A stretch of DNA of 64,000 nt from Tessaracoccus sp. MC1865 (GTDB lineage: Bacteria > Actinomycetota > Actinomycetes > Propionibacteriales > Propionibacteriaceae), in contig NZ_CP072596.1 in assembly GCF_017815535.1 (NCBI RefSeq), positions 2,821,614 to 2,885,613 on the forward strand, written 5' to 3'. Positions 1 through 64,000 of this stretch are shown here, piece by piece. Each line of letters starts with the position of its first letter. Position 1 is the first letter of the stretch. The position numbers were made by a program, and so were the translations under genes. A model generated the notes under the pieces. That model had not been told where the DNA came from, did not search any database, and saw nothing but the letters and a program-made list of their open reading frames with translations.

Positions 1-432
1 CCCGAAGTCGGCGTGCGGCACCCGCACCCGCTCCGCCTGCCCGCCCGGCACGCCGCCGTACATCGAGGTGTACCCGAACAGCGCCGCCCCCCGGCCCTGT
101 TCGCGCACCTGCGTGGTCTCGCACTGCGTATGGAGGCCGCGGGTGCACATCCAGCAGTGGCCGCAGGTAATGGTGAACGGGACCACCACGCGGTCACCCA
201 CGGCGAGGTTCTGCACCGCGCCGCCGACCTCCTCGACGATGCCCATGAACTCGTGGCCGAGAATGTCGCCCTTCTCGAGGAACGGCGCGAAAGTGGAGTA
301 GAGGTGCAGGTCCGAGCCGCAGATGGCGGTGGAGGTGACGCGCAGCACGGCGTCTGTGGGCTCCATGATCCGCGGCTCGTCGACCTCCACGGTGCGGATG
401 TCTTCAATGCCTTGCCAGGTGACTGCAAACAT
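1..432 (-). CDS. Zinc-dependent alcohol/formaldehyde dehydrogenase, N-terminal part (cut by window start)
   Basis: The reading frame runs off base 1, so only the first 144 residues are present, starting MFAVTWQGIEDI. It is the GroES-like catalytic half of a medium-chain zinc dehydrogenase. Cys38 (CGSD) and His60-Glu61 (GHE) are catalytic-zinc ligands; Cys90, Cys93, Cys96 and Cys104 form the structural-zinc lobe. The stretch around residues 119-144 (LFGYTSMYGGVPGGQAE) resembles glutathione-independent formaldehyde dehydrogenase-like members, so oxidation of an alcohol or aldehyde adduct with NAD(P) is likely. The substrate cannot be told because the Rossmann domain lies outside the window. It is on the same strand as ilvE, about 107 bases downstream, and is probably a separate unit. 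Confidence 0.88.
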   Translation of the reverse strand, partial: MFAVTWQGIEDIRTVEVDEPRIMEPTDAVLRVTSTAICGSDLHLYSTFAPFLEKGDILGHEFMGIVEEVGGAVQNLAVGDRVVVPFTITCGHCWMCTRGLHTQCETTQVREQGRGAALFGYTSMYGGVPGGQAERVRVPHADFG

Positions 433-464
433 GTTCCAGCCTCACATGACGCGGCCGGCGGCGA

Positions 465-480
465 CACCCCTCATGGGGTG
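465..480. terminator. Weak stem-loop downstream of ilvE
   Basis: A 6-bp stem (CACCCC/GGGGTG) with loop TCAT lies between the end of ilvE and the start of the dehydrogenase gene. There is no T tract, so a terminator role is tentative. Confidence 0.25.
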
Positions 481-539
481 GTGCTGGGGCGGCTCCGCCT
501 GAGGCGAAACAAGAGCTCCGTGACGACAGCGGCCCTCGG

Positions 540-1616
540 TCAGACGACGCGGCGCATCCAGCCGTGCTTGTCCTCCGCGCGGCCGTACTGGATGTCCACG
601 AGGTGCTGGCGGATCTCGCGGGTCTTGCTGCCCGGCATGCCGTCGGCCACCTGCTGGGGGCCGCGGTCCGGGGAGTTGAAGCCGGTGATGGGGGTCACGA
701 CGGCGGCGGTGCCGCAGGCGAACACCTCGGCGATCTGGCCGCTGGCCACGCCGTCGAGCACCTCGTCGATGGAGATCTTGCGTTCAACGGCCTTGAGGTC
801 ATGATCCGCCGCGAGTTCCAGGATGGATTCGCGCGTGACGCCCGGCAGGATGGTGCCGAGGGCCGGCGTGAGCAGTTCGCCGTCGGCCGTCACGAACATG
901 ATGTTCATGGTGCCGCACTCCTCCACCCACTTGCGCTCCGCGCCGTCGAGCCACAGCACCTGGCCGCAGCCGTTGGCCGCCGCCTCCTCCGTGGCGATCA
1001 GGCTGGCGGCATAGTTGCCGCCGCACTTGGCGGTGCCGGTGCCGCCGGGGGCGGCGCGCGTGTAGTTGGGGGTGATCCACAGCTTCACGGGCTCCGAGTA
1101 GTACGGGCCCGCGGGCGTGGCGATCACGGCGTAGCGGTAGGTGTTGGCCTCACGGACGCCGAGATAGGGCTCCGAGGCGATGGTGAACGGGCGCAGGTAG
1201 AGACTCTGCTCGTTCTCGCTGACCGGCACCCAGTGGTGCTCCAGCTTCACCAGTTCCTCCACCGACGCGAGGAAGAGGTCTTCCGGCAGGACGGCCATGC
1301 CCAGGCGGCGGGCGGAGTTCACGAAGCGGGCGGCGTTGCGCTCGGGACGGAACAGCCAGATCGAGTCGTCGTCGTGGCGGTAGGCCTTCAGTCCCTCGAA
1401 GATCTCCTGGCCGTAGTGCAGGACGGCGGAGGCGGGGTGCAGCGCCCATTCGGTGGTGGGCACGATGCGCGGTTCCTGCCAGCCGTCGCCACTGATGTAG
1501 TCGATCACTGCCATGTGGTCCACGTAGTAGCGACCGAAACCGGGGTCTGCGAGCGCCGCGTGGCGGGCTGCTTCGGCGGTGGGGGTCGTGCTGCGTTTGA
1601 TGGAGAACTGGGCCAT
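540..1616 (-). CDS. ilvE: Branched-chain amino acid aminotransferase
   Basis: PLP-dependent class IV aminotransferase that interconverts leucine, isoleucine and valine with their 2-oxo acids, using 2-oxoglutarate/glutamate; cytoplasmic. With the start at 1616 it has 358 residues, the usual actinobacterial IlvE length. The PLP lysine is Lys197 in the motif GTAKCGGNYAAS, and EECGTMNIMFV follows as expected. A longer frame extends to 1787, but the extra 57 residues are unlike the family. A -10-like TACCAT ends exactly 7 bases before the 1616 ATG, which supports a leaderless start there. It stands alone, divergent from the OsmC gene. Confidence 0.95.
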   Translation of the reverse strand: MAQFSIKRSTTPTAEAARHAALADPGFGRYYVDHMAVIDYISGDGWQEPRIVPTTEWALHPASAVLHYGQEIFEGLKAYRHDDDSIWLFRPERNAARFVNSARRLGMAVLPEDLFLASVEELVKLEHHWVPVSENEQSLYLRPFTIASEPYLGVREANTYRYAVIATPAGPYYSEPVKLWITPNYTRAAPGGTGTAKCGGNYAASLIATEEAAANGCGQVLWLDGAERKWVEECGTMNIMFVTADGELLTPALGTILPGVTRESILELAADHDLKAVERKISIDEVLDGVASGQIAEVFACGTAAVVTPITGFNSPDRGPQQVADGMPGSKTREIRQHLVDIQYGRAEDKHGWMRRVV

Positions 1617-1623
1617 GGAGGTG

Positions 1624-1629
1624 ATGGTA
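1624..1629 (-). promoter_or_regulatory. -10 element for leaderless ilvE
   Basis: TACCAT on the minus strand, 7 bases before the ATG at 1616, so transcription would begin at or next to the start codon. There is no Shine-Dalgarno sequence. Confidence 0.5.
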
Positions 1630-1709
1630 TCCCCGACGCACACCGGCGCCGGCGGGGGTCCACTCATCAAACCGCGGCTGAGCACCAGCCCCATCCATGC
1701 CGCACGGCC

Positions 1710-1754
1710 CGAATCCAGATGTGGGGCCGTGGACGACGCCGAGTCTAGATGTGG
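1710..1754. repeat. Two 15-bp direct repeats, 30 bp apart, upstream of ilvE
   Basis: CGAATCCAGATGTGG (1710-1724) and CGAGTCTAGATGTGG (1740-1754) differ at two positions and start exactly 30 bp apart, about three helical turns. They lie between the divergent ilvE and OsmC genes and could be binding sites for a regulator of either; this is inferred from position only. Confidence 0.4.
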
Positions 1755-1801
1755 CGCGTCCCCCGGCCGACGAGGGGTCGCCGCCACCCGTCCGCCCGGC
1801 C

Positions 1802-1807
1802 TAGGCT
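1802..1807 (+). promoter_or_regulatory. -10 element for leaderless OsmC gene
   Basis: TAGGCT ends 6 bases before the ATG at 1814, and no ribosome-binding site is visible. Confidence 0.5.
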
Positions 1808-1813
1808 GGCGCC

Positions 1814-2251
1814 ATGACCGAACAGACCAGGAGCCCCCGCGCGGTCGACGTGCAGCGCGTGTCGTCCACCGATTTCCGCGCCACCAACGAGCGCGGCGGC
1901 GAGATCGCCATCGGCACCGGCGGCGACGACCTCTTCACCCCCGTGGAACTCCTGCTGGCCGCCATCGCCGCCTGCGGATCGATCGACGTCGACATGCTGA
2001 CCACCCGCCGCGCCGTGCCCGACGTGTTCGCCGTCGAGGCGTCCGGCACCAGCGTCAAGGACGAGACGGGCAACCGCCTGGAGGACATCCGGGTCACGTT
2101 CGACGTGCGCTTCCCCGAGGGCGAGGACGGCGACCGGGCCCGCCGGATCCTCGACAAGTCCATCGAGCGCGCCCGGGATGTCCTCTGCACCGTCTCGCGC
2201 ACCGTCGCCCTCGGCACCCCGGTGGAAATGGTCCCGGCCAACCGGGAATGA
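1814..2251 (+). CDS. OsmC/Ohr family peroxide-reducing protein
   Basis: A 145-residue protein of the OsmC family of thiol peroxidases, which reduce organic hydroperoxides in the cytoplasm. Both family cysteines are present: Cys54 in AACGSIDVD (peroxidatic) and Cys125 in RDVLCTVSRTV (resolving), with the usual TPVELLLAAIAAC approach to the first. Length is normal. It is transcribed alone from a leaderless promoter. The sequence does not separate OsmC from the YhfA-like subgroup. Confidence 0.85.
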   Translation: MTEQTRSPRAVDVQRVSSTDFRATNERGGEIAIGTGGDDLFTPVELLLAAIAACGSIDVDMLTTRRAVPDVFAVEASGTSVKDETGNRLEDIRVTFDVRFPEGEDGDRARRILDKSIERARDVLCTVSRTVALGTPVEMVPANRE

Positions 2252-2323
2252 AATGGCCCTCCCCCGGGTTGGGAGATGGGCAGGGCGGCTGACCGGCCGA
2301 CCCGAATGAACACAGGAGCCGTC

Positions 2324-3832
2324 ATGAAGAAACTCTGGAAAGCAGTCGCCGCCATAGCAGCCATGGGCGTGATGCTGACCGGCTGCGGCGGCTCCGACGA
2401 CGGAGCGGATCCCGCAGCGGTGGGCGCAGACCCGGAGGCCGCCATCGAGATCGGCTCCATCTACGAGCCCGGCAACCTCAGCAACACCGGCGGCGGCGGC
2501 CAGGGCGTCACCGAGGCCCTGGGCGGCAACGTCTACGAGGCCCTGATCAAGCTGAACGACGACGGCTCCATCAGCAACCTCCTCGCGGAGGACTACGCGG
2601 TCAGCGACGACGGCCTCACCTACACCTTCACGCTGCGCGACGGCGTGAAGTTCCACTCCGGCCGCGACCTGACCGCAGCAGACGTGCAGGCCAGCTACGA
2701 GGCAGTGGTGGCCGAGGATTCCCAGGCGGCCCGCAAGTCCAGCTTCGCCGTCGTGGATTCCGTGGCGGCCCCCGACGACAAGACGGTGGTCTTCACGCTC
2801 AACTCGAAGTCCATCTCATTCCCGTACTACATGGCCTACGTGTGGATCGTGAACCCGGAGCTCGGCGACCCGCTCACAGAGACCGACGGCACCGGCCCCT
2901 ACACGCTGGACGAGTGGAAGCGCGGCAGCACGCTCAGCCTGGTGCGCAACGACGACTACTGGGGCGACAAGGCCAAGAACGGCCGCGTCACCTTCAACTA
3001 CTTCACCGACGCCAGCGCCTTGGGCAACGCCCTACTGACCGGCCAACTCGACCTGGTCACCACCATCCAGAGCCCGGATTCGCTCGTCCCGTTCGAGGAC
3101 AACGACGAGTTCCAGATCAGCGAGGGCACCTCGACGGTGAAGGAACTGCTGGCGTTCAACGACCGGGTCGCCCCGTTCGACGACGCCCTCGTCCGCAAGG
3201 CGGTCTACTCCGCCGTCGACCGCGAGAAGCTCCTCAACGCGATCTGGGACGGCCGCGGCACGCTGATCGGCTCCATGGTGCCGCCCACGGACCCCTGGTA
3301 CGAGGACCTCACGGACCTCAACCCGTACGACCCGGAGCTCTCCAAGGAACTGCTGACCGAGGCGGGCCTGGCGGACGGCTTCGAGTTCGAACTCCAGACC
3401 CCCAACTACGACCCGCACCCGCAGGTGGCCGAGTTCCTGAAGTCGGAGCTGGCCAAGGTGGGCATCACGGTCAACATCAAGACCATCACCGCCGACGAGT
3501 GGTACTCCAACGTGTTCAAGGAGCGCGCCTTCGAGGCCACGCTGCAGGAACACGTCAACGACCGCGACGTGGTCTGGTACGCCAACCCCGACTTCTACTG
3601 GGGCTACGACAACGCCGAGGTGCAGACGCTCGTGGCCGAGGCAGAGCAGGCGGATTCGCCCGAGGCGCAGGCGGAGAAGCTGAAGGAGGCCAACCGGATC
3701 ATCGCGGATGAGGCCGCCAGCAACTGGCTCTACCTGTTCCCGCAGATCGTCGTGGCGCACAAGGACATCAGCGGGTTCCCGGTCAACGGCCTGAACTCCC
3801 AGTTCTTCGTCTACGGCATCACCAAGGGCTAA
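2324..3832 (+). CDS. ABC peptide importer solute-binding lipoprotein
   Basis: Extracytoplasmic binding protein (SBP family 5) that captures di/oligopeptides or a similar ligand for the permease encoded next to it. The N-terminus MKKLWKAVAAIAAMGVMLTGC is a lipoprotein signal with lipobox LTGC and lipidated Cys21. The mature part has the typical EALIKLNDDGSI / GLTYTFTLRDGVKFHSG pattern. The start at 2324 follows AGGAG at 2314-2318; an upstream in-frame ATG would add an unnecessary extension. Length is 502 residues, normal for the family. It is the first gene of a five-gene transporter operon. The ligand is not determinable; nickel or opine transporters share this architecture. Confidence 0.9.
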   Translation: MKKLWKAVAAIAAMGVMLTGCGGSDDGADPAAVGADPEAAIEIGSIYEPGNLSNTGGGGQGVTEALGGNVYEALIKLNDDGSISNLLAEDYAVSDDGLTYTFTLRDGVKFHSGRDLTAADVQASYEAVVAEDSQAARKSSFAVVDSVAAPDDKTVVFTLNSKSISFPYYMAYVWIVNPELGDPLTETDGTGPYTLDEWKRGSTLSLVRNDDYWGDKAKNGRVTFNYFTDASALGNALLTGQLDLVTTIQSPDSLVPFEDNDEFQISEGTSTVKELLAFNDRVAPFDDALVRKAVYSAVDREKLLNAIWDGRGTLIGSMVPPTDPWYEDLTDLNPYDPELSKELLTEAGLADGFEFELQTPNYDPHPQVAEFLKSELAKVGITVNIKTITADEWYSNVFKERAFEATLQEHVNDRDVVWYANPDFYWGYDNAEVQTLVAEAEQADSPEAQAEKLKEANRIIADEAASNWLYLFPQIVVAHKDISGFPVNGLNSQFFVYGITKG

Positions 3833-3870
3833 TCTTTGGCAATGATCCAGCGGGAAACCCGGGCGGGCGC

Positions 3871-4836
3871 ATGACCAGTTACCTGGTGCGCCGGCTCGGG
3901 TTTCTGCTGCTCAGCTTCCTCCTGGCGATGCTGCTGATCTTCGTGCTGTTGCGCCTCCTTCCGGGTGACCCGGCCAACGCGCTGTTGTCCGTCGACGCCA
4001 CGCCGGAACAGATCCAGGCGGCGCAGGAGCAGGTGGGCTCGAACCTGCCGCTCGGGGAACAGCTCACCACCTGGCTCTCCGACGTTGCCCGGCTCGACCT
4101 GGGCAACTCCTTCATCTCCGGCAGCCGGGTCCTGCCCGACATCGCCCAACGGCTGACCGTCACGCTGCCGTTGACACTCATCGCGTTCGCGCTGTCGGTG
4201 GTCGTCGCCGGCCTGCTGGGCTACACCGCGGCCGTGCGCTCCAACACCCGGCTGGGCGTGCTGCTGTCCGGCGTGGCCCAGGTGGGCATCGCGGTGCCGG
4301 TCTTCTGGATCGGCATCCTGCTCGTCTGGCTGCTCGCGCTGGAGCTGCGGCTGTTCCCCTCGGGCGGTTTCCCGCGCACGGATTGGGAGGATCCGCTCGC
4401 CGCGCTCACGTCGTTGACGCTGCCGGTGATCACCATCGTCTTCGTGATGAGCGCCTCCCTGACGCGCTACGTCCGCTCCGCCGTGCTGGACGTGCTGGAC
4501 GCGGACCACCTGCGCAACGCCCGAGCTCTGGGCGCGAGCCCCACCGAGGCCTTCCTCCGTCACGGGCTGCGCAACGCGTCGGTGCCGGTGATCTCCATCC
4601 TGGGCATCGAGCTGGCGTCCACCCTGCTGGGCGCCGTGGTGGTGGAGGCCGTCTTCAACCTGCCGGGGCTGGGATCCATGCTGACCAAGGCCATCGCGGA
4701 GCACGACTACCCCAGCATCCAGGGCGTGCTGCTGGTCACCACGCTGTTCGTGCTGTTGATCGGTTTCCTCGCCGACGTGGTGCAGCGCCTCGTGGACCCG
4801 CGGCTGCGCGTCTCACTCTCGGGGGCCGACGCATGA
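3871..4836 (+). CDS. ABC peptide importer permease (DppB type)
   Basis: Inner-membrane permease of 321 residues with about six membrane spans. It starts with the family hallmark of an N-terminal span followed by RLLPGDPAN. The cytoplasmic EAA loop that docks on the ATPase is seen as ARALGASPTEAFLRHGLRN. It begins 38 bases after the binding-protein gene, and its TGA overlaps the ATG of the second permease, indicating translational coupling. Confidence 0.93.
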   Translation: MTSYLVRRLGFLLLSFLLAMLLIFVLLRLLPGDPANALLSVDATPEQIQAAQEQVGSNLPLGEQLTTWLSDVARLDLGNSFISGSRVLPDIAQRLTVTLPLTLIAFALSVVVAGLLGYTAAVRSNTRLGVLLSGVAQVGIAVPVFWIGILLVWLLALELRLFPSGGFPRTDWEDPLAALTSLTLPVITIVFVMSASLTRYVRSAVLDVLDADHLRNARALGASPTEAFLRHGLRNASVPVISILGIELASTLLGAVVVEAVFNLPGLGSMLTKAIAEHDYPSIQGVLLVTTLFVLLIGFLADVVQRLVDPRLRVSLSGADA

Positions 4837-5702
4837 GCGCCCCGGTCGAGCTGCCCGCGGCCGTCGTGCCCGCGCCGGCCCGCCGGCGGGCGCGGTTGCC
4901 GCTGACGCTGCTGGTGGGCACGGCATTCCTGCTGTTCGCCGTGGCGCTCGGAGTCGTCTCCCTCGTCTGGTTGCCGTTCGACCTGGCGGACACCTCCGGC
5001 GGGCGCCTCGAACCGCCCGGCGCCCAGCACTGGATGGGCACCGACAGGCTGGGCCGCGACACCTTCAGCTTCATCATGGCCGGCACCCGCATCGCGCTGA
5101 CCGTCGGCGTGGGCAGCTCGGCCATCGCCATGGTGGTGGGCACGGTCATCGGGCTGATCGCCGCGTTCTCCAGGGGCTGGCTCGACGACATCCAGTCGTC
5201 GCTGCTCGACGTGCTCATCGCGTTCCCCACGCTGCTGCTGGCCATGCTCATCGGCGCCGCGCAGGGCGCGAGCCTGGGTTCCGCCGTCGTCTCCATCGGG
5301 CTGGCGGCCTCCGCAATCGTCGCGCGCCTCACCCGCATCCTCGCCAAGAGGCTGCTGGGCGCGCAGTTCGTCACGGCCGCCCGAACGTCGGGCACCGGCT
5401 GGCTGGGCATCATCCGCTCGCATCTGCTGCCCAACATGTGGCCCACGCTCGTGGTGGCGGGCGCGTTGATCTTTGGGGCCGCCGTGCTGGCGGAGGCGTC
5501 GCTGTCCTACCTGGGGCTGGGCGTGCCGCCGCCCAACTCGTCGCTGGGGCGGTTGCTGCAGGAGTCCCAGTCGACGGTGAACTCGGCGCCCTGGGGAGCC
5601 GTCGCGCCGGGTGTGGTCATCGTGATCATCGTGCTGGGGGCCAACTTCGTCGCCGACGGGCTGCGCGAGCGGCTCGACCCGACGCGGAGGGAGCGGTCGT
5701 GA
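4833..5702 (+). CDS. ABC peptide importer permease (DppC type)
   Basis: Second permease, 289 residues, pairing with the DppB-type subunit. The ATG at 4833 overlaps the previous stop (ATGA), which fixes the start. It has the N-terminal span, the HWMGTDRLGRDTFS motif characteristic of DppC/OppC proteins, and an EAA loop near AARTSGTGWLGIIRSHLLPN. Its TGA overlaps the GTG start of the first ATPase. Confidence 0.93.
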   Translation: MSAPVELPAAVVPAPARRRARLPLTLLVGTAFLLFAVALGVVSLVWLPFDLADTSGGRLEPPGAQHWMGTDRLGRDTFSFIMAGTRIALTVGVGSSAIAMVVGTVIGLIAAFSRGWLDDIQSSLLDVLIAFPTLLLAMLIGAAQGASLGSAVVSIGLAASAIVARLTRILAKRLLGAQFVTAARTSGTGWLGIIRSHLLPNMWPTLVVAGALIFGAAVLAEASLSYLGLGVPPPNSSLGRLLQESQSTVNSAPWGAVAPGVVIVIIVLGANFVADGLRERLDPTRRERS

Positions 5703-6496
5703 GCTACCTCGAAGTCTCCGATATGGCCGTCGTGGCCGGCGGCCGGCGGGTGGTGGACGGAGTGTCGTTCGCCGTCGACGCCGGTGAGCGCGTGGGCATC
5801 ATCGGCGAATCCGGCTCCGGGAAGTCGCTGAGCATCTTCTCGGTGTTGGGGCTGCTGCCGCGCGGGCTGCGGGCCTCCGGGTCCGTCCGGGTGGACGGGC
5901 AGGAGATCATCGGCGCGTCTGAGCGGTCCCTCGCGGGCGTGCGGGGCGCGAAGGTGGCGATGGTGTTCCAGGATCCCTCCACCGCACTGGATCCGCTGAC
6001 GCGCGTGGGGGCGTTCCTCGCCGAGCCGCTGCACCGACACCGTGGGCTGGGCGGCTCCGGCCTGGAGGCGGCCATCCGGCAGGCCCTGGACGAGGTGGCG
6101 CTGCCGTCGACGGACCGGGTGCTGCGCGCCTTCCCGCACGAACTGTCCGGCGGGCAACGCCAGCGCGTGGCGATCGCGGCCGCCCTGGCGTGCCGGCCGA
6201 AGATCCTGCTGGCGGACGAGCCCACCACCGCGCTCGACGTGACGGTGCAGGCGGGCGTCCTGAGCCTGCTCGCCCGGGTGGTGGAGGAACACGAGATGGG
6301 GTTGCTGTTCGTCTCGCACGACCTCGCCGTCGTCTCGCAAACCGTCACGCGGGCGCTGGTGATGCGCGACGGACGCGTCGTGGAGGAGGGGCCGGTGGAG
6401 GCCCTGATCACGGACCCCCGTGACCCGTACACGCACCGGCTGGTGGGCAGCGCTCGGGCGCTGGACCGTGCGCTGACCACCGGGAGGCTCGAGTGA
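5699..6496 (+). CDS. ABC peptide importer ATPase (DppD type)
   Basis: ATP-binding subunit of 265 residues with a GTG start overlapping the permease stop (GTGA). The Walker A GESGSGKS is at residues 36-43, with signature LSGGQRQR, Walker B ILLADEP and the switch histidine in FVSHD. It ends DPRDPYTHRLVGSARAL, a short form of the oligopeptide-transporter C-terminal domain. DppD proteins are usually about 320 residues, so this is compact and lacks the C-terminal cysteine cluster of the longer forms. Confidence 0.92.
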   Translation: MSYLEVSDMAVVAGGRRVVDGVSFAVDAGERVGIIGESGSGKSLSIFSVLGLLPRGLRASGSVRVDGQEIIGASERSLAGVRGAKVAMVFQDPSTALDPLTRVGAFLAEPLHRHRGLGGSGLEAAIRQALDEVALPSTDRVLRAFPHELSGGQRQRVAIAAALACRPKILLADEPTTALDVTVQAGVLSLLARVVEEHEMGLLFVSHDLAVVSQTVTRALVMRDGRVVEEGPVEALITDPRDPYTHRLVGSARALDRALTTGRLE

Positions 6497-7263
6497 CGAT
6501 CCTCGCGCTGGAGGGCGCCACCTACCGCTACCGCGGGGCCACAGAGCCGGCCCTGCAGGGGCTTGACCTCGCCGTCGACAAGGGGCGGAGCTTGGGCGTG
6601 GTGGGCGAATCGGGTTCCGGCAAGACCACCGCGCTGCGGCTGCTGCTGGCACTGGCGTCGCCCAGCGAGGGGCGGGTGCTGTTCGACGGCGAGCCGCTGT
6701 CGCTGCGGAACGCCGGGCAGGTGCGGCGGCTGCGTCGCGCGGTGCAGCCGGTCTTCCAGGACCCGTACGCGTCGCTGGACCCGCGGATGCGGGTGGACCG
6801 CATCGTGGCCGAGCCGCTGGTGTCGCTGGCGGTGGAGCGCGACGGCGCCCGGCGTCGAGCCCGGGTGGCCGACGCGCTGGCGGAGGTGGGCCTGGAGCCC
6901 GACGTCCTGAAGCGCTACCCGCACGAGTTCTCCGGCGGGCAGCGGCAGCGCATCGCCATCGCCCGAGCCCTCGTGACCAACCCCGAGGTGCTGATCGCCG
7001 ACGAGCCGGTGAGCGCCCTCGACGTGACCACGCGCATCGAGGTGATCGCGCTGTTCGACAGGCTGCGGAAGGACCGCGGGCTGAGCATCGTGATGGTGTC
7101 GCACGACGTCAGCGTCGTGGCCGCGCTGTGCGACGAGACGGTGGTCCTGCAGGACGGCCGGCTCGTCGAATCCGGCCCCACGATGGAGGTGCTGAACGCA
7201 CCACGGGAGCCGTACACCCAGGCGCTGATCGCCGCTATCCCGCGGCTCGGCGCCGCCGGATAG
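6493..7263 (+). CDS. ABC peptide importer ATPase (DppF type)
   Basis: Second ATPase, 256 residues, forming a heterodimer with the preceding one. GTG start overlapping its stop. Walker A GESGSGKT at 38-45, signature FSGGQRQR, Walker B VLIADEPVSALD, switch VSHDVS, and a short C-terminal REPYTQALIAAIP segment. It closes the core transporter operon, and the next gene follows after 9 bases. Confidence 0.92.
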   Translation: MTILALEGATYRYRGATEPALQGLDLAVDKGRSLGVVGESGSGKTTALRLLLALASPSEGRVLFDGEPLSLRNAGQVRRLRRAVQPVFQDPYASLDPRMRVDRIVAEPLVSLAVERDGARRRARVADALAEVGLEPDVLKRYPHEFSGGQRQRIAIARALVTNPEVLIADEPVSALDVTTRIEVIALFDRLRKDRGLSIVMVSHDVSVVAALCDETVVLQDGRLVESGPTMEVLNAPREPYTQALIAAIPRLGAAG

Positions 7264-7272
7264 GGTGACGGC

Positions 7273-8103
7273 GTGACCGTCGAGACCACGGACTCCCCCG
7301 ACGTCGCGCGCAGGCCGGGATGGAGCGCGTCGCTGATTCCCGCCGCGCTGGTCTCCCTCTCCGCGTTCTTCCTCTTCGGCCTCGAGGCCCGGCCCGTCGG
7401 TTACCTGACGATGGCGCTCGGCATCGCCCTGGCCGTCTGGCTCGACCGGGTCCTGCTCCGCGACCTCCTGCTGGTCGCCGTCGGCCTCATCATCGTCTCC
7501 ACCATCTCGGTGCGCGCCGACGTGAGTTGGGGCAACGTGGCGCTGATGGGCACGGTGCTGACGCTGGCCGTGGCGGTGCCGTACCTGCTCAACCGCTTCG
7601 GCTACGGAGACCACACCATCCGTTTCCACTGGCTCTCAGGCCGCTGGACGACATGGATGTGGGCCTATCTGCTGGCGGTGCCGGTGATCGGCTGGGTGCT
7701 GCTGCCCACCTACTTCGTGCGCTCCGGTGCGTACCGCAACTGGCCCGCGCTCGAGGACTGGACGGAGGTGGCCCGCTTCTTCGTCGGCGTGAACTTCGTG
7801 GGTTCCTGGGACGAGTTCTTCTTCATCATCACGATCTTCGTGCTGCTGCGCCGGCACTTCTCCTTCTGGTTCGCCAACGTGCTGACCGCGGTGATCTTCG
7901 TGTCGTTCCTCTGGGAGTTGGGCTACCAGGAGTGGGGCCCGCTGCTCACCACCCCGTTCGCCCTCCTCCAGGCGTACCTGTACTCGAAGACCCGCTCGCT
8001 GCTGTACGTGCTGGTGGTGCACCTGCTGTTCGACGTGGTGGTGTTCCTGTCGATCGTGCACGTGCGCTACCCGCAGCTGCAGATGTTCTTCTACCTGTGG
8101 TGA
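7273..8103 (+). CDS. CPBP-like polytopic membrane protein with altered catalytic motif
   Basis: A 276-residue protein with about eight membrane spans. The C-terminal half resembles CPBP intramembrane proteases (the type II CAAX protease/Abi family). WDEFFF sits where the family has EExxxR, FANVLTAVIF where motif 2 normally carries a histidine, and HLLFDVVVF matches motif 3. The first glutamate is aspartate, the arginine is missing and the motif 2 histidine is not evident, so protease activity is doubtful. The GTG start is 9 bases after the ATPase gene, so it is probably part of the peptide-transport operon; TAGGGT 6 bases upstream could also give a separate leaderless transcript. Confidence 0.6.
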   Translation: MTVETTDSPDVARRPGWSASLIPAALVSLSAFFLFGLEARPVGYLTMALGIALAVWLDRVLLRDLLLVAVGLIIVSTISVRADVSWGNVALMGTVLTLAVAVPYLLNRFGYGDHTIRFHWLSGRWTTWMWAYLLAVPVIGWVLLPTYFVRSGAYRNWPALEDWTEVARFFVGVNFVGSWDEFFFIITIFVLLRRHFSFWFANVLTAVIFVSFLWELGYQEWGPLLTTPFALLQAYLYSKTRSLLYVLVVHLLFDVVVFLSIVHVRYPQLQMFFYLW

Positions 8104-8104
8104 C

Positions 8105-9883
8105 TCAGCCCTGCTTGCGGGCCTTCTCCAGGCGGGCGTACATCTCGTCCACCAACTCGCGGAAGCGCTTCTCCACCTCGCGGCGACGCACCTTGAGTGT
8201 GGGCGTCAGCAGCCCGTTGTCCATGGTGAATTCCTCGTGCAGGACGGTGGTCTCCTTCGGCCGCTCCTGCGATGGCAGCCGCGCCGTGATCTCGTCGACG
8301 CGGCGGCGCAGCTCGTCGAGCAGCTCGCTCGAGTTCATCCAGTCCTTCATCTCGCCCGGCCAGGAGAAGCGCTTGGCCAGCTCCTCCACCGCGGGCAGCG
8401 ACGGCTTGACCAGCAGCGTCACGAACGGCCTGTTGTCGCCGAGCAGCACGGCGTGTTCGAACAGCGGGTCCGCCAGGATCAGGCCCTCGATGGGCTGCGG
8501 GGCGACGTTCTTGCCGCCGAGGGTGACGATGATGTCCTTCAGCCGGTCCGTGATGATGAGGAAGCCGTCGGTGTCGACGTAGCCGACGTCGCCGGTGTGC
8601 AGCCAGCCGTCCTTGATCACCTGATCTGTGGCCTCCTGGTCGTTCCAGTAGCCCAACATGACGTTGAGACCCTTGTAGAGGATTTCGCCGAAGTCGCCGA
8701 TGCGGAGTTGGCCGCCCGGCAGCACCTTGCCGGTGGTGTTCTCCTTGAAGTCGTCCGGCGCGTTGAACGACACCAGCGGCGAGGCCTCCGTCAGCCCGTA
8801 GCCCTGCATCACCGGCAGACCCACCGACGCGAAGAACTCCTCGATCTCCGGGCGCAGCGGGGCGCCGCCGCAGGCCAGCACGGTCTTCGGGCCGCCCAGC
8901 GCGGCGCGGACGTTGCCGAGCACCAGCTTGTCGGCGATCCGCAGCTTCGCGCGGAGCGAGGCGCCGGGCTCACGGCCGGCGCGGAACGCGTACTGGTTGT
9001 GCCGGCCCACCTTCAGCGCCCAGGCGAAGATCGCCCGCTTCACCGGCGACCCGCCGGCCTTCTGGTGCGCCGTGGTGTAGACCGTCTCGAACAGCTTCGG
9101 CACCGAGACCATCAGGGTGGGCTGGGCCAGCACCATCTGCTCCGCGACGGTGCGCGCGTTCTCGACGTAGGTGTTCATGCAGCCGTGCATCAGCACGACG
9201 TAGGTCCAGGCCCGCTCCAGCGCATGCGAGAGGGGCAGGAACGACAGCGAGTGGTCGTCGGGGGTGATGTCGAAGAACTGGTCCAGCGCCTCGGACTGCA
9301 TCACGAACGCCTTGTGCTGGAGCATCACGCCCTTGGGGTTGCCGGTGGTTCCGGAGGTGTAGATGATCGAGGCGAGGTCGTCCCCGTCGGCCCCGGCGAA
9401 GCGCTCTTCGACGGCGGGGGTGGGCTCGGCCAGGAAGTCCGCGTAGCTGACGATCTGGGGCGGCATGCCGTCGTAGGGCCTGGTGATGATGACATGCTCC
9501 AGCTCCGGCAGGGAGTCGAACACCTCCAGCACCCGCTCGGCCTCAGACTGGTTGCCGACGAACATCACCGTCAGGCCCGAATCCTGGGCGATGTGCTGGA
9601 TCTGCTCCGGCGTGGACGTGGCGTACAACGGCACGGGCACCGCACGCACCAGGCCGGAACCGAGGTCGATCTCGGACCACTCGGGGCTGTTGCCCAGGAA
9701 GATGCCCACGCGCCCACCGGTTTCGACGCCCAGGTTCAGGAGACCCTGACCCACCCGTCGGATCTGCTCACCGAACTGCGCGTAGGTCTGCGTTCGCCAC
9801 GCGTCGTTCTCGCGGATTCTGGTGGCGGTGCGCTGGCCATGCTGCTCGATGATGCTGCGGACGCGTGCGACGACGTGATTCAT
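8105..9883 (-). CDS. fadD: Long-chain fatty-acid-CoA ligase (AMP-forming)
   Basis: Adenylate-forming enzyme of 592 residues (FadD15/FAA1 type) that activates long-chain fatty acids to acyl-CoA through an acyl-AMP. The AMP-binding P-loop is YTSGTTGNPKGVML. The hinge/A8 region is TDRLKDIIVTLGGKNVAPQPIE, and GYGLTEASPLVSF is the A5 motif. The ATG at 9883 is preceded by GGAGGGG, with a TAGGCT -10 further upstream. It is monocistronic and divergent from the ABC-F gene, and ends 1 base from the convergent CPBP-like gene. The product could feed the acyltransferase encoded at 33.3 kb (inference). Confidence 0.92.
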   Translation of the reverse strand: MNHVVARVRSIIEQHGQRTATRIRENDAWRTQTYAQFGEQIRRVGQGLLNLGVETGGRVGIFLGNSPEWSEIDLGSGLVRAVPVPLYATSTPEQIQHIAQDSGLTVMFVGNQSEAERVLEVFDSLPELEHVIITRPYDGMPPQIVSYADFLAEPTPAVEERFAGADGDDLASIIYTSGTTGNPKGVMLQHKAFVMQSEALDQFFDITPDDHSLSFLPLSHALERAWTYVVLMHGCMNTYVENARTVAEQMVLAQPTLMVSVPKLFETVYTTAHQKAGGSPVKRAIFAWALKVGRHNQYAFRAGREPGASLRAKLRIADKLVLGNVRAALGGPKTVLACGGAPLRPEIEEFFASVGLPVMQGYGLTEASPLVSFNAPDDFKENTTGKVLPGGQLRIGDFGEILYKGLNVMLGYWNDQEATDQVIKDGWLHTGDVGYVDTDGFLIITDRLKDIIVTLGGKNVAPQPIEGLILADPLFEHAVLLGDNRPFVTLLVKPSLPAVEELAKRFSWPGEMKDWMNSSELLDELRRRVDEITARLPSQERPKETTVLHEEFTMDNGLLTPTLKVRRREVEKRFRELVDEMYARLEKARKQG

Positions 9884-9925
9884 GGGGTTCCCCTCCGTTG
9901 GGCGTTCTCCAGCCTAACGCGCACC

Positions 9926-10054
9926 GTGACAGACGTGCCCGCCGGTGTCTAGACTGGTCGGACCCGACCTTGGAAGTGACATGACTGACTGAGCCGGGCG
10001 CGCCCGTTGGCGTGCCGTCCACCAGACCGCATCCCAGCGACCCTCAGGACCCTC
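9926..10054 (+). promoter_or_regulatory. Promoter and roughly 93-base leader of the ABC-F gene with a possible MTD uORF
   Basis: GTGACA (9926-9931) and TAGACT (9950-9955) are 18 bp apart and make a good promoter, so the transcript should start near 9962. In the leader, GGAAG (9972-9976) precedes ATG-ACT-GAC-TGA at 9981-9992, a three-codon ORF. A 12-bp palindrome CGGGCGCGCCCG (9995-10006) follows. The main ATG at 10055 has AGGA at 10046-10049. Leaders with tiny uORFs control several antibiotic-resistance ABC-F genes in Firmicutes; whether this one works that way is inference. Confidence 0.45.
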
Positions 10055-11668
10055 ATGGCTCAGTCCCCTGCCGTCGTCGTAGACGGCCTCTCCTTCCACC
10101 TGCCCAACGGAGCCGTCATCCTCGACAGCGTCTCCGCCACGTTCCCGGCTGCCCGGACGGGGCTCATCGGGCCCAACGGCTCCGGGAAAACCACCCTGCT
10201 GCGCCTCATCGCCGGCCGCCTCCAGCCGACGGCGGGCCAACTGCTGGTCTCGGGACGGGTTCATCTCCTGCCCCAGCGCGTGTCGACTGCGAGCTCGGTC
10301 GCTGACCTGCTCGGCATCACACCCGTCCGATCCGCGCTGCGGGCCCTCGAAGCCGGGTCCGTCGACCAAGCGCAGTTCGACGCCGTCGGCGAGGACTGGG
10401 ATGTGGAGCCCCGCGCCCTGGCCGCACTGGCCACCCTCGGGCTGCCGGTCGACACGGACTTCCTCGACCGCGACGCCGGCTCGCTGTCCGGCGGCGAAGC
10501 CACCCGGATCGCCCTGGCGGGCGCGCGGCTCGCCCGGGCCGACATCACCCTGCTCGACGAGCCCACCAACAACCTCGACACCCGCACCCGACGGTGGCTC
10601 CACGACGCCCTCAGCGCGTGGGCCGGCGCGGTCATCGTCGTCAGCCACGACCGCGACCTGCTGGAGCGCGTGGACGCGCTGGTGGACCTCGATCCCCGCG
10701 GCACCGTCAGCTTCGGCGGCCCGTTCAGCGCCTACCAGGAGCAGCGTGCCGCCGCTCAGGCCACGGCTGAGCGGCGACTTCGGGAGGCCGACGCCGAGGT
10801 GTCCCGCGCGAAGCGCGCCGCACAGGCGGAGCTGCAGCGGCAGGCCCAACGGGACCGCTCCGGGCGGCGTGAGCGGGCCAAGGGCAACGTGGACAAGATG
10901 GCCGCGCACTACTTCCAGGACCGCGCGGACAAGGGATCCGGCGCCAAGGCGGCGGCGCACGCCGCGGCCGTCGCCAACGCGCTCGCCACCCGCAGAAGCG
11001 CCGACGCCGCGGCACGCGCGCCCGAGGTGATCAGGATCGACCTGCCTGACACCACGGTGCCGCCGGGCAAGCGGATCCTGGCCCTGCATCGGCCCGGTGA
11101 GTCGCCGCTCGAGGTGGTCGGCCCTGAGCGGATCCGCCTCACGGGCGACAACGGGGCGGGGAAGTCAACGCTGCTCGCCCGGCTGCTGGGAAACGGCACC
11201 GCGTCCCGCCTTCTCCGCGACGTGGAGGTCACGCTCCCGCCCCAGGTGCCCGTCGGCGTGCTGACGCAGACACTCGACGAGTTGGACGCTTTCCCCTCCG
11301 CGCTGGAGGCGGTGCGGGCGGCCGCCCCGGGCCGGACGCCGCACGACGCCCGGGCGCTCCTGGCGCGGTTCCTGATCAGGGGTGACCGCGCGGACCAGCC
11401 GCCGGCCACCCTGTCGGGCGGTGAACGGTTCCGGCTGGGGCTGGCGCGCACGCTGTTCGCGGATCCGGCGCCGCAGTTGCTGGTGCTCGACGAACCCACC
11501 AACAACCTCGACCTGGCGTCGGTGGGGCAGCTGGTGGCGGCGCTCGGCGACTACCGCGGGGCGCTCCTCATCGTCACCCACGACGCGCACCTGGCCCGCG
11601 ACCTGCACGTCACCCGTCGCTGGGATCTGACCCGGGAGGCGGGCGACGTGCGGATCAGTGACGGGTGA
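10055..11668 (+). CDS. ABC-F family ATPase (ribosome-associated, antibiotic-resistance type)
   Basis: Soluble protein of 537 residues with two ABC ATPase domains and no membrane part. ABC-F proteins act on the ribosomal E/P site as translation factors or antibiotic-protection factors. Domain 1 has Walker A GPNGSGKTT and signature LSGGEATR, then LLDEPTNNLD. Domain 2 has GDNGAGKST, LSGGERFR and VLDEPTNNLD. The linker (about residues 230-320) is charged and alanine/arginine-rich, as expected for the helical P-site tRNA-interaction motif. I chose the ATG at 10055 because the first beta strand follows directly. The exact drug class, if any, is unknown. It ends 4 bases from the convergent udp gene. 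Confidence 0.88.
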   Translation: MAQSPAVVVDGLSFHLPNGAVILDSVSATFPAARTGLIGPNGSGKTTLLRLIAGRLQPTAGQLLVSGRVHLLPQRVSTASSVADLLGITPVRSALRALEAGSVDQAQFDAVGEDWDVEPRALAALATLGLPVDTDFLDRDAGSLSGGEATRIALAGARLARADITLLDEPTNNLDTRTRRWLHDALSAWAGAVIVVSHDRDLLERVDALVDLDPRGTVSFGGPFSAYQEQRAAAQATAERRLREADAEVSRAKRAAQAELQRQAQRDRSGRRERAKGNVDKMAAHYFQDRADKGSGAKAAAHAAAVANALATRRSADAAARAPEVIRIDLPDTTVPPGKRILALHRPGESPLEVVGPERIRLTGDNGAGKSTLLARLLGNGTASRLLRDVEVTLPPQVPVGVLTQTLDELDAFPSALEAVRAAAPGRTPHDARALLARFLIRGDRADQPPATLSGGERFRLGLARTLFADPAPQLLVLDEPTNNLDLASVGQLVAALGDYRGALLIVTHDAHLARDLHVTRRWDLTREAGDVRISDG

Positions 11669-11672
11669 GGCG

Positions 11673-12446
11673 TCAGCCGCGGGCCTTGTCGGCGGCGATC
11701 ACGCGACGCATGCCCTCGATGGCGGTGGGGATCAGGTTGCCGATCTGCGACGCTGCCTTCTCCTCGTCGGTCATGGGCTGGAAATCGTGGTGACCCATGA
11801 TCATCATCACGCCGCCGGCGCGGACGCGGCGGGTGGCGGCGACGAGGAACAGCGTGGCACATTCCATCTCGGAGACCAGGCAGCCGCCCTTCACCCAGGC
11901 GTCCCACCGCTCCTTCAGGCGCGACGCCACGGGCATCGAATCCGGCGAGTGCTGCCCGTAGAAGGAATCCTTCGACTGCGAGACGCCCACGTGGTAGCGC
12001 TTCCCCATGTCCCGCGCGGCCTCGGTCAGGCCCATGACGAGGTCCTGGTGGGCGACGGCGGGGAACTCCATCGGCAGGTAGTGCAGGCCAGTGCCCTCGT
12101 CACGGATGGCGGCGTTGATCACGGCGACATCGCCGGGCTGCGTCTCCGGCTGCATGGCGCCGGAGGTGCCGACGCGCATGAAGGTGTCGGCGCCCACATG
12201 GATGAGTTCCTCGACGGCGATCGCGGTGGACGGGCCGCCCATGCCGGTGGACGTGACCGCGACTGGCACGCCGTCGAGTTCACCCGCCCAGGTGGTGTGT
12301 TCGCGGTTCGACGCGACGAAGCGGGGGTTGTCGAAATGCTGCGCGATGACCTCGCAGCGGCCGGGGTCGCCGGGGAGGAAGACGTAGCGCCCGATGTCGC
12401 CCTGGGCGAGGTGGATGTGGTACTCGTAACCCTCTGAGTAGGCCAT
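11673..12446 (-). CDS. udp: Uridine phosphorylase-like nucleoside phosphorylase
   Basis: Cytoplasmic phosphorylase of 257 residues (PNP/UDP family 1) that cleaves uridine and related nucleosides with phosphate to base and ribose-1-phosphate. The phosphate-site GDPGRC lies near the N-terminus. MRVGTSGAMQPETQPGDVAV matches the family signature, and VSEMECATLFLVA carries the ribose-binding Met-Glu. Length matches Udp (about 253). The ATG at 12446 has a good AAGGAG upstream. It is monocistronic. Specificity for uridine over other nucleosides is probable, not proven. Confidence 0.87.
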   Translation of the reverse strand: MAYSEGYEYHIHLAQGDIGRYVFLPGDPGRCEVIAQHFDNPRFVASNREHTTWAGELDGVPVAVTSTGMGGPSTAIAVEELIHVGADTFMRVGTSGAMQPETQPGDVAVINAAIRDEGTGLHYLPMEFPAVAHQDLVMGLTEAARDMGKRYHVGVSQSKDSFYGQHSPDSMPVASRLKERWDAWVKGGCLVSEMECATLFLVAATRRVRAGGVMMIMGHHDFQPMTDEEKAASQIGNLIPTAIEGMRRVIAADKARG

Positions 12447-12567
12447 GAATGCTCCTTACTGAATGTCAGCCAAGCTACCCGTATCCGGGCAGCCCCTGCT
12501 GGGTTTAGAGTTTGTCAGACACACCGTCGGGCGCGTCACCTCGGTGTGGGGCCGAGGAGGAGATGCG

Positions 12568-13431
12568 ATGAACGTGCTGCGCCGTGTGCTGGCCGTCGCC
12601 GCCACTGTCCTCCTCGCCGTCCCGGCCGTGGCACGTGCCGATGAGGGCACCACCCCCGTCACGCCGGTCCGGCGCATCTCGTGCCCCACCGCCGAGCAGG
12701 TCTCGAAGGTGTCCGGCTACGACCTGTCCTCCCTGACCGCCACTCGCGCCTCCTGCTGGTACGAGAGCGCCCCCACCGCCGCGCAGGGCCCGCGGCAGCG
12801 CGTCGAGTTCACCTACACCAAGGACGCCGGCCTGGCCGCCGCCCGGTCCCGCGTCGAGGCGTGGCAGGACGCCACCATCCGCTCGGCCGTCGCGCTGGGC
12901 CCGGAGGCGTTCTCCTGGGAGTCCGCGGGCCCGGCCAACGTCTACTGGGAGGTCAGCCCCGGGGCGGTGGGCACGCTCAGCGGCGTCGACGACCACGCGA
13001 AGGCAGTGGCCACAGCGGAGTTGTTCCGCCCACAGATGGAGGTCTACACCGTGCCGGGCGAGCGCACGGTGGGCGGCCGGAAGTGGCGCACCACCTGCGA
13101 GCCGTACTCCGAAACCACCCGCTGCCGCACCGAGATCTGGGCGCACACCGTCGTGCCTGACGGGGCTTCCTTCCGCCGCCAGGAGGGTTGGACCTTCAAC
13201 TCGCTGACGTACCTCTGGTCCAAGCGCGCGCTGTGGGCGCACAACCCGCTCGCCACCGACGGCACGTGGCGGGCCGACGGCCGGGTCTGGCGCACCGAGT
13301 GCGACACGGCCGTCACGGGACGGGGCGCCTGTCGAACCTGGCTTCGTCACCCCACCGTCGAGGTGGCATCGGACGGGGAGTTCGTCACCACCGTCGGCTG
13401 GGTGTTCAACAACCAGGTCCTGTTCAGCTGA
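12568..13431 (+). CDS. Secreted six-cysteine protein of unknown function (paralogue 1)
   Basis: I do not recognise a named family. The 287-residue protein starts with a Sec signal peptide (MNVLRRVLAVAATVLL..., probable cleavage after ARA at residue 24). It has six cysteines, at 39, 63, 177, 186, 245 and 255. The last 115 residues contain two copies of a module about 68 residues apart: WRTTCEPYS..RCRTEIW with GWTFNS, then WRTECDTA..GACRTW with GWVFNN. Each copy holds one likely disulfide pair. GAGGAGG at 12554-12560 sets the start at 12568. A paralogue with identical cysteine layout follows after 78 bases. An adhesin, inhibitor or cell-wall-binding role is possible but unsupported. Confidence 0.75.
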   Translation: MNVLRRVLAVAATVLLAVPAVARADEGTTPVTPVRRISCPTAEQVSKVSGYDLSSLTATRASCWYESAPTAAQGPRQRVEFTYTKDAGLAAARSRVEAWQDATIRSAVALGPEAFSWESAGPANVYWEVSPGAVGTLSGVDDHAKAVATAELFRPQMEVYTVPGERTVGGRKWRTTCEPYSETTRCRTEIWAHTVVPDGASFRRQEGWTFNSLTYLWSKRALWAHNPLATDGTWRADGRVWRTECDTAVTGRGACRTWLRHPTVEVASDGEFVTTVGWVFNNQVLFS

Positions 13432-13509
13432 GCCGAACCGGTCCGCCTGTCAACCAAAGCGCCGCTCATCGCGTCTTACCGGTACAGACCGCTGAGGAAG
13501 GCGATTCCA

Positions 13510-14388
13510 ATGAAGCTCCGCACCACACTCACCGTCCTGGCCGCCGCAGCGATGTTCGCCGTCGGTGTGGCCACTCCCGCGCAGGCCGCCCCGGTCGCCC
13601 CCGTGGCCCGCGTCGCCTGTCCCAGCGCCGAGGCCGTCTCGGCCACCTGGGGCGCGAAGATGACCCGGACAGAGGTCACCACCACCTCCTGCCGCTACCA
13701 GAGGGTGGGCGGCGACGCCTACGACGGCTTCACCGTCAGCGTCGCCGTCGGCACCCCGGCCGAGGTCAAGGCGACGATCGCCGCCGAGTGGCCCGACGAG
13801 AGCCCCTATCCGTTCCAGCCGCAACCCGTACCGGCGCTGGGCGCCGATGCCTTCAAGTGGGCCGACGCCAGCCCTGCGTTCTACTACTGGACGTTCGCGC
13901 CGGGCGCGGTGGCCTCCATGACCGGCAACACCTGGGCCGTGTCCGAGGCCAACAACATCGCCACCGCCAAGCTCTTCAAGCCGATGATGGAGGTCTACAC
14001 CGTCCCCGGCGAGCGCACCGTCAACTCTCGCCAGTGGCGCACCACCTGCGAGCCGTACTCGGCCACCGCCCGCTGCCGCACCGAGATCTGGGCCTCCGTC
14101 ATCACGCTGAAGGACGGCCGGTACGTCAAGACCGACAGCTGGGCGTTCAACTCGCTCACGTACCGCTGGTCGGACCGTGCCCTCTGGAAGAACAACCCCC
14201 TGGGCAACACCACCCCGGGCTGGACCGCCACCGACGGCCGCAGGTGGCGCACCGAATGCGACACCGCCACCACCGGACGCGGCGCCTGCCGCAGCTACAT
14301 CCTCGCCACCGTGATCGGCACCACCTCTTCCGGCTACCGCCAGGAGACCACGTGGGTCTTCAACAACCAGGTCCTCTTCAACCGGTGA
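13510..14388 (+). CDS. Secreted six-cysteine protein of unknown function (paralogue 2)
   Basis: A 292-residue tandem paralogue of the previous gene. Signal peptide MKLRTTLTVLAAAAMFAVGV... with cleavage near AQA at residue 27. Cysteines are at 37, 61, 180, 189, 250 and 260, the same spacing pattern as its neighbour. The segment MEVYTVPGERTV is identical in both, and WRTTCEPYS, CRTEIW, FNSLTY and WRTECDTA are shared. It has the same duplicated C-terminal module. The N-terminal 100 residues are much less conserved. The start follows GAGGAAGG. The pair could be co-transcribed, but each has room for its own promoter. Confidence 0.75.
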   Translation: MKLRTTLTVLAAAAMFAVGVATPAQAAPVAPVARVACPSAEAVSATWGAKMTRTEVTTTSCRYQRVGGDAYDGFTVSVAVGTPAEVKATIAAEWPDESPYPFQPQPVPALGADAFKWADASPAFYYWTFAPGAVASMTGNTWAVSEANNIATAKLFKPMMEVYTVPGERTVNSRQWRTTCEPYSATARCRTEIWASVITLKDGRYVKTDSWAFNSLTYRWSDRALWKNNPLGNTTPGWTATDGRRWRTECDTATTGRGACRSYILATVIGTTSSGYRQETTWVFNNQVLFNR

Positions 14389-14467
14389 CGGGCACGTCAC
14401 CCGGAGGGGGACGATGACCCAGACACGCCACGCGGGTGATCGCGCCACTGGGTGACATACTCGCCGG

Positions 14468-15910
14468 GTGACCGATAGAAACCACATCTCCGCACCAGGC
14501 ACGGCCAGGACCTTCCACCGGATGAAGGTCCTGGCCGTCCTGCTGTTGTCGATGGGGATGTCGCTCATGGCCATCTCGTCGGTCAACGTGGCCCTGCCCA
14601 CCATCCAGGAGGGGCTGGGCGCGACCGACCAGGACCTCCAGTGGGTGCTCGCCGGCTACGCGCTGGCCTTCGGAGTGACGCTGATCCCCGCCGGCCGCGC
14701 CGGCGACGTGCTGGGGCGTGGCTCCTGGTTCATCGTCGGTGCGGCGCTGTTCACCGTGGCGTCGCTGGCATGCGGTCTGGCGCCCAACGCGTTCATCCTG
14801 AACGCAGCCAGGCTGGTGCAGGGCGTGGGCGCGGGACTATTCTCGCCGCAGGTCACCGGCATGATCCAGCAGTACTTCAGCGGCGGTGGGCGGGCCAAGG
14901 CGTTCGCCCTGCTGGGCGTGACGATCTCCGCCTCAGTGGCGGCCGGCCCCGTCATCGCCGGTGCCATCATCGAGGCCGCCGGCCCGGAGACCGGATGGCG
15001 CTGGGCTTTCTTCGGCTACCTGCCCCTCGGCCTTGCCGCAGTCGTGCTGGGCCTGAGGTGGTTCCCGTTCGTGAAGGAACGCAGGCGACGGCTGGGCCTC
15101 GACGCGACGGCGGGCAGGGTCGATCTGGACCCGGTCGGCTCCCTGCTCATCACCGCCTCCGTGGTGGCCGTGATGTACCCGTTCATGGCCAGGCAGTCGT
15201 GGGCCTGGTGGCTCCTGCCCCTCGCCGCCGTCCTGATCCTCACGTGGTGGTTCTGGGAGCGCCGCTACAAGGCCGCGGGCCGCGAGCCGCTCGTGGACCT
15301 CGAACTCTTCCGCTACCGCTCCTTCCGCAACGGGCTGCTGGTTTCCGGCGCCGCCTTCCTGGGTCTGACCTCCACGTTCGCGGTGGTGGCGATCTTCCTG
15401 CAGAACGGGCTGGGGGTCGACGCGCTGCGCACCGGCCTTCTGGGGCTCCCCAACGCGGTGCTGAGCGCCGTCGCCTCGATCTACACGGTGCGCTTCGTGA
15501 TGACGCGTGGCAGGCGACTCGTCGTCTTCGCGCTCGCGTTGATGGTCACCGGCGCCCTGTTGAGCATCCTGGTGGCGTGGGGCATCGGGGAGTTCGGCTG
15601 GTCGTTCTGGTGGCTCTCTGCCACGCTGGGTCTCAACGGGGCGGCCATGGGCGCCTTCGCCTCGGCGAACCAGACGTTGAGCATGCAGGACGTGCCCGTG
15701 CGCCACGGCGGCACGGCCAGCGGCCTGAAGCAGACCGTGGAGCGCATCACCACCGCGCTGGGCAACGCCGCCATCACCGGCGTCTTCTTCGCCGTCGCCG
15801 CCACGGGCTCATGGACCCTGGCGTTCATGAGCGCCTTCACCGGGATCGCAGCCTGCCTCCTGCTCGCGCTCGTGCTGGGGATCATGGACGACAGGCAGCA
15901 TGCGCGCTGA
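14468..15910 (+). CDS. MFS drug-export transporter (DHA2, 14-span type)
   Basis: A 480-residue major facilitator with about 14 membrane spans. SSVNVALPTIQEGLG and WVLAGYALAFGVTLIPAGRAGD(V)LGRG form the helix 1/motif A region, and GVGAGLFSPQVTGMIQ is motif C of drug/H+ antiporters. It probably exports a small toxic compound using the proton gradient; the substrate is unknown. A GTG start at 14468 is supported by CATACT ending 6 bases upstream (leaderless). It stands alone between the secreted pair and nfo. Confidence 0.87.
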   Translation: MTDRNHISAPGTARTFHRMKVLAVLLLSMGMSLMAISSVNVALPTIQEGLGATDQDLQWVLAGYALAFGVTLIPAGRAGDVLGRGSWFIVGAALFTVASLACGLAPNAFILNAARLVQGVGAGLFSPQVTGMIQQYFSGGGRAKAFALLGVTISASVAAGPVIAGAIIEAAGPETGWRWAFFGYLPLGLAAVVLGLRWFPFVKERRRRLGLDATAGRVDLDPVGSLLITASVVAVMYPFMARQSWAWWLLPLAAVLILTWWFWERRYKAAGREPLVDLELFRYRSFRNGLLVSGAAFLGLTSTFAVVAIFLQNGLGVDALRTGLLGLPNAVLSAVASIYTVRFVMTRGRRLVVFALALMVTGALLSILVAWGIGEFGWSFWWLSATLGLNGAAMGAFASANQTLSMQDVPVRHGGTASGLKQTVERITTALGNAAITGVFFAVAATGSWTLAFMSAFTGIAACLLLALVLGIMDDRQHAR

Positions 15911-15942
15911 AACTGCGCCGCGGACTTCCCGCGCCACATAGC

Positions 15943-15948
15943 TAGGCT
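15943..15948 (+). promoter_or_regulatory. -10 element for leaderless endonuclease IV gene
   Basis: TAGGCT ends 7 bases before the ATG at 15956, and there is no Shine-Dalgarno. Confidence 0.5.
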
Positions 15949-15955
15949 GGGCCCC

Positions 15956-16750
15956 ATGTCTTTCCCCCTCGGTGCCCACGTCGACTCCGTCAACCCCCTC
16001 GCCGACGCCGCCGCGCTCGGCGCCGGAGTAGTGCAGATCTTCCTCGGCGACCCGCAGAGCTGGAAGAAGCCCGCGGCCCTCACCGAGGGCGGGGCCGAGG
16101 CCCTCAGGCTGGCCGCCGCCGAGGCGGGCGTGCAGCTGGTCGTCCACTCCCCGTACGCGCTCAACGTCGCTTCGCTGAACAACCGCGTGCGCATCCCCAG
16201 CCGCAAGCTGCTGCAGCAGACCGTCGACGAGGCGGCTGCCGTGGGCGCGCTCGGGGTGGTGGTGCACGGCGGTCACGTCACCGCGAAGGACGACCCGGCC
16301 GTCGGGTACGAGAACTGGCGCAAGTGCGTGGACGGATTGAAACTGCCGGTGCCGATCTTCATCGAGAACACGGCCGGTGGCGGGCAGGCGATGGCGCGCT
16401 ACGAGGAGTCGATCGAGCGGCTGTGGGACGCCATCTCAGGTTCGGACAACATCGGGCAGGTCGGGTTCTGCCTCGACACGTGCCACGCCCACGCGGGCGG
16501 GCTGGAGCTCGACGGCCTGGTGGGGCGCATCAAGGCGATCACCGGCCGCATCGACGTGGTGCACTGCAACGACTCCCGCGACGCCTACGACAGCGGCGCC
16601 GACCGGCACGCCAACCTGGGTCAGGGTCAGGCGGACCCGGAGGCGCTCATCGCGATCATCCGCGAAGCGGCCGTGCCGACCATCCTGGAGACCCCCGGCG
16701 GGGTCCCGGAGCACGACGCCGACCTGGCGTGGCTCCGGGCCCGGCTCTGA
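15956..16750 (+). CDS. nfo: Endonuclease IV (AP endonuclease)
   Basis: TIM-barrel, zinc-dependent enzyme of 264 residues that cuts DNA 5' to abasic sites in base-excision repair. Metal ligands visible in order: His in LGAHVDS, His in VVHSPY, His in VVHGGHV, Glu in IFIENTAG, Asp and His in CLDTCHAHAG (the family signature), the histidine of VVHCND, and Asp-x-His in DRHANLGQG, with a last Glu in ILETPGG. It is slightly shorter than E. coli Nfo. It ends 3 bases from the convergent xylB. Confidence 0.93.
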   Translation: MSFPLGAHVDSVNPLADAAALGAGVVQIFLGDPQSWKKPAALTEGGAEALRLAAAEAGVQLVVHSPYALNVASLNNRVRIPSRKLLQQTVDEAAAVGALGVVVHGGHVTAKDDPAVGYENWRKCVDGLKLPVPIFIENTAGGGQAMARYEESIERLWDAISGSDNIGQVGFCLDTCHAHAGGLELDGLVGRIKAITGRIDVVHCNDSRDAYDSGADRHANLGQGQADPEALIAIIREAAVPTILETPGGVPEHDADLAWLRARL

Positions 16751-16753
16751 GGG

Positions 16754-18148
16754 CTACTTCCAGCCGTTGGCGACAGCCAGCCGCTCGGCCTCTGCGCGGT
16801 AGCGCTCCATGACCTCCGGCTTCGACGCGGCCTCGTAGGTCTCGGAGCCGGCCAGCTCCCAGGTGGGGAGCGTTCCGGTCAGCACCCACGCGGCCTGACG
16901 CGCGGCACCCAGCGCCACGTACTCGCCGGCCGGCGGCACGTCCACGGGCACCCCGAGCACCGCGGGGGCGATCCGTCGCACGGCCTCAGACTTGGCGCCG
17001 CCACCGATCAGCGACACGCGCTCAACGGCGACACCGAGCGCTCGCACCGCATCAAGACCCCCACCGAGCAGGCCCAGCAGGCCCTCGACGGCGGCGCGGG
17101 CGAGGTTCGACGGCGTGAAGTTGGCCAGCGTCATGCCCACCAGCGAGGCCGTGGCGTCGGGCAGGTTGGGCGTGCGTTCGCCCTCGAACCACGGCACGAG
17201 CGTCAGCCCGCCGGCGCCGGGCTCTGCCGACAGCGCCAGCCTGGCCAGCTCGTCGAAATCGACGCCCAGCACGGAGCGGGCGCTGTCGAGGATGCGGGCC
17301 GCGTTGAGGGTGGCGGTGAGTGGCAGCCAGGCACCGGTGGCGTCCGCGAAGCCGTTCACTGTGCCGGTGGCGTCGGCCACCGGGGTGCCGGAGACTGCAG
17401 CCACCACGCCCGAAGTGCCGATCGACAGCGACGTCTGGCCGGGCGCGAGGCCCAGCCCCAGAGCGGCCGCCGCGTTGTCGCCGGCGCCGGGCCCAATGAG
17501 GAACCCCGGCCCCTCGACCGCCTCGTGGGGACGCAGGACGCGGGGCAACACCACATTCGCGGCGTCGCGTCGCAGCGCCAACGACAACAGGTCGCGGCGG
17601 TACTCATTGGCGACGGAGTCGAAGTAGCCCGTGCCCGACGCGTCGGAGCGGTCCGTGACCAGGTCGTCGAGCGAGCGTGCGCCACGGATGCGCCACGTCA
17701 GCCAGTCGTGCGGGAGCGCGACGGCGGCGACCCGCGCCGCGTTGTCAGGCTCCTCCTCCGCCAGCCAGCGAAGCTTCGTCTGCGTGAACGACGCCAGCGG
17801 CAGGTGGCCGACGGCCTCCGCCCAGCCGTCGAACTCCGCGCGCAGGTCTGCGGCGGCCCCCGCTGAGCGGGTGTCGTTCCAGAGCAGTGCATCGCGGATC
17901 ACGCGGCCGTCGGCGTCCAGCGCCACCATGCCGTGCTGCTGACCGCCGACGCTCAGCGCCTCGACGTCATCCAGCCCGCCGGCCTGCTCGACAGCCTGCT
18001 GGAACGCGTTCCACCAGTGTTCCGGGTCGACGGCGGTCCTGTCGGGGTGCGACGCCTGGCCCCGGCGCACCACAGCGCCGGAGTCGGCATCGACGATGAG
18101 CACCTTGCACGACTGTGTCGAGGTGTCGACGCCTGCCACCAATGCCAT
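16754..18148 (-). CDS. xylB: Xylulokinase
   Basis: FGGY-family sugar kinase, 464 residues, phosphorylating D-xylulose to xylulose-5-phosphate for the pentose phosphate pathway. The N-terminus [15 protein letters not shown] holds the phosphate-binding loop, [13 protein letters not shown] is characteristic of XylB, and [12 protein letters not shown] is the C-terminal FGGY signature region. It starts 10 bases after the xylA stop; AGGAGA at the junction overlaps that stop region, so the two genes form an operon transcribed from the xylA promoter. Confidence 0.94.
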
Positions 18149-18158
18149 CGTCGGTCTC

Positions 18159-19322
18159 CTAGCCCTTGAGCAGGTGCCGCAGCGCTGCCTGCTGAAGTTC
18201 GACGAAATGATACTCGCGGGCGCCCTTCTCGGCGGGATCCGGCATCTCGGCCTTGCGCAGGTCCGCGATGGTCTCGCCCTCGGCGAGGGTGGGCTCCGCG
18301 AGCTCGAAGATGGAGGCCTTCTTCATCAGTTCCTGCACCTCGGGATCGGCGCGGAAGGCCTTGGCGCGGTCCGCGAGCATCGTGAAGGCCTCCATGTTGG
18401 CCTTCGCGGAATCCCAGATGCCCTCGACGCCCTCGGTGCGGCTGGGCTTGTAGTCGAAGTGGATCGGGCCGTCGTAGCGCGGCGCGTCCGGGCTGGCGGG
18501 GAAGCCGTTGACGATGAGGTCGACGGTGAAGAAGGCGCTCATGAGGTCGCCGTGGCCGAACACGAGGTCCTGGTCGTACTTCAGGCCCCGCTGGCCGTTG
18601 AGGTCGATGTGGAAGAGCTTGTCGCAGTACAGCGCCAGCCCGAGGCCCTGGGTGTAGTTGAGGTTGGCCATCTGCTCGTGGCCGACCTCCGGGTTCAGGC
18701 CCACGATGTCGCCGTGCTCGAGCGTGTTGATCAGGCCCAGCGCGTGCCCGATGGTGGGCAGGAGGATGTCGCCGCGCGGCTCGTTGGGCTTGGGCTCCAG
18801 GCCGATGCGCAACCCGTAGCCCTGCTCCTTGATGTAGCCGGCGACGGTGTCGAGGCCCTCGGCGTAGCGCGCGTGTGCCGCGTGGTAGTCCTTGGAGCTG
18901 TCGTACTCGGCGCCCTCACGCCCGCCCCACATGACGAACGTGCTGGCACCCATGTCGGCGGCGATGTCGACGGCGTGCAGGATCTTGCGCAGCCCGTAGC
19001 GACGCACGGAGCGGTCGTTCGAGGTCAGGCCGCCGTCCTTGAACATGGGGTGGCTGAAGGTGTTGGTGGTGACCATCTCGATGGTCAGGCCGGAAGCGTC
19101 ACACGCCTCCTTGAACTTGGCCAGCCGCTTGGCGACGGTGGCGTCGTCGGCATCGAACGGATAGACGTCGTTGTCGTGGAAGGTCACACCCCAGGCGCCG
19201 AGCTCGGCGAGCTTGTCGGTGTAGTACCAGGGGTCGAACTCAGGCCGCGTGTCGCTGCCGAAGGGATCGGTGCCACGCCAGGCCACCGTCCAGAGACCGA
19301 AGGAATAACGAAGATCAGACAC
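18159..19322 (-). CDS. xylA: Xylose isomerase
   Basis: Converts D-xylose to D-xylulose. It has 387 residues, the class I length of actinobacterial enzymes. Active-site residues: FHDNDVYPF (catalytic His and Asp), [10 protein letters not shown] (Glu and Lys), NPEVGHEQM (Glu and His), HIDLNGQRG and [11 protein letters not shown] (metal-binding aspartates). A GTG start at 19322 is chosen because GGAGGAGA lies 5-6 bases upstream; the in-frame ATG at 19337 overlaps that ribosome-binding site itself. First gene of xylAB, with a repressor-type palindrome over its promoter. Confidence 0.95.
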
Positions 19323-19342
19323 GGGACTCTCCTCCATTGGAT

Positions 19343-19387
19343 TTGTTTTCTGAGAAAACAATATCAGCACGACCCCAGACACGGCAA
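19343..19387 (-). promoter_or_regulatory. xylA promoter with 19-bp palindromic operator
   Basis: On the minus strand TTGCCG (19387-19382) and TATTGT (19363-19358) are 18 bp apart. A perfect palindrome TTGTTTTCTGAGAAAACAA spans 19343-19361, covering the -10 and the expected start site. This is where a xylose repressor (ROK-type XylR or LacI type) would block transcription. No such regulator gene lies next to xylAB. Confidence 0.7.
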
Positions 19388-19403
19388 CGGGCATCGCCGA
19401 ACT

Positions 19404-19433
19404 TTGAGAGCCCTTTGCCACACCCGATAAGCT
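19404..19433 (+). promoter_or_regulatory. Promoter of the mrp operon
   Basis: TTGAGA (19404-19409) and TAAGCT (19428-19433) with an 18-bp spacer, about 40 bases before the mrpA start. It is divergent from the xylA promoter, with only about 16 bp between the two -35 boxes. Confidence 0.5.
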
Positions 19434-19474
19434 GACCCCGCCACCAAGAACCCAAACCCGAGGGGAGCTCTGGC

Positions 19475-22375
19475 GTGCTCTATGCCCTGATCGCCGTCCA
19501 TGCGATTCTGGGCGCCCTCACGCCCCTGATCGTGAAGCGGATGGGGGCCCGTGCCTACTTCATCCTGGCGCTCGCCCCGTTGGCCGCAGGCAGCTGGTTG
19601 GTCTCCAAGGCGCCGCTGATCCTGGCGGGCCGCCCCTACGTCGAGGCCTACGGCTGGATCCCGGCGCTCGACATCGATCTCACGCTGCGCCTGGGCCTGC
19701 TCCAGTGGGTCCTGGCGATGATCGTCACCTGGATCGGTGTGGGCGTCCTGATCTACTCCCGCTGGTACTTCGAGGGCCTCACCAGCGGCCGGTCCGCCGC
19801 GGTGCTCACGCTCTTCGCCGGCACGATGCTGGGGCTGGTCACCGCGGACAACCTGGTGGTGCTCTACGTCTTCTGGGAACTGACCACGGTCTTCTCCTAC
19901 CTGCTGATCGGCCACGACCCCACCCGCCGCGCCAACCGCGGCGCCGCGCACACCGCGCTGGTCGTGACCACCACCGGTGGCCTGGCCATGTTGATCGGCA
20001 TCATCGCCCTCTGGAGCGCCTCCGGCACGTTCTCCCTCGAGCAGATCGTCGCCAACCCGCCGACGGGGGTCCTCGCCACGGCGGGCGCGCTCCTGATGCT
20101 GGTGGGCGCCCTGTCGAAGTCGGCGCTCGTGCCGTTCCACTTCTGGCTGCCGGGTGCGATGGCGGCACCCACGCCCATCTCCGCCTACCTGCACGCCGCG
20201 GCCATGGTGAAGGCCGGCGTCTACCTTGTCGCCGTGCTGGCCCCGGCGTTCGCGACGGTACCGTTCTGGCGGCCGGCCGTGATGCTGCTGGGCACCCTCA
20301 CGATGATCATGGGCGGCTGGCGCGCGCTGCGCCAGACGGACCTCAAGCTGCTGCTGGCCTACGGCACTGTCTCCCAGTTGGGGTTCATGGTGCTGCTGGC
20401 GGGCATCGGCACGGAGGCTGCCGCGTTGGCGGCCATCGGCACCGTCATCGCCCACGCGCTGTTCAAGTCCACCCTGTTCCTGTGCGTCGGCCTCATCGAC
20501 CACTCCGCCGGCACCCGCGACATCCGCGAGCTCAGCGGTGTCGGGTACCGGGTGCCCTGGCTGGCCGTCCTCGCGGGCCTCGCGGCGCTCTCCATGGCCG
20601 GCATGCCGCCGTTGGTGGGCTTCCTCACGAAGGAGGCGGCGTTCGAGTCGATCGTCTACCTGGTGGTCGGCGACATCCAGGCTGTCACGCCCCTCGCTGC
20701 GGCGGCGCTGGCCGTCGCGCTGGTGTTCGGCTCCGCCATCACCGTGGCCTACTCGCTGCGCTTCTGGTGGGGCGCCTTCGCCTCCAAGGACGGCGCCCCG
20801 GCGCTCAGCTGGCACCGTCCCGCCCTCGGCATGGCCGGCGTGCCGATGTTCCTGGGCGCGCTCAGCCTGGTGCTGGGCTTCCTCGGCCCCCAGCTCACGG
20901 AGATTCTCACCCCCTACGCCGCCCAGGTCGGGCACGGGCAGCCCAGCCACGGCCTCGCGCTGTGGCACGGCGTCTCCTGGCCGCTCGGGATGTCCATGAT
21001 CGCGGTGGCCGCGGGCGTGCTCCTCTTCGTTTTCCGCGAGCGGATCGCCGACATCCAGGGCACGTTCCCGACGACCACCACGTCGGAGGAGATCTTCCAC
21101 CGCTCGATGCACGGGCTGGACCGGATCTCCGTCGAGGTCACCGCGCGCACCCAGCGCGGCTCGTTGTCGATCTACCTCGGCACCATCCTGCTGGTGATGG
21201 TCGCCCTCTCCACCTACGCCATGCTGCGCATCCGCATCTGGCCCACCTACCGGCTCTTCGACAACTGGCCCCAACTCCTCGTCGCCGCCGTGATGGTGAC
21301 CGCCGCGGCCCTGGCGGCCGCCTCCCGTGGCCGCATCCGCGCCGTCCTGCTCGTCGGCGTCACCGGCTACGGCCTCGCGCTGCTCTTCGCCATGGGCGGG
21401 GCGCCGGACCTCGCGCTCACCCAGGTCCTCGTCGAGACCGTCACAGTGGTGGTCTTCGTGCTCGTGGTGCGAAAGCTGCCGCGCTACTTCACCAACCGGC
21501 CGCTGAGCTCGACGCGGTGGTGGCGCGTGCTGATCGCGCTGGCCGTCGGCACCACGGTGACGCTGATCTCGCTGGTCGCCGTGGGCGCCCGGGTGGCAGA
21601 GCCCGTGTCCAAGGCCTGGTACGAGGCCGCCTACGAGTTCGGTTACGGCAAGAACATCGTCAACGTCGCGCTCGTGGACATCCGAGCCTGGGACACGCTC
21701 GGCGAGATCTCGGTGCTCGTCATCGCAGCCACCGGCGTCGCGTCGCTGATCTTCCTCCGCTCCCGGGTGGTGGGGATCACCTCGACGGCGCAGGCCTTCG
21801 AATCGCGCGAGGACGAGCCGCAGGCGGACAGCTCGCCGGGCGTGTGGCTGCGTGCCGGCCAGACGCTGTCGCCGATGGTGCGCTCGCTCGTCTTCGAGGT
21901 CGTCACCCGGATGCTGTTCGGCGTGATGATCGTGGTGTCGGTCTACCTGCTGCTCGCGGGCCACAACTGGCCGGGCGGCGGCTTCGCCGGTGGCCTCGTG
22001 GCGGGCATGGCGCTGATGACGCGCTACCTCGCCGCCGGCCGCCACGAACTGGACGAGGCCGCCCCGTTCGACGCCGGACGACTCCTCGGCGGCGGGCTCA
22101 TCCTCGCGCTGCTCGCTGCCATCACCCCGGTGTTCTTCGGCGGCAACATCCTGCAGAGCTACGACGCCCACCTCACCATCCCCCTGCTCGGCGAGCTCCA
22201 CCTCGTGTCCTCGACGGTCTTCGACATCGGCGTGTACCTCGTCGTGATCGGCATGCTGCTCGACGTGGCCCGCAGCCTCGGTTCCGGCATCGACCAGCAC
22301 GCCTCCGAGGAGATCGCACCCATGCCCATCCCGGATTCCACCAAGGCGATCCCCGGCTACGGAGAGCGCCGATGA
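19475..22375 (+). CDS. mrpA: Mrp Na+/H+ antiporter subunit A with fused MrpB domain
   Basis: Very large membrane protein (966 residues) of the multisubunit cation/proton antiporter, related to complex I subunit NuoL. The N-terminal half has the proton-antiporter module ([26 protein letters not shown]-like [23 protein letters not shown]). The middle has a DUF4040-like segment ([15 protein letters not shown]). The last ~130 residues match MrpB ([22 protein letters not shown]). In Bacillus, MrpB is a separate gene; no other mrpB is present here, so the complex is encoded by six genes. The GTG start at 19475 follows GAGGGGAG. Confidence 0.94.
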
Positions 22376-22806
22376 CAGCGAACCTCGTCCTGGCCATTAC
22401 GGCCGGCGCCCTCGTCGCGGCAGGCGTGTACCTGCTGCTCGAGCGCTCCCTCACCCGCATCCTGCTGGGCGTCATGGTGGCCAGCAACGGCGTGAATCTG
22501 ATGTTCCTGGTGGCGGCCGGCAAGCCGGCTCTGGCGCCGATCATCGGCCTCGGCGACTCCGGCGCGGACGGCGTCTCGGACCCGTTGCCCCAGGCGATGG
22601 TGCTCACCGCGATCGTCATCACCATGGCGGTGGCGGCGTTCGTGCTGACGCTCGCCTACCGCAGCTTCCAGCTGCACGGGCACGACGAGGTGGCCGACGA
22701 CGTCGAGGATGCGCGCATCCGGCAGCTCGCGCTCGACGACGTCACCTCTGAGTCCTACGAGGACACCACCTTCTCCGACACCGGCGCGGACGTGGTCAGC
22801 GAATGA
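22372..22806 (+). CDS. mrpC: Mrp antiporter subunit C
   Basis: A 144-residue NuoK-like subunit with three membrane spans. RILLGVMVASNGVNLMFLVAAG and DPLPQAMVLTAIVITMAVAAF are the conserved helices. The acidic C-terminal tail of about 40 residues (DDVEDARIRQ...) is longer than in Bacillus MrpC. ATG overlaps the mrpA stop (ATGA). Confidence 0.93.
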   Translation: MTANLVLAITAGALVAAGVYLLLERSLTRILLGVMVASNGVNLMFLVAAGKPALAPIIGLGDSGADGVSDPLPQAMVLTAIVITMAVAAFVLTLAYRSFQLHGHDEVADDVEDARIRQLALDDVTSESYEDTTFSDTGADVVSE

Positions 22807-24359
22807 TGCTCCACAACCTCCTCCCCCTCCCGGTGCTGCTCGCCATCGGCGGCGCCGCCGTCGCGCTGGCCCTCCCCCGTCGCCCTGGGCTCCAGCGCCT
22901 GGTGTCGATCCTCAGCCTGAGCGGCATCGTCGCCCTGGGTGCCCTGTTCATGTGGCTCACGCACGCCAACGGCCCCATGGCCCTCTGGCTGGGCGCGTGG
23001 GCCGAACCCCTCGGCATCTCGCTGGTGGTGGACCGGCTGAGCGCGCTCATGCTGTTCGTCGCCTCCGTCATCGCTCTGGGCGTCCTCCTGTTCGCCACCG
23101 GCCAGGACAGGGACGAGGTCAAGCGCGAGACCCCCGTCTCGATCTTCCACCCCACCTTCCTGCTGCTGATGGCCGGAGTCTCGAACGCGTTCCTCGCGGG
23201 TGACCTATTCAACCTGTTCGTCGGCTTCGAGATGCTGCTGTTCGCGTCCTACGTGCTGCTGACGCTGGGTGGCACGTCGGACCGGATCCGGGCTGGCACC
23301 ACCTACGTCGTGGTGTCGCTGCTCAGCTCGTCGCTGTTCCTGATCTCAATCGCGGCCATCTACGCCGCCACGGGCACCGTCAACATGGCCCACCTCGCCG
23401 TCCGGCTGCGCGACCTCACGGAGCCGGTCCAGCTGCTGCTCGAGGTGCTGCTGATCGTGACGTTCGCCATCAAGGCGGCGGTCTTCCCGCTGTCGTCGTG
23501 GCTACCGGATTCCTATCCGACGGCGCCGGCCCCCGTCACCGCGGTGTTCGCCGGGTTGCTGACCAAGGTGGGCGTCTACGCCATCATCCGCACCGAGACC
23601 CTGCTGTTCCCGGCGGACACCGTCTACAACGTGCTGCTCGTGGCGGCTCTGCTGACCATGGTGCTGGGCATCCTCGGCGCCATCGCCCAGGTGGAGATCA
23701 AGCGAATGCTGTCCTTCACGCTGATCAGCCACATCGGCTACATGATCTTCGGCGTCGCGCTGGGCACCGACGCGGGCCTGGCCGCCACCATCTTCTACAC
23801 CGCGCACCACATCACCATCCAGGCCACGTTGTTCCTCGTGACGGGACTGATCGAGCGACGCGGCGGCACGTCGTCGCTCGACGGGCTGGGCGGCCTGCTG
23901 AAGGTCGCCCCCCTGCTGGCGGCGCTGTTCTTCATCCCCGCCATGAACCTCGGTGGCATCCCTCCGCTGTCGGGCTTCATCGGCAAGCTCGGCCTGCTCC
24001 AGGCGGCCGCTGAGGTGGGCACCCCGCTGGCCTGGACGGTGCTCGCCGGCGGCGTGCTGACCAGCCTGCTGACGTTGATGGCGATGGCCAAGGTCTGGAA
24101 CCGGGCATTCTGGGGCGTCACCCCCGCCGAACAGCGCCGGGCGGATGCCGCGGCGCAGGACCTCGACCCCGACGAGATCGCCGACGAGGACACCCGCCCC
24201 ATGCCCCCGCTACAGGTGGGCGCCACCATCGGGCTGATCCTGTTCAGCCTCGCCCTCACGGTGTTCGCCGGCCCGCTCTACGAGTACGCGCACGCCGCCG
24301 CAGCCGCGCTGCGCGACGGTTCCTACGTCCAGGCCGTGCTGCCGGGAGGTCTGCGATGA
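22803..24359 (+). CDS. mrpD: Mrp antiporter subunit D
   Basis: A 518-residue NuoN/M-like proton-translocating subunit with about 14 spans. FNLFVGFEMLLFASYVLLTLGG and AAVFPLSSWLPDSYPTAP are MrpD hallmarks, and the conserved lysines and histidines of the antiporter module are present (IKAAVFPL, FTLISHIGYMIFG). Start overlaps the mrpC stop. Confidence 0.94.
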   Translation: MMLHNLLPLPVLLAIGGAAVALALPRRPGLQRLVSILSLSGIVALGALFMWLTHANGPMALWLGAWAEPLGISLVVDRLSALMLFVASVIALGVLLFATGQDRDEVKRETPVSIFHPTFLLLMAGVSNAFLAGDLFNLFVGFEMLLFASYVLLTLGGTSDRIRAGTTYVVVSLLSSSLFLISIAAIYAATGTVNMAHLAVRLRDLTEPVQLLLEVLLIVTFAIKAAVFPLSSWLPDSYPTAPAPVTAVFAGLLTKVGVYAIIRTETLLFPADTVYNVLLVAALLTMVLGILGAIAQVEIKRMLSFTLISHIGYMIFGVALGTDAGLAATIFYTAHHITIQATLFLVTGLIERRGGTSSLDGLGGLLKVAPLLAALFFIPAMNLGGIPPLSGFIGKLGLLQAAAEVGTPLAWTVLAGGVLTSLLTLMAMAKVWNRAFWGVTPAEQRRADAAAQDLDPDEIADEDTRPMPPLQVGATIGLILFSLALTVFAGPLYEYAHAAAAALRDGSYVQAVLPGGLR

Positions 24360-24955
24360 TCGCCAGGTCCCGCGTGCCCCTGGCAGAGCGGCTCACGTTC
24401 CGGCCGCTGTCGGTGCTGTCCATGGCCACCGTCTGGGTGCTGCTCTGGGGCAGCGTCTCCCCCATGATCATCGTGTCCGGCCTCCTGCTGGGCTACGTGG
24501 TGGGCATCGTGCTCCCGCTCCCCCCCGTGTTCTGGAAGGGTCGCCTTCGGCCGGTGGGCATCCTGCGGTTGATCGGGCACCTGGTCTACGACCTGGTCGT
24601 GTCGTCCATCCGCGTGTTCCTGCTCGCGTTCCACCGGAAGGTCGACCTGCGCGCGGGCATCGTGCGGATCGACCTCATCACCGACAACGACCTCTACCAG
24701 GTGCAGGTGGCCGAGATGATCTCACTGGTGCCCGGCACCGTCGTCGTCGAAGTGGTGCGCAACCCGCGCCGCCTCTACCTGCACGCCATCCAGTTGCACG
24801 GCGACGACCCCATCGGGCGGGTGCAGAAGATGGCCGTCGACGTGGAGTCGCGGGTGGTGCGCGCCTTCGGTTCCCGCCGCGAGATAGAGGACTTCAACGC
24901 CGCGCTGCACCACCACCCGGCCCCCGACGCCCTCGACCTGGAGGTCGAACCATGA
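24356..24955 (+). CDS. mrpE: Mrp antiporter subunit E
   Basis: A 199-residue subunit needed for assembly and activity of the Mrp complex. It has N-terminal membrane helices, then a cytoplasmic domain with MISLVPGTVVVEV, the typical MrpE motif. ATG overlaps the mrpD stop. Confidence 0.92.
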   Translation: MIARSRVPLAERLTFRPLSVLSMATVWVLLWGSVSPMIIVSGLLLGYVVGIVLPLPPVFWKGRLRPVGILRLIGHLVYDLVVSSIRVFLLAFHRKVDLRAGIVRIDLITDNDLYQVQVAEMISLVPGTVVVEVVRNPRRLYLHAIQLHGDDPIGRVQKMAVDVESRVVRAFGSRREIEDFNAALHHHPAPDALDLEVEP

Positions 24956-25263
24956 TCCTGGCCACCAACATCATCCTGTCCGTCGCGGCCGTGCTGCTGA
25001 CCGTGGCGGCGTTCATCGGCGTCAACCGGATCGCGGCGGGCCCTTCCCAGCTCGACCGCTCCGTCGCGGCAGACCTCATCGTCGCCGTGATGGTGGCCTC
25101 GCTCGGGCTGTGGGTGGTCTGGACGGACATGTCCACGGAACTGATGGTGCTCGTCCTGCTGTCGATGCTGGGCTTCACCAGCGCCGTGTCGGTGGCCCGC
25201 ATGGTGTCGGACCGGATGCTGCAGCGGCACCGCTACAACCGACAGCGGAAGGAGCGGGTGTGA
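24952..25263 (+). CDS. mrpF: Mrp antiporter subunit F
   Basis: Small three-span subunit, 103 residues, with the NRIAAGPSQLDRSVAADLIVA motif of MrpF (Asp in DRSVAAD conserved). ATG overlaps the mrpE stop. Confidence 0.92.
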   Translation: MILATNIILSVAAVLLTVAAFIGVNRIAAGPSQLDRSVAADLIVAVMVASLGLWVVWTDMSTELMVLVLLSMLGFTSAVSVARMVSDRMLQRHRYNRQRKERV

Positions 25264-25622
25264 TGGACACCGTCTTCGACTTCATCAGCGCACTGTCCAT
25301 CCTGGTGGGGGCCATCCTGTGCTTCGGCGCCGCCGTGGCCCTCGTGCGCTTCCCTGACCTGCTGGGACGAATGCACGCCATCACCAAGCCGCAGGTGCTG
25401 GGGCTGATCTTCGTCTCCGTCGGCATCGCGCTCAGCCTCCGCACCTGGTGGGCCCTGGGATTGTGCCTGCTGATCATTGCGCTGCAACTCCTGACGGCTC
25501 CCGTCTCGGCGAGCATGGTGTCGCGCTCGGCCTACCGAAGCGGGCTGACGGATGATTCGGAACTCCTGGTCAACCACCTGGCCGAAGACCTCAAGGACGC
25601 CGGCTTCCGCCACCTGGACTGA
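25263..25622 (+). CDS. mrpG: Mrp antiporter subunit G
   Basis: Small three-span subunit, 119 residues; VRFPDLLGRMHAITKPQVLG is the MrpG signature. The ATG shares one base with the mrpF stop (TGATG). Last gene of mrpA(B)CDEFG. No strong terminator is seen in the following 181 bases, which hold only the promoter of the next gene. Confidence 0.92.
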   Translation: MDTVFDFISALSILVGAILCFGAAVALVRFPDLLGRMHAITKPQVLGLIFVSVGIALSLRTWWALGLCLLIIALQLLTAPVSASMVSRSAYRSGLTDDSELLVNHLAEDLKDAGFRHLD

Positions 25623-25803
25623 GACGGTTTCCTGGGCCCGCCGCCTGCGGCTGGGTCAAAGGATCGACGCCGGCCGCGGCTGCCGCCTGCTCGTGGTCGG
25701 CTACTGCTGACGGGGAAATGTCAGGGGCACCTGCTAGCACAAGTTGCGACTGACAACATGTTTTTCCTTGTTTTAGACCGTGCGTTCCTTTAGCATAGTT
25801 CAC

Positions 25804-27242
25804 ATGAGCGAAGCGCGGGAACTGATGCAGCAGGGCATCGCTGCGCTCTGGGACGCCGCAGGCTCACTCCTAACTGATTCACCGGCCGCAGAACGGTTGG
25901 GCCACATGGTGCACACCGTCACCGAGGCCGAGGCCCAACTGGCCGGGCTGCGTCTCCACCTCCTCCATGAGGCCCGCCTCTCCGCCGCCGACGGCGTGGT
26001 GGAAGAGGTGCGGCAGTCGGTGCGCACCACCACCGGTCAGGCCACCGCCTCATTGAAGCTCGCCATGGATCTCGGGGAGCGGTTCCCGCTCATCGCTGAT
26101 GCGTTGAACGACGGGGAAATCTCGCTGGCGCAGGCCGAAGCGATCATCTCCGGGCTACGGAAGCTCCCCAACGCTGTGACGCGTGCAGAGGTGGAACTGT
26201 GCCAGCGCTCCGTCCTGGCGGAGGTCCACAACCTCGGCCCGGACGAGTTGCGGGAACTGGCCAGCCACGTGTTCCGGGTGATCGACCCCGACGGCGCCGA
26301 CGCCGAAGACAAGAAGAGACTCGACGCCCAAGACCGCGCCGCCACCGCAACCGGTACCTCACCATCACCCCGGACCACCACGGCGCCTCCCGCTTCACCG
26401 GCCTGCTGCCCACCGCCCAAGCGGAACTACTCGCCGCCCAACTGGACGCGGTGACGCCGCCAGCCTCGTCGTACCGCGACTCCGACGAACCCTCCGGCCC
26501 CGCCATGCGCCGCGCGGACGCGTTGATGATCCTGGTCCACACCGCCGCCGCCACCGGGGAACTCCCCGCCCACGGCGGAGACCGCCCCCAGGTCCACATC
26601 ACCGTCAACTACGACACCCTGCTCACCGGCCTGGGACGCGTCGACGTCCTCGGCGGCCACAGCCTAGGCGGCCTATCCGCCGCCGACGCCAGACACTTGG
26701 CCTGCGACGCGGACCTGATCCCCGTCGTCCTCGGCACCAAATCCCAACCCCTGGACGTCGGCCGCAAACACCGCCTGTTCCCCACCGGGATCCGCACCGC
26801 CCTCGCACTGCGCGACGGAGGCTGCGCATTCCCCGGCTGCACCGCCAGACCTGCCTCGTGTGAGGCGCACCACATCGTCCCCTGGTGGGCAGGCGGAACC
26901 AGCTGTCTAGGCAATGCGGTGCTTTTGTGTCCGCACCATCACCGGTTGGTCGAACCAGACCCTCAACAGTCAGCCGAATCGCAGTGGCAGGTCCACCTCG
27001 ACCCGGACACCGGAAAGCCGTGGTTCACCCCACCCCGACATGTCGACCCGGCGCGAAGGGCGAGGCAACACCGCAGGCACCTCCTGCGCGAACACCTCGT
27101 CTCCTCGACCAAGGCACCACCCTGCCCAGACGAACCCGAGCCCCCTGACCTCAGCCGGCTCGAGGACCTGATCGCCCGCACCGCGGCCGTCTGGCAATCC
27201 GCTGCCCCTGAGGGCGTGGCCTGCCGGGCGTCGTCGAGATAG
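25804..27242 (+). pseudogene. HNH endonuclease / DUF222 protein, interrupted by a -1 frameshift
   Basis: Two frames together encode one DUF222-HNH protein of the type abundant in actinobacteria (the 13E12-repeat group). Frame 1 (25804 to about 26340) gives the helical DUF222 part, ending EDKKRLDAQDRAA. Frame 2 continues from about 26340 with RNRYLTITPDHHGASRFTG and runs to 27242. Frame 2 ends in an HNH domain with two CxxC-like zinc pairs: CAFPGC, then CEAHHIVPWWAGG, and NAVLLCPHHHRLV. Loss of one C in the run GCCGCCACCGC near 26340 explains the break, so both halves should join at about residue 180. It may be a recent mutation, programmed frameshifting or a sequence error. TAGCAT, 7 bases before the ATG, suggests a leaderless start. 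Confidence 0.8.
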
Positions 27243-27289
27243 GGCCCCACGGAGACCACAGCTTGAACGGTGCCTCTACGGTGGGGGGT

Positions 27290-28363
27290 ATGCAGCTTTC
27301 GGTACTAGACCTGATCAGCGTCCGCAGGGGCCAGACGACGGCGGACAGCCTCCGGGCCAGCCGGGAGATGGCCGAGACGGCGGACCGGCTGGGCTTCACC
27401 CGGTACTGGGTGGCCGAGCACCACAACACAGACTCGGTCGCATCCACCTCCCCCGCCGTCGAGCTGATGTACCTGGGGCAGGACACGCACCAGATCCGCC
27501 TCGGCTCCGGCGGCGTGATGCTGCCCAACCACGCCCCGTTGGCCGTGGCGGAGCAGTTCTCGCTGCTGACCGCCGTGTACGGCGACCGCATCGACCTGGG
27601 CATCGGCCGCGCGCCGGGCACAGACCCCATCACGTCGGCCGCCATCCGAGGTCAGTTGGCAGGGGGCCACTTCGTGGACGCCGATGGCCGCCCCGTCGAC
27701 CCCGTGCGCGAGTTCCCCCGGAACGTCACCGACATCCTGACCCTGCTCAACCCCGAGGGCGCCGAGGTGCGGCTCCCCCACGGCCGCACCTACCACCTCC
27801 GCGCCGCCCCGGACATCCAGCACTCCCCGCAGGTGTGGCTGCTGGGTTCCAGCGACTACTCGGCGCAACTCGCCGCTGCGCTCGGCCTGCCGTACGTGTT
27901 CGCGCGCCACTTCAGCGGGCGCGGCACGCGGCAGGCGCTCGACCTGTACCGCGGCTCGTTCCAACCCACAGACAACGGTGAGGCACCGCGGACGTTCGTC
28001 ACCGTCAACGTCTGCGTGGCCGAGACGGCCGACGAGGCCTGGGAACTCGTCGAGCCCCACCTCTACACGATGGCGAAGTTCTCCACCGGCGGCGGCCTGT
28101 CGCCTTCGCCGTTCGTCGGCGCCGACGTCAAGCGGTTGCTGACCGACGACCTGCGCCGCGCCGCCCAGCCCACCCTCGACACGTGGGCGGTGGGCAATCC
28201 CGACGAGGTCGCCCACCAGTTGCGCGAAACCGCAGCCGAGTTCGGCGTGGACGAGATCATGGTCCACCCCGTCCAGGGCGCCTACGAGGGCGACGCCGCA
28301 GACCGCTGGCCGGCGAAGGTGCGCGGCTTCGAACTGCTGGCGGAGGCCCTCCTCGACAGTTGA
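27290..28363 (+). CDS. Luciferase-like (LLM class) flavin-dependent oxidoreductase
   Basis: A 357-residue TIM-barrel monooxygenase of the bacterial luciferase superfamily, using reduced FMN and O2. LGFTRYWVAEHHNTDSVASTSP and GSGGVMLPNHAPLAVAEQF are typical of the MsnO8/YhbW-type group. The GDRIDLGIGRAPGTDP loop binds the flavin phosphate. The ATG at 27290 is preceded 7 bases earlier by TACGGT; a TTG at 27263 is a less likely start. The substrate is unknown. A flavin reductase gene lies 75 bases downstream and could supply FMNH2. Confidence 0.85.
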   Translation: MQLSVLDLISVRRGQTTADSLRASREMAETADRLGFTRYWVAEHHNTDSVASTSPAVELMYLGQDTHQIRLGSGGVMLPNHAPLAVAEQFSLLTAVYGDRIDLGIGRAPGTDPITSAAIRGQLAGGHFVDADGRPVDPVREFPRNVTDILTLLNPEGAEVRLPHGRTYHLRAAPDIQHSPQVWLLGSSDYSAQLAAALGLPYVFARHFSGRGTRQALDLYRGSFQPTDNGEAPRTFVTVNVCVAETADEAWELVEPHLYTMAKFSTGGGLSPSPFVGADVKRLLTDDLRRAAQPTLDTWAVGNPDEVAHQLRETAAEFGVDEIMVHPVQGAYEGDAADRWPAKVRGFELLAEALLDS

Positions 28364-28438
28364 GCCGCCTGAGCCGCTCGGCCGCGATAGAGTCGCTGGT
28401 ATACCAACACCGTTCTCGCGCACCCGAAAGGCCCTGAC

Positions 28439-28987
28439 ATGTTGATCGGCATCGTTCTGGGCTCTGTCCGCAAGGGCCGCAAGGGCACATCCGTCGCTGA
28501 CTGGATCATGGGCCTCGCCGCGGAGCGCACCGACGCCGAGTTCGTGCTCATCGACTTGGCCAGCTACAACCTGCCGGTGCTCACCGACGAGGTGGAGCCC
28601 TTCGATTACGCGGGCAAGTACCCCGACGCCAACGTCCAGGCGTGGGCCGACGCGCTCGCCGCCTGCGACGGCTACGTGTGGCTGACCCCTGAGTACAACC
28701 ACGGCGTACCGGGCGGCTTCAAGAACGGCGTCGACCACCTCGGCATGGAGATGGCGTTCAAGCCGGTGGCGTTCGTCTCCTACGGCTTCGAGGGCGGGGT
28801 GCGCGCCGTCGAGGCGTGGCGGCCCATCCTCGCGGCGCTGCACCTGTGGGGGCTGCGCAACCAGGTGTCGCTCAACAACGCCACTGAATTCGACGGCAAC
28901 CAGGTCCGCCCCGACGCCCACCGGCCCGGGCAGCTGCAGCACCTGCTGGACGCCGTCGTGGTGGCCGCCGCGAAGCTCCTACGCTGA
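28439..28987 (+). CDS. NAD(P)H-dependent FMN reductase
   Basis: Flavodoxin-fold reductase of 182 residues. The N-terminal phosphate loop IVLGSVRKGRKG binds FMN phosphate, and TPEYNHGVPGGFKNGVDHL is the conserved family motif. It reduces FMN (or quinones/chromate in some relatives) with NAD(P)H. The ATG at 28439 follows GAAAGG. Its position directly after the luciferase-like gene suggests a two-component flavin monooxygenase system. Confidence 0.87.
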   Translation: MLIGIVLGSVRKGRKGTSVADWIMGLAAERTDAEFVLIDLASYNLPVLTDEVEPFDYAGKYPDANVQAWADALAACDGYVWLTPEYNHGVPGGFKNGVDHLGMEMAFKPVAFVSYGFEGGVRAVEAWRPILAALHLWGLRNQVSLNNATEFDGNQVRPDAHRPGQLQHLLDAVVVAAAKLLR

Positions 28988-29038
28988 CGGTGTAGACCCG
29001 CCCCATTCCAACAAACGAATCGCGATAAGGTGGTCCCC

Positions 29039-31096
29039 GTGACCAAAAGTGTTTATATTGCCTCGTCGGAGCGGCTGGTCAGTAAGTCGTCCATCGCCCT
29101 GGGCGTGATCGACCTGTTCGCTCGCCAGGTGCGCTCGGTGGGCGTCTTCCGCCCGCTCGTGCACTCCCTCGACGCTGACGCAGTGACCCAGGCCCTCCTT
29201 TCGCCGAAGGGCGTCAACCAGTCGCTGGAGTCCGCCGTGGGCGTGACCTACGCCGATTACGCCGCGGATCCGGACCAGGCGATCGACACCATCGTCGCGA
29301 AGTACAGCGAGCTGTCGGAGAACCGCGACGCCGTGGTCATCGTCGGTTCGGACTACGACGACTTCGAGTCGGCCTTGGAGCTGGACCACAACGCCGTCAT
29401 CGCCGCCAACCTCAACTCGCCCGTGATATTCGTGGCACGCGCCAAGGACCGCTCGGCCGAGCAGGTCCAGCGGATGACCGAGTCCGCCGTCGATGCGTTC
29501 GAGTCGCGGCACAACACCGTCATCGCGCTGATCGCGACGCATGCCGACGAGGGCCGGGAGGCCGAGGTCGCCGATGCGCTGCACAGGGTCCGTGAAGCCG
29601 TGGTCGCCGTGCTGCCGGACAGCCCCGTGCTGCGCGCCCCCTCCGTCGGCGCCCAGTTCGCCGCCGTCGGCGCCACCCAGTGGCTGGGGCAGAGCGAGTT
29701 CCTGGCGCACGAGTCGCTGCACACCATCGTGGGCGGCATGACGCTGCCCAACCTGCTGCCCTACCTGAAGCGTGAATCCACCGTCATCATGCCGGCGGAC
29801 CGCCTCGACCTGCTCCCCGGCCTCGTGATGGCGCACCGCTCGCCGCACTACGGCCCGCTGTCGGCGATGGTGCTGACCGGCGGTTTCGAGATCCCGGAAT
29901 CGGTGTCGAAGCTGTTCACGGATTCGACGATCGACCTGCCCATCGCGGTCACCAAGGGCGACACCTTCTCCACCGCCGTGAAGCTGCAGGGCGTGCGCGG
30001 CACGTCCACCAGCTCCCCCCGCAAGATCGAGGTGTCGCGGGCCCTGTTCTCGCAGTACGTCGACGAGAGTGCGCTGCTGGAGAAGATCGACCTCACCACC
30101 ACGGACATCCGCACGCCCACCATGTTCGAGTTCCAGATCATGCAGATGGCCCGGGCCAACAAGCAGCGCATCGTGCTGCCGGAGGCCACGGACGACCGCA
30201 TCCTCGAGGCCGCGGACATCGTGCTGCAGCGCTCCGTCGCAGACATCATCCTGCTGGGCGACGTGGCGCGCATCAGCCAGCGCGCCTCGGAGCTGGGCCT
30301 CAACCTCTCCGACGCCACCGTCGTCAACCCGGAGGACCCGGAGCTGGTCGAGCAGTTCGCGGCGGAATACGCCAGGCTGCGCGCCCACAAGGGCGTCACC
30401 ATCGAGCAGGCCCGCCAGCGGATCACGGACCCGTCCTACTTCGCCACCATGATGGTCCACCTGGACATGGCCGACGGCATGGTGTCGGGCGCGATCAACA
30501 CCACCGCCGCGACCATCCGGCCGTCGCTGGAGTTCATCAAGACCAAGCCTGAGGTCTCCGTCGTGTCGGGTTCGTTCCTGATGTGCATGAGCAACCGCGT
30601 GTTGGTCTACGCCGACTGCGCCGTCAACCCGGATCCCACCCCCGAGCAGCTGGCGGACATCGCCATCACCTCGGCGGCCACCGCCGCGAACTTCGGCATC
30701 GAGCCCCGCGTGGCCCTGCTGTCGTACTCGACGGGCGACTCGGGTTCCGGCGCAGACGTCGACAAGGTGCGCGAGGCCACCCGCCTGGTGCGCGAGCGCG
30801 CGCCGCAGCTGAAGGTCGAGGGCCCCATCCAGTTCGACGCCGCCGTCGACGAGGTGGTCGCCGCCAAGAAGATGCCCAACTCGGAGGTCGCGGGGCGTGC
30901 CACCGTGTTCATCTTCCCGGACCTCAACACGGGCAACAACACCTACAAGGCCGTGCAGCGCACCTCCGGCGCCATCGCCATCGGCCCCGTGCTGCAGGGC
31001 CTCCGCAAGCCGGTCAACGACCTGTCGCGCGGCGCCCTCGTGGACGACATCGTGTCGACCATCACCATCACCGCCATCCAGGCCCAGACCAACTGA
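29039..31096 (+). CDS. pta: Phosphate acetyltransferase
   Basis: Long-form Pta (685 residues) that converts acetyl-CoA plus phosphate to acetyl phosphate. It has an N-terminal BioD-like domain (1-230), a central DRTGG domain (about 230-340), and a C-terminal PTA_PTB catalytic domain (ADGMVSGAINTTAATIRPSLEFIKT, SYSTGDSGSGADVDKV, GRATVFIFPDLNTGN). The N-terminal P-loop is degenerate: SERLVSKSS replaces the usual GxxxxGKS/T, so nucleotide sensing may be lost. GTG at 29039 is chosen because AAGG lies 8 bases upstream. Forms an operon with ackA. Confidence 0.94.
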   Translation: MTKSVYIASSERLVSKSSIALGVIDLFARQVRSVGVFRPLVHSLDADAVTQALLSPKGVNQSLESAVGVTYADYAADPDQAIDTIVAKYSELSENRDAVVIVGSDYDDFESALELDHNAVIAANLNSPVIFVARAKDRSAEQVQRMTESAVDAFESRHNTVIALIATHADEGREAEVADALHRVREAVVAVLPDSPVLRAPSVGAQFAAVGATQWLGQSEFLAHESLHTIVGGMTLPNLLPYLKRESTVIMPADRLDLLPGLVMAHRSPHYGPLSAMVLTGGFEIPESVSKLFTDSTIDLPIAVTKGDTFSTAVKLQGVRGTSTSSPRKIEVSRALFSQYVDESALLEKIDLTTTDIRTPTMFEFQIMQMARANKQRIVLPEATDDRILEAADIVLQRSVADIILLGDVARISQRASELGLNLSDATVVNPEDPELVEQFAAEYARLRAHKGVTIEQARQRITDPSYFATMMVHLDMADGMVSGAINTTAATIRPSLEFIKTKPEVSVVSGSFLMCMSNRVLVYADCAVNPDPTPEQLADIAITSAATAANFGIEPRVALLSYSTGDSGSGADVDKVREATRLVRERAPQLKVEGPIQFDAAVDEVVAAKKMPNSEVAGRATVFIFPDLNTGNNTYKAVQRTSGAIAIGPVLQGLRKPVNDLSRGALVDDIVSTITITAIQAQTN

Positions 31097-31105
31097 GCCA
31101 GGAAC

Positions 31106-31138
31106 CGACGCGGCAGGGTCCCCCACCCTGCCGCGTCG
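31106..31138 (+). terminator. Perfect 14-bp hairpin between pta and ackA
   Basis: CGACGCGGCAGGGT pairs perfectly with ACCCTGCCGCGTCG around a CCCCC loop, 9 bases after the pta stop. No T tract follows, so it may be a partial terminator, an RNA-processing or an mRNA-stabilising element that sets the pta:ackA ratio. Confidence 0.55.
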
Positions 31139-31169
31139 TTCATCACCACCACCCAATAAAGGAAGCGCC

Positions 31170-32354
31170 ATGAGCCAGCCGATCCTCCTGCTCAACTGCG
31201 GATCGTCGTCGATCAAGTACCAGCTACTCGATCCGGGGGTGGGCTCGCCGCAGGCGGTCGGCATCGTGCAGCGCATCGGTCTCGAGGTCGGCACCATCAC
31301 CCACGAGGTGGGCGATGAGGAGTACCACGAGGCCCGCCCGTTCGCGGACCACACCGAGGCAGTGGCCGCCGTCGTGAAGATGTTCACGGACCACGGGCCT
31401 AGCCTCGACGACGTGGTGGCCGTGGGTCACCGCACGGTGCACGGTGGCGCCACCTTCATCGAGTCGGTGCTGATCGACGACAGCGTCATCGACAAGCTCG
31501 TGGAGCTGTCGGACCTGGCGCCGCTGCACAACCCGCCCGGCATCGCCGGCATCAACGCCGCCAAGGAGGTCCTGCCGGACGTCCCGCACGTGGCCATCTT
31601 CGACACGGCGTTCTTCTCCACCCTCCCGGCCGAGGCCTACACCTACGCCATCGACTACGACACCGCGCAGCGCCTGGGCGTGCGCCGCTACGGCTTCCAC
31701 GGCACCTCGCACAGCTACGTGTCGAAGAAGGCCGCGGAGTTCCTGGGTAAGCCCATCGAAGACCTCAAGACCATCGTCTGCCACCTCGGCAACGGCGCCT
31801 CGATCTCCGCCGTCGACGGCGGGGTCGCCATCGACACCTCCATGGGCCTCACCCCGCTGGAGGGCCTCGTCATGGGCACCCGTTCCGGCGACGTCGACCC
31901 CGGTCTGCACAAGTACCTGGTGCGCAGCGGCATGACCATCGACGAGGTGGACAACCTGCTCAACAAGAAGTCCGGCATGGGCGGCCTCTGCGGGTTCACC
32001 GACATGCGCGACGTGCAGACGGCCATCCTGGAGGGCGACGAGCGCGCGCAGCTGGCGCTCGACGTCTATGTGCACCGGCTACTGAAGTACATCGGCTCCT
32101 ACATCGCCGTGCTGGGCGGGGTCGACGCCCTGGTGTTCACCGCCGGTGTCGGCGAGAACGCGGCGCACGTGCGTCGCCCCGTGATCGAGCGCCTGAAGAA
32201 CCTGGGCTTCGAACTCGACCAGGCCGCCAACGACGCCCGGTCGAAGGAGCCGCGTGAGATCTCAACGCCGGAGTCCAGGGTCCGCGTGCTGGTGATCCCG
32301 ACCAACGAGGAACTGGCCATGGCGCAGGAGACCCTCGAGGTCATCTCCCGCTGA
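31170..32354 (+). CDS. ackA: Acetate kinase
   Basis: Makes ATP and acetate from acetyl phosphate and ADP; 394 residues. LLLNCGSSSIKYQLL is the N-terminal ASKHA phosphate loop, GFHGTSHSYVSKKA the catalytic-histidine motif, HLGNGASISAV phosphate 2, and PLEGLVMGTRSGDVDP the substrate arginine segment. AAAGGA precedes the ATG at 31170. It lies 73 bases after pta, giving the standard acetate overflow/ATP-yield module, reversible for acetate use. Confidence 0.96.
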   Translation: MSQPILLLNCGSSSIKYQLLDPGVGSPQAVGIVQRIGLEVGTITHEVGDEEYHEARPFADHTEAVAAVVKMFTDHGPSLDDVVAVGHRTVHGGATFIESVLIDDSVIDKLVELSDLAPLHNPPGIAGINAAKEVLPDVPHVAIFDTAFFSTLPAEAYTYAIDYDTAQRLGVRRYGFHGTSHSYVSKKAAEFLGKPIEDLKTIVCHLGNGASISAVDGGVAIDTSMGLTPLEGLVMGTRSGDVDPGLHKYLVRSGMTIDEVDNLLNKKSGMGGLCGFTDMRDVQTAILEGDERAQLALDVYVHRLLKYIGSYIAVLGGVDALVFTAGVGENAAHVRRPVIERLKNLGFELDQAANDARSKEPREISTPESRVRVLVIPTNEELAMAQETLEVISR

Positions 32355-32362
32355 GCAAAGCC

Positions 32363-32429
32363 CTTCAGGGGGTGGTGTCGCGCACACCGGGCCGAACGGT
32401 CCGCGTCTGCGCGAGATCGCCCCCTGAAG
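32363..32429 (+). terminator. Terminator hairpin after ackA
   Basis: Arms 32363-32384 and 32408-32429 pair over 22 positions with two G-U wobbles and one mismatch. They enclose a 23-base loop and are followed by a C/T-rich stretch ending TTTTT. This is the most terminator-like structure in the window and separates ackA from the lipid operon. Confidence 0.65.
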
Positions 32430-32546
32430 CATTTCCAGCCCCCTTTTTGTAGCTCTCCGACAACCGCGGGCCCCGCCGTTGTGGGATTACCACAAACCCC
32501 GCTCAGCAACGCCCGACACGCTTCGCGAGCCCCACCCCCAGTGGCG

Positions 32547-32552
32547 TACCTT
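32547..32552 (+). promoter_or_regulatory. -10 element for leaderless SDR gene (lipid operon)
   Basis: TACCTT ends 7 bases before the ATG at 32560, so the three-gene lipid operon would start with a leaderless message. Confidence 0.5.
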
Positions 32553-32559
32553 TGACCTC

Positions 32560-33333
32560 ATGGCTTCAGCTTTGATCACGGGTGGCACTTCCGGCATCGG
32601 TCTCGCGTTCGCGCAGGAGTTGGCCAGGCGTGGCACCAACCTGATCTTGGTGGCCCGCGACACTGCCCGCCTCGAGGCCGTCGCGGCCGAGTTGAACGGC
32701 CAGTTCGGCGTCGAGGTCGAGACGATTCAGGCGGATCTGTCAGAGCGGGCCGACATGCTGCGCATCGGTGAGCGGCTCGAGGACCTCAGCCGCCCCGTCG
32801 ACATCCTGATCAACAACGCCGGGTTCGGCCTCCACTCCACGTCGCTGAACCCCGACGAGGTGGAACTCAACACCAACGCCATCGAGGTCATGTGCGTGGC
32901 GGTGTTCATCCTCAGCGGCTCCGCCGCCCGCGCCATGAAGACCCGCGGGCACGGCCAGATCATCACGGTGGCGTCCTCGTCGTCGTCGATCTTCTCCGGC
33001 AACTACTCCGCCATCAAGGCCTGGGCGCGCACGTTCTCGAACTCCCTGGCCCTGGAGCTGAGCGGCACCGGCGTCACCGCCACCGCGCTGCTCCCCGGCT
33101 GGGTCAAGACGGAGTTCCACCAGCGGGCAGGCATCAACGCTTCCAAGCTGCCAGGCATCGTGTGGATCGACGCGGACAAGCTCGTGCGCACCGCCCTCGA
33201 CGACTCCGCCAAGGGCCGCTTCGAGTCGGTGCCGGACTGGAAGTGGAAGACCGCCATGTTCCTCGCGGATCACGGTCCGCGCTCCTTCACCCGCTGGTTC
33301 TCGAAGAAGCTGTCCGCCTCGAGGAAGCACTGA
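32560..33333 (+). CDS. Short-chain dehydrogenase/reductase, candidate acyl/alkyl-DHAP reductase
   Basis: Classical SDR of the DltE/COG0300 type, 257 residues. NADP(H)-binding TGGTSGIG at 7-14, NNAG at 85-88, catalytic Ser run at 139-143, Tyr149 and Lys153 (YSAIK). A hydrophobic-basic C-terminus (KWKTAMFLADHG..KKLSASRKH) could touch the membrane. One base separates its stop from the acyltransferase GTG, and the alkyl-DHAP-synthase-like gene follows, so a role in reducing a 1-acyl/alkyl-dihydroxyacetone phosphate or a fatty acyl substrate is inferred. The fold alone does not fix the substrate. Confidence 0.8.
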   Translation: MASALITGGTSGIGLAFAQELARRGTNLILVARDTARLEAVAAELNGQFGVEVETIQADLSERADMLRIGERLEDLSRPVDILINNAGFGLHSTSLNPDEVELNTNAIEVMCVAVFILSGSAARAMKTRGHGQIITVASSSSSIFSGNYSAIKAWARTFSNSLALELSGTGVTATALLPGWVKTEFHQRAGINASKLPGIVWIDADKLVRTALDDSAKGRFESVPDWKWKTAMFLADHGPRSFTRWFSKKLSASRKH

Positions 33334-33334
33334 C

Positions 33335-34141
33335 GTGGCCGCCGAACTCGAATCGGGCAACTCGCGCTACACCTCCAAGGTGCAGGCGACGACGCGCCAG
33401 ACCGCCCAGATGCTGGTGCTCAAGCCCGCGCTGATGCGGCTGCTGCGGGTCCATGTGCACGGCGCCAGCAACCTCGACACCCTCGACGGCGCCTTCATCG
33501 TGTTCGGCAACCACTCCTCCCACCTCGACGCCCCACTCATCCTGGCCTCGCTGCCCACCCGCCTCTCGAAGCGCGTCGCCACCGGGGCGGCGGGCGACTT
33601 CTTCTTCGGCAACTGGTTCAAGTCCATGTCGATGGCGCTGTTCATGAACGGCTTCCCGATCGACCGCGGCAAGGGCGGCAAGGGCAGGCGCGGCATGTCC
33701 GGCCAGCTGTTGTCTGACGGCGTCCCGTTGCTGCTGTTTCCCGAGGGCACGCGTTCCCGCACCGGCGCGATGGGCAAGTACGTCCCCGGCGTCGCGTCGC
33801 TGTGCATCTCGCGCGGCGTGCCGGCGCTGCCGGTGGCCCTCGTCGGCGCCTTCGAGGCCTGGCCGTCGAAGCAGAAGCACCTCCCCAAGGGCCGGCCCGA
33901 GGTGCACGTCGTGTTCGGACGGCCCATGACGCCGCGGCCCGGCGAGATCGCCCACGAATTCAACGAGCGGATGCGCCGCCAGGTGCTGGAGCTCCATGAC
34001 ACGACCGCGCGCGCTTACGGTAAGAAGACGCTCGCGGAGTATGAGCGTAATGTGGCGCTCGAACGCGCACAGGAGACGGAAATCGCGACTCTGGCTGAAC
34101 ATGCCCGGGAGCAGGCCGACAAGCAGGAGGATCCTCAATGA
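33335..34141 (+). CDS. PlsC-type (lyso)phospholipid/DHAP acyltransferase
   Basis: Glycerolipid acyltransferase of 268 residues. The catalytic HX4D motif is His60-Asp65 in GNHSSHLDAP, and motif III FPEGTRSRTG is at 135-144 with Glu137 binding the phosphate. It transfers an acyl chain from acyl-CoA or acyl-ACP to a glycerol- or dihydroxyacetone-phosphate acceptor. GTG start, one base after the SDR; its TGA overlaps the ATG of the next gene (ATGA). In this operon the plausible acceptor is dihydroxyacetone phosphate, which would supply the alkyl-DHAP-synthase-like enzyme; lysophosphatidate is the conventional alternative. Confidence 0.88.
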   Translation: MAAELESGNSRYTSKVQATTRQTAQMLVLKPALMRLLRVHVHGASNLDTLDGAFIVFGNHSSHLDAPLILASLPTRLSKRVATGAAGDFFFGNWFKSMSMALFMNGFPIDRGKGGKGRRGMSGQLLSDGVPLLLFPEGTRSRTGAMGKYVPGVASLCISRGVPALPVALVGAFEAWPSKQKHLPKGRPEVHVVFGRPMTPRPGEIAHEFNERMRRQVLELHDTTARAYGKKTLAEYERNVALERAQETEIATLAEHAREQADKQEDPQ

Positions 34142-35850
34142 TCGAGGGCGTCAAGCAGCAGAAGTGGTGGGGCTGGGGCGAAGAAGGCCATAGCTTCGGC
34201 TACAAGGACAAGCCGAAGTTCGCACCCTTCGTCATGAATAGGGTCGGCGTCGACATCGACGAACCCGTCAAACCCGTCCCGCCCTTCTCCTCCCTCGAGG
34301 TGCCGGCCTCCCAGCTCTCAGAGTCGCTGCGCACGAGCCTCGTCGCCATCCTGGGCGAGAAGTACGTGCAGACCGACGACGAGACCCGCGTCGTCCACGC
34401 GTTCGGCAAGGGTGTGCGTGACCTGGTGCGCGTGCGCCGCGGCCAGCTCGGCCGCGTACCCGACGTGGTGCTCTACCCCGGCACCCAGCGTGAGGTCGAA
34501 CGACTCGTGGACGCCGTCGTCGACGCCGACGCCGTGCTGATCCCGTTCGGCGGCGGCTCCAACATCGTGGCCGCCCTGGAGGCCATGCCCGGTGAGTCGC
34601 GGCAGGTCGTCTCGGTCAACCTCGGCCGGATGAACAAGGTGCTGGAGATCGACGAGGTCTCGGGCCTTGCGCACATCCAGGCCGGCGTCTTCGGCCCCGA
34701 CATGGAGGACCAGCTCCAGGCTCGCGGCTGGACGCTGGGGCACCACCCCGATTCGTTCGTGTGGTCCACGCTCGGCGGGTGGATCGCCACCCGCTCGTCG
34801 GGCATGCAGTCCGACAAGTACGGCGACATCGCCGACATCACCCGCGGCCTCACCATGGTGATGCCCGGCCAGGTGCTGACGCTGCGCCCCCTCCCGTCCA
34901 CCTCGTCCGGCCCGTCCGTGCGCGAGATGGTGCTGGGCTCCGAGGGTCGCCTGGGCGTCATCACGTCCGCGTGGGTCAACGTGCACCGCGTGCCGGAGGT
35001 GCGCGAGATCCAGGCGTACTTCTACGCCACCTACGCAGACGGCCTCAAGGCCTGCCGCGAGATCGTCGAATCCGACGCGGAGGTCATGATGGCCCGCGTC
35101 TCGGATGCTCTCGAAACCGAATACATCATGGCCAACGGCAAGAAGGGCAGCAAGGTCTCGTCGCTGATCAGCAAGGGCATCAAGAAGCTGATGGAACAGA
35201 AGGGCTGGGACCTCAGCCAGATCGCCATGAGCTTCGTAGGCTTCGAGGGCTCGGCCAGCCACGTGCGCTACCTGAAGGGCATCGTCGGAAAGATCGTGCG
35301 CAACAACGGCGGCATGGGCGTCGGCAAGGGCCCGGGCGCGCTGTACGACCAGAAGAAGTACGACACCCCCTACCTGCGCGACTTCATGCTGGACCACGGC
35401 CTGGTCTGCGACGTCTCCGAGACGACGACCCCCTGGGCCTTCGCGGAGCAGATCCACACCAACGCCACGGACGCCTTCTACCAGGTGATGGACGACCTGG
35501 GCCTGCGGGGCGTCGTGTTCTGCCACCTCAGCCACTCGTACCACTCGGGCGCGTGCCAGTACTTCACCTTCGCCATCAACGACGACTCCGAGAGCAATCT
35601 CGTGACCTACGACCTGGCCAAGCGCGCCATCCAGCAGGCGTTCATGGACAACCATGGCACGGTGTCGCACCACCACGGCGTCGGTGAGGAGCACAGCCCC
35701 TGGATGGAGCAGGACATCTCCCCCGCGGGCGTGTTCATCCAGAGCAAGCTGTTCGACGGCGTGGATCCGGGCCGCAACTTCAACCCGGGCAAGATCGTCC
35801 ACGAGGGCGCGCCGGGCATTTCGACGAACTCAGCAGACCACGTCGGCTGA
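34138..35850 (+). CDS. Alkyldihydroxyacetonephosphate synthase-like FAD enzyme
   Basis: FAD-binding oxidase/transferase (PCMH type), 570 residues. It follows the alkylglycerone-phosphate synthase plan: N-terminal KWWGWGEEG motif at 9-17, FAD pyrophosphate loop PFGGGSNIV at 136-144, STLGGWIATRSSGMQSDKYGD near 210-230, GSEGRLGVIT at 267-276, Tyr468 in SHSYHSGACQYF, and the His triplet at 511-513 (SHHHGVGEEH) that is essential in animal AGPS. AGPS swaps the acyl chain of acyl-DHAP for a fatty alcohol, making the ether bond. All key positions I can see are kept, so ether-lipid synthesis is likely; D-lactate/glycolate dehydrogenases are related but lack the WGWG and HHH features together. Confidence 0.85.
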   Translation: MIEGVKQQKWWGWGEEGHSFGYKDKPKFAPFVMNRVGVDIDEPVKPVPPFSSLEVPASQLSESLRTSLVAILGEKYVQTDDETRVVHAFGKGVRDLVRVRRGQLGRVPDVVLYPGTQREVERLVDAVVDADAVLIPFGGGSNIVAALEAMPGESRQVVSVNLGRMNKVLEIDEVSGLAHIQAGVFGPDMEDQLQARGWTLGHHPDSFVWSTLGGWIATRSSGMQSDKYGDIADITRGLTMVMPGQVLTLRPLPSTSSGPSVREMVLGSEGRLGVITSAWVNVHRVPEVREIQAYFYATYADGLKACREIVESDAEVMMARVSDALETEYIMANGKKGSKVSSLISKGIKKLMEQKGWDLSQIAMSFVGFEGSASHVRYLKGIVGKIVRNNGGMGVGKGPGALYDQKKYDTPYLRDFMLDHGLVCDVSETTTPWAFAEQIHTNATDAFYQVMDDLGLRGVVFCHLSHSYHSGACQYFTFAINDDSESNLVTYDLAKRAIQQAFMDNHGTVSHHHGVGEEHSPWMEQDISPAGVFIQSKLFDGVDPGRNFNPGKIVHEGAPGISTNSADHVG

Positions 35851-35871
35851 CGCCTGCCGGGGCCACGTGGC

Positions 35872-36771
35872 CTACTCGGTGTCGTCCAGCGACCTGAGGA
35901 AGGCCTCGGCCTGAGCGCCCAGCTCATCGGCCGAGGGCACGTCCTCGGGCTCCGCCTGGTGGCCCAGCGCCCGCACGACCCGGTCGTGTTGCTCCTCGAG
36001 CGACTCCACCAGTTCGCGCAGGTCGTCGTCCGCGGCCATGCCCTCACCCAGCCGGGCGGCCACGTGGACCGCCTTCGTCTCCAGCGTCGACGTCGGCAGG
36101 TTCAGCTGGGCGTGCACTCCCAGCGAGTCGAGCAGCGCGACGGCGGCCGCGGGGAAGTCTGTCTCCGCCAGGTACGGCGGGATGTGGGCCGCCAGGCCCA
36201 CGGACGCCACGTCGGCCTCGCCGAGCCGGACGTTCAGCAGCGCCGGCAGTGAGGCGCCCATGCGCATGGTGCCGAAGATGGGCTGGTGGCCGGGGATCAG
36301 GTCCGGGCTCGTGGCGAAGCGCGACAGCGACACGGGGCGCGTGTGCGGCACCGCCATGGGCACTCCCTGGAGCGTGATCACCTGCGCCACGTCGAAGGTG
36401 TCGGCGAGGTGGACGACGGCGGCGGCCATCCGCTCCCACTGGTACGACGGCTCCGGGCCGTTCAACAGCAGGAACGGGGCACCGTCGGTGTCCAGGACGT
36501 GGTGGAGGGTGATCTCGGGGCGCTCGTAGTCCGTGAAGTGGTCGCGCTCGAACGTGATGGGCGGCCGACGGCTGGCGTAGTCGAGCAGCTGGTCCGCGTC
36601 GAAGCGCGCCAGCACGTGGTTGGGCAACGTCTCCAGCAGGTGCTCGTCCACGAGTCGCTGCACGTGTCCGGCGTCCACGAAGGCGCCGAGCGTCACCACC
36701 ATCGCCTTGGCGTGGATCGTGCGTGGGTCGACGTGCGACTCGAACTGGTACAGGGCTGCTGGGTCCAACAT
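35872..36771 (-). CDS. PAC2 family protein
   Basis: A 299-residue protein of the PAC2 (proteasome assembly chaperone 2-like) family found throughout actinobacteria, biochemical role unknown. Typical segments are MVVTLGAFVDAGHVQRLVDEHL, LLNGPEPSYQWERMAAAVV and QVITLQGVPMAVPHTRP. The C-terminal ~60 residues are acidic and helical. The start at 36771 follows GAGGAGG by 8 bases; an upstream in-frame ATG would overlap that site. No proteasome gene is in the window. Its stop is 21 bases from the convergent AGPS-like gene. Confidence 0.85.
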   Translation of the reverse strand: MLDPAALYQFESHVDPRTIHAKAMVVTLGAFVDAGHVQRLVDEHLLETLPNHVLARFDADQLLDYASRRPPITFERDHFTDYERPEITLHHVLDTDGAPFLLLNGPEPSYQWERMAAAVVHLADTFDVAQVITLQGVPMAVPHTRPVSLSRFATSPDLIPGHQPIFGTMRMGASLPALLNVRLGEADVASVGLAAHIPPYLAETDFPAAAVALLDSLGVHAQLNLPTSTLETKAVHVAARLGEGMAADDDLRELVESLEEQHDRVVRALGHQAEPEDVPSADELGAQAEAFLRSLDDTE

Positions 36772-36847
36772 GAATACATCCTCCTCACACATTCAAACAC
36801 CGATACTGCCCTGGGTATTCCCAGGCACGTCCCCGCGTGGGTTCACC

Positions 36848-36853
36848 TACAAT
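36848..36853 (+). promoter_or_regulatory. -10 element for leaderless yaaA
   Basis: TACAAT ends exactly 7 bases before the ATG at 36861, the closest match to the -10 consensus among the leaderless genes here. Confidence 0.6.
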
Positions 36854-36860
36854 CGGGGCC

Positions 36861-37631
36861 ATGCTGTCCGTCCTGTCGCCGGCGAAGTCGCTGGATTTCG
36901 AAAGCCCGCTGCCCACGAAGAAGCACTCCGAGCCGCGCCTCATCGGGCAGTCGGACGGGTTGATCGAGATCATGCGCACCAAATCCCCGGCGGACATCTC
37001 GCGGCTCATGCACATCTCCGACGACCTGGCCCACCTCAACGCCACGCGGTACCAGGACTTCACCAGCGAACACACCGCGAAGAACGCCCGGCCCGCCATC
37101 CTCGCCTTCAACGGCGATGTCTACCAGGGCCTCCAGGCGCACACGTTCGACGCCCGCGACTTCACCGAGGCGCAGAAGTCGCTGCGCATCCTCTCCGGGC
37201 TCTACGGGCTGCTGCGGCCGATGGACCTCATCCAGCCGCACCGCCTCGAGATGGGCACCCGGCTCGCCTCCGCTCGGGGGCAGTCGCTGTACGACTGGTG
37301 GGGCAGTCAGGTCACGGACCTCCTGCACCGCGACCTGGACGCCTCCCCCGGTGCCGACGTCCTCATCAACCTGGCCAGCACGGAGTACTTCAAGGTGCTC
37401 GACGGCGAACGCCTGGGCGCCAGGATCATCTCGCCGCGCTTCGAGGACCGCGACAAGGACGGCGAGCCCCGCATCGTCAGCTTCTACGCCAAGCGGGCCC
37501 GTGGCACGATGGCCGCGTGGCTGGTGAAGGAGCGGGTGCGCACGCCCTCCAAGCTGCTGGATTTCAACCGCGACGGCTACGAGTACGACGAGGCCCGCTC
37601 GACGAAGGACCAGCCGGTCTTCGTGCGTTGA
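36861..37631 (+). CDS. yaaA: YaaA family peroxide-stress protein
   Basis: A 256-residue member of the YaaA/DUF328 family. It begins MLSVLSPAKSLDFESPLP, the signature of the family, and contains AFNGDVYQGLQAHTFDARDF and LSGLYGLLRPMDLIQPHRLEMG. In E. coli, YaaA limits free iron and damage during hydrogen peroxide stress, and the fold binds DNA. Length is full. Monocistronic, divergent from the PAC2 gene, 19 bases from the next convergent gene. Confidence 0.93.
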   Translation: MLSVLSPAKSLDFESPLPTKKHSEPRLIGQSDGLIEIMRTKSPADISRLMHISDDLAHLNATRYQDFTSEHTAKNARPAILAFNGDVYQGLQAHTFDARDFTEAQKSLRILSGLYGLLRPMDLIQPHRLEMGTRLASARGQSLYDWWGSQVTDLLHRDLDASPGADVLINLASTEYFKVLDGERLGARIISPRFEDRDKDGEPRIVSFYAKRARGTMAAWLVKERVRTPSKLLDFNRDGYEYDEARSTKDQPVFVR

Positions 37632-37650
37632 GTCCGCCCCACGCCCAGCG

Positions 37651-38187
37651 TCAGGGCATCGAGGCGAACAGGGAGATGAAGAACAGGATGTACAGCACCC
37701 AGAACACGACGCCCAGACCCATCAGCACGATCCAGATGATGCTGAACACCTTGCCAAGCATGTACCCGGTCTTGAGGTTGCCGTCCCACGGGAACGGCGC
37801 GCCGGCCTCGATCTCCTTCTTGGCCTGTCCCCCCAGGTACCAGGCGACGAAGGACACGACACCGGTGAAGATGCCCACGATGCCGAGGATGAAGACCATC
37901 TGCGTCTGCGGGTGTTCGGGGCGCGCCCAGGGCGCCGCATAGGGCCCCGGCCCTTGCGCGTAGGGCGAGGGTGCATAGTGTCCCGGCTGCACATAGGGAG
38001 CGGGTTGGCCATAGGGAGCGGGTTGGCCATAGGGCGCCGGCTGCCCGTACGGCTGGGGCTGGGGCTGGACCGGGGGCTGGCCCCACGGTGCGGGCGACGA
38101 CGCGCCCCGGCTGGGCGCGGGGCCGAATTCCGACGGCGACGAGGGGTCGGCGAAGTCGTCGGGTCGGTAGGGCGGGACGTCACTCAC
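37651..38187 (-). CDS. DUF4190-like membrane protein with Pro/Gln/Tyr-rich N-terminus (paralogue A)
   Basis: A 178-residue protein: residues 1-95 are disordered and rich in P, Q, Y and A with three YGQPAP repeats, followed by two membrane helices (about 97-119 and 143-174). Between the helices is WYLGGQAKKEIEAGAPFPWDGNLKTGYMLGKV, shared almost word for word with the paralogue at 40129. A GTG start at 38187 is chosen from GGAGGAGA just upstream. Function unknown; such proteins are common next to envelope and stress genes in actinobacteria. Confidence 0.75.
   Translation of the reverse strand: MSDVPPYRPDDFADPSSPSEFGPAPSRGASSPAPWGQPPVQPQPQPYGQPAPYGQPAPYGQPAPYVQPGHYAPSPYAQGPGPYAAPWARPEHPQTQMVFILGIVGIFTGVVSFVAWYLGGQAKKEIEAGAPFPWDGNLKTGYMLGKVFSIIWIVLMGLGVVFWVLYILFFISLFASMP
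37992..38045. repeat. 18-bp tandem repeat in the tail of paralogue A
   Basis: Two exact copies of an 18-bp unit (37992-38009 and 38010-38027) and a third diverged copy, encoding the PAPYGQ repeats. Slippage could change the tail length. Confidence 0.7.
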
Positions 38188-38368
38188 AGGGCTCTCCTCC
38201 GTCTGGTGCTCACCAGAGTCTCCCACGGCGGGCGACACTGAGACATGAGGCACACATCCCGGGGCCGCACTGCGCTGGGCCACTGAGCGAGCCATCGTGC
38301 GCACCCCCTATCGCGCGCGCCCCCGTGGCCTATACGCTACGCCCGTATCACTACCCATAGGAGGACGG

Positions 38369-39946
38369 ATGAGCGATCCATCTGTCATGCGGCCAGCGGC
38401 GCCGACGACCCACCGTCGCGAGACGTTCAGCTCACGCAACGTGTTCATCCTGGCGGCCATCGGCTCCGCCGTCGGTCTCGGCAACATCTGGCGATTCCCC
38501 TACGTGTCGTACACCAACGGTGGCGGCGCCTTCCTCATCCCCTACCTCATCGCGCTGTTGACCGCCGGCATCCCGTTGCTGTTCCTCGACTACGCCCTCG
38601 GCCACCGCTATCGCGCCTCTCCCCCGCTGGCGCTGCGCCGGGCCGGCAAGAAGTGGAGCGAGATGTTCGGTTGGTGGCAGGTGCTGGTCTGCTTCGTCAT
38701 CGCCGTCTACTACGCCGCGATCCTCGCGTGGGCCGCCATGTACTTCCTCTTCAGCTTCACCGAGGCCTGGGGTGACGACCCGGAGGGGTTCCTCTTCGGC
38801 GAGTTCCTCCAGGTGGCCGAGACCCCGCACATCGGGTTCGACTTCGTCCCGCAGGTGGCCGTCCCCATGCTGCTGGTGTGGGTCCTGACGCTCGTGGTGA
38901 TCGGCCTCGGCGTCAAGCGGGGCATCGCGAGGGCCAACCTGGTGATGATCCCGCTGCTGCTCGTGATGTTCCTGGTCCTGGTGATCCAGGCGCTCACCCT
39001 GCCGGGCGCGATGGACGGTCTCAACGCCTTCTTCACCCCGGACTGGGCCGCGCTGGCGAACCCCGGCGTGTGGGCGGCGGCGTACGGTCAGATCTTCTTC
39101 TCGCTGTCGGTGGGCTTCGGCATCATGATCACCTACTCGTCCTACCTGCGTCGCCGCACCAACCTGACCGGCTCCGGCCTGGTGGTGGGGTTCGCGAACT
39201 CCGGCTTCGAGCTGCTCGCCGGCATCGGCGTCTTCGCGGTGCTGGGCTTCATGGCGCAGTCGTCGGGCAGCGAGGTGGGCGACGTGGCCTCCGGAGGCAT
39301 CGGGCTGGCGTTCATCGCGTTCCCCAGCATCGTGTCCTCCAGCTCCATCGGCCCGCTCCTGGGCGCCCTGTTCTTCGCGTCGCTGGTGTTCGCCGGCTTC
39401 ACGTCGATGATCTCCATCGTGGAGGTCTGCACCGCCGCGCTGCAGGACAAGCTGGGCCTCGGCCGCGTGCAGGCCACGCTCGCCGTCGGCCTGCCGATGG
39501 CCGCGGCGTCCATGCTGCTGCTGTCCACCACCACCGGCCTGTTCTTCCTGGACATCACGGATGAGTTCATCAACAAGTTCGGCATCCTGCTCGGGGCGTT
39601 CGCCATGGTGATCGTGGTGGCCTGGGTGCTGCGGAAGATCCCGCTGCTGCAGAGCCACCTCTATCGCGTCTCCAGCGTGCGCTTCGGCAAGGCGTGGATG
39701 GTGCTCGTCGCCGTCGTCGTGCCGGTGGTGCTGGGCTACATCCTGGTGACCGAGGTCATCAAGCACGTCACCACGCCCTACGGGGACTACCCGCTGGGGA
39801 TGCTGGGCATCTTCGGCTGGGGCATGGTGGCGTCGCTCATCGTCGGAGCCGCCCTCCTGGCCCTCACGCCGTGGAAACGCGGCACCGTGGAATCCATGGA
39901 CGAGGACGCGCTCGACGCCAAGTATGAGGAGATCATGAAGAAATGA
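38369..39946 (+). CDS. metP: Sodium-dependent amino acid transporter, NSS family (MetP-like)
   Basis: A 525-residue sodium symporter of the neurotransmitter:sodium symporter family with 12 spans. AIGSAVGLGNIWRFPYVSYTNGGGAFLIPY is helix 1 with the Na+ and substrate site, continuing into the family's helix 2. In Corynebacterium glutamicum the MetP/MetS pair imports methionine and alanine; the overlapping 40-codon gene downstream identifies this as a MetP-type protein. The ATG at 38369 follows TAGGAGG. Na+ driving force could be supplied by the Mrp antiporter. Confidence 0.88.
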   Translation: MSDPSVMRPAAPTTHRRETFSSRNVFILAAIGSAVGLGNIWRFPYVSYTNGGGAFLIPYLIALLTAGIPLLFLDYALGHRYRASPPLALRRAGKKWSEMFGWWQVLVCFVIAVYYAAILAWAAMYFLFSFTEAWGDDPEGFLFGEFLQVAETPHIGFDFVPQVAVPMLLVWVLTLVVIGLGVKRGIARANLVMIPLLLVMFLVLVIQALTLPGAMDGLNAFFTPDWAALANPGVWAAAYGQIFFSLSVGFGIMITYSSYLRRRTNLTGSGLVVGFANSGFELLAGIGVFAVLGFMAQSSGSEVGDVASGGIGLAFIAFPSIVSSSSIGPLLGALFFASLVFAGFTSMISIVEVCTAALQDKLGLGRVQATLAVGLPMAAASMLLLSTTTGLFFLDITDEFINKFGILLGAFAMVIVVAWVLRKIPLLQSHLYRVSSVRFGKAWMVLVAVVVPVVLGYILVTEVIKHVTTPYGDYPLGMLGIFGWGMVASLIVGAALLALTPWKRGTVESMDEDALDAKYEEIMKK

Positions 39947-40065
39947 CACCCATTGCCATCACCATGATGATCATCGCCATGCTCACCCTCTGGGGTGGGC
40001 TGGCAGCAGCCGTGGTGCACCTCGTGCGCACCCCCGAGGTCGTCGTCGACGAAGGCGACCACTGA
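39943..40065 (+). CDS. metS: Small subunit of MetPS transporter
   Basis: A 40-residue single-span protein starting MTPIAITMMIIAMLTLWGG and ending in a short acidic tail (EVVVDEGDH). It overlaps the metP stop (ATGA), as in other MetP/MetS pairs, where the small subunit is needed for transport. The gene is short enough to be missed by length cut-offs. Confidence 0.85.
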   Translation: MTPIAITMMIIAMLTLWGGLAAAVVHLVRTPEVVVDEGDH

Positions 40066-40075
40066 CCCAGACAGA

Positions 40076-40116
40076 CGACGACGGCGCGGCCACCGATGGT
40101 GGCCGCGCCGTCGTCG
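40076..40116. terminator. Perfect 19-bp hairpin between metS and the convergent DUF4190-like gene
   Basis: Arms 40076-40094 and 40098-40116 are perfectly complementary with a GAT loop. It sits between two convergent genes and probably serves as a bidirectional terminator. No T tract is present. Confidence 0.7.
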
Positions 40117-40128
40117 CGTGTCAGGCGA

Positions 40129-40626
40129 TCAGTAGCCGGATGAAGCGGCCAGACCGATGATGAAGATGAACCACACGATCGTGAGGACGACGCCGATGAT
40201 GGTCAGGATGGAGATGACCTTGCCCAGCAGGTAGCCGGTCTTCAGGTTGCCGTCGAAGGCGTAGGGCGCGCCGGCCTGGATCTCCTTCTTGGCCTTGCCG
40301 CCCATGTACCAGGCGATGAAGGCGCAGACCTGCACGAAGATGCCGATGATGCCGAGGATGAACACGGTCTGGCTCTGCGGGTGCTCGGCGGCGGGGCCGT
40401 AACCCGGCTGCCCATAGGGGGTGGGCTGGCCGTACGGCTGCTGCTGGCCATAGGCCGGCTGGCCGTAGGGCTGCTGCTGGCCGTAGGGCTGTTGCGGCTG
40501 GCCATAGGGCTGCTGACCGTAGGCCGGTGCCGGCGGGGTCTGGCCGTAGTCAGGCGACTGACCGTAGAGAGGGCTCTGCTGAGGATCCGGCTGGCCCTGC
40601 GGGGCCCCGTACTCCGGCTGGGACAT
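40129..40626 (-). CDS. DUF4190-like membrane protein with YGQ-rich N-terminus (paralogue B)
   Basis: A 165-residue protein: residues 1-80 consist of Y, G, Q and P with about eight YGQ units. Two membrane helices follow (about 87-109 and 132-160), with WYMGGKAKKEIQAGAPYAFDG between them. Closest relative in the window is paralogue A. The start at 40626 has AAAGGA upstream. The low-complexity tail resembles those that drive self-association; function unknown. Confidence 0.75.
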   Translation of the reverse strand: MSQPEYGAPQGQPDPQQSPLYGQSPDYGQTPPAPAYGQQPYGQPQQPYGQQQPYGQPAYGQQQPYGQPTPYGQPGYGPAAEHPQSQTVFILGIIGIFVQVCAFIAWYMGGKAKKEIQAGAPYAFDGNLKTGYLLGKVISILTIIGVVLTIVWFIFIIGLAASSGY

Positions 40627-40727
40627 GGCTGTTCCTTTCGATGGCGAATGCACCGCAATTGTCGGGCATGAGGAGGCCATCGCGTTGGAGATTGTCCACA
40701 AGGGCCGCCGAAGGTCACGGCAACCGC

Positions 40728-41249
40728 TCACATGCTGGCCATGATCCCCAGCATGATCAGCGCTGCGAACAGCATCATGAACACGGAGTAGATGATGCCC
40801 AGCACCCAGCCGACCTGCCCGCCGGCACCCCACTGGTAGGGCGCGCCGAGGGCGATCTCCTTCTTCGCCTTGCTGCCCATGTACCAGGCGAATGGTGCGG
40901 TGACCACCACGAACACGCTGAGGACGCCCAGGACCAGCACGGCCACCGACGAGGGGTGCTCCGGCTTTGCCAACTGGTAGCCGTAATACGGTTGGGGCGG
41001 CGGCTGCATGGGCTGCTGGTAGGGCACCGGGTAGCCGTACGGCGGCTGCTGCGGCGTGGGCGGCACCACCGGGGCGGGCGACGCGACCGGGGGCAGGTAC
41101 GTGGGGACGGGCTGGGCCGGCGGGGGCGTCGGCGCAGTGAACGGGTCCTCGAGGTAGGGGTCGTAGCTGGGCCCGCCGAATTCCGGCCCCCTCGGCGTGC
41201 CGTACGGCTGCGGCTGCGGCTCCGACGGCGGGTACTGGTCGTTCGACAC
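40728..41249 (-). CDS. DUF4190-like membrane protein with proline-rich N-terminus (paralogue C)
   Basis: A 173-residue protein with the same plan: residues 1-95 rich in P, Y, Q and T, then two helices around WYMGSKAKKEIALGAPYQWG. The tail is more proline-rich and less repetitive than in B. GTG start at 41249 with AGGAGG upstream. About 100 bases separate it from paralogue B, so the two may be co-transcribed. Confidence 0.72.
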   Translation of the reverse strand: MSNDQYPPSEPQPQPYGTPRGPEFGGPSYDPYLEDPFTAPTPPPAQPVPTYLPPVASPAPVVPPTPQQPPYGYPVPYQQPMQPPPQPYYGYQLAKPEHPSSVAVLVLGVLSVFVVVTAPFAWYMGSKAKKEIALGAPYQWGAGGQVGWVLGIIYSVFMMLFAALIMLGIMASM

Positions 41250-41312
41250 CCTGACCTCCTAGTCTCGGGGCCAGTGTAGGCCGACGGGGCCGCAGCCTCT
41301 GCACGTTGCGGG

Positions 41313-43967
<2,655 letters not shown>

Positions 43968-44131
43968 GTGGGGATATCTCCTTTGACAAACCCTGGGGAA
44001 CCGCCTTTGGCTCCCCGCTGCCCCAAGACTAGTCCTGACAAGCCCGGCGAAGGGGGCGGGGTGGGAGAATCCCAGCCCACCCCACCTTCGTCAGGCTGCG
44101 GAGCGGGCACCCCACGCCCGCGGAGCGTGGA

Positions 44132-45034
44132 TCACTTGGGAGGAGGCGCCCAGGCGCCGCCCGGCCGCACGATCCCGGGGGGACGACGGAGGCGTTGGCC
44201 CACCTTGCGGGCCCGGTCATCGACCACGTCGATGATGCGCGAGGCGGCCTCCTCGATGGCGACGCCGGTGGTGTCGATGATGGGGCAGCCGAGCTTGCGC
44301 TGGGTGCGGCCGACCTCGTCGAGCTCGTCGTAGATCTTCACCAGGTCCGCGTACCCGTCCTTGGTGCCGAAGCCACCCATGCCGCGGACCCGCTGGCCGC
44401 GGATCTGGTTGAGCCGCTCGGCGTCCATCGTGAGCCCGATGATGCGCCAACGATCCAGGTCCCAGAGTTCCTTCGGCGGATCGATGCCCGGCACCAGGGG
44501 CACGTTGACCGCCTTGTAGCCGAGGTAGCCGAGGTAGATCGACAGCGGGGTCTTGCCGGAGCGCGACGGGCCCACCAGGCAGATGTCGCACTCCTTGAGC
44601 GCCTCCGGGAGCGACCCGTCGTCGTGGCGCACGGCGAAGTCGATGGCGGCCATGCGCACGAAGTACTCCGCTTCCACGCCGAGCGGCCGCATGGGCACCT
44701 GGTCGGCCTCGATGCCACTGATCCGTTCCAGCGCACCCATCGCCTGCGTCATCAGATCGGCGAACGGCACGTCGATGTCGTTGCAGAACGACTTGACCAA
44801 CTCAGCCTGCTCCTCGCTGACGAGCGTGAAGAACACCGCGACGGGCGCCCGCTCCGTGCTCTCCTTGATGGTCTCGAGCGCGGTGAGCAATGACGCCGTG
44901 GTGCCCACCTTGCGGTGGCGGACCAGGCTGAACTCCCGCGTCGGGAACTGCGTGATGGCGGCCCGAGCGATACGGGCCGCGGTCTCGCCGGTGGAGTCGG
45001 CGATGATGTGGATCTCCAGCGGCTCTGCTGACAT
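44132..45034 (-). CDS. PPDK regulatory protein (kinase/pyrophosphorylase, DUF299)
   Basis: Bifunctional regulator of 300 residues: an ADP-dependent kinase inactivates PPDK by phosphorylating the threonine next to the catalytic His, and a Pi-dependent pyrophosphorylase restores it. The P-loop-like GPSRSGKTPLSIYLG and the N-terminal IHIIADSTGETA are family signatures; GLTMDAERLNQIRGQR follows. A leaderless start at 45034 is supported by TAAGGT ending 7 bases upstream, excluding a longer frame that begins at 45298. Adjacent to ppdK, so the partner is clear; PEP synthase is the alternative target in other bacteria. Confidence 0.93.
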   Translation of the reverse strand: MSAEPLEIHIIADSTGETAARIARAAITQFPTREFSLVRHRKVGTTASLLTALETIKESTERAPVAVFFTLVSEEQAELVKSFCNDIDVPFADLMTQAMGALERISGIEADQVPMRPLGVEAEYFVRMAAIDFAVRHDDGSLPEALKECDICLVGPSRSGKTPLSIYLGYLGYKAVNVPLVPGIDPPKELWDLDRWRIIGLTMDAERLNQIRGQRVRGMGGFGTKDGYADLVKIYDELDEVGRTQRKLGCPIIDTTGVAIEEAASRIIDVVDDRARKVGQRLRRPPGIVRPGGAWAPPPK

Positions 45035-45041
45035 GACAGTC

Positions 45042-45047
45042 ACCTTA
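45042..45047 (-). promoter_or_regulatory. -10 element for leaderless PPDK regulator gene
   Basis: TAAGGT on the minus strand, 7 bases before the ATG at 45034. Confidence 0.5.
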
Positions 45048-45170
45048 CGCCGCGCGGCGAGGACTTCCGGAGTATTTCCCCGGCCACTCTTCCCTCCTGG
45101 GATCGCAGGGCTAGGCTTGGATACCAGGGCACCACGGAAGTTGCCCGCAGTACCCAGGAGGTGCACACAG

Positions 45171-45569
45171 ATGGATGCAGTTGTGGAGGAGACGGCGGAA
45201 ACCAAGAGCGTGAAGGTGACCCACAAGGTCGCCAAACCGCTCGAGAAGGTGTGGGCGGCGCTCATGCAACCCAACGGCCAGGAGCCGTTGCTGGGCAAGG
45301 GTGGTCAACTGGGATCGAAGGGGGTCGACTGGGCGTCCACCGACGGCCCACACGGCGTCACCCGGAGCTTCCACCCCATGGAACAGATCCGGTTCTCCTG
45401 GCATGAAGCCGAAGGCGCTCCCCGCAGCCTCGTCGACCTGCAGATGAAACCCGTCGACGGCGGCACCGAGCTTCACCTGACCCACGAACTCATCGAAGAT
45501 GGCTACGCCCCTGAGTCGTTGACCGAGCGCTGGGAGACCGCGCTCCGGAAACTCGACGACCAGGCCTGA
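45171..45569 (+). CDS. SRPBCC/AHSA1-like domain protein
   Basis: A 132-residue START/Bet v1-fold protein: VTHKVAKPLEKVWAALMQPNGQEPLLG at the start, GGTELHLTHELI and the C-terminal long helix TERWETALRKLDD are typical of Aha1-like SRPBCC proteins that bind hydrophobic ligands. AGGAGG at 45156-45161 sets the start, and a TAGGCT -10 lies about 50 bases upstream. Role unknown. Confidence 0.78.
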   Translation: MDAVVEETAETKSVKVTHKVAKPLEKVWAALMQPNGQEPLLGKGGQLGSKGVDWASTDGPHGVTRSFHPMEQIRFSWHEAEGAPRSLVDLQMKPVDGGTELHLTHELIEDGYAPESLTERWETALRKLDDQA

Positions 45570-45580
45570 CGCAATTGCGG

Positions 45581-45612
45581 CGGCGGGGTGGGCCGGAGGG
45601 CCCACCCCGCCG
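45581..45612. terminator. Perfect 14-bp hairpin between convergent genes
   Basis: CGGCGGGGTGGGCC pairs with GGCCCACCCCGCCG around loop GGAG, between the SRPBCC gene and the convergent beta-propeller gene; likely bidirectional terminator without a T tract. Confidence 0.65.
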
Positions 45613-45643
45613 TCGCGACGGCCGCGTGGAACACGGTGTTGGC

Positions 45644-47098
45644 TCACCGATAGACCGCGACGCTGTCGTCGTCGCCCACCACCAACCGCCCTCCGTACAC
45701 GGTGGCATACCCGTGCAACGTCCGCTCCCACCTGACCTCGCCGGTGTCGGGGTCGATGCCCAACGCTTTCGGCTGGGTGGTCTCGCCTGTCTGCGGATCT
45801 GACGGCGTGATCAGCACGACGAGCTGCCCCTCCCCCACGTACACGGCCGCTTCACCGGCGCGCGCCTCGATGGGGGTGCGCATCACCTCGCGTCCGGTGG
45901 TGGCGTCGAAGCGCAGCACCGCCATGGCTGCGGAACCGTAGGCTCCCTCGAGGACGATGAGGTCGTCGCCCCACAGCGCTCCGGGCGCAGCACCCTGCGG
46001 ATCCCCCCACAGCTGGTTTGCCAGCGGTGTCACCCACCGCACCTTGCCTGTGCGCGGGTCGAGCCGTTGCAGCTCCCCCTTGCCGCTCAGGGGCAGGAGG
46101 TAGAGGAGCCCGTCGTCGACCACGGTCCCCCAGTTGCCCACCTCGGAGCGCCACACCTCCTCCCCCGATGCGGGCTCGATGGCACGGACCGCGCCGAACT
46201 CGTTGATGACCGTCACGCCGTCCACCACGTGCATCGACGGCCGCGTAGGCTGCCAGTCGGGCTGCGCGCCGTCGGACATCCGGAACACGTAGCGGTAGGC
46301 GGCGAACTCAGAGGCGGCCGAGTCCGGCGCGAGGTACGCGAATCCGTCAGACTCCAGGACCTGCCTCGCAAAGCCTCCGGACCATCCACCCCCGGCGTCG
46401 ACGTCGACATCCCACAGCGGGTGCACCAGATCGCCGGGGTCGTACGCCATCAATCTGGCCGCGCCAGGACCGTAGGGGTCCTCGTCGTTCTGGCGTACCG
46501 CCAGGAACAACGTGCCGTTGTTGCTTGAAGAAACCCAGCTGTACCCGCCAGGCGACTCGAAGACGTTCCCGGCCGAGTCCGTGTACTCCGTGGAATCGAA
46601 CACCGGCATCTCCAGCCGGTGCATCTCCCGGCCGGTCTCGCGGTCAAGTAACGCCGTCGCCCCTCTGAGAGGCACGCCGACCCACGGGGTCCCCGGCAGA
46701 TCGGTGAGATGCGACTCGTCGAAGCCCCACACGCCCTGCACCGAGGTCCGCCACAGCTCTTCGCCGGACCCTGCCGCGAGCAGTGCCACCTGAGGCGGCG
46801 CCGGGTCCCCGCCTCCGACAGAGACCAGGAGGCGGTCGCCGCTGACGGGCACGAAACCCCCGTACGCCCTCCCGTCGTCGCCCCATCGCCACGCCTCGAC
46901 GGGCCCGTCCTGGAGGCCGAGGACCTGCGGCGCGGGGGGCGGCGGCGACCTGAGGAGGAGGACCACCCCTAGCCCCAGCGCCAGCGCCATCGCCACGGCC
47001 ACCGCCACGACGGCAGTGCGGCCTCTGGACCACCCACCCAGTCGCCCGGTGGGGTCTGGTGCCGGCGGCGCGTCCAGGTCCAGCACGTCTTCGGTCAT
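45644..47098 (-). CDS. Membrane-anchored PQQ-like beta-propeller protein
   Basis: A 484-residue protein with a short cytoplasmic N-terminus, one membrane helix (about residues 27-50, TAVVAVAVAMALALGLGVVLLL) and an outer domain of PQQ-like beta-propeller repeats. Recurring blocks of the type LDRETGREM, IEPASGEEVWRSEVG, LDPRTGKVRWVTPL and IDPDTGEVRWERTL are visible. There is no sign of a redox cofactor motif, so it is probably a structural or sensing protein at the cell surface. Leaderless start at 47098 supported by TAGGCT 6 bases upstream. Confidence 0.8.
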   Translation of the reverse strand: MTEDVLDLDAPPAPDPTGRLGGWSRGRTAVVAVAVAMALALGLGVVLLLRSPPPPAPQVLGLQDGPVEAWRWGDDGRAYGGFVPVSGDRLLVSVGGGDPAPPQVALLAAGSGEELWRTSVQGVWGFDESHLTDLPGTPWVGVPLRGATALLDRETGREMHRLEMPVFDSTEYTDSAGNVFESPGGYSWVSSSNNGTLFLAVRQNDEDPYGPGAARLMAYDPGDLVHPLWDVDVDAGGGWSGGFARQVLESDGFAYLAPDSAASEFAAYRYVFRMSDGAQPDWQPTRPSMHVVDGVTVINEFGAVRAIEPASGEEVWRSEVGNWGTVVDDGLLYLLPLSGKGELQRLDPRTGKVRWVTPLANQLWGDPQGAAPGALWGDDLIVLEGAYGSAAMAVLRFDATTGREVMRTPIEARAGEAAVYVGEGQLVVLITPSDPQTGETTQPKALGIDPDTGEVRWERTLHGYATVYGGRLVVGDDDSVAVYR

Positions 47099-47104
47099 GC
47101 GGAC

Positions 47105-47110
47105 AGCCTA
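47105..47110 (-). promoter_or_regulatory. -10 element for leaderless beta-propeller gene
   Basis: TAGGCT on the minus strand, 6 bases before the ATG at 47098. Confidence 0.5.
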
Positions 47111-47221
47111 GGGTCGCCGGACGCCGGCCGCGGCGGCCACCTTCAACGCGTGCGGCGCCCAGGCGACAGCGACGTTGAGCGATCAAACCCAACCCCCGCT
47201 GACTTCGGCCACTACCGGAAG

Positions 47222-47227
47222 TAGTAT
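47222..47227 (+). promoter_or_regulatory. -10 element of the membrane PPase gene
   Basis: TAGTAT about 54 bases before the ATG at 47281; AAGGAAG follows as ribosome-binding site. No convincing -35 is seen at the standard spacing. Confidence 0.4.
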
Positions 47228-47280
47228 GAGGGGACGGCACATTGCGTCGCGGCCCGGTTTCAAGGAAGAAGACGGTCATT

Positions 47281-49791
<2,511 letters not shown>

Positions 49792-49822
49792 CCCCTATTC
49801 CGAGTCGGAACCGCTCGGCACA

Positions 49823-49859
49823 AGGCCCGGATCTCCCTCCCCCAGGGAGATCCGGGCCT
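49823..49859 (+). terminator. Perfect 16-bp terminator hairpin after hppA
   Basis: AGGCCCGGATCTCCCT pairs perfectly with AGGGAGATCCGGGCCT around CCCCC, 31 bases after the stop; it lies between convergent genes. No T tract. Confidence 0.7.
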
Positions 49860-49895
49860 CGCGTGTTCGTCGGCCAGCCGGCTTGGGCGCCCCGC

Positions 49896-50231
49896 TCAGC
49901 CCTGGAAGGGCCGCACCTCGACGGTGGGGTTGCAGCCGGTGGCCACCGCCCGTTTCGCCCAGTCGAGCGCGGCCGCGTCGTCCTCGACGTCGATGACCCA
50001 GAACCCGTTGACCTGGTCCGGGTACTGCAGCACCGGGCCCTCGACGACGACGCCCTCAGACGTGACGTACCGGGCGTCCGACGGCGGGGTGAGCCCGCCG
50101 GCGAACACCCAGGCGCCGGCGTCCATCATCTCCCGGTTGAGGGCGTCGACCGCCGCGAAGATCTCGCTCTGGTCGGCGTCTTCCGCGAACGGCTTGCCGT
50201 CGTGGATGACTGATAGCAGGAACTGGGGCAT
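49896..50231 (-). CDS. YciI-like (YCII/DGPF) domain protein
   Basis: A 111-residue dimeric ferredoxin-like-fold protein: MPQFLLSVIHDG, AGGLTPPSDARYV, DGPV-like EGPVLQYPDQVNGFWVIDVEDDAAALDWA are typical. Related proteins are sometimes fused to ECF sigma factors; none is adjacent here. AGGAG precedes the ATG. Function unknown. Confidence 0.85.
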   Translation of the reverse strand: MPQFLLSVIHDGKPFAEDADQSEIFAAVDALNREMMDAGAWVFAGGLTPPSDARYVTSEGVVVEGPVLQYPDQVNGFWVIDVEDDAAALDWAKRAVATGCNPTVEVRPFQG

Positions 50232-50377
50232 GGCTACTCCTCGTGTGCTCCGGTGCCGGTTCGTGCCCCCAGCCTCACCGCCGCCACGCCCCGCGTCAAG
50301 AGTCGATCACCACGCGCCCGGCGCGTCGTTCGTAGACTGGGGGCAGCGACTCCCAGCCGCAGATGTCAGGAGTGACC

Positions 50378-51850
50378 ATGTCCACAGACCGCACCGCCCG
50401 CGCGTTGGCCTTGGCGCCAGCCGAACTCTTCATCGACGGCGTGTGGCGCCCTTCATCCTCCGGCGAGACCTTCGCCGTGCACAACCCCGCCACCGGCGAG
50501 GTGCTCACCCGGGTCCCCTCCGCCACGCCGGACGACGGCATGGCCGCGCTGGCGGCTGCCGACGGCGCCGCATCGGGCTGGGCGCGTACCCCGGCGAGGG
50601 AGCGCTCTGAGCTGCTGCGTCGGGCCTACGACCTGCTGATGGAGCGCGCCGACGAGTTCGCCACGCTGATGACCATCGAGATGGGCAAGCCGCTGGCCGA
50701 GGCCAGGGGCGAGGTGACCTACGGCGGGGAGTTCCTCCGCTGGTTCGCCGAGGAGGCCGTCCGGATCAACGGCCGCTACTCCCCCTCGCCGGAGGGCAAC
50801 CTGCGCATGCTGACGGTGCGCCGCCCCGTTGGGGCCTGCCTGTTCATCACGCCGTGGAACTTCCCGCTCGCGATGGCCACCCGCAAGATCGCCCCGGCGT
50901 TGGCGGCAGGCTGCACCACCATCCTGAAGCCCGCCGCCCTGACGCCGCTCACCTCGCTGGCCTTCGTGCGCCTCCTGGAAGAGGTGGGCGTGCCCCAGGG
51001 CGTGGTGAACGTCATCCCGACGCAGGACGCCCAGCCGGTGACCGGCCCCATCATCCGCGACCGTCGCCTGAGGAAGCTGTCGTTCACCGGCTCCACCGCC
51101 GTCGGTATGGCGCTGCTCGAGGAGTGCGCCGGCAACGTGGTGCGCACGTCGATGGAGTTGGGCGGCTGCGCGCCGTTCATCGTGTTCGACGACGCGGACC
51201 TCGGCAAGGCCGTGGAGTCGGCCTACCAGACGAAGATGCGCAACATGGGCGAGGCCTGCAACGCGGCCAATACCTTCTACGTCCAGGCGGGGGTGGCCGA
51301 CGAGTTCGCCGAGCGGCTGGCGGCGCGTCTGGCCGCGCTCGCCGTCGGCGACGGCCTCGAGGAGGGCACCCAGGTGGGTCCCCTGATCTCCGACGGTGCA
51401 CGCAAGGGCGTCGGAGACCTGGTTGACGAGGCGGTGCAGCAGGGCGCGAAGGTGCTGACCGGCGGGGGCCCTGTCAACGGACCGGGGTACTTCTACGCCC
51501 CCACCGTGCTCACCGGGGTCACCGCCGACGCGGCCATCGCGTCCACGGAGATCTTCGGCCCAGTGGCCCCCGTCACGACCTTCGAGACCGAGGACGAGGT
51601 GGTCGAGCGGGTCAACGCCTCCCCCGTCGGGCTCTCCGCCTACCTGCACACCGGCGACATCGCCAGGGTCTGGCGGATGACCGAGCGCCTGGAGACGGGC
51701 ATGCTCGGCGTCAACGGCGGCACCATCTCGAATGCGGCCGCGCCGTTCGGTGGCGTGAAGCACTCCGGCCTCGGGCGCGAGGGCGGCCCCGAGGGCATCG
51801 AGGCGTACCTGGAGACGATGTACGTCGGTTTCGCCGACCCGTTCGCCTGA
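50378..51850 (+). CDS. NAD(P)-dependent succinate-semialdehyde dehydrogenase-like aldehyde dehydrogenase
   Basis: A 490-residue ALDH. TPWNFPLAM, FTGSTAVG (cofactor), general base Glu260 in MELGG and catalytic Cys294 in MGEACNAANTF. The overall pattern (EMGKPLAEARGEV, GVNGGTISNAAAPFGGVKHSGLGREGG) is that of GabD-like enzymes. The start at 50378 follows AGGAG; an ATG at 50363 overlaps that site. It stands alone, so the pathway (4-aminobutyrate or another aldehyde) is not fixed. Confidence 0.88.
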   Translation: MSTDRTARALALAPAELFIDGVWRPSSSGETFAVHNPATGEVLTRVPSATPDDGMAALAAADGAASGWARTPARERSELLRRAYDLLMERADEFATLMTIEMGKPLAEARGEVTYGGEFLRWFAEEAVRINGRYSPSPEGNLRMLTVRRPVGACLFITPWNFPLAMATRKIAPALAAGCTTILKPAALTPLTSLAFVRLLEEVGVPQGVVNVIPTQDAQPVTGPIIRDRRLRKLSFTGSTAVGMALLEECAGNVVRTSMELGGCAPFIVFDDADLGKAVESAYQTKMRNMGEACNAANTFYVQAGVADEFAERLAARLAALAVGDGLEEGTQVGPLISDGARKGVGDLVDEAVQQGAKVLTGGGPVNGPGYFYAPTVLTGVTADAAIASTEIFGPVAPVTTFETEDEVVERVNASPVGLSAYLHTGDIARVWRMTERLETGMLGVNGGTISNAAAPFGGVKHSGLGREGGPEGIEAYLETMYVGFADPFA

Positions 51851-51895
51851 CCCGGCCCGGCCCGCTCCCCCGGCGGCGCGGACCGGGTTCGGCGG

Positions 51896-53413
51896 TCAGA
51901 GGCCCTGGGCCAGGCGGTAGTAGGCCTGGTTCCAGCGGACCAGCTGCTGGAACTCCGGCAGCGTCGTGGCGTCGTCGATCACCAGGAGCTCCACCTGGGC
52001 CATGTCCGCGAAGTCGCGGAACGCCTCGATGCCCACGGCCGTCGACATCACGGTGTGGTGCGCGGCACCGGCGGTGAGCCACGCGGCGGCGCTGGTCCTG
52101 AAGTCCGGCTGCGGCTTCCAGACGGCGCGGCCCACCGGAAGCTTGGGCAGCGCGGCGCGGGGCTCGACGTTCTCGACGACGTTGGCGGTGAGCCGGAAGC
52201 GGTCGCGCATGTCGCTCAGCGCGACGACCACGGCGGGCCCCGGGTCCGCCGTGAAGACCAGGCGCACCGGGTCCTCCTTGCCGCCGATGCCGAGCGGATG
52301 GATCTCCAGGGTGGGCTTCGCGGTGGTCAGCGACGGCGACACCTCCAGCATGTGCGCCCCGAGGATGAGCTCGTCACCCGGCGTCATGTCGTAGGTGTAG
52401 TCCTCCATCAGGCTCGCCCCGCCGGGCAGGCCGGCGCCCATGACGTTGGCGATCCGCACCAGGATGGCGGTCTTCCAGTCGCCCTCGGCACCGAAGCCGT
52501 AGCCCTCGGCCATGAGGCGCTGCACCGCCAACCCCGGCAGCTGCTTGAGGGCCCCGAGGTCTTCAAAGCTGGTGGTGAAGGCGCCGAAGCCGCCCTCCTC
52601 CAGGAAGGAGCGCAGGCCGAGCTCGATCGCCGCGCCGTCGCGGAGCGACTGGTGCCGCTCCCCTCCCTTACGCAGTTCCGGAGCGACCTCGTACAGCTCC
52701 TCATACTCGGCGACCAGCGCATCGACGGCATCCTCGGACACCGCGGCCACGGCTTCGGCCAGCTCGTTGACGCCCCAGGTGTTCACCTGGACGCCGAAGC
52801 GCAGCTCGGCCTCGGTCTTGTCACCCTCGGTGACGGCGACGAAGCGCATGTTGTCGCCGAAGCGGGCGAGCTTGAGGCTGCGGGAGGCGGCGAGTCCGGC
52901 GGCCGCGCGCTGCCAGGTGCCCAGCTCGCGCTGGACCTGCGGATCCGAGGCGTGCCCGACGATCGTCTTGCGCGGCACCCCGAGCCGGGTCTGGATGTAG
53001 CCGAACTCACGGTCGCCGTGCGCGGCCTGGTTGAGGTTCATGAAGTCGAAGTCGATGTCCGCCCACGGCAGCTCGACGTTGGCCTGGGTGTGGAGGTGCG
53101 CCAGCGGCTTCTGCAGCGCGTCGAGGCCGGCGATCCACATCTTCGCGGGGCTGAACGTGTGCATCCACGCGATCAGGCCGATCACCCGGTCGTCGGCGTT
53201 CGCCTCGAGGGCGACGCGCTTGATCGCGGCGGAGTCCGTGAGCACGGGCTTCCAGACGATCGAGACCGGAACGTCGCCCGCCTCGTCGAGTACCCGGGCG
53301 ATCTCCTTGGACTGCTCCGCCACCTGGGCGAGCGTTTCGGGCCCGTACAGGTGCTGGCTTCCGGTGAGGAACCAGACCTCGTAGCCGTCGAGGGAAGTGG
53401 TGAGCTTGGGCAT
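51896..53413 (-). CDS. araA: L-arabinose isomerase
   Basis: A 505-residue Mn-dependent enzyme converting L-arabinose to L-ribulose. Active-site and metal residues: Glu in [13 protein letters not shown], Glu in LMEDYTYD, His in [10 protein letters not shown], and His in [16 protein letters not shown] precedes the ATG. Second gene of araDA, 57 bases after araD. Confidence 0.96.
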
Positions 53414-53470
53414 GCGGATGGACCTTTCGGTGGCTGAGGCTGCGTCGGTGCGCGGTGGTGGGGTGGGGTG

Positions 53471-54181
53471 TCAGCGGCGAGCGTCGGTGCTCTGGCCGTA
53501 GACGTTCTGGTAGCGGTCGAAGAGGCTGTCGATCGCCTCCTGCGGGATGGGGACGAGCGGTCCGGCCTCGCGCGCGTAGTGCACGGTGCGGGCGACGTCC
53601 TCCACCATGATGGCGGCCTTGACGGCGTCCTTCGCGTCCACGCCGATGGTGAAGGGGCCGTGGTTCTGCATGAGCACGGCGCGGCTGCGGTGGCCCCGGA
53701 GGGTCTCGACGATGCCGCGGCCGATGGAGTCGTCGCCGATGATGGCGAACGGGCCCACGGGGATGGGGCCGCCGAACTCGTCCGCCATGGCCGTGATGAC
53801 GCACGGGATCTCCTCGCCGCGCGCCGCCCAGGCGACGGCGAACGTGGAGTGGGTGTGCACGACGCCGCCGACGTCGGGCATGTTGCGGTAGACGTAGGCG
53901 TGCGCCGCGGTGTCGCTCGACGGCGAGCGTTCGCTGCCCTCGGAGCCGGGTATGACGTTGCCGTCCAGATCACACAGGATCATGTTCTGCGGGGTCAGGT
54001 CGTCGTAGCTGACGCCGGACGGCTTGATGACGAACAGGTCCGCCCCGGGCACCCGGCCGGAGACGTTGCCGCCCGTCCAGACGATCAGGTTGTAGCGCAC
54101 GAGTTCGCCGTGCAGCCGGGCGACATCAGCCCGGACGCTGCTGATGGCGGCTTGGACCTCGGCGGAGAAGGGTGTGCTCAC
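53471..54181 (-). CDS. araD: L-ribulose-5-phosphate 4-epimerase
   Basis: Class II aldolase-fold epimerase, 236 residues, making D-xylulose-5-phosphate. GGNVSGRVPG (phosphate), zinc ligands in GGVVHTHSTFAVAWA (His-x-His) and NHGPFTIGVD, plus a C-terminal tyrosine-containing helix (RYQNVYGQ). GTG start at 54181 after GGGAGG. First gene downstream of the operator. The kinase step (araB) that should precede it is absent from the window. Confidence 0.93.
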   Translation of the reverse strand: MSTPFSAEVQAAISSVRADVARLHGELVRYNLIVWTGGNVSGRVPGADLFVIKPSGVSYDDLTPQNMILCDLDGNVIPGSEGSERSPSSDTAAHAYVYRNMPDVGGVVHTHSTFAVAWAARGEEIPCVITAMADEFGGPIPVGPFAIIGDDSIGRGIVETLRGHRSRAVLMQNHGPFTIGVDAKDAVKAAIMVEDVARTVHYAREAGPLVPIPQEAIDSLFDRYQNVYGQSTDARR

Positions 54182-54202
54182 GGGTGACCTCCCAGAGTCG
54201 AC

Positions 54203-54247
54203 TGTGACCGGTCACACAAGCGTATCCCCAACAGCGCCGTAGGTCAA
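54203..54247 (-). promoter_or_regulatory. araDA promoter with LacI-type operator
   Basis: On the minus strand TTGACC (54247-54242) and TACGCT (54224-54219) are 17 bp apart, a strong promoter. A perfect 14-bp palindrome TGTGACCGGTCACA (54203-54216) covers the expected start point, so the adjacent LacI-family protein is the natural repressor. The -35 box overlaps the end of the regulator gene. Confidence 0.72.
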
Positions 54248-55263
54248 GGACCCAGGCGGTCAGCGATGGGGCGGGCGACCGACGCGCGCGGGATCAACAC
54301 CGGCGCGACGGGTTCCAGTGCGGGCGCCGCGGCATCCGGACCCGCGATGAAGGCTTCAACGGCCCGGCGGCCGAGTTCCTCGAAGTCCTGGCGCACGGTG
54401 GTGAGCTGCGGCCAGTAGTACGCGGCGTCGGGGATGTCGTCGAAGCCGACGACGCTGATGTCGCCCGGCACGGTGACCCCCGCCTCGTGCAGCCCGCCGA
54501 TGAGACCGAGCGCCATCTGGTCGTTGGCGGTGAAGACGCCGGTGGCACCGGATTCGAGCACCGCCGCGGCCGCCTCGTAGCCGGAGCGCGCCGTCCAGTC
54601 GCCCAGGTGGAGGACGACGCCGTCGAGGCCCCGGGCCTGCGTCTCGGCGGTGAAGCCGGCGGCCCGGGCCTCGGCCTCCAGCCAACTCGCCGGCCCGGCG
54701 AGGTGGGCGATGCGCACGTGCCCGGCATCCGCCAGCGCGTCCACGGCTAGGCGGGCGCCCTCGGCCTGGTCCACGGAGAGCCAGGGCGCGCCGTGACCGG
54801 CCGAGTGCAGGGTGAGGACACGAACGCCCGTCGCCAGCGCGTCGATGGTGCGCAGCGTCTGTTCGTGGGGGGCCACGACGACGATGCCCTCCACCCCCTG
54901 AGCCACGAGGTGCTCGATGGCGGCGGCCACTGCGGTGTCGTCGTCGGCCTGCGCGAACGCGGCGCTGATCCAGTAGCCCGCCACCCGCGCCGACGCCTCG
55001 ATGGCGGCGACCGAGCGGGACGGGCCGTACAGCAGCGCATCGGAGGCGAGGATCCCGAGCGTGCGGGAGCGGCGCGTGCCCAGGGCACGGGCGGCGTTGT
55101 TCATCCGGTAGCCGAGCTCCTCCATCGCCCGGACGACGCGGGCCTTGGTGGCCTCCGCGACGTCGGGGTTGTTGTTGAGGACCCTCGACACCGTCTGACG
55201 CGACACACCCGCGAGGGTGGCGACGTCGCGTACGCCGACCACCCGCTTGCCACCGGGATTCAC
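54244..55263 (-). CDS. LacI-family transcriptional regulator, probable arabinose repressor
   Basis: A 339-residue regulator with an N-terminal helix-turn-helix and hinge (VRDVATLAGVSRQTVSRVLNNNPDVAEATKARV...) and a periplasmic-binding-protein-like sensor domain (GVFTANDQMALGLIGGLHEAG, DISVVGFDDIPDAAYYWPQLTTVRQD). It sits immediately upstream of araDA with a palindromic operator between them, so arabinose control is likely. GTG start, 19 bases after the FKBP stop; the ribosome-binding site is weak. It may be read from the FKBP promoter. Confidence 0.9.
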   Translation of the reverse strand: MNPGGKRVVGVRDVATLAGVSRQTVSRVLNNNPDVAEATKARVVRAMEELGYRMNNAARALGTRRSRTLGILASDALLYGPSRSVAAIEASARVAGYWISAAFAQADDDTAVAAAIEHLVAQGVEGIVVVAPHEQTLRTIDALATGVRVLTLHSAGHGAPWLSVDQAEGARLAVDALADAGHVRIAHLAGPASWLEAEARAAGFTAETQARGLDGVVLHLGDWTARSGYEAAAAVLESGATGVFTANDQMALGLIGGLHEAGVTVPGDISVVGFDDIPDAAYYWPQLTTVRQDFEELGRRAVEAFIAGPDAAAPALEPVAPVLIPRASVARPIADRLGP

Positions 55264-55282
55264 TTCGCCTAGCCGTGGGCGA

Positions 55283-55663
55283 TCAGTTGAGGCCGATGAG
55301 GTCGCAGACGAAGATCAGCGTCTCGCCCGGGGCGATGACGCCACCTGCGCCACGCTCGCCGTAGGCGAGGTGCGACGGGATGACCAGCTGACGGCGGCCG
55401 CCGACCTTCATGCCCTGGATGCCCTTGTCCCAGCCCTGGATGACCTGGCCGATGCCGAGCCGGAACGAGAGCGGCTCGCCGCGGTTCCAGGAGGAGTCGA
55501 ACTCCTCGCCGGAGCTGAAGGCGACACCCACGTAGTGCACGTGCGCGACGTCGCCGGCCGCGGCCACCGCGCCGTCACCCTCCACGATGTCCGTGATGTC
55601 CAGATCTGCCGGGGGCTCGCCACCGGGGAAGTCGATCTCCGGCTTCTCATTCATGTTTGCCAT
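55283..55663 (-). CDS. FKBP-type peptidyl-prolyl cis-trans isomerase
   Basis: A single-domain FKBP of 126 residues that catalyses proline isomerisation in protein folding; no signal peptide, so cytoplasmic. AHVHYVGVAFSSGEEFDSSW, QVIQGWDKGIQGMKVGGRR, and IPSHLAYGERGAGGVIAPGETLIF contain the active-site aromatic and Asp residues. TAGGGT ends 7 bases before the ATG, indicating a leaderless transcript. Confidence 0.94.
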   Translation of the reverse strand: MANMNEKPEIDFPGGEPPADLDITDIVEGDGAVAAAGDVAHVHYVGVAFSSGEEFDSSWNRGEPLSFRLGIGQVIQGWDKGIQGMKVGGRRQLVIPSHLAYGERGAGGVIAPGETLIFVCDLIGLN

Positions 55664-55673
55664 GGTGTCGACC

Positions 55674-56927
55674 CTACAAGCTCGACGGCCCGCTGCGTAG
55701 GCTGCGGCGGTGGACGAACGCCGCGAGGCCCAGGACGACGAGCGCGCCGAGGACCCACCAGAAGTAGGCGCCGCCCACCACCTGCTGGAAGGGCGTCCAG
55801 TTGGGGTTCTGCTCGGGCGGGTGCGGGAAGTCCCAGTGGGGTGAGTGGCGGAAGACCCAGAGCCCGGCGGCCCCGGTCAGTGCCGTCAGCCAGGCCGCCC
55901 ACACCGGCCCGAGCCGCCACGCCCAGGCCGTGACGACGACCAGGGCGGGGGCGGCCCAGACGAAGTGGTGGCTCCACGACACCGGCGAGGCCACCAATGC
56001 GTAGAGCCCCAGCACGACGGCGGGGGTCATGTCGTCGCCCTGCGCGAAGAGCACGCGGAGGAGCGCCAAACAGGCCAGGCCGATCAGGACGCAGGCCACG
56101 AACCAGATCCAGGTGGCGGCGTCCCCGCTGAGCGCGCGGTGCACCATGCCGTTGAGCGACTGGTTGGCCGGGTAGGCCGGCTCGCCGATCCGCTCCGAAT
56201 CCGGCAGCACCCGCGTCCAGTAGGCGATGGAATCGCGCGGCCGCAGCGCGAACCCGATCCCCGTGTACAGCAGCGCCGAGCCCACCCCGACGATGAGGGA
56301 GCGCCAGTCGCGCCGCATCAGGAACCACGCGAGGAACACCACCGGCGTCAGCTTCACCGCGAAGGCGAGCCCCACCAGCGAGCCCTGCCACCACTTGCCC
56401 CTCCCGGCCAGCAGGTCGACCATCACCAGCGCCATCAGGACGGCGTTGATCTGGCCGAACTCGACCGTCTCAGCCAGCGGGTCGAGGTGCAGCGCGAGGC
56501 AGCCCAGCGCGACGGTGAGCCACACCGCGTCGCGCCGGTTGCTGCCCAGTTCACGCACCACCAGGTACAACACGCCGAGCATGGCGGCCACCGTCAGCGC
56601 GGACAGCGTCACCGAGCCCACCCGCCAGGACACGAACGTGAAGGCGGAGAAGATGGCCGCCGCGATCGGCGGATAGGTGAACGGGAGGCTCACGCCGACG
56701 ATCGTGTCCGGCATGCGTCCGTAGAGGTCGCCGCCGTCGCGGAACACCTGGCCGCCGATGCGGTAGACGTCGAAGTCGATGCGGTACGGGATGAAGTCCT
56801 CGCCCGGGAAGCCGTAAAGCCAGCTGTACGTGAGGTACCCCAGCCACCCCAGCGCCAGGAGGCGCAGCACCCAGGAATGCAGATAGGTGTCGACGGCTCG
56901 TAGGACAAGGGTACGGACGTCGGGCAT
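55674..56927 (-). CDS. GT87 family polyprenyl-phosphate-mannose-dependent mannosyltransferase-like protein
   Basis: Polytopic GT-C fold glycosyltransferase of 417 residues with about ten spans (DUF2029/GT87, the family of PimE). The catalytic acidic residue lies in the first outer loop, RIDFDVYRIGGQVFRDGGDLYG. EFGQINAVLMALVMVDLLAG and VSWSHHFVWAAPALVV are family blocks. It likely adds mannose to a lipoglycan or PIM on the outer face of the membrane. Leaderless start with TAGGAT at 56934-56939, back to back with the FemAB promoter. Confidence 0.85.
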   Translation of the reverse strand: MPDVRTLVLRAVDTYLHSWVLRLLALGWLGYLTYSWLYGFPGEDFIPYRIDFDVYRIGGQVFRDGGDLYGRMPDTIVGVSLPFTYPPIAAAIFSAFTFVSWRVGSVTLSALTVAAMLGVLYLVVRELGSNRRDAVWLTVALGCLALHLDPLAETVEFGQINAVLMALVMVDLLAGRGKWWQGSLVGLAFAVKLTPVVFLAWFLMRRDWRSLIVGVGSALLYTGIGFALRPRDSIAYWTRVLPDSERIGEPAYPANQSLNGMVHRALSGDAATWIWFVACVLIGLACLALLRVLFAQGDDMTPAVVLGLYALVASPVSWSHHFVWAAPALVVVTAWAWRLGPVWAAWLTALTGAAGLWVFRHSPHWDFPHPPEQNPNWTPFQQVVGGAYFWWVLGALVVLGLAAFVHRRSLRSGPSSL

Positions 56928-56933
56928 GGAGAG

Positions 56934-56974
56934 ATCCTACGGCGGCACGGCCGACGGGCCGACTTGGGTAGCCT
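56934..56974. promoter_or_regulatory. Divergent pair of leaderless -10 elements
   Basis: TAGGAT (56934-56939, minus strand) is 6 bases from the mannosyltransferase ATG, and TAGCCT (56969-56974, plus strand) is 7 bases from the FemAB GTG. Only 54 bases separate the two start codons. Confidence 0.5.
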
Positions 56975-56981
56975 GTGGTTC

Positions 56982-58109
56982 GTGAGCATCGAGTGTCGAC
57001 CCATCCCTGCCGAGGAGCACCTCGCCTTCATCGAGGCGCGCGGTTCCGCATCGTTCCTCCAGACCCCGGCGTGGGGCAAGGTGAAGCGGGAGTGGCGCTC
57101 CGAGTCCGTCGGGTTCTTCGCCGACGAGGAGCTGACGGGCGTCGGCCTCATCCTCTACCGGCAGCTGCCGAAGGTGAAGCGCTACCTCGCCTACCTCCCC
57201 GAAGGGCCCGTCCTCGACTGGGCGCGGCCAGACGTCGACGAGCACGTCGACGCCCTGGTCAGGCACGCGAAGCAGCGCAAGGCGTTCGCGGTGCGGATCG
57301 GGCCGTGGCTCACGCACCGCCGCTGGCTGGCGAAGACCATCAAGGACGCCGTCGCGGACGACGACGTCACGCTCCTCTCCCAGCAGGAACCGGACGAGAC
57401 CAGCCTGGTGGGCACCCGGGTGCGCAACGCCCTGCTGCACGCCGGCTGGGTGACCGACGAGAAGGGCGAGGGCTTCGCGGCCGGCCAGCCGAAGTTCAAC
57501 TTCCACCTGCCGCTGCGCCACGGGGACGGCACCCAGAAGAGCGACGACGAGCTGCTGAAGGGCATGAACCAGCAGTGGCGCCGCAACATCAAGAAGGCCG
57601 ACAAGGAGGGCGTCACCGTCCGCGTCGGCACCCGGGAAGACCTGGCGGCATTCCACCGCATCTACCTCGAGACGGCGCAGCGCGACGGCTTCACCGGCCG
57701 CAGCCTCTCCTACTTCGAGGTGATGTGGGACGCCCTCAACGCGGAGACCCCGGAGCGGATGAAGGTCTACCTGGCGGAGCACGACGGCGACCTCGTCGCC
57801 GCCACCACCATGGTCACCGTCGGCGAGCACGCCTGGTACTCCTATGGCGCCTCCACCACGGCCAAGCGGGAGGTGCGCGGCTCCAACGCCGTCCAGTGGC
57901 AGATGATCCGCGACGCGAACGCCGCGGGCTGCGCCGTCTACGACATGCGCGGCATCGTCGAGGGCGTGGGCGCAGACCATCCCGAAATCGGCCTGATCCA
58001 GTTCAAGGTGGGCACCGGCGGCGAGGCCGTGGCGTACCTGGGCGAATGGGACTACGCCATCAACAAGCCCATCCACTGGGCGTTCAACCAGTACCTCAAG
58101 AGGCGATGA
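56982..58109 (+). CDS. FemAB-family peptidoglycan bridge aminoacyltransferase
   Basis: A 375-residue FemX/FemAB protein with two GNAT-like domains. FLQTPAWGKVK at the N-terminus, NQQWRRNIKKADKEGV in the coiled region, DLVAATTMVTVGEHAWYSYGAS and NAVQWQMIRDANAAGCAVYDMRGI near the C-terminus are the family motifs. It would transfer an amino acid (glycine is expected if the organism has LL-DAP-Gly type peptidoglycan) from tRNA to the stem peptide of a lipid-linked precursor. GTG start, leaderless. One base separates it from the alanine-racemase-like gene. Confidence 0.88.
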   Translation: MSIECRPIPAEEHLAFIEARGSASFLQTPAWGKVKREWRSESVGFFADEELTGVGLILYRQLPKVKRYLAYLPEGPVLDWARPDVDEHVDALVRHAKQRKAFAVRIGPWLTHRRWLAKTIKDAVADDDVTLLSQQEPDETSLVGTRVRNALLHAGWVTDEKGEGFAAGQPKFNFHLPLRHGDGTQKSDDELLKGMNQQWRRNIKKADKEGVTVRVGTREDLAAFHRIYLETAQRDGFTGRSLSYFEVMWDALNAETPERMKVYLAEHDGDLVAATTMVTVGEHAWYSYGASTTAKREVRGSNAVQWQMIRDANAAGCAVYDMRGIVEGVGADHPEIGLIQFKVGTGGEAVAYLGEWDYAINKPIHWAFNQYLKRR

Positions 58110-58110
58110 C

Positions 58111-59136
58111 ATGACGCTGACGCTGAACATCGACGCGCACCGCTGGCGCGCCCACCTCGACGGCTTCCAGCGGCAGGTGGGCGGGCTCGTCCCCGTTGCG
58201 AAGGGCAACGGCTACGGTTTCGGCCTCGGCACGCTGGCCGCGGAGGCCAAGCGGCTGGGCACGCAGACGCTCGCCGTCGGCATCGCCCAGGAGGTCGCAG
58301 CCGTGCGGTCGGGCGGCTGGGACGACGACATCGTGGTGCTCAACCCCTGGCGCCCCTTCGACGCGGCGGCCACCGCCCTGTTGAACGACCCGAAGGTCAT
58401 CACCACCGTCTCGCGCGCCGAGGATCTCCGCGCGCTGACCCAGTCGCATCCGAAGGCCAGGGTCATCGTCGAGATCGAGACCGCGATGCACCGCCACGGG
58501 CTGGATCCGCGCCAACTGACAGCAGACGCGTTCGGCGACCTCTGGTTCGAGGGCTGGGCCGTCCACCTCCCGGCCGACGGCTCGCTCGCGGAGGCGAACC
58601 GCCTCGCGCAGACGGGTCTGGCCACCCGCACCGGCCCCGTGTGGCTGTCGCACCTCAGCGTCGACGACTACCGCACCTTCGCGGCGAGCGTGAGCGTGCC
58701 CACCTATCTGCGCGTCGGCACCCGGCTCTGGCTCGGCGACAAGCAGGCCTACCGGACCACCGCCACCGTGCTCGACGTGCACCGCATCAAGAAGGGGCAG
58801 GTGCTGGGCTACCACGGAGTGCCCGCGCCGAAGGACGGGTGGATCGTCATCGTCTCCGGCGGCACCGCCCACGGCGTGGCCATGGCGGCTCCCGTGCCGC
58901 AGCGCTCCTTGAAGCAGCGCGGCGTGACTCTCGCGCAGGGCCTGCTGGACGCCGTCGGCCGCACGCTGTCGCCGTATGAGATCGGCGGGAAGAAGCGGAG
59001 TTTCGCCGAACCCCCGCACATGCACTCGTCGATGGTGTTCGTGCCCGGCGAGTACCCGCTCACGAAGGTCGGCGACGAGGTGCCGGTCACCACCCGCATG
59101 ACGACGGCGACCCCGGACGAGATCTTCTGGACCTGA
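58111..59136 (+). CDS. Alanine racemase-like PLP protein paired with FemAB
   Basis: A 341-residue fold-type III PLP protein. The PLP lysine is Lys30 in PVAKGNGYGFG. A C-terminal part that matches the alanine racemase beta domain only loosely retains a possible catalytic tyrosine (VLGYHGVPAPKDG) and a shortened end. Alanine racemases usually have about 370 residues and a longer C-terminal domain, so the substrate may differ. Tight linkage to FemAB suggests it supplies or edits a D-amino acid for peptidoglycan. Confidence 0.78.
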   Translation: MTLTLNIDAHRWRAHLDGFQRQVGGLVPVAKGNGYGFGLGTLAAEAKRLGTQTLAVGIAQEVAAVRSGGWDDDIVVLNPWRPFDAAATALLNDPKVITTVSRAEDLRALTQSHPKARVIVEIETAMHRHGLDPRQLTADAFGDLWFEGWAVHLPADGSLAEANRLAQTGLATRTGPVWLSHLSVDDYRTFAASVSVPTYLRVGTRLWLGDKQAYRTTATVLDVHRIKKGQVLGYHGVPAPKDGWIVIVSGGTAHGVAMAAPVPQRSLKQRGVTLAQGLLDAVGRTLSPYEIGGKKRSFAEPPHMHSSMVFVPGEYPLTKVGDEVPVTTRMTTATPDEIFWT

Positions 59137-59168
59137 GCGGTTGGCCCGGTCATTTGTGAAGATGGATC

Positions 59169-59951
59169 ATGGCTGACAACAAGCGCAGGATTCTCATCAC
59201 CGGTGCCACCGGCGGGATCGGGCTGCTCCTCGAGGAGCGCCTCATGGCGGATTACGACGTCGTCTCCCACGGCCGCACCCCCGCCAACGACGAGCAGGCC
59301 AAGCGCCTCCGCACGGCGGACCTCGAGAACTACGACGAGGTGCGCGCGCTCATGGACGGGGTCGAGGTGGTCCTCCACCTCGCCGGTCAGGCCTCCCCCG
59401 AGGCCGAGTGGGACGAGGTGGTGGGCCCCAACATCATCGGTTTCCGCAACGTCCTGGAGGCGGCCCGCGACGCGGGCGTGCGCCGGTTCGTGTTCGCCTC
59501 GTCCAACCACGCGATGGGCATGTACGACCGCGACGAGGACTGGCCGGTCTACCCCCACCACCTCCCGCGGCCTGATTCGCTGTACGGCGTGTCCAAGGTC
59601 TTCGGCGAGGCGCTGGGCCGGTACTACCACGACAAGTACGGCATCGAGTTCATCTCGCTGCGCATCGGCTGGTCCACGGAGGACCCGCTGGCGGCAGAGG
59701 AGGAACTGCTCCACGCCATGTGGCTGAGCAGCGACGACACTGAGCGGGTGTTCCGGCGCGCGATCGAGGCGGAGAACGTCGGCTACGGCCTCTACTACGC
59801 CATCTCGGACAACCCGAACCGCCGCTGGGACCTCACCAACACCATGCTGGAGCTGGGCTACCGGCCCGAGGATTCCGTCGCGAACCTGAAGAAGGAGGAT
59901 GTGGTGGAGGGCGGACGGGAGTCGCCGGACAACTGGCCCGAGGGGAGCTGA
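59169..59951 (+). CDS. NAD-dependent epimerase/uronate dehydrogenase-like SDR
   Basis: An extended SDR of 260 residues: ITGATGGIG (NAD-binding), HLAGQASPEAEWDEVVGPNIIGFRNVLE, SSNHAMGMY and RPDSLYGVSKVFGEALGRYY with the catalytic Tyr-x-x-x-Lys. The SSNHxxG and PDSLYG motifs are those of bacterial uronate dehydrogenases, which oxidise glucuronate or galacturonate to the aldaric acid lactone. Substrate inferred only from these motifs. A possible GAAGATGGA ribosome-binding site precedes the ATG. Confidence 0.78.
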   Translation: MADNKRRILITGATGGIGLLLEERLMADYDVVSHGRTPANDEQAKRLRTADLENYDEVRALMDGVEVVLHLAGQASPEAEWDEVVGPNIIGFRNVLEAARDAGVRRFVFASSNHAMGMYDRDEDWPVYPHHLPRPDSLYGVSKVFGEALGRYYHDKYGIEFISLRIGWSTEDPLAAEEELLHAMWLSSDDTERVFRRAIEAENVGYGLYYAISDNPNRRWDLTNTMLELGYRPEDSVANLKKEDVVEGGRESPDNWPEGS

Positions 59952-59954
59952 GGC

Positions 59955-61310
59955 TCAGACCACCGCGGCGGCGGTGGGGCGCTCGAAGCCGGCGAGGTAG
60001 TCCTTCTCGTCGGGGAGCACCGGGTCGCGGAGCGGATCGCGGGAAGGGCGCACGACGTCGGCAACCACCTCGGCCAAGATCCACACCTCCACCGCGACGT
60101 GCAGGAGGATGGCCGCCCAGTAGAGCATGAACGGACCGTTCTGGTTGGTGGTCAGCCACCCGCCGAGCCACCCCCAGATGGCGATGTAGTAGGCCACCTG
60201 GGTGATGGACAGGGCGATCAGTTCAGGCTTGTACGGGCGGGCCAGCACGAGCGCCAGCAGCAGCCAGAGGGCGGACTGCGGCGGGAACGCGGGGCCCATC
60301 AGCAGCGTGGCGAAGACCACCACCGCCACCATCGAACCCACCCGCGGCCGCTTCTGAGCCACGTACAGGTAGGCGATGAAGGCGCCCAGCGCCAGAAGCA
60401 GCACCACGAAGAGCAGCGGCCCGGACTCCCGCAGCTGCAGGCCGAACATCAGCTCGAGGACGTACCAGAGCGAGCCGTAGCTGGTGCCCTTGTTGATCTC
60501 GCCGTGGTAGTACAGGTAGACGCGGTCGAAGTTCTGGAGCAGCAGCGGCAGGTGCACGGCGAAGAACGTGACCAGGGCCGGCGCGATGAACGCGGTGGCC
60601 CTGCGCCAGCCTCCCCGAAGGCCCAGGCTGACGAGTACCGCCAGGATCACGCCGATCGGCATCGTGCCGGCTGAGGCGGCCAGGCCGAGCACGATGCCCG
60701 CCTCCAGCAGCCGCCCGCGGGCCACCTGCACCAGGCCGAGCGCGGTGAACGCCACCGGGACCAGGTCCCAGTTGACGAGCCCCACGGCCAGCACCACCGG
60801 CGAGGCGGCCACGATCAGGGCGTCCCAGGACGGGCGTCCGGGCCTGCGACGACCCAGCCAGGCGACACACGCCACCAGGATCAGGAAACAGACGAAGAGC
60901 CCCAGCACCGTCAGGCCGAAGAAGACGACGCTGGAGTCCACCTCGTCGGCGAGGCTGGCGCTGCGGCGGATGGGCGCATCGAACAGCACCGTCGCCGTCT
61001 TGCGCGTGACCAGGATGGCTGCGGCGATCAGCGGCGCGAACAGCATCGTCGCGCTGCCCAGTGGCGAGTTGCCCCGCCCGAAGCCCTGCCCCAGCCACGA
61101 CGACTGGATGTCGGTGTAACAGAGCACCTTGTACATGTCGATCTGCTGGTGCGCCGTGGTCTGGACGCACGGCACGTGACGCACGAACAGCACCAGGAAC
61201 ACGGCCGTTGCCAACAGGAAGGCCCACGGCAACGGGTTGAACCAGATACCCCGCGGGTTGGCATGACGGCCCATGGGGCCCCCGAGGCCGGGCAGCAGCG
61301 CGTTCTTCAC
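59955..61310 (-). CDS. Polytopic GT-C-like membrane protein (Rv0051 type)
   Basis: A 451-residue protein with about ten membrane helices. The first outer loop, HQQIDMYKVLCYTDIQSSW, holds the acidic residues expected in a GT-C glycosyltransferase, and it ends in a cytoplasmic charged tail. The gene lies directly downstream of a class A PBP on the same strand, as Rv0051 follows ponA1 in Mycobacterium tuberculosis, so a cell-wall role is likely; the sugar donor is unknown. GTG start with TACAGT 6 bases upstream, so it may have its own leaderless transcript as well. Confidence 0.75.
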   Translation of the reverse strand: MKNALLPGLGGPMGRHANPRGIWFNPLPWAFLLATAVFLVLFVRHVPCVQTTAHQQIDMYKVLCYTDIQSSWLGQGFGRGNSPLGSATMLFAPLIAAAILVTRKTATVLFDAPIRRSASLADEVDSSVVFFGLTVLGLFVCFLILVACVAWLGRRRPGRPSWDALIVAASPVVLAVGLVNWDLVPVAFTALGLVQVARGRLLEAGIVLGLAASAGTMPIGVILAVLVSLGLRGGWRRATAFIAPALVTFFAVHLPLLLQNFDRVYLYYHGEINKGTSYGSLWYVLELMFGLQLRESGPLLFVVLLLALGAFIAYLYVAQKRPRVGSMVAVVVFATLLMGPAFPPQSALWLLLALVLARPYKPELIALSITQVAYYIAIWGWLGGWLTTNQNGPFMLYWAAILLHVAVEVWILAEVVADVVRPSRDPLRDPVLPDEKDYLAGFERPTAAAVV

Positions 61311-61316
61311 GCGCTC

Positions 61317-61322
61317 ACTGTA
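61317..61322 (-). promoter_or_regulatory. -10 element for leaderless GT-C-like gene
   Basis: TACAGT on the minus strand, 6 bases before the GTG at 61310; only about 14 bases after the PBP stop codon. Confidence 0.45.
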
Positions 61323-61335
61323 GCCGCCCCGACGT

Positions 61336-63669
61336 TTACGGCTCCGTCGTCACCGCGTCCTGCACAGCCGCGGTGACCGTCGGCGACGGCGCCACCGTCG
61401 GCTCCGCGGTGGGTTCCGGCGCCACGGTGGGGGCCGGCTGTTCGGTCTCCTCCTTGGTGGGCTTCGGCTTCGGTTTCGGTTTCGGAGCCTGCGTGGTGGC
61501 CGGGGGCGTCGTCGCCGGCGCCTCCGTGGTCTCCGCGACGGTGGGCGTGGGCGACGGCGTGGGCTCCACCGTCGGCTCCTCCGAAGGGGTCGGCGACGGC
61601 GTGGGGGTGGGGGACGGCGTCGGCGACGGGGTGGGTGACGGCGAGGGCTCCTCGCTGGCCGGCGGCTCGGACTCGTCGGTCGTCTCGCCCTTGTCCGCCT
61701 TGATGTCCTTGGGCTCGTCGAACTCCTCCACCGGCATGCCCTCGGTGGCGCGGGCCATGTAGGACACCCAGGTCATGAGCGGATAGCTGGAGCCGAAGAA
61801 CGTCCGGTCCTGGGGGCGCTTGTAAGGCTCGAGGTCCTCGTTGCCCCCGTCGCCGGCGACGTACATCACCGCCGTCGAGATCTGCTTGGTGTAGCCCACG
61901 AACCAGGCCGACGTGATGGCGTCCTCGACGCCGTTGGTGCCGGTCTTGCCCGCTACCGGGCGGCCCAACTCCTGGGCGCGACGACCCGTGCCCTCCTGGA
62001 CGACGGAGCGCAGGGAGTCCGTCACGTTGGCGGCCACGTTGGCGTCGATGGTCTGTTCGTTGGCGGGCTTGGCCTCGTAGACCACCTGCCCGTCGCGGTC
62101 CAGGACCTGCTTCACGATGTGGGTGGCGTTGCGCTGGCCGGAGTTGGCGAGCGTGGCGTAGGAGTTGGCCATGTCGACGGGGCTGACCTCGCCGAAGCCC
62201 AGCGCGATGCGGTTGCCGGATTCCTCCCAGGCGGGCCCGGTGGGGGCACCCGCGTCGTTGGCGGCCTTGATCACTTCCTGCTGGCCGTTCTCCATCTGCT
62301 CGGTGAGGTCGACGAACGCGGTGTTGATCGAGTCCGCCGTCGCCTTGCGCAGCGTGACCGGGCCGTACTGGTTGCTGAACTCGTTGCGGACGGGCTGGGT
62401 GTCGCCGCGGGGGGTGAAGGTGTCGCCCTTGAGGATGGACTGCAGGGAGAACCCGTTGCGCAGGCCCGCGATGGTGGCGAACGGCTTGAAGGTCGACGCG
62501 GCGGGGCGCTTGGTCAGCGACCAGTTGCGGGAGCTCTTCACGTAGTCGGCGCCGCCGTAGAGCGACAGCACGCCGCCGCTGGCCGTGTCGACGGAGGAGA
62601 TGGCCACGTGCAGCTTGGACGGGTCAGGCGTGCCCTCCGCGTCGGCCGCGGCCTGAGCGGTGTAGCGCTGGGCCTCCTGGATGGCGGCCTCCTGCATGGG
62701 TTTGCTGAGCGTGGTGACGATCCTGAGGCCGCCGCCCTGGATCTCCCCCTCGGAGAAGCCGTTGGCGAGCAGTTCGTCCTCGACCATCTTGATCAGGAAG
62801 CCCTTGGGGCCGCCGTAGCGGTCGTTGACCGGCACCTCGGGGAACGTGGGCAGCGCGGGGCGCGCCGCGTCGTGCTCGGCCTGCGAGATGGCGCCCATCT
62901 CGAGCATGCCGTCCAGCACGTACTGATAGCGACCCAGCAGCCTGTCGAGCTTCTCCTGGCCGCCCGAGGGGTTGAACCCGGCGGGGTTGTTCAGGATGGC
63001 CGCGAGGGCGGCGGACTCGCCGACGGTGAGGTCCTTCGAGTCCTTGAGGAAGTAGGACTTCGCGGCGGCCTGGATGCCGTACGCGCCGCGGCCGAAGTAG
63101 ATGGTGTTGAGGTAGCCCTCGAGGATCTCCTCCTTGGGCATCTCACGGCCCATCTTGGTGGCCAGGAACAGCTCGCGCACCTTGCGCGACATCGTCCGGC
63201 TGGAATCGAGGTAGAGGATCTTGATGTACTGCTGCGTGATGGTGGAGCCGCCCTGCACCTCGCCGCCGCGGGCGATCGACCAGGCGCCGCGCAGCATGCC
63301 GGGCACCGAGAATCCCGGGTCCTCCCAGAAGGACCGGTTCTCCGCCGCGATGACGGCGTCCTTCATCAACTGCGGCATCTCGTCGTAGGGGATGGTGACG
63401 CGGTTCTGCACCGCGAGCGACCCCAGCTGGTTGGCGCCGTCCTGGTAGTAGAGGAACGTCGTGTTGGTGGTGAAATCCGAGTTCGGGTCCGGCAGGTCCG
63501 TGGTGTTGTAGAGGTACGCGAAGCCGCCGATGCCCACGAGGCCACCGATGATGAACAGCACCAGGGCGGTGATGCCGATGCGCCCCCAGATCTTCCGGGC
63601 GCGCGATTTCTGCGCACCCTTCTTACCCGCAGTACGCTTCGCCGCAGCCTTCTTGCCAGTCGTGGCCAT
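61336..63669 (-). CDS. Class A penicillin-binding protein (transglycosylase/transpeptidase)
   Basis: A 777-residue bifunctional peptidoglycan synthase. Basic cytoplasmic N-terminus, membrane helix at about 31-53, then the GT51 domain (AAENRSFWEDPGF with the catalytic Glu, GGSTITQQYIKILYLDSSRT, YLNTIYFGRGAYGIQAAAKSYF). The transpeptidase domain has SxxK in ASTFKPF (near residue 390), SIN in ADSINTAF, and KTGT near residue 573. The last ~115 residues form a Pro/Ser/Thr/Glu tail of repeated PSPT units ending in a KPKPKPKP stretch. The canonical EDRRF Asp is Asn here. Ortholog of PonA1-type enzymes. Confidence 0.94.
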   Translation of the reverse strand: MATTGKKAAAKRTAGKKGAQKSRARKIWGRIGITALVLFIIGGLVGIGGFAYLYNTTDLPDPNSDFTTNTTFLYYQDGANQLGSLAVQNRVTIPYDEMPQLMKDAVIAAENRSFWEDPGFSVPGMLRGAWSIARGGEVQGGSTITQQYIKILYLDSSRTMSRKVRELFLATKMGREMPKEEILEGYLNTIYFGRGAYGIQAAAKSYFLKDSKDLTVGESAALAAILNNPAGFNPSGGQEKLDRLLGRYQYVLDGMLEMGAISQAEHDAARPALPTFPEVPVNDRYGGPKGFLIKMVEDELLANGFSEGEIQGGGLRIVTTLSKPMQEAAIQEAQRYTAQAAADAEGTPDPSKLHVAISSVDTASGGVLSLYGGADYVKSSRNWSLTKRPAASTFKPFATIAGLRNGFSLQSILKGDTFTPRGDTQPVRNEFSNQYGPVTLRKATADSINTAFVDLTEQMENGQQEVIKAANDAGAPTGPAWEESGNRIALGFGEVSPVDMANSYATLANSGQRNATHIVKQVLDRDGQVVYEAKPANEQTIDANVAANVTDSLRSVVQEGTGRRAQELGRPVAGKTGTNGVEDAITSAWFVGYTKQISTAVMYVAGDGGNEDLEPYKRPQDRTFFGSSYPLMTWVSYMARATEGMPVEEFDEPKDIKADKGETTDESEPPASEEPSPSPTPSPTPSPTPTPSPTPSEEPTVEPTPSPTPTVAETTEAPATTPPATTQAPKPKPKPKPTKEETEQPAPTVAPEPTAEPTVAPSPTVTAAVQDAVTTEP
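61540..61660. repeat. Low-complexity PSPT-encoding repeats in the PBP tail
   Basis: Repeated GGCGACGG(C/G)GTGGG-like units encode the PSPTPSPT part of the tail. They are prone to slippage, so tail length may vary between strains. Confidence 0.65.
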
Positions 63670-63852
63670 GTGTCCCTCTCACCGTTGACAACCACGCCGA
63701 CCCCGCAGAGCCGACCCTTTCCAGGGTAAGTGTCGCGCTCAAGCAGACCGAATCGGGGCTTTGGGCCGAGCCGCGGGTCGGGCAGAGTGAAGTTGTACAG
63801 CGGAGTCGATGCACAACTCAGATATGCCTCGGCATGCCTGGCGGGTGGCCCG

Positions 63853-64000
63853 TCAGAGCGACGGCGGCTTCATCCCGCCGGGCAGGATCGGGCCGCGGAT
63901 CCCGGCCTCCGCCAACGCCCGTTGGGCGCGGGCCCGCACGGCACGCATGGGCGCCCACTGCTGGTTGGGGCCGGTCTTGATCAGCACCTGCACCGTCATG
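63853..64000 (-). CDS. C-terminal end of a possible MscS-type channel protein (cut by window end)
   Basis: The last 48-49 codons of a gene entering from the right edge. The segment TVQVLIKTGPNQQWAPMRAVRARAQ.. resembles the C-terminal alpha-beta domain of MscS-family mechanosensitive channels in actinobacteria, but the fragment is short. Upstream of the PBP gene, with 183 bases between them that show no other gene. Confidence 0.5.
   Translation of the reverse strand, partial: MTVQVLIKTGPNQQWAPMRAVRARAQRALAEAGIRGPILPGGMKPPSL

Follow-up and report, generated by a model that had tools for sequence, protein, structure and literature searches.

Do three adjoining genes of Tessaracoccus sp. MC1865 form a bacterial counterpart of the animal ether-lipid route, and would their product be a plasmalogen? 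Both were suggested in a first-pass annotation of the 64,000-nucleotide stretch of DNA analysed here (the window). We find strong support for an ether-lipid pathway: the operon probably encodes the glycerol-backbone steps of a DHAP-type route to alkyl ether lipids, a reading of its genes and their relatives to which we assign a probability of about 80%.

A conserved operon and its AGPS-family flavoprotein

The three genes of the operon are the following:

32560..33333, + strand: SDR oxidoreductase, proposed alkyl/acyl-DHAP reductase (PexRAP-like step); PF00106, YSAIK; first gene of the conserved trio
33335..34141, + strand: PlsC-type acyltransferase, proposed DHAP or 1-alkyl-G3P acyltransferase; PF01553, NHSSHLD, FPEGTR
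34138..35850, + strand: AGPS-family flavoprotein, proposed alkyl-DHAP synthase; phmmer, Foldseek, catalytic residues

The trio is real and joined as first described. The SDR gene, read from the ATG at 32560 (the open reading frame list has a longer version with a TTG start at 32479), is separated by a single base from the GTG start of the acyltransferase gene, which in turn overlaps the AGPS-like gene through an ATGA junction. The Pfam domains are, in order, adh_short, Acyltransferase (PF01553), and FAD_binding_4 with FAD-oxidase_C. Conservation of this order across the family, proposed as a check by the first-pass annotation, was found in 46 of 49 genus and family loci (L004-L052, own locus included), the three exceptions beginning at contig ends, and the three genes also stand together in 19 of 29 loci from the class search (L053-L081; one from the same family). 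Since the arrangement is kept at this frequency in both sets, it is not due to chance. The trio is absent beside some clade I AGPS genes, namely in Frankia, Kineococcus and Thermoleophilaceae.

The third protein belongs to the AGPS family, and is not a lactate dehydrogenase, by sequence, predicted fold and catalytic residues. Its closest solved relatives are the Dictyostelium and guinea-pig AGPS enzymes (phmmer, 2uuu at E 4.8e-112 and 4bby at E 3.2e-78), and the first 37 Foldseek matches to its predicted fold are all AGPS, among them the Tyr578Phe and Arg419His mutants (4bca and 4bc7, respectively). Alignment places R320, R414, Y475 and H511-513 at Arg419, Arg515, Tyr578 and His615-617; Arg515 and the His triplet also have roles in AGPS catalysis. 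The catalytic tyrosine is therefore retained as first noted, but it is Y475, the Y of GACQYF and the match of guinea-pig Tyr578, rather than Y468 of the SHSY motif. All of these residues are kept in 28 of 28 aligned clade I rows, and R320, R414, Y475 and the HHH triplet are missing from two lactate-dehydrogenase-type flavoproteins of the same genome (L001 and L002). Because they also persist in AGPS-like groups with other neighbours (six rows of a second actinobacterial group and two proteobacterial rows), they mark the family and not the reaction. One AGPS of genus g15, which shares 43-45% identity with the guinea-pig enzyme (tree support 100/100 without outgroup), adjoins FAR-HAD, the fatty acyl-CoA reductase described below, in two of three genomes, as if replacing the clade I AGPS.

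Proposed fatty alcohol supply and route

A fatty acyl-CoA reductase, which the first-pass annotation suggested looking for elsewhere in the genome, is encoded on the same chromosome, about 1.3 Mb from the operon, as a fusion to a HAD domain (FAR-HAD). Its NAD_binding_4 (3e-44) and Sterile (2.3e-9) matches both lie above their Pfam cut-offs, and its best PDB relative is the fatty acyl-CoA reductase 7eoz (E 2.7e-52). Across 147 family genomes AGPS and FAR-HAD occur together in 76 and are jointly missing from 65, with AGPS only in five and FAR only in one, counts that shared ancestry inflates. Among 296 class genomes FAR-HAD is present in 31 of the 34 with a clade I AGPS; it is not exclusive to them, since it also occurs in 7 of 140 genomes without AGPS at E 1e-60 and in 27 of the 122 whose AGPS falls solely in a different group. 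Physical linkage is frequent as well: FAR lies within the fetched AGPS flanks at 44 of 80 named loci, accompanied by SDR and PlsC at 40 and by SDR only at four more. Two genomes (G117 and G192) have the trio and lack FAR-HAD. No match to wax synthase PF03007, another possible sink for the alcohol, was obtained in a search whose control was also silent.

The analysis establishes what the genes are, their residues and fold, how they are conserved, and that AGPS and FAR are linked and occur together; from this we infer every reaction, the division of labour among PlsC proteins and the product. FAR-HAD would provide a long-chain alcohol, while the operon PlsC or another acyltransferase would form 1-acyl-DHAP. 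The AGPS-family flavoprotein would then exchange the acyl chain for the alcohol, yielding 1-O-alkyl-DHAP, and the SDR would reduce the ketone to 1-O-alkyl-glycerol-3-phosphate, which, once acylated at sn-2 by a PlsC, could enter normal phospholipid synthesis.

The match to the animal route drawn at first pass holds for a DHAP-based pathway of AGPS type, a conserved operon and a FAR; it fails for the acyltransferase. GNPAT is a GPAT/DHAPAT-type protein with a C-terminal domain of its own. The operon protein, whose translation shows NHSSHLD and FPEGTR, is instead PlsC-like: PF01553 is its only Pfam match, PlsC (5kym) its only solved relative at E 0.001, and no GNPAT-specific domain was found. 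Its step may accordingly be either DHAP or sn-2 acylation. The SDR matches PF00106 (E 1.3e-38) and carries YSAIK (Tyr-x-x-x-Lys); its top NCBIfam match, to mycolate reductase, scores 144.7 bits against a cut-off of 380.

A pathway with no DHAP acyltransferase at all, in which PlsC acts at sn-2 and a bidirectional SDR oxidizes 1-acyl-G3P to 1-acyl-DHAP before later reducing alkyl-DHAP, would suit both the PlsC-like character of the acyltransferase and the FAR-SDR-AGPS arrangement of genus g18, which has no PlsC. We regard it as unlikely, given that the favoured direction is normally reduction and that three Verrucomicrobia-group loci with a second PlsC after the SDR (by Pfam for L191) fit two acylation steps. 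Less probable still is the view that the third gene encodes a hydroxy-acid dehydrogenase, or another flavin oxidase of the vanillyl-alcohol-oxidase superfamily, among neighbours doing ordinary lipid chemistry: GlcD and D-lactate dehydrogenase entries do match its FAD half, and AGPS-family members with the same catalytic residues adjoin CoA-transferase and LysR genes on proteobacterial plasmids, but AGPS structures lead by more than 60 orders of magnitude in E-value, the lactate-dehydrogenase-type paralogues lack R320, R414, Y475 and HHH, and AGPS is linked to FAR-HAD.

Alkyl or vinyl ether lipids

The PlsA domain PF09989 (DUF2229) has no match in the MC1865 genome, the same search being positive in 80 of 147 family genomes; PF01869 reaches only 21 bits, below its cut-off; and PF10520 (PEDS1/CarF desaturase) has no match in this genome, nor in 14 control genomes. 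From the PF09989 result and the PF10520 result with its silent control, we predict that this strain makes saturated alkyl (plasmanyl) lipids and not alkenyl ones. Most genomes of the family carry either AGPS or PF09989 genes (57 genomes with AGPS only, 56 with PF09989 only, 24 with both and 10 with neither).

The plasmalogen link drawn at first pass keeps indirect support from other aerobic actinobacteria. Plasmalogen-type dimethyl acetals are published for Kineococcus rubinsiae B12 in the available text of PMC7472656, and this strain carries a clade I AGPS (L146); dimethyl acetals are likewise reported, in partial sources, for Subtercola. An unannotated protein pair, present in half of the FAR-bearing clusters and modelled in one member like acyl-ACP desaturases, is a candidate for the vinyl-ether step. 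These ferritin-like proteins sit beside FAR-HAD in many clusters; the member with the desaturase-like fold has its di-iron ligands intact, and the other has lost them. In Tessaracoccus the pair was not found in the stretches fetched around FAR and around the trio. Together with the PF09989, PF01869 and PF10520 results, this makes plasmalogen synthesis by the operon set in MC1865 seem improbable. It is conceivable, if less likely than not, that aerobic Actinobacteria possess a full plasmalogen pathway of their own, in which FAR-HAD, PlsC, AGPS and SDR would make the alkyl lipid and the pair would act as a soluble oxygen-dependent vinyl-ether desaturase unrelated to PEDS1/CarF and PlsA/PlsR, with Tessaracoccus alkyl-only. 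If true, this would explain the Subtercola dimethyl acetals and, should the Kineococcus genome encode the pair at another site, those of Kineococcus too.

Relation to known systems

Ether lipids are predicted, with genes named, in many genera of ordinary Actinobacteria, making a little-recognised lipid pathway of common bacteria directly testable. One family divides largely into AGPS and PlsA users, a candidate new desaturase is pointed out, and the puzzling dimethyl acetals of aerobic actinobacteria gain a possible explanation.

The animal peroxisomal pathway (FAR1, GNPAT, AGPS, DHRS7B/PexRAP) has in common with the Tessaracoccus set an AGPS in which every catalytic residue examined is kept, as well as a FAR, an SDR and an acyltransferase. 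The bacterial set differs in its PlsC-type acyltransferase, in the fusion of FAR to HAD and in the arrangement of the genes in an operon or cluster, and PEDS1 has no match here (control silent). The anaerobic PlsA/PlsR system, said in the available text of PMC9702350 to occur in Propionibacteriales, also forms ether lipids, whereas the PlsA domain is absent from the MC1865 genome. Ca. Promineifilum has an AGPS near a fatty-alcohol-forming reductase, FcrA, with a proposed ether-lipid role; FcrA is HMG-CoA-reductase-like, and the passages of PMC11948995 consulted describe no SDR-PlsC-AGPS trio.

In Myxococcus xanthus, MXAN_1676-1674 and elbA-E, as given in the available part of PMC9131029, comprise an AGPS, an acyltransferase, a FAR-like domain and an NAD-dependent reductase, the elb operon including a HAD protein (ElbB). 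There, FAR is fused to the acyltransferase and the reductase is epimerase-type. With FAR fused to HAD and PlsC separate, the Tessaracoccus operon is not of the MXAN_1676-1674 type (our AGPS trees do not include MXAN_1676 itself). The distinct system envisaged at first pass is, going by the same partial source, better described as a variant of the route proposed for MXAN_1676-1674 than as new chemistry.

The operon and the identity of its third protein

The three genes of the candidate ether-lipid operon are closely packed on the forward strand:

32560-33333, +, SDR (Pfam adh_short)
33335-34141, +, PlsC-type acyltransferase (Pfam Acyltransferase, PF01553), after a one-base gap
34138-35850, +, AGPS-like flavoprotein (Pfam FAD_binding_4 and FAD-oxidase_C), in ATGA overlap with the acyltransferase gene

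The positions (32560-35850), the gap and the overlap are as the first-pass annotation gave them. The genome is a single contig of 3.04 Mb, in which a pta-ackA pair ends 205 bases before the SDR gene and a convergent PAC2 gene lies downstream of the trio. The pair spans 29030-32354 here; pta-ackA is likewise directly upstream of the trio in genus g28 (L105, L117).

In a phmmer search of solved structures, the third protein matched Dictyostelium alkyl-DHAP synthase (AGPS; 2uuu) at E 4.8e-112 and next the guinea-pig enzyme (4bby) at 3.2e-78, the best lactate dehydrogenase being found at 5.7e-17. Its AlphaFold model (mean pLDDT 84.2) retrieved AGPS chains in Foldseek rows 1 to 37, followed by lactate dehydrogenases from 1.7e-26. 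Alignment equates R320, R414, Y475 and H511-513 with guinea-pig Arg419, Arg515, Tyr578 and His615-617; guinea-pig mutant structures exist for Arg419His (4bc7) and Tyr578Phe (4bca). The first-pass annotation placed the tyrosine motif correctly; the catalytic residue within it is the Y of GACQYF. These residues are kept in 28/28 aligned rows of clade I, the AGPS clade containing this protein, and are missing from L001 and L002, flavoproteins encoded in this genome that have a lactate-dehydrogenase-type C-terminal domain. They also occur in the other AGPS-like groups that were aligned, among them, with different neighbours, a second actinobacterial group (six rows) and two proteobacterial rows, and so mark the family rather than the reaction. 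Clade I forms a single group in trees (100/99 support), separate from the other AGPS-like groups and from a Verrucomicrobia-Acidobacteria-Planctomycetes group. The row nearest to the present protein is Tessaracoccus lapidicaptus, which points to a Tessaracoccus-like member of Propionibacteriaceae as the likely source. Judged by its sequence and predicted fold, the third protein is a member of the AGPS family.

Conservation and a fatty acyl-CoA reductase partner

An AGPS match was found in 35/35 same-genus relatives examined and, at E 1e-40, in 81/147 family genomes and 20/29 genera. In one same-genus assembly, 60% complete, the gene appears only as several broken pieces (G008:C1:1697454-1699110). 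The operon is conserved, SDR, PlsC and AGPS occurring together in 46 of the 49 genus and family loci (own locus counted), while the remaining three begin at contig ends. The 29 class-search loci comprise 19 with all three genes, one with AGPS and PlsC, and nine with AGPS alone, of which eight belong to family f19 and some are short.

A fatty acyl-CoA reductase, which the first-pass annotation had proposed seeking elsewhere in the genome, is present ~1.3 Mb from the trio. This 782-residue protein (FAR-HAD) combines the domains NAD_binding_4 (3e-44) and Sterile (2.3e-9) with a HAD domain at its C-terminus (3.2e-31); among solved chains it comes nearest to the fatty acyl-CoA reductase 7eoz (2.7e-52), and its gene overlaps the end of one that we take, by eye, to be hisA. 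Among 147 family genomes, 76 have both AGPS and FAR-HAD, five AGPS only (G117, G153, G161, G170, G192), one FAR only (G061) and 65 neither, or 76, 3, 1 and 67 if the weak 27-28% AGPS hits of G153 and G161 are discounted; among 296 class genomes, FAR-HAD is found in 31/34 with clade I AGPS, 27/122 with only another AGPS group and 7/140 without AGPS, all these counts being inflated by shared ancestry.

The two genes are also physically linked. Scanning named genomes with the clade I alignment gave at least 80 loci; by gene score thresholds within the fetched AGPS flanks, FAR, SDR and PlsC are all present in 40 of the 80 matches listed, and FAR and SDR without PlsC in four; 16 have SDR and PlsC but lack FAR. 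The remaining 20 reach none of these combinations, some because too little flank was available and five, of Verrucomicrobia type, because the SDR scored under threshold. Genera with the four-gene set include Jiangella, Georgenia, Microbacterium, Salinibacterium, Plantibacter, Kocuria, Brachybacterium and Brevibacterium. In Frondihabitans sucicola (L194), FAR, SDR and PlsC accompany an AGPS match spread over two overlapping reading frames, possibly a sequencing error.

Genus g15 of the same family (L101, L102, L103) carries an AGPS of different lineage, 43-45% identical to the guinea-pig enzyme and joining it in the tree with 100/100 support without the long outgroup (99/98, with a long-branch warning, when included). 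FAR-HAD lies on the same fetched stretch in two of these three genomes (L101 and L102, not L103). A partner shared by the animal-like AGPS and clade I AGPS hints independently at the same role for both.

An unannotated pair of ferritin-like proteins flanks FAR-HAD in several loci:

L183: 43-843 and 3109-3861, -
L101: 5841-6671 and 8998-9828, -
L102: 2394-3290 and others

One member keeps its di-iron ligands and its model resembles acyl-ACP desaturases; the other has lost ligands.

Predicted product and lipids of relatives

AGPS chemistry leads to saturated alkyl ethers, and vinyl ethers require a further step. The PlsA domain PF09989 has no match in this genome (the search found it in 80/147 family genomes), PF01869 gives only a 21-bit partial match under the cut-off, and PF10520 (PEDS1/CarF) has no match, the control genomes being silent too. 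Given the saturated-ether chemistry and the absence of PF09989, we predict plasmanyl rather than plasmenyl lipids in this strain. Independent genomic evidence gives strong support to the earlier ether-lipid reading. A plasmalogen product is not supported for this strain, but for relatives the plasmalogen reading is live. Across the family, 24 genomes have both AGPS and PF09989, 57 AGPS only, 56 PF09989 only and 10 neither, so that the two are mostly alternatives. PF09989 is perhaps not confined to PlsA, so the label PlsA is based on this domain together with open frames of mostly ~1,400-1,550 residues.

Two further PF01553 proteins are encoded in the genome and could carry out sn-2 acylation, freeing the operon PlsC for DHAP. 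This assignment is a candidate role only, since genus g18 has FAR-SDR-AGPS without PlsC and three Verrucomicrobia-group loci (L191, L195, L196) have the order PlsC-AGPS-SDR-PlsC, with two acyltransferases per cluster (Pfam for L191).

In the aerobe Kineococcus rubinsiae B12, GC-MS gave 2.9% anteiso-C15:0 dimethyl acetal, which the authors considered surprising at first sight and indicative of plasmalogens, and which the MIDI system had labelled C14:0 2OH (PMC7472656). The B12 record contains a clade I AGPS (L146), in whose fetched flanks FAR, PlsC and a same-strand SDR were not found. A second source describes single dimethyl acetals of up to 17% in Subtercola species (Microbacteriaceae), a genus absent from our loci, and lists Frondihabitans with 14:0 2-OH and without acetals (PMC5945732). 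These reports lend support to the presence of ether lipids in bacteria with a clade I AGPS and in their relatives, but the lipids concerned are vinyl ethers. Given the MIDI label, entries of '14:0 2-OH' in published descriptions of actinobacterial species may conceal plasmalogens.

Comparison with known systems

The DHAP route is the ether-lipid route of animals. In bacteria, PMC9131029 proposes a similar set in Myxococcus (MXAN_1676, AGPS; 1675, FAR plus acyltransferase; 1674, epimerase), where ElbD has the dominant role and disrupting MXAN_1676 makes little difference. Compared with that set, in which FAR and acyltransferase share one protein beside an epimerase, the present one has FAR-HAD, a separate PlsC and an SDR. 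For a Black Sea metagenome, AGPS homologues are listed across bacterial phyla, including Actinobacteria (PMC11868695), and PMC11948995 notes an AGPS close to a reductase of another type. Among the papers listed by searches of the open-licence literature, we recognised none on an actinobacterial SDR-PlsC-AGPS operon or FAR-HAD cluster. The pathway type is already known, while the variant described here is new, with a possible new enzyme attached.
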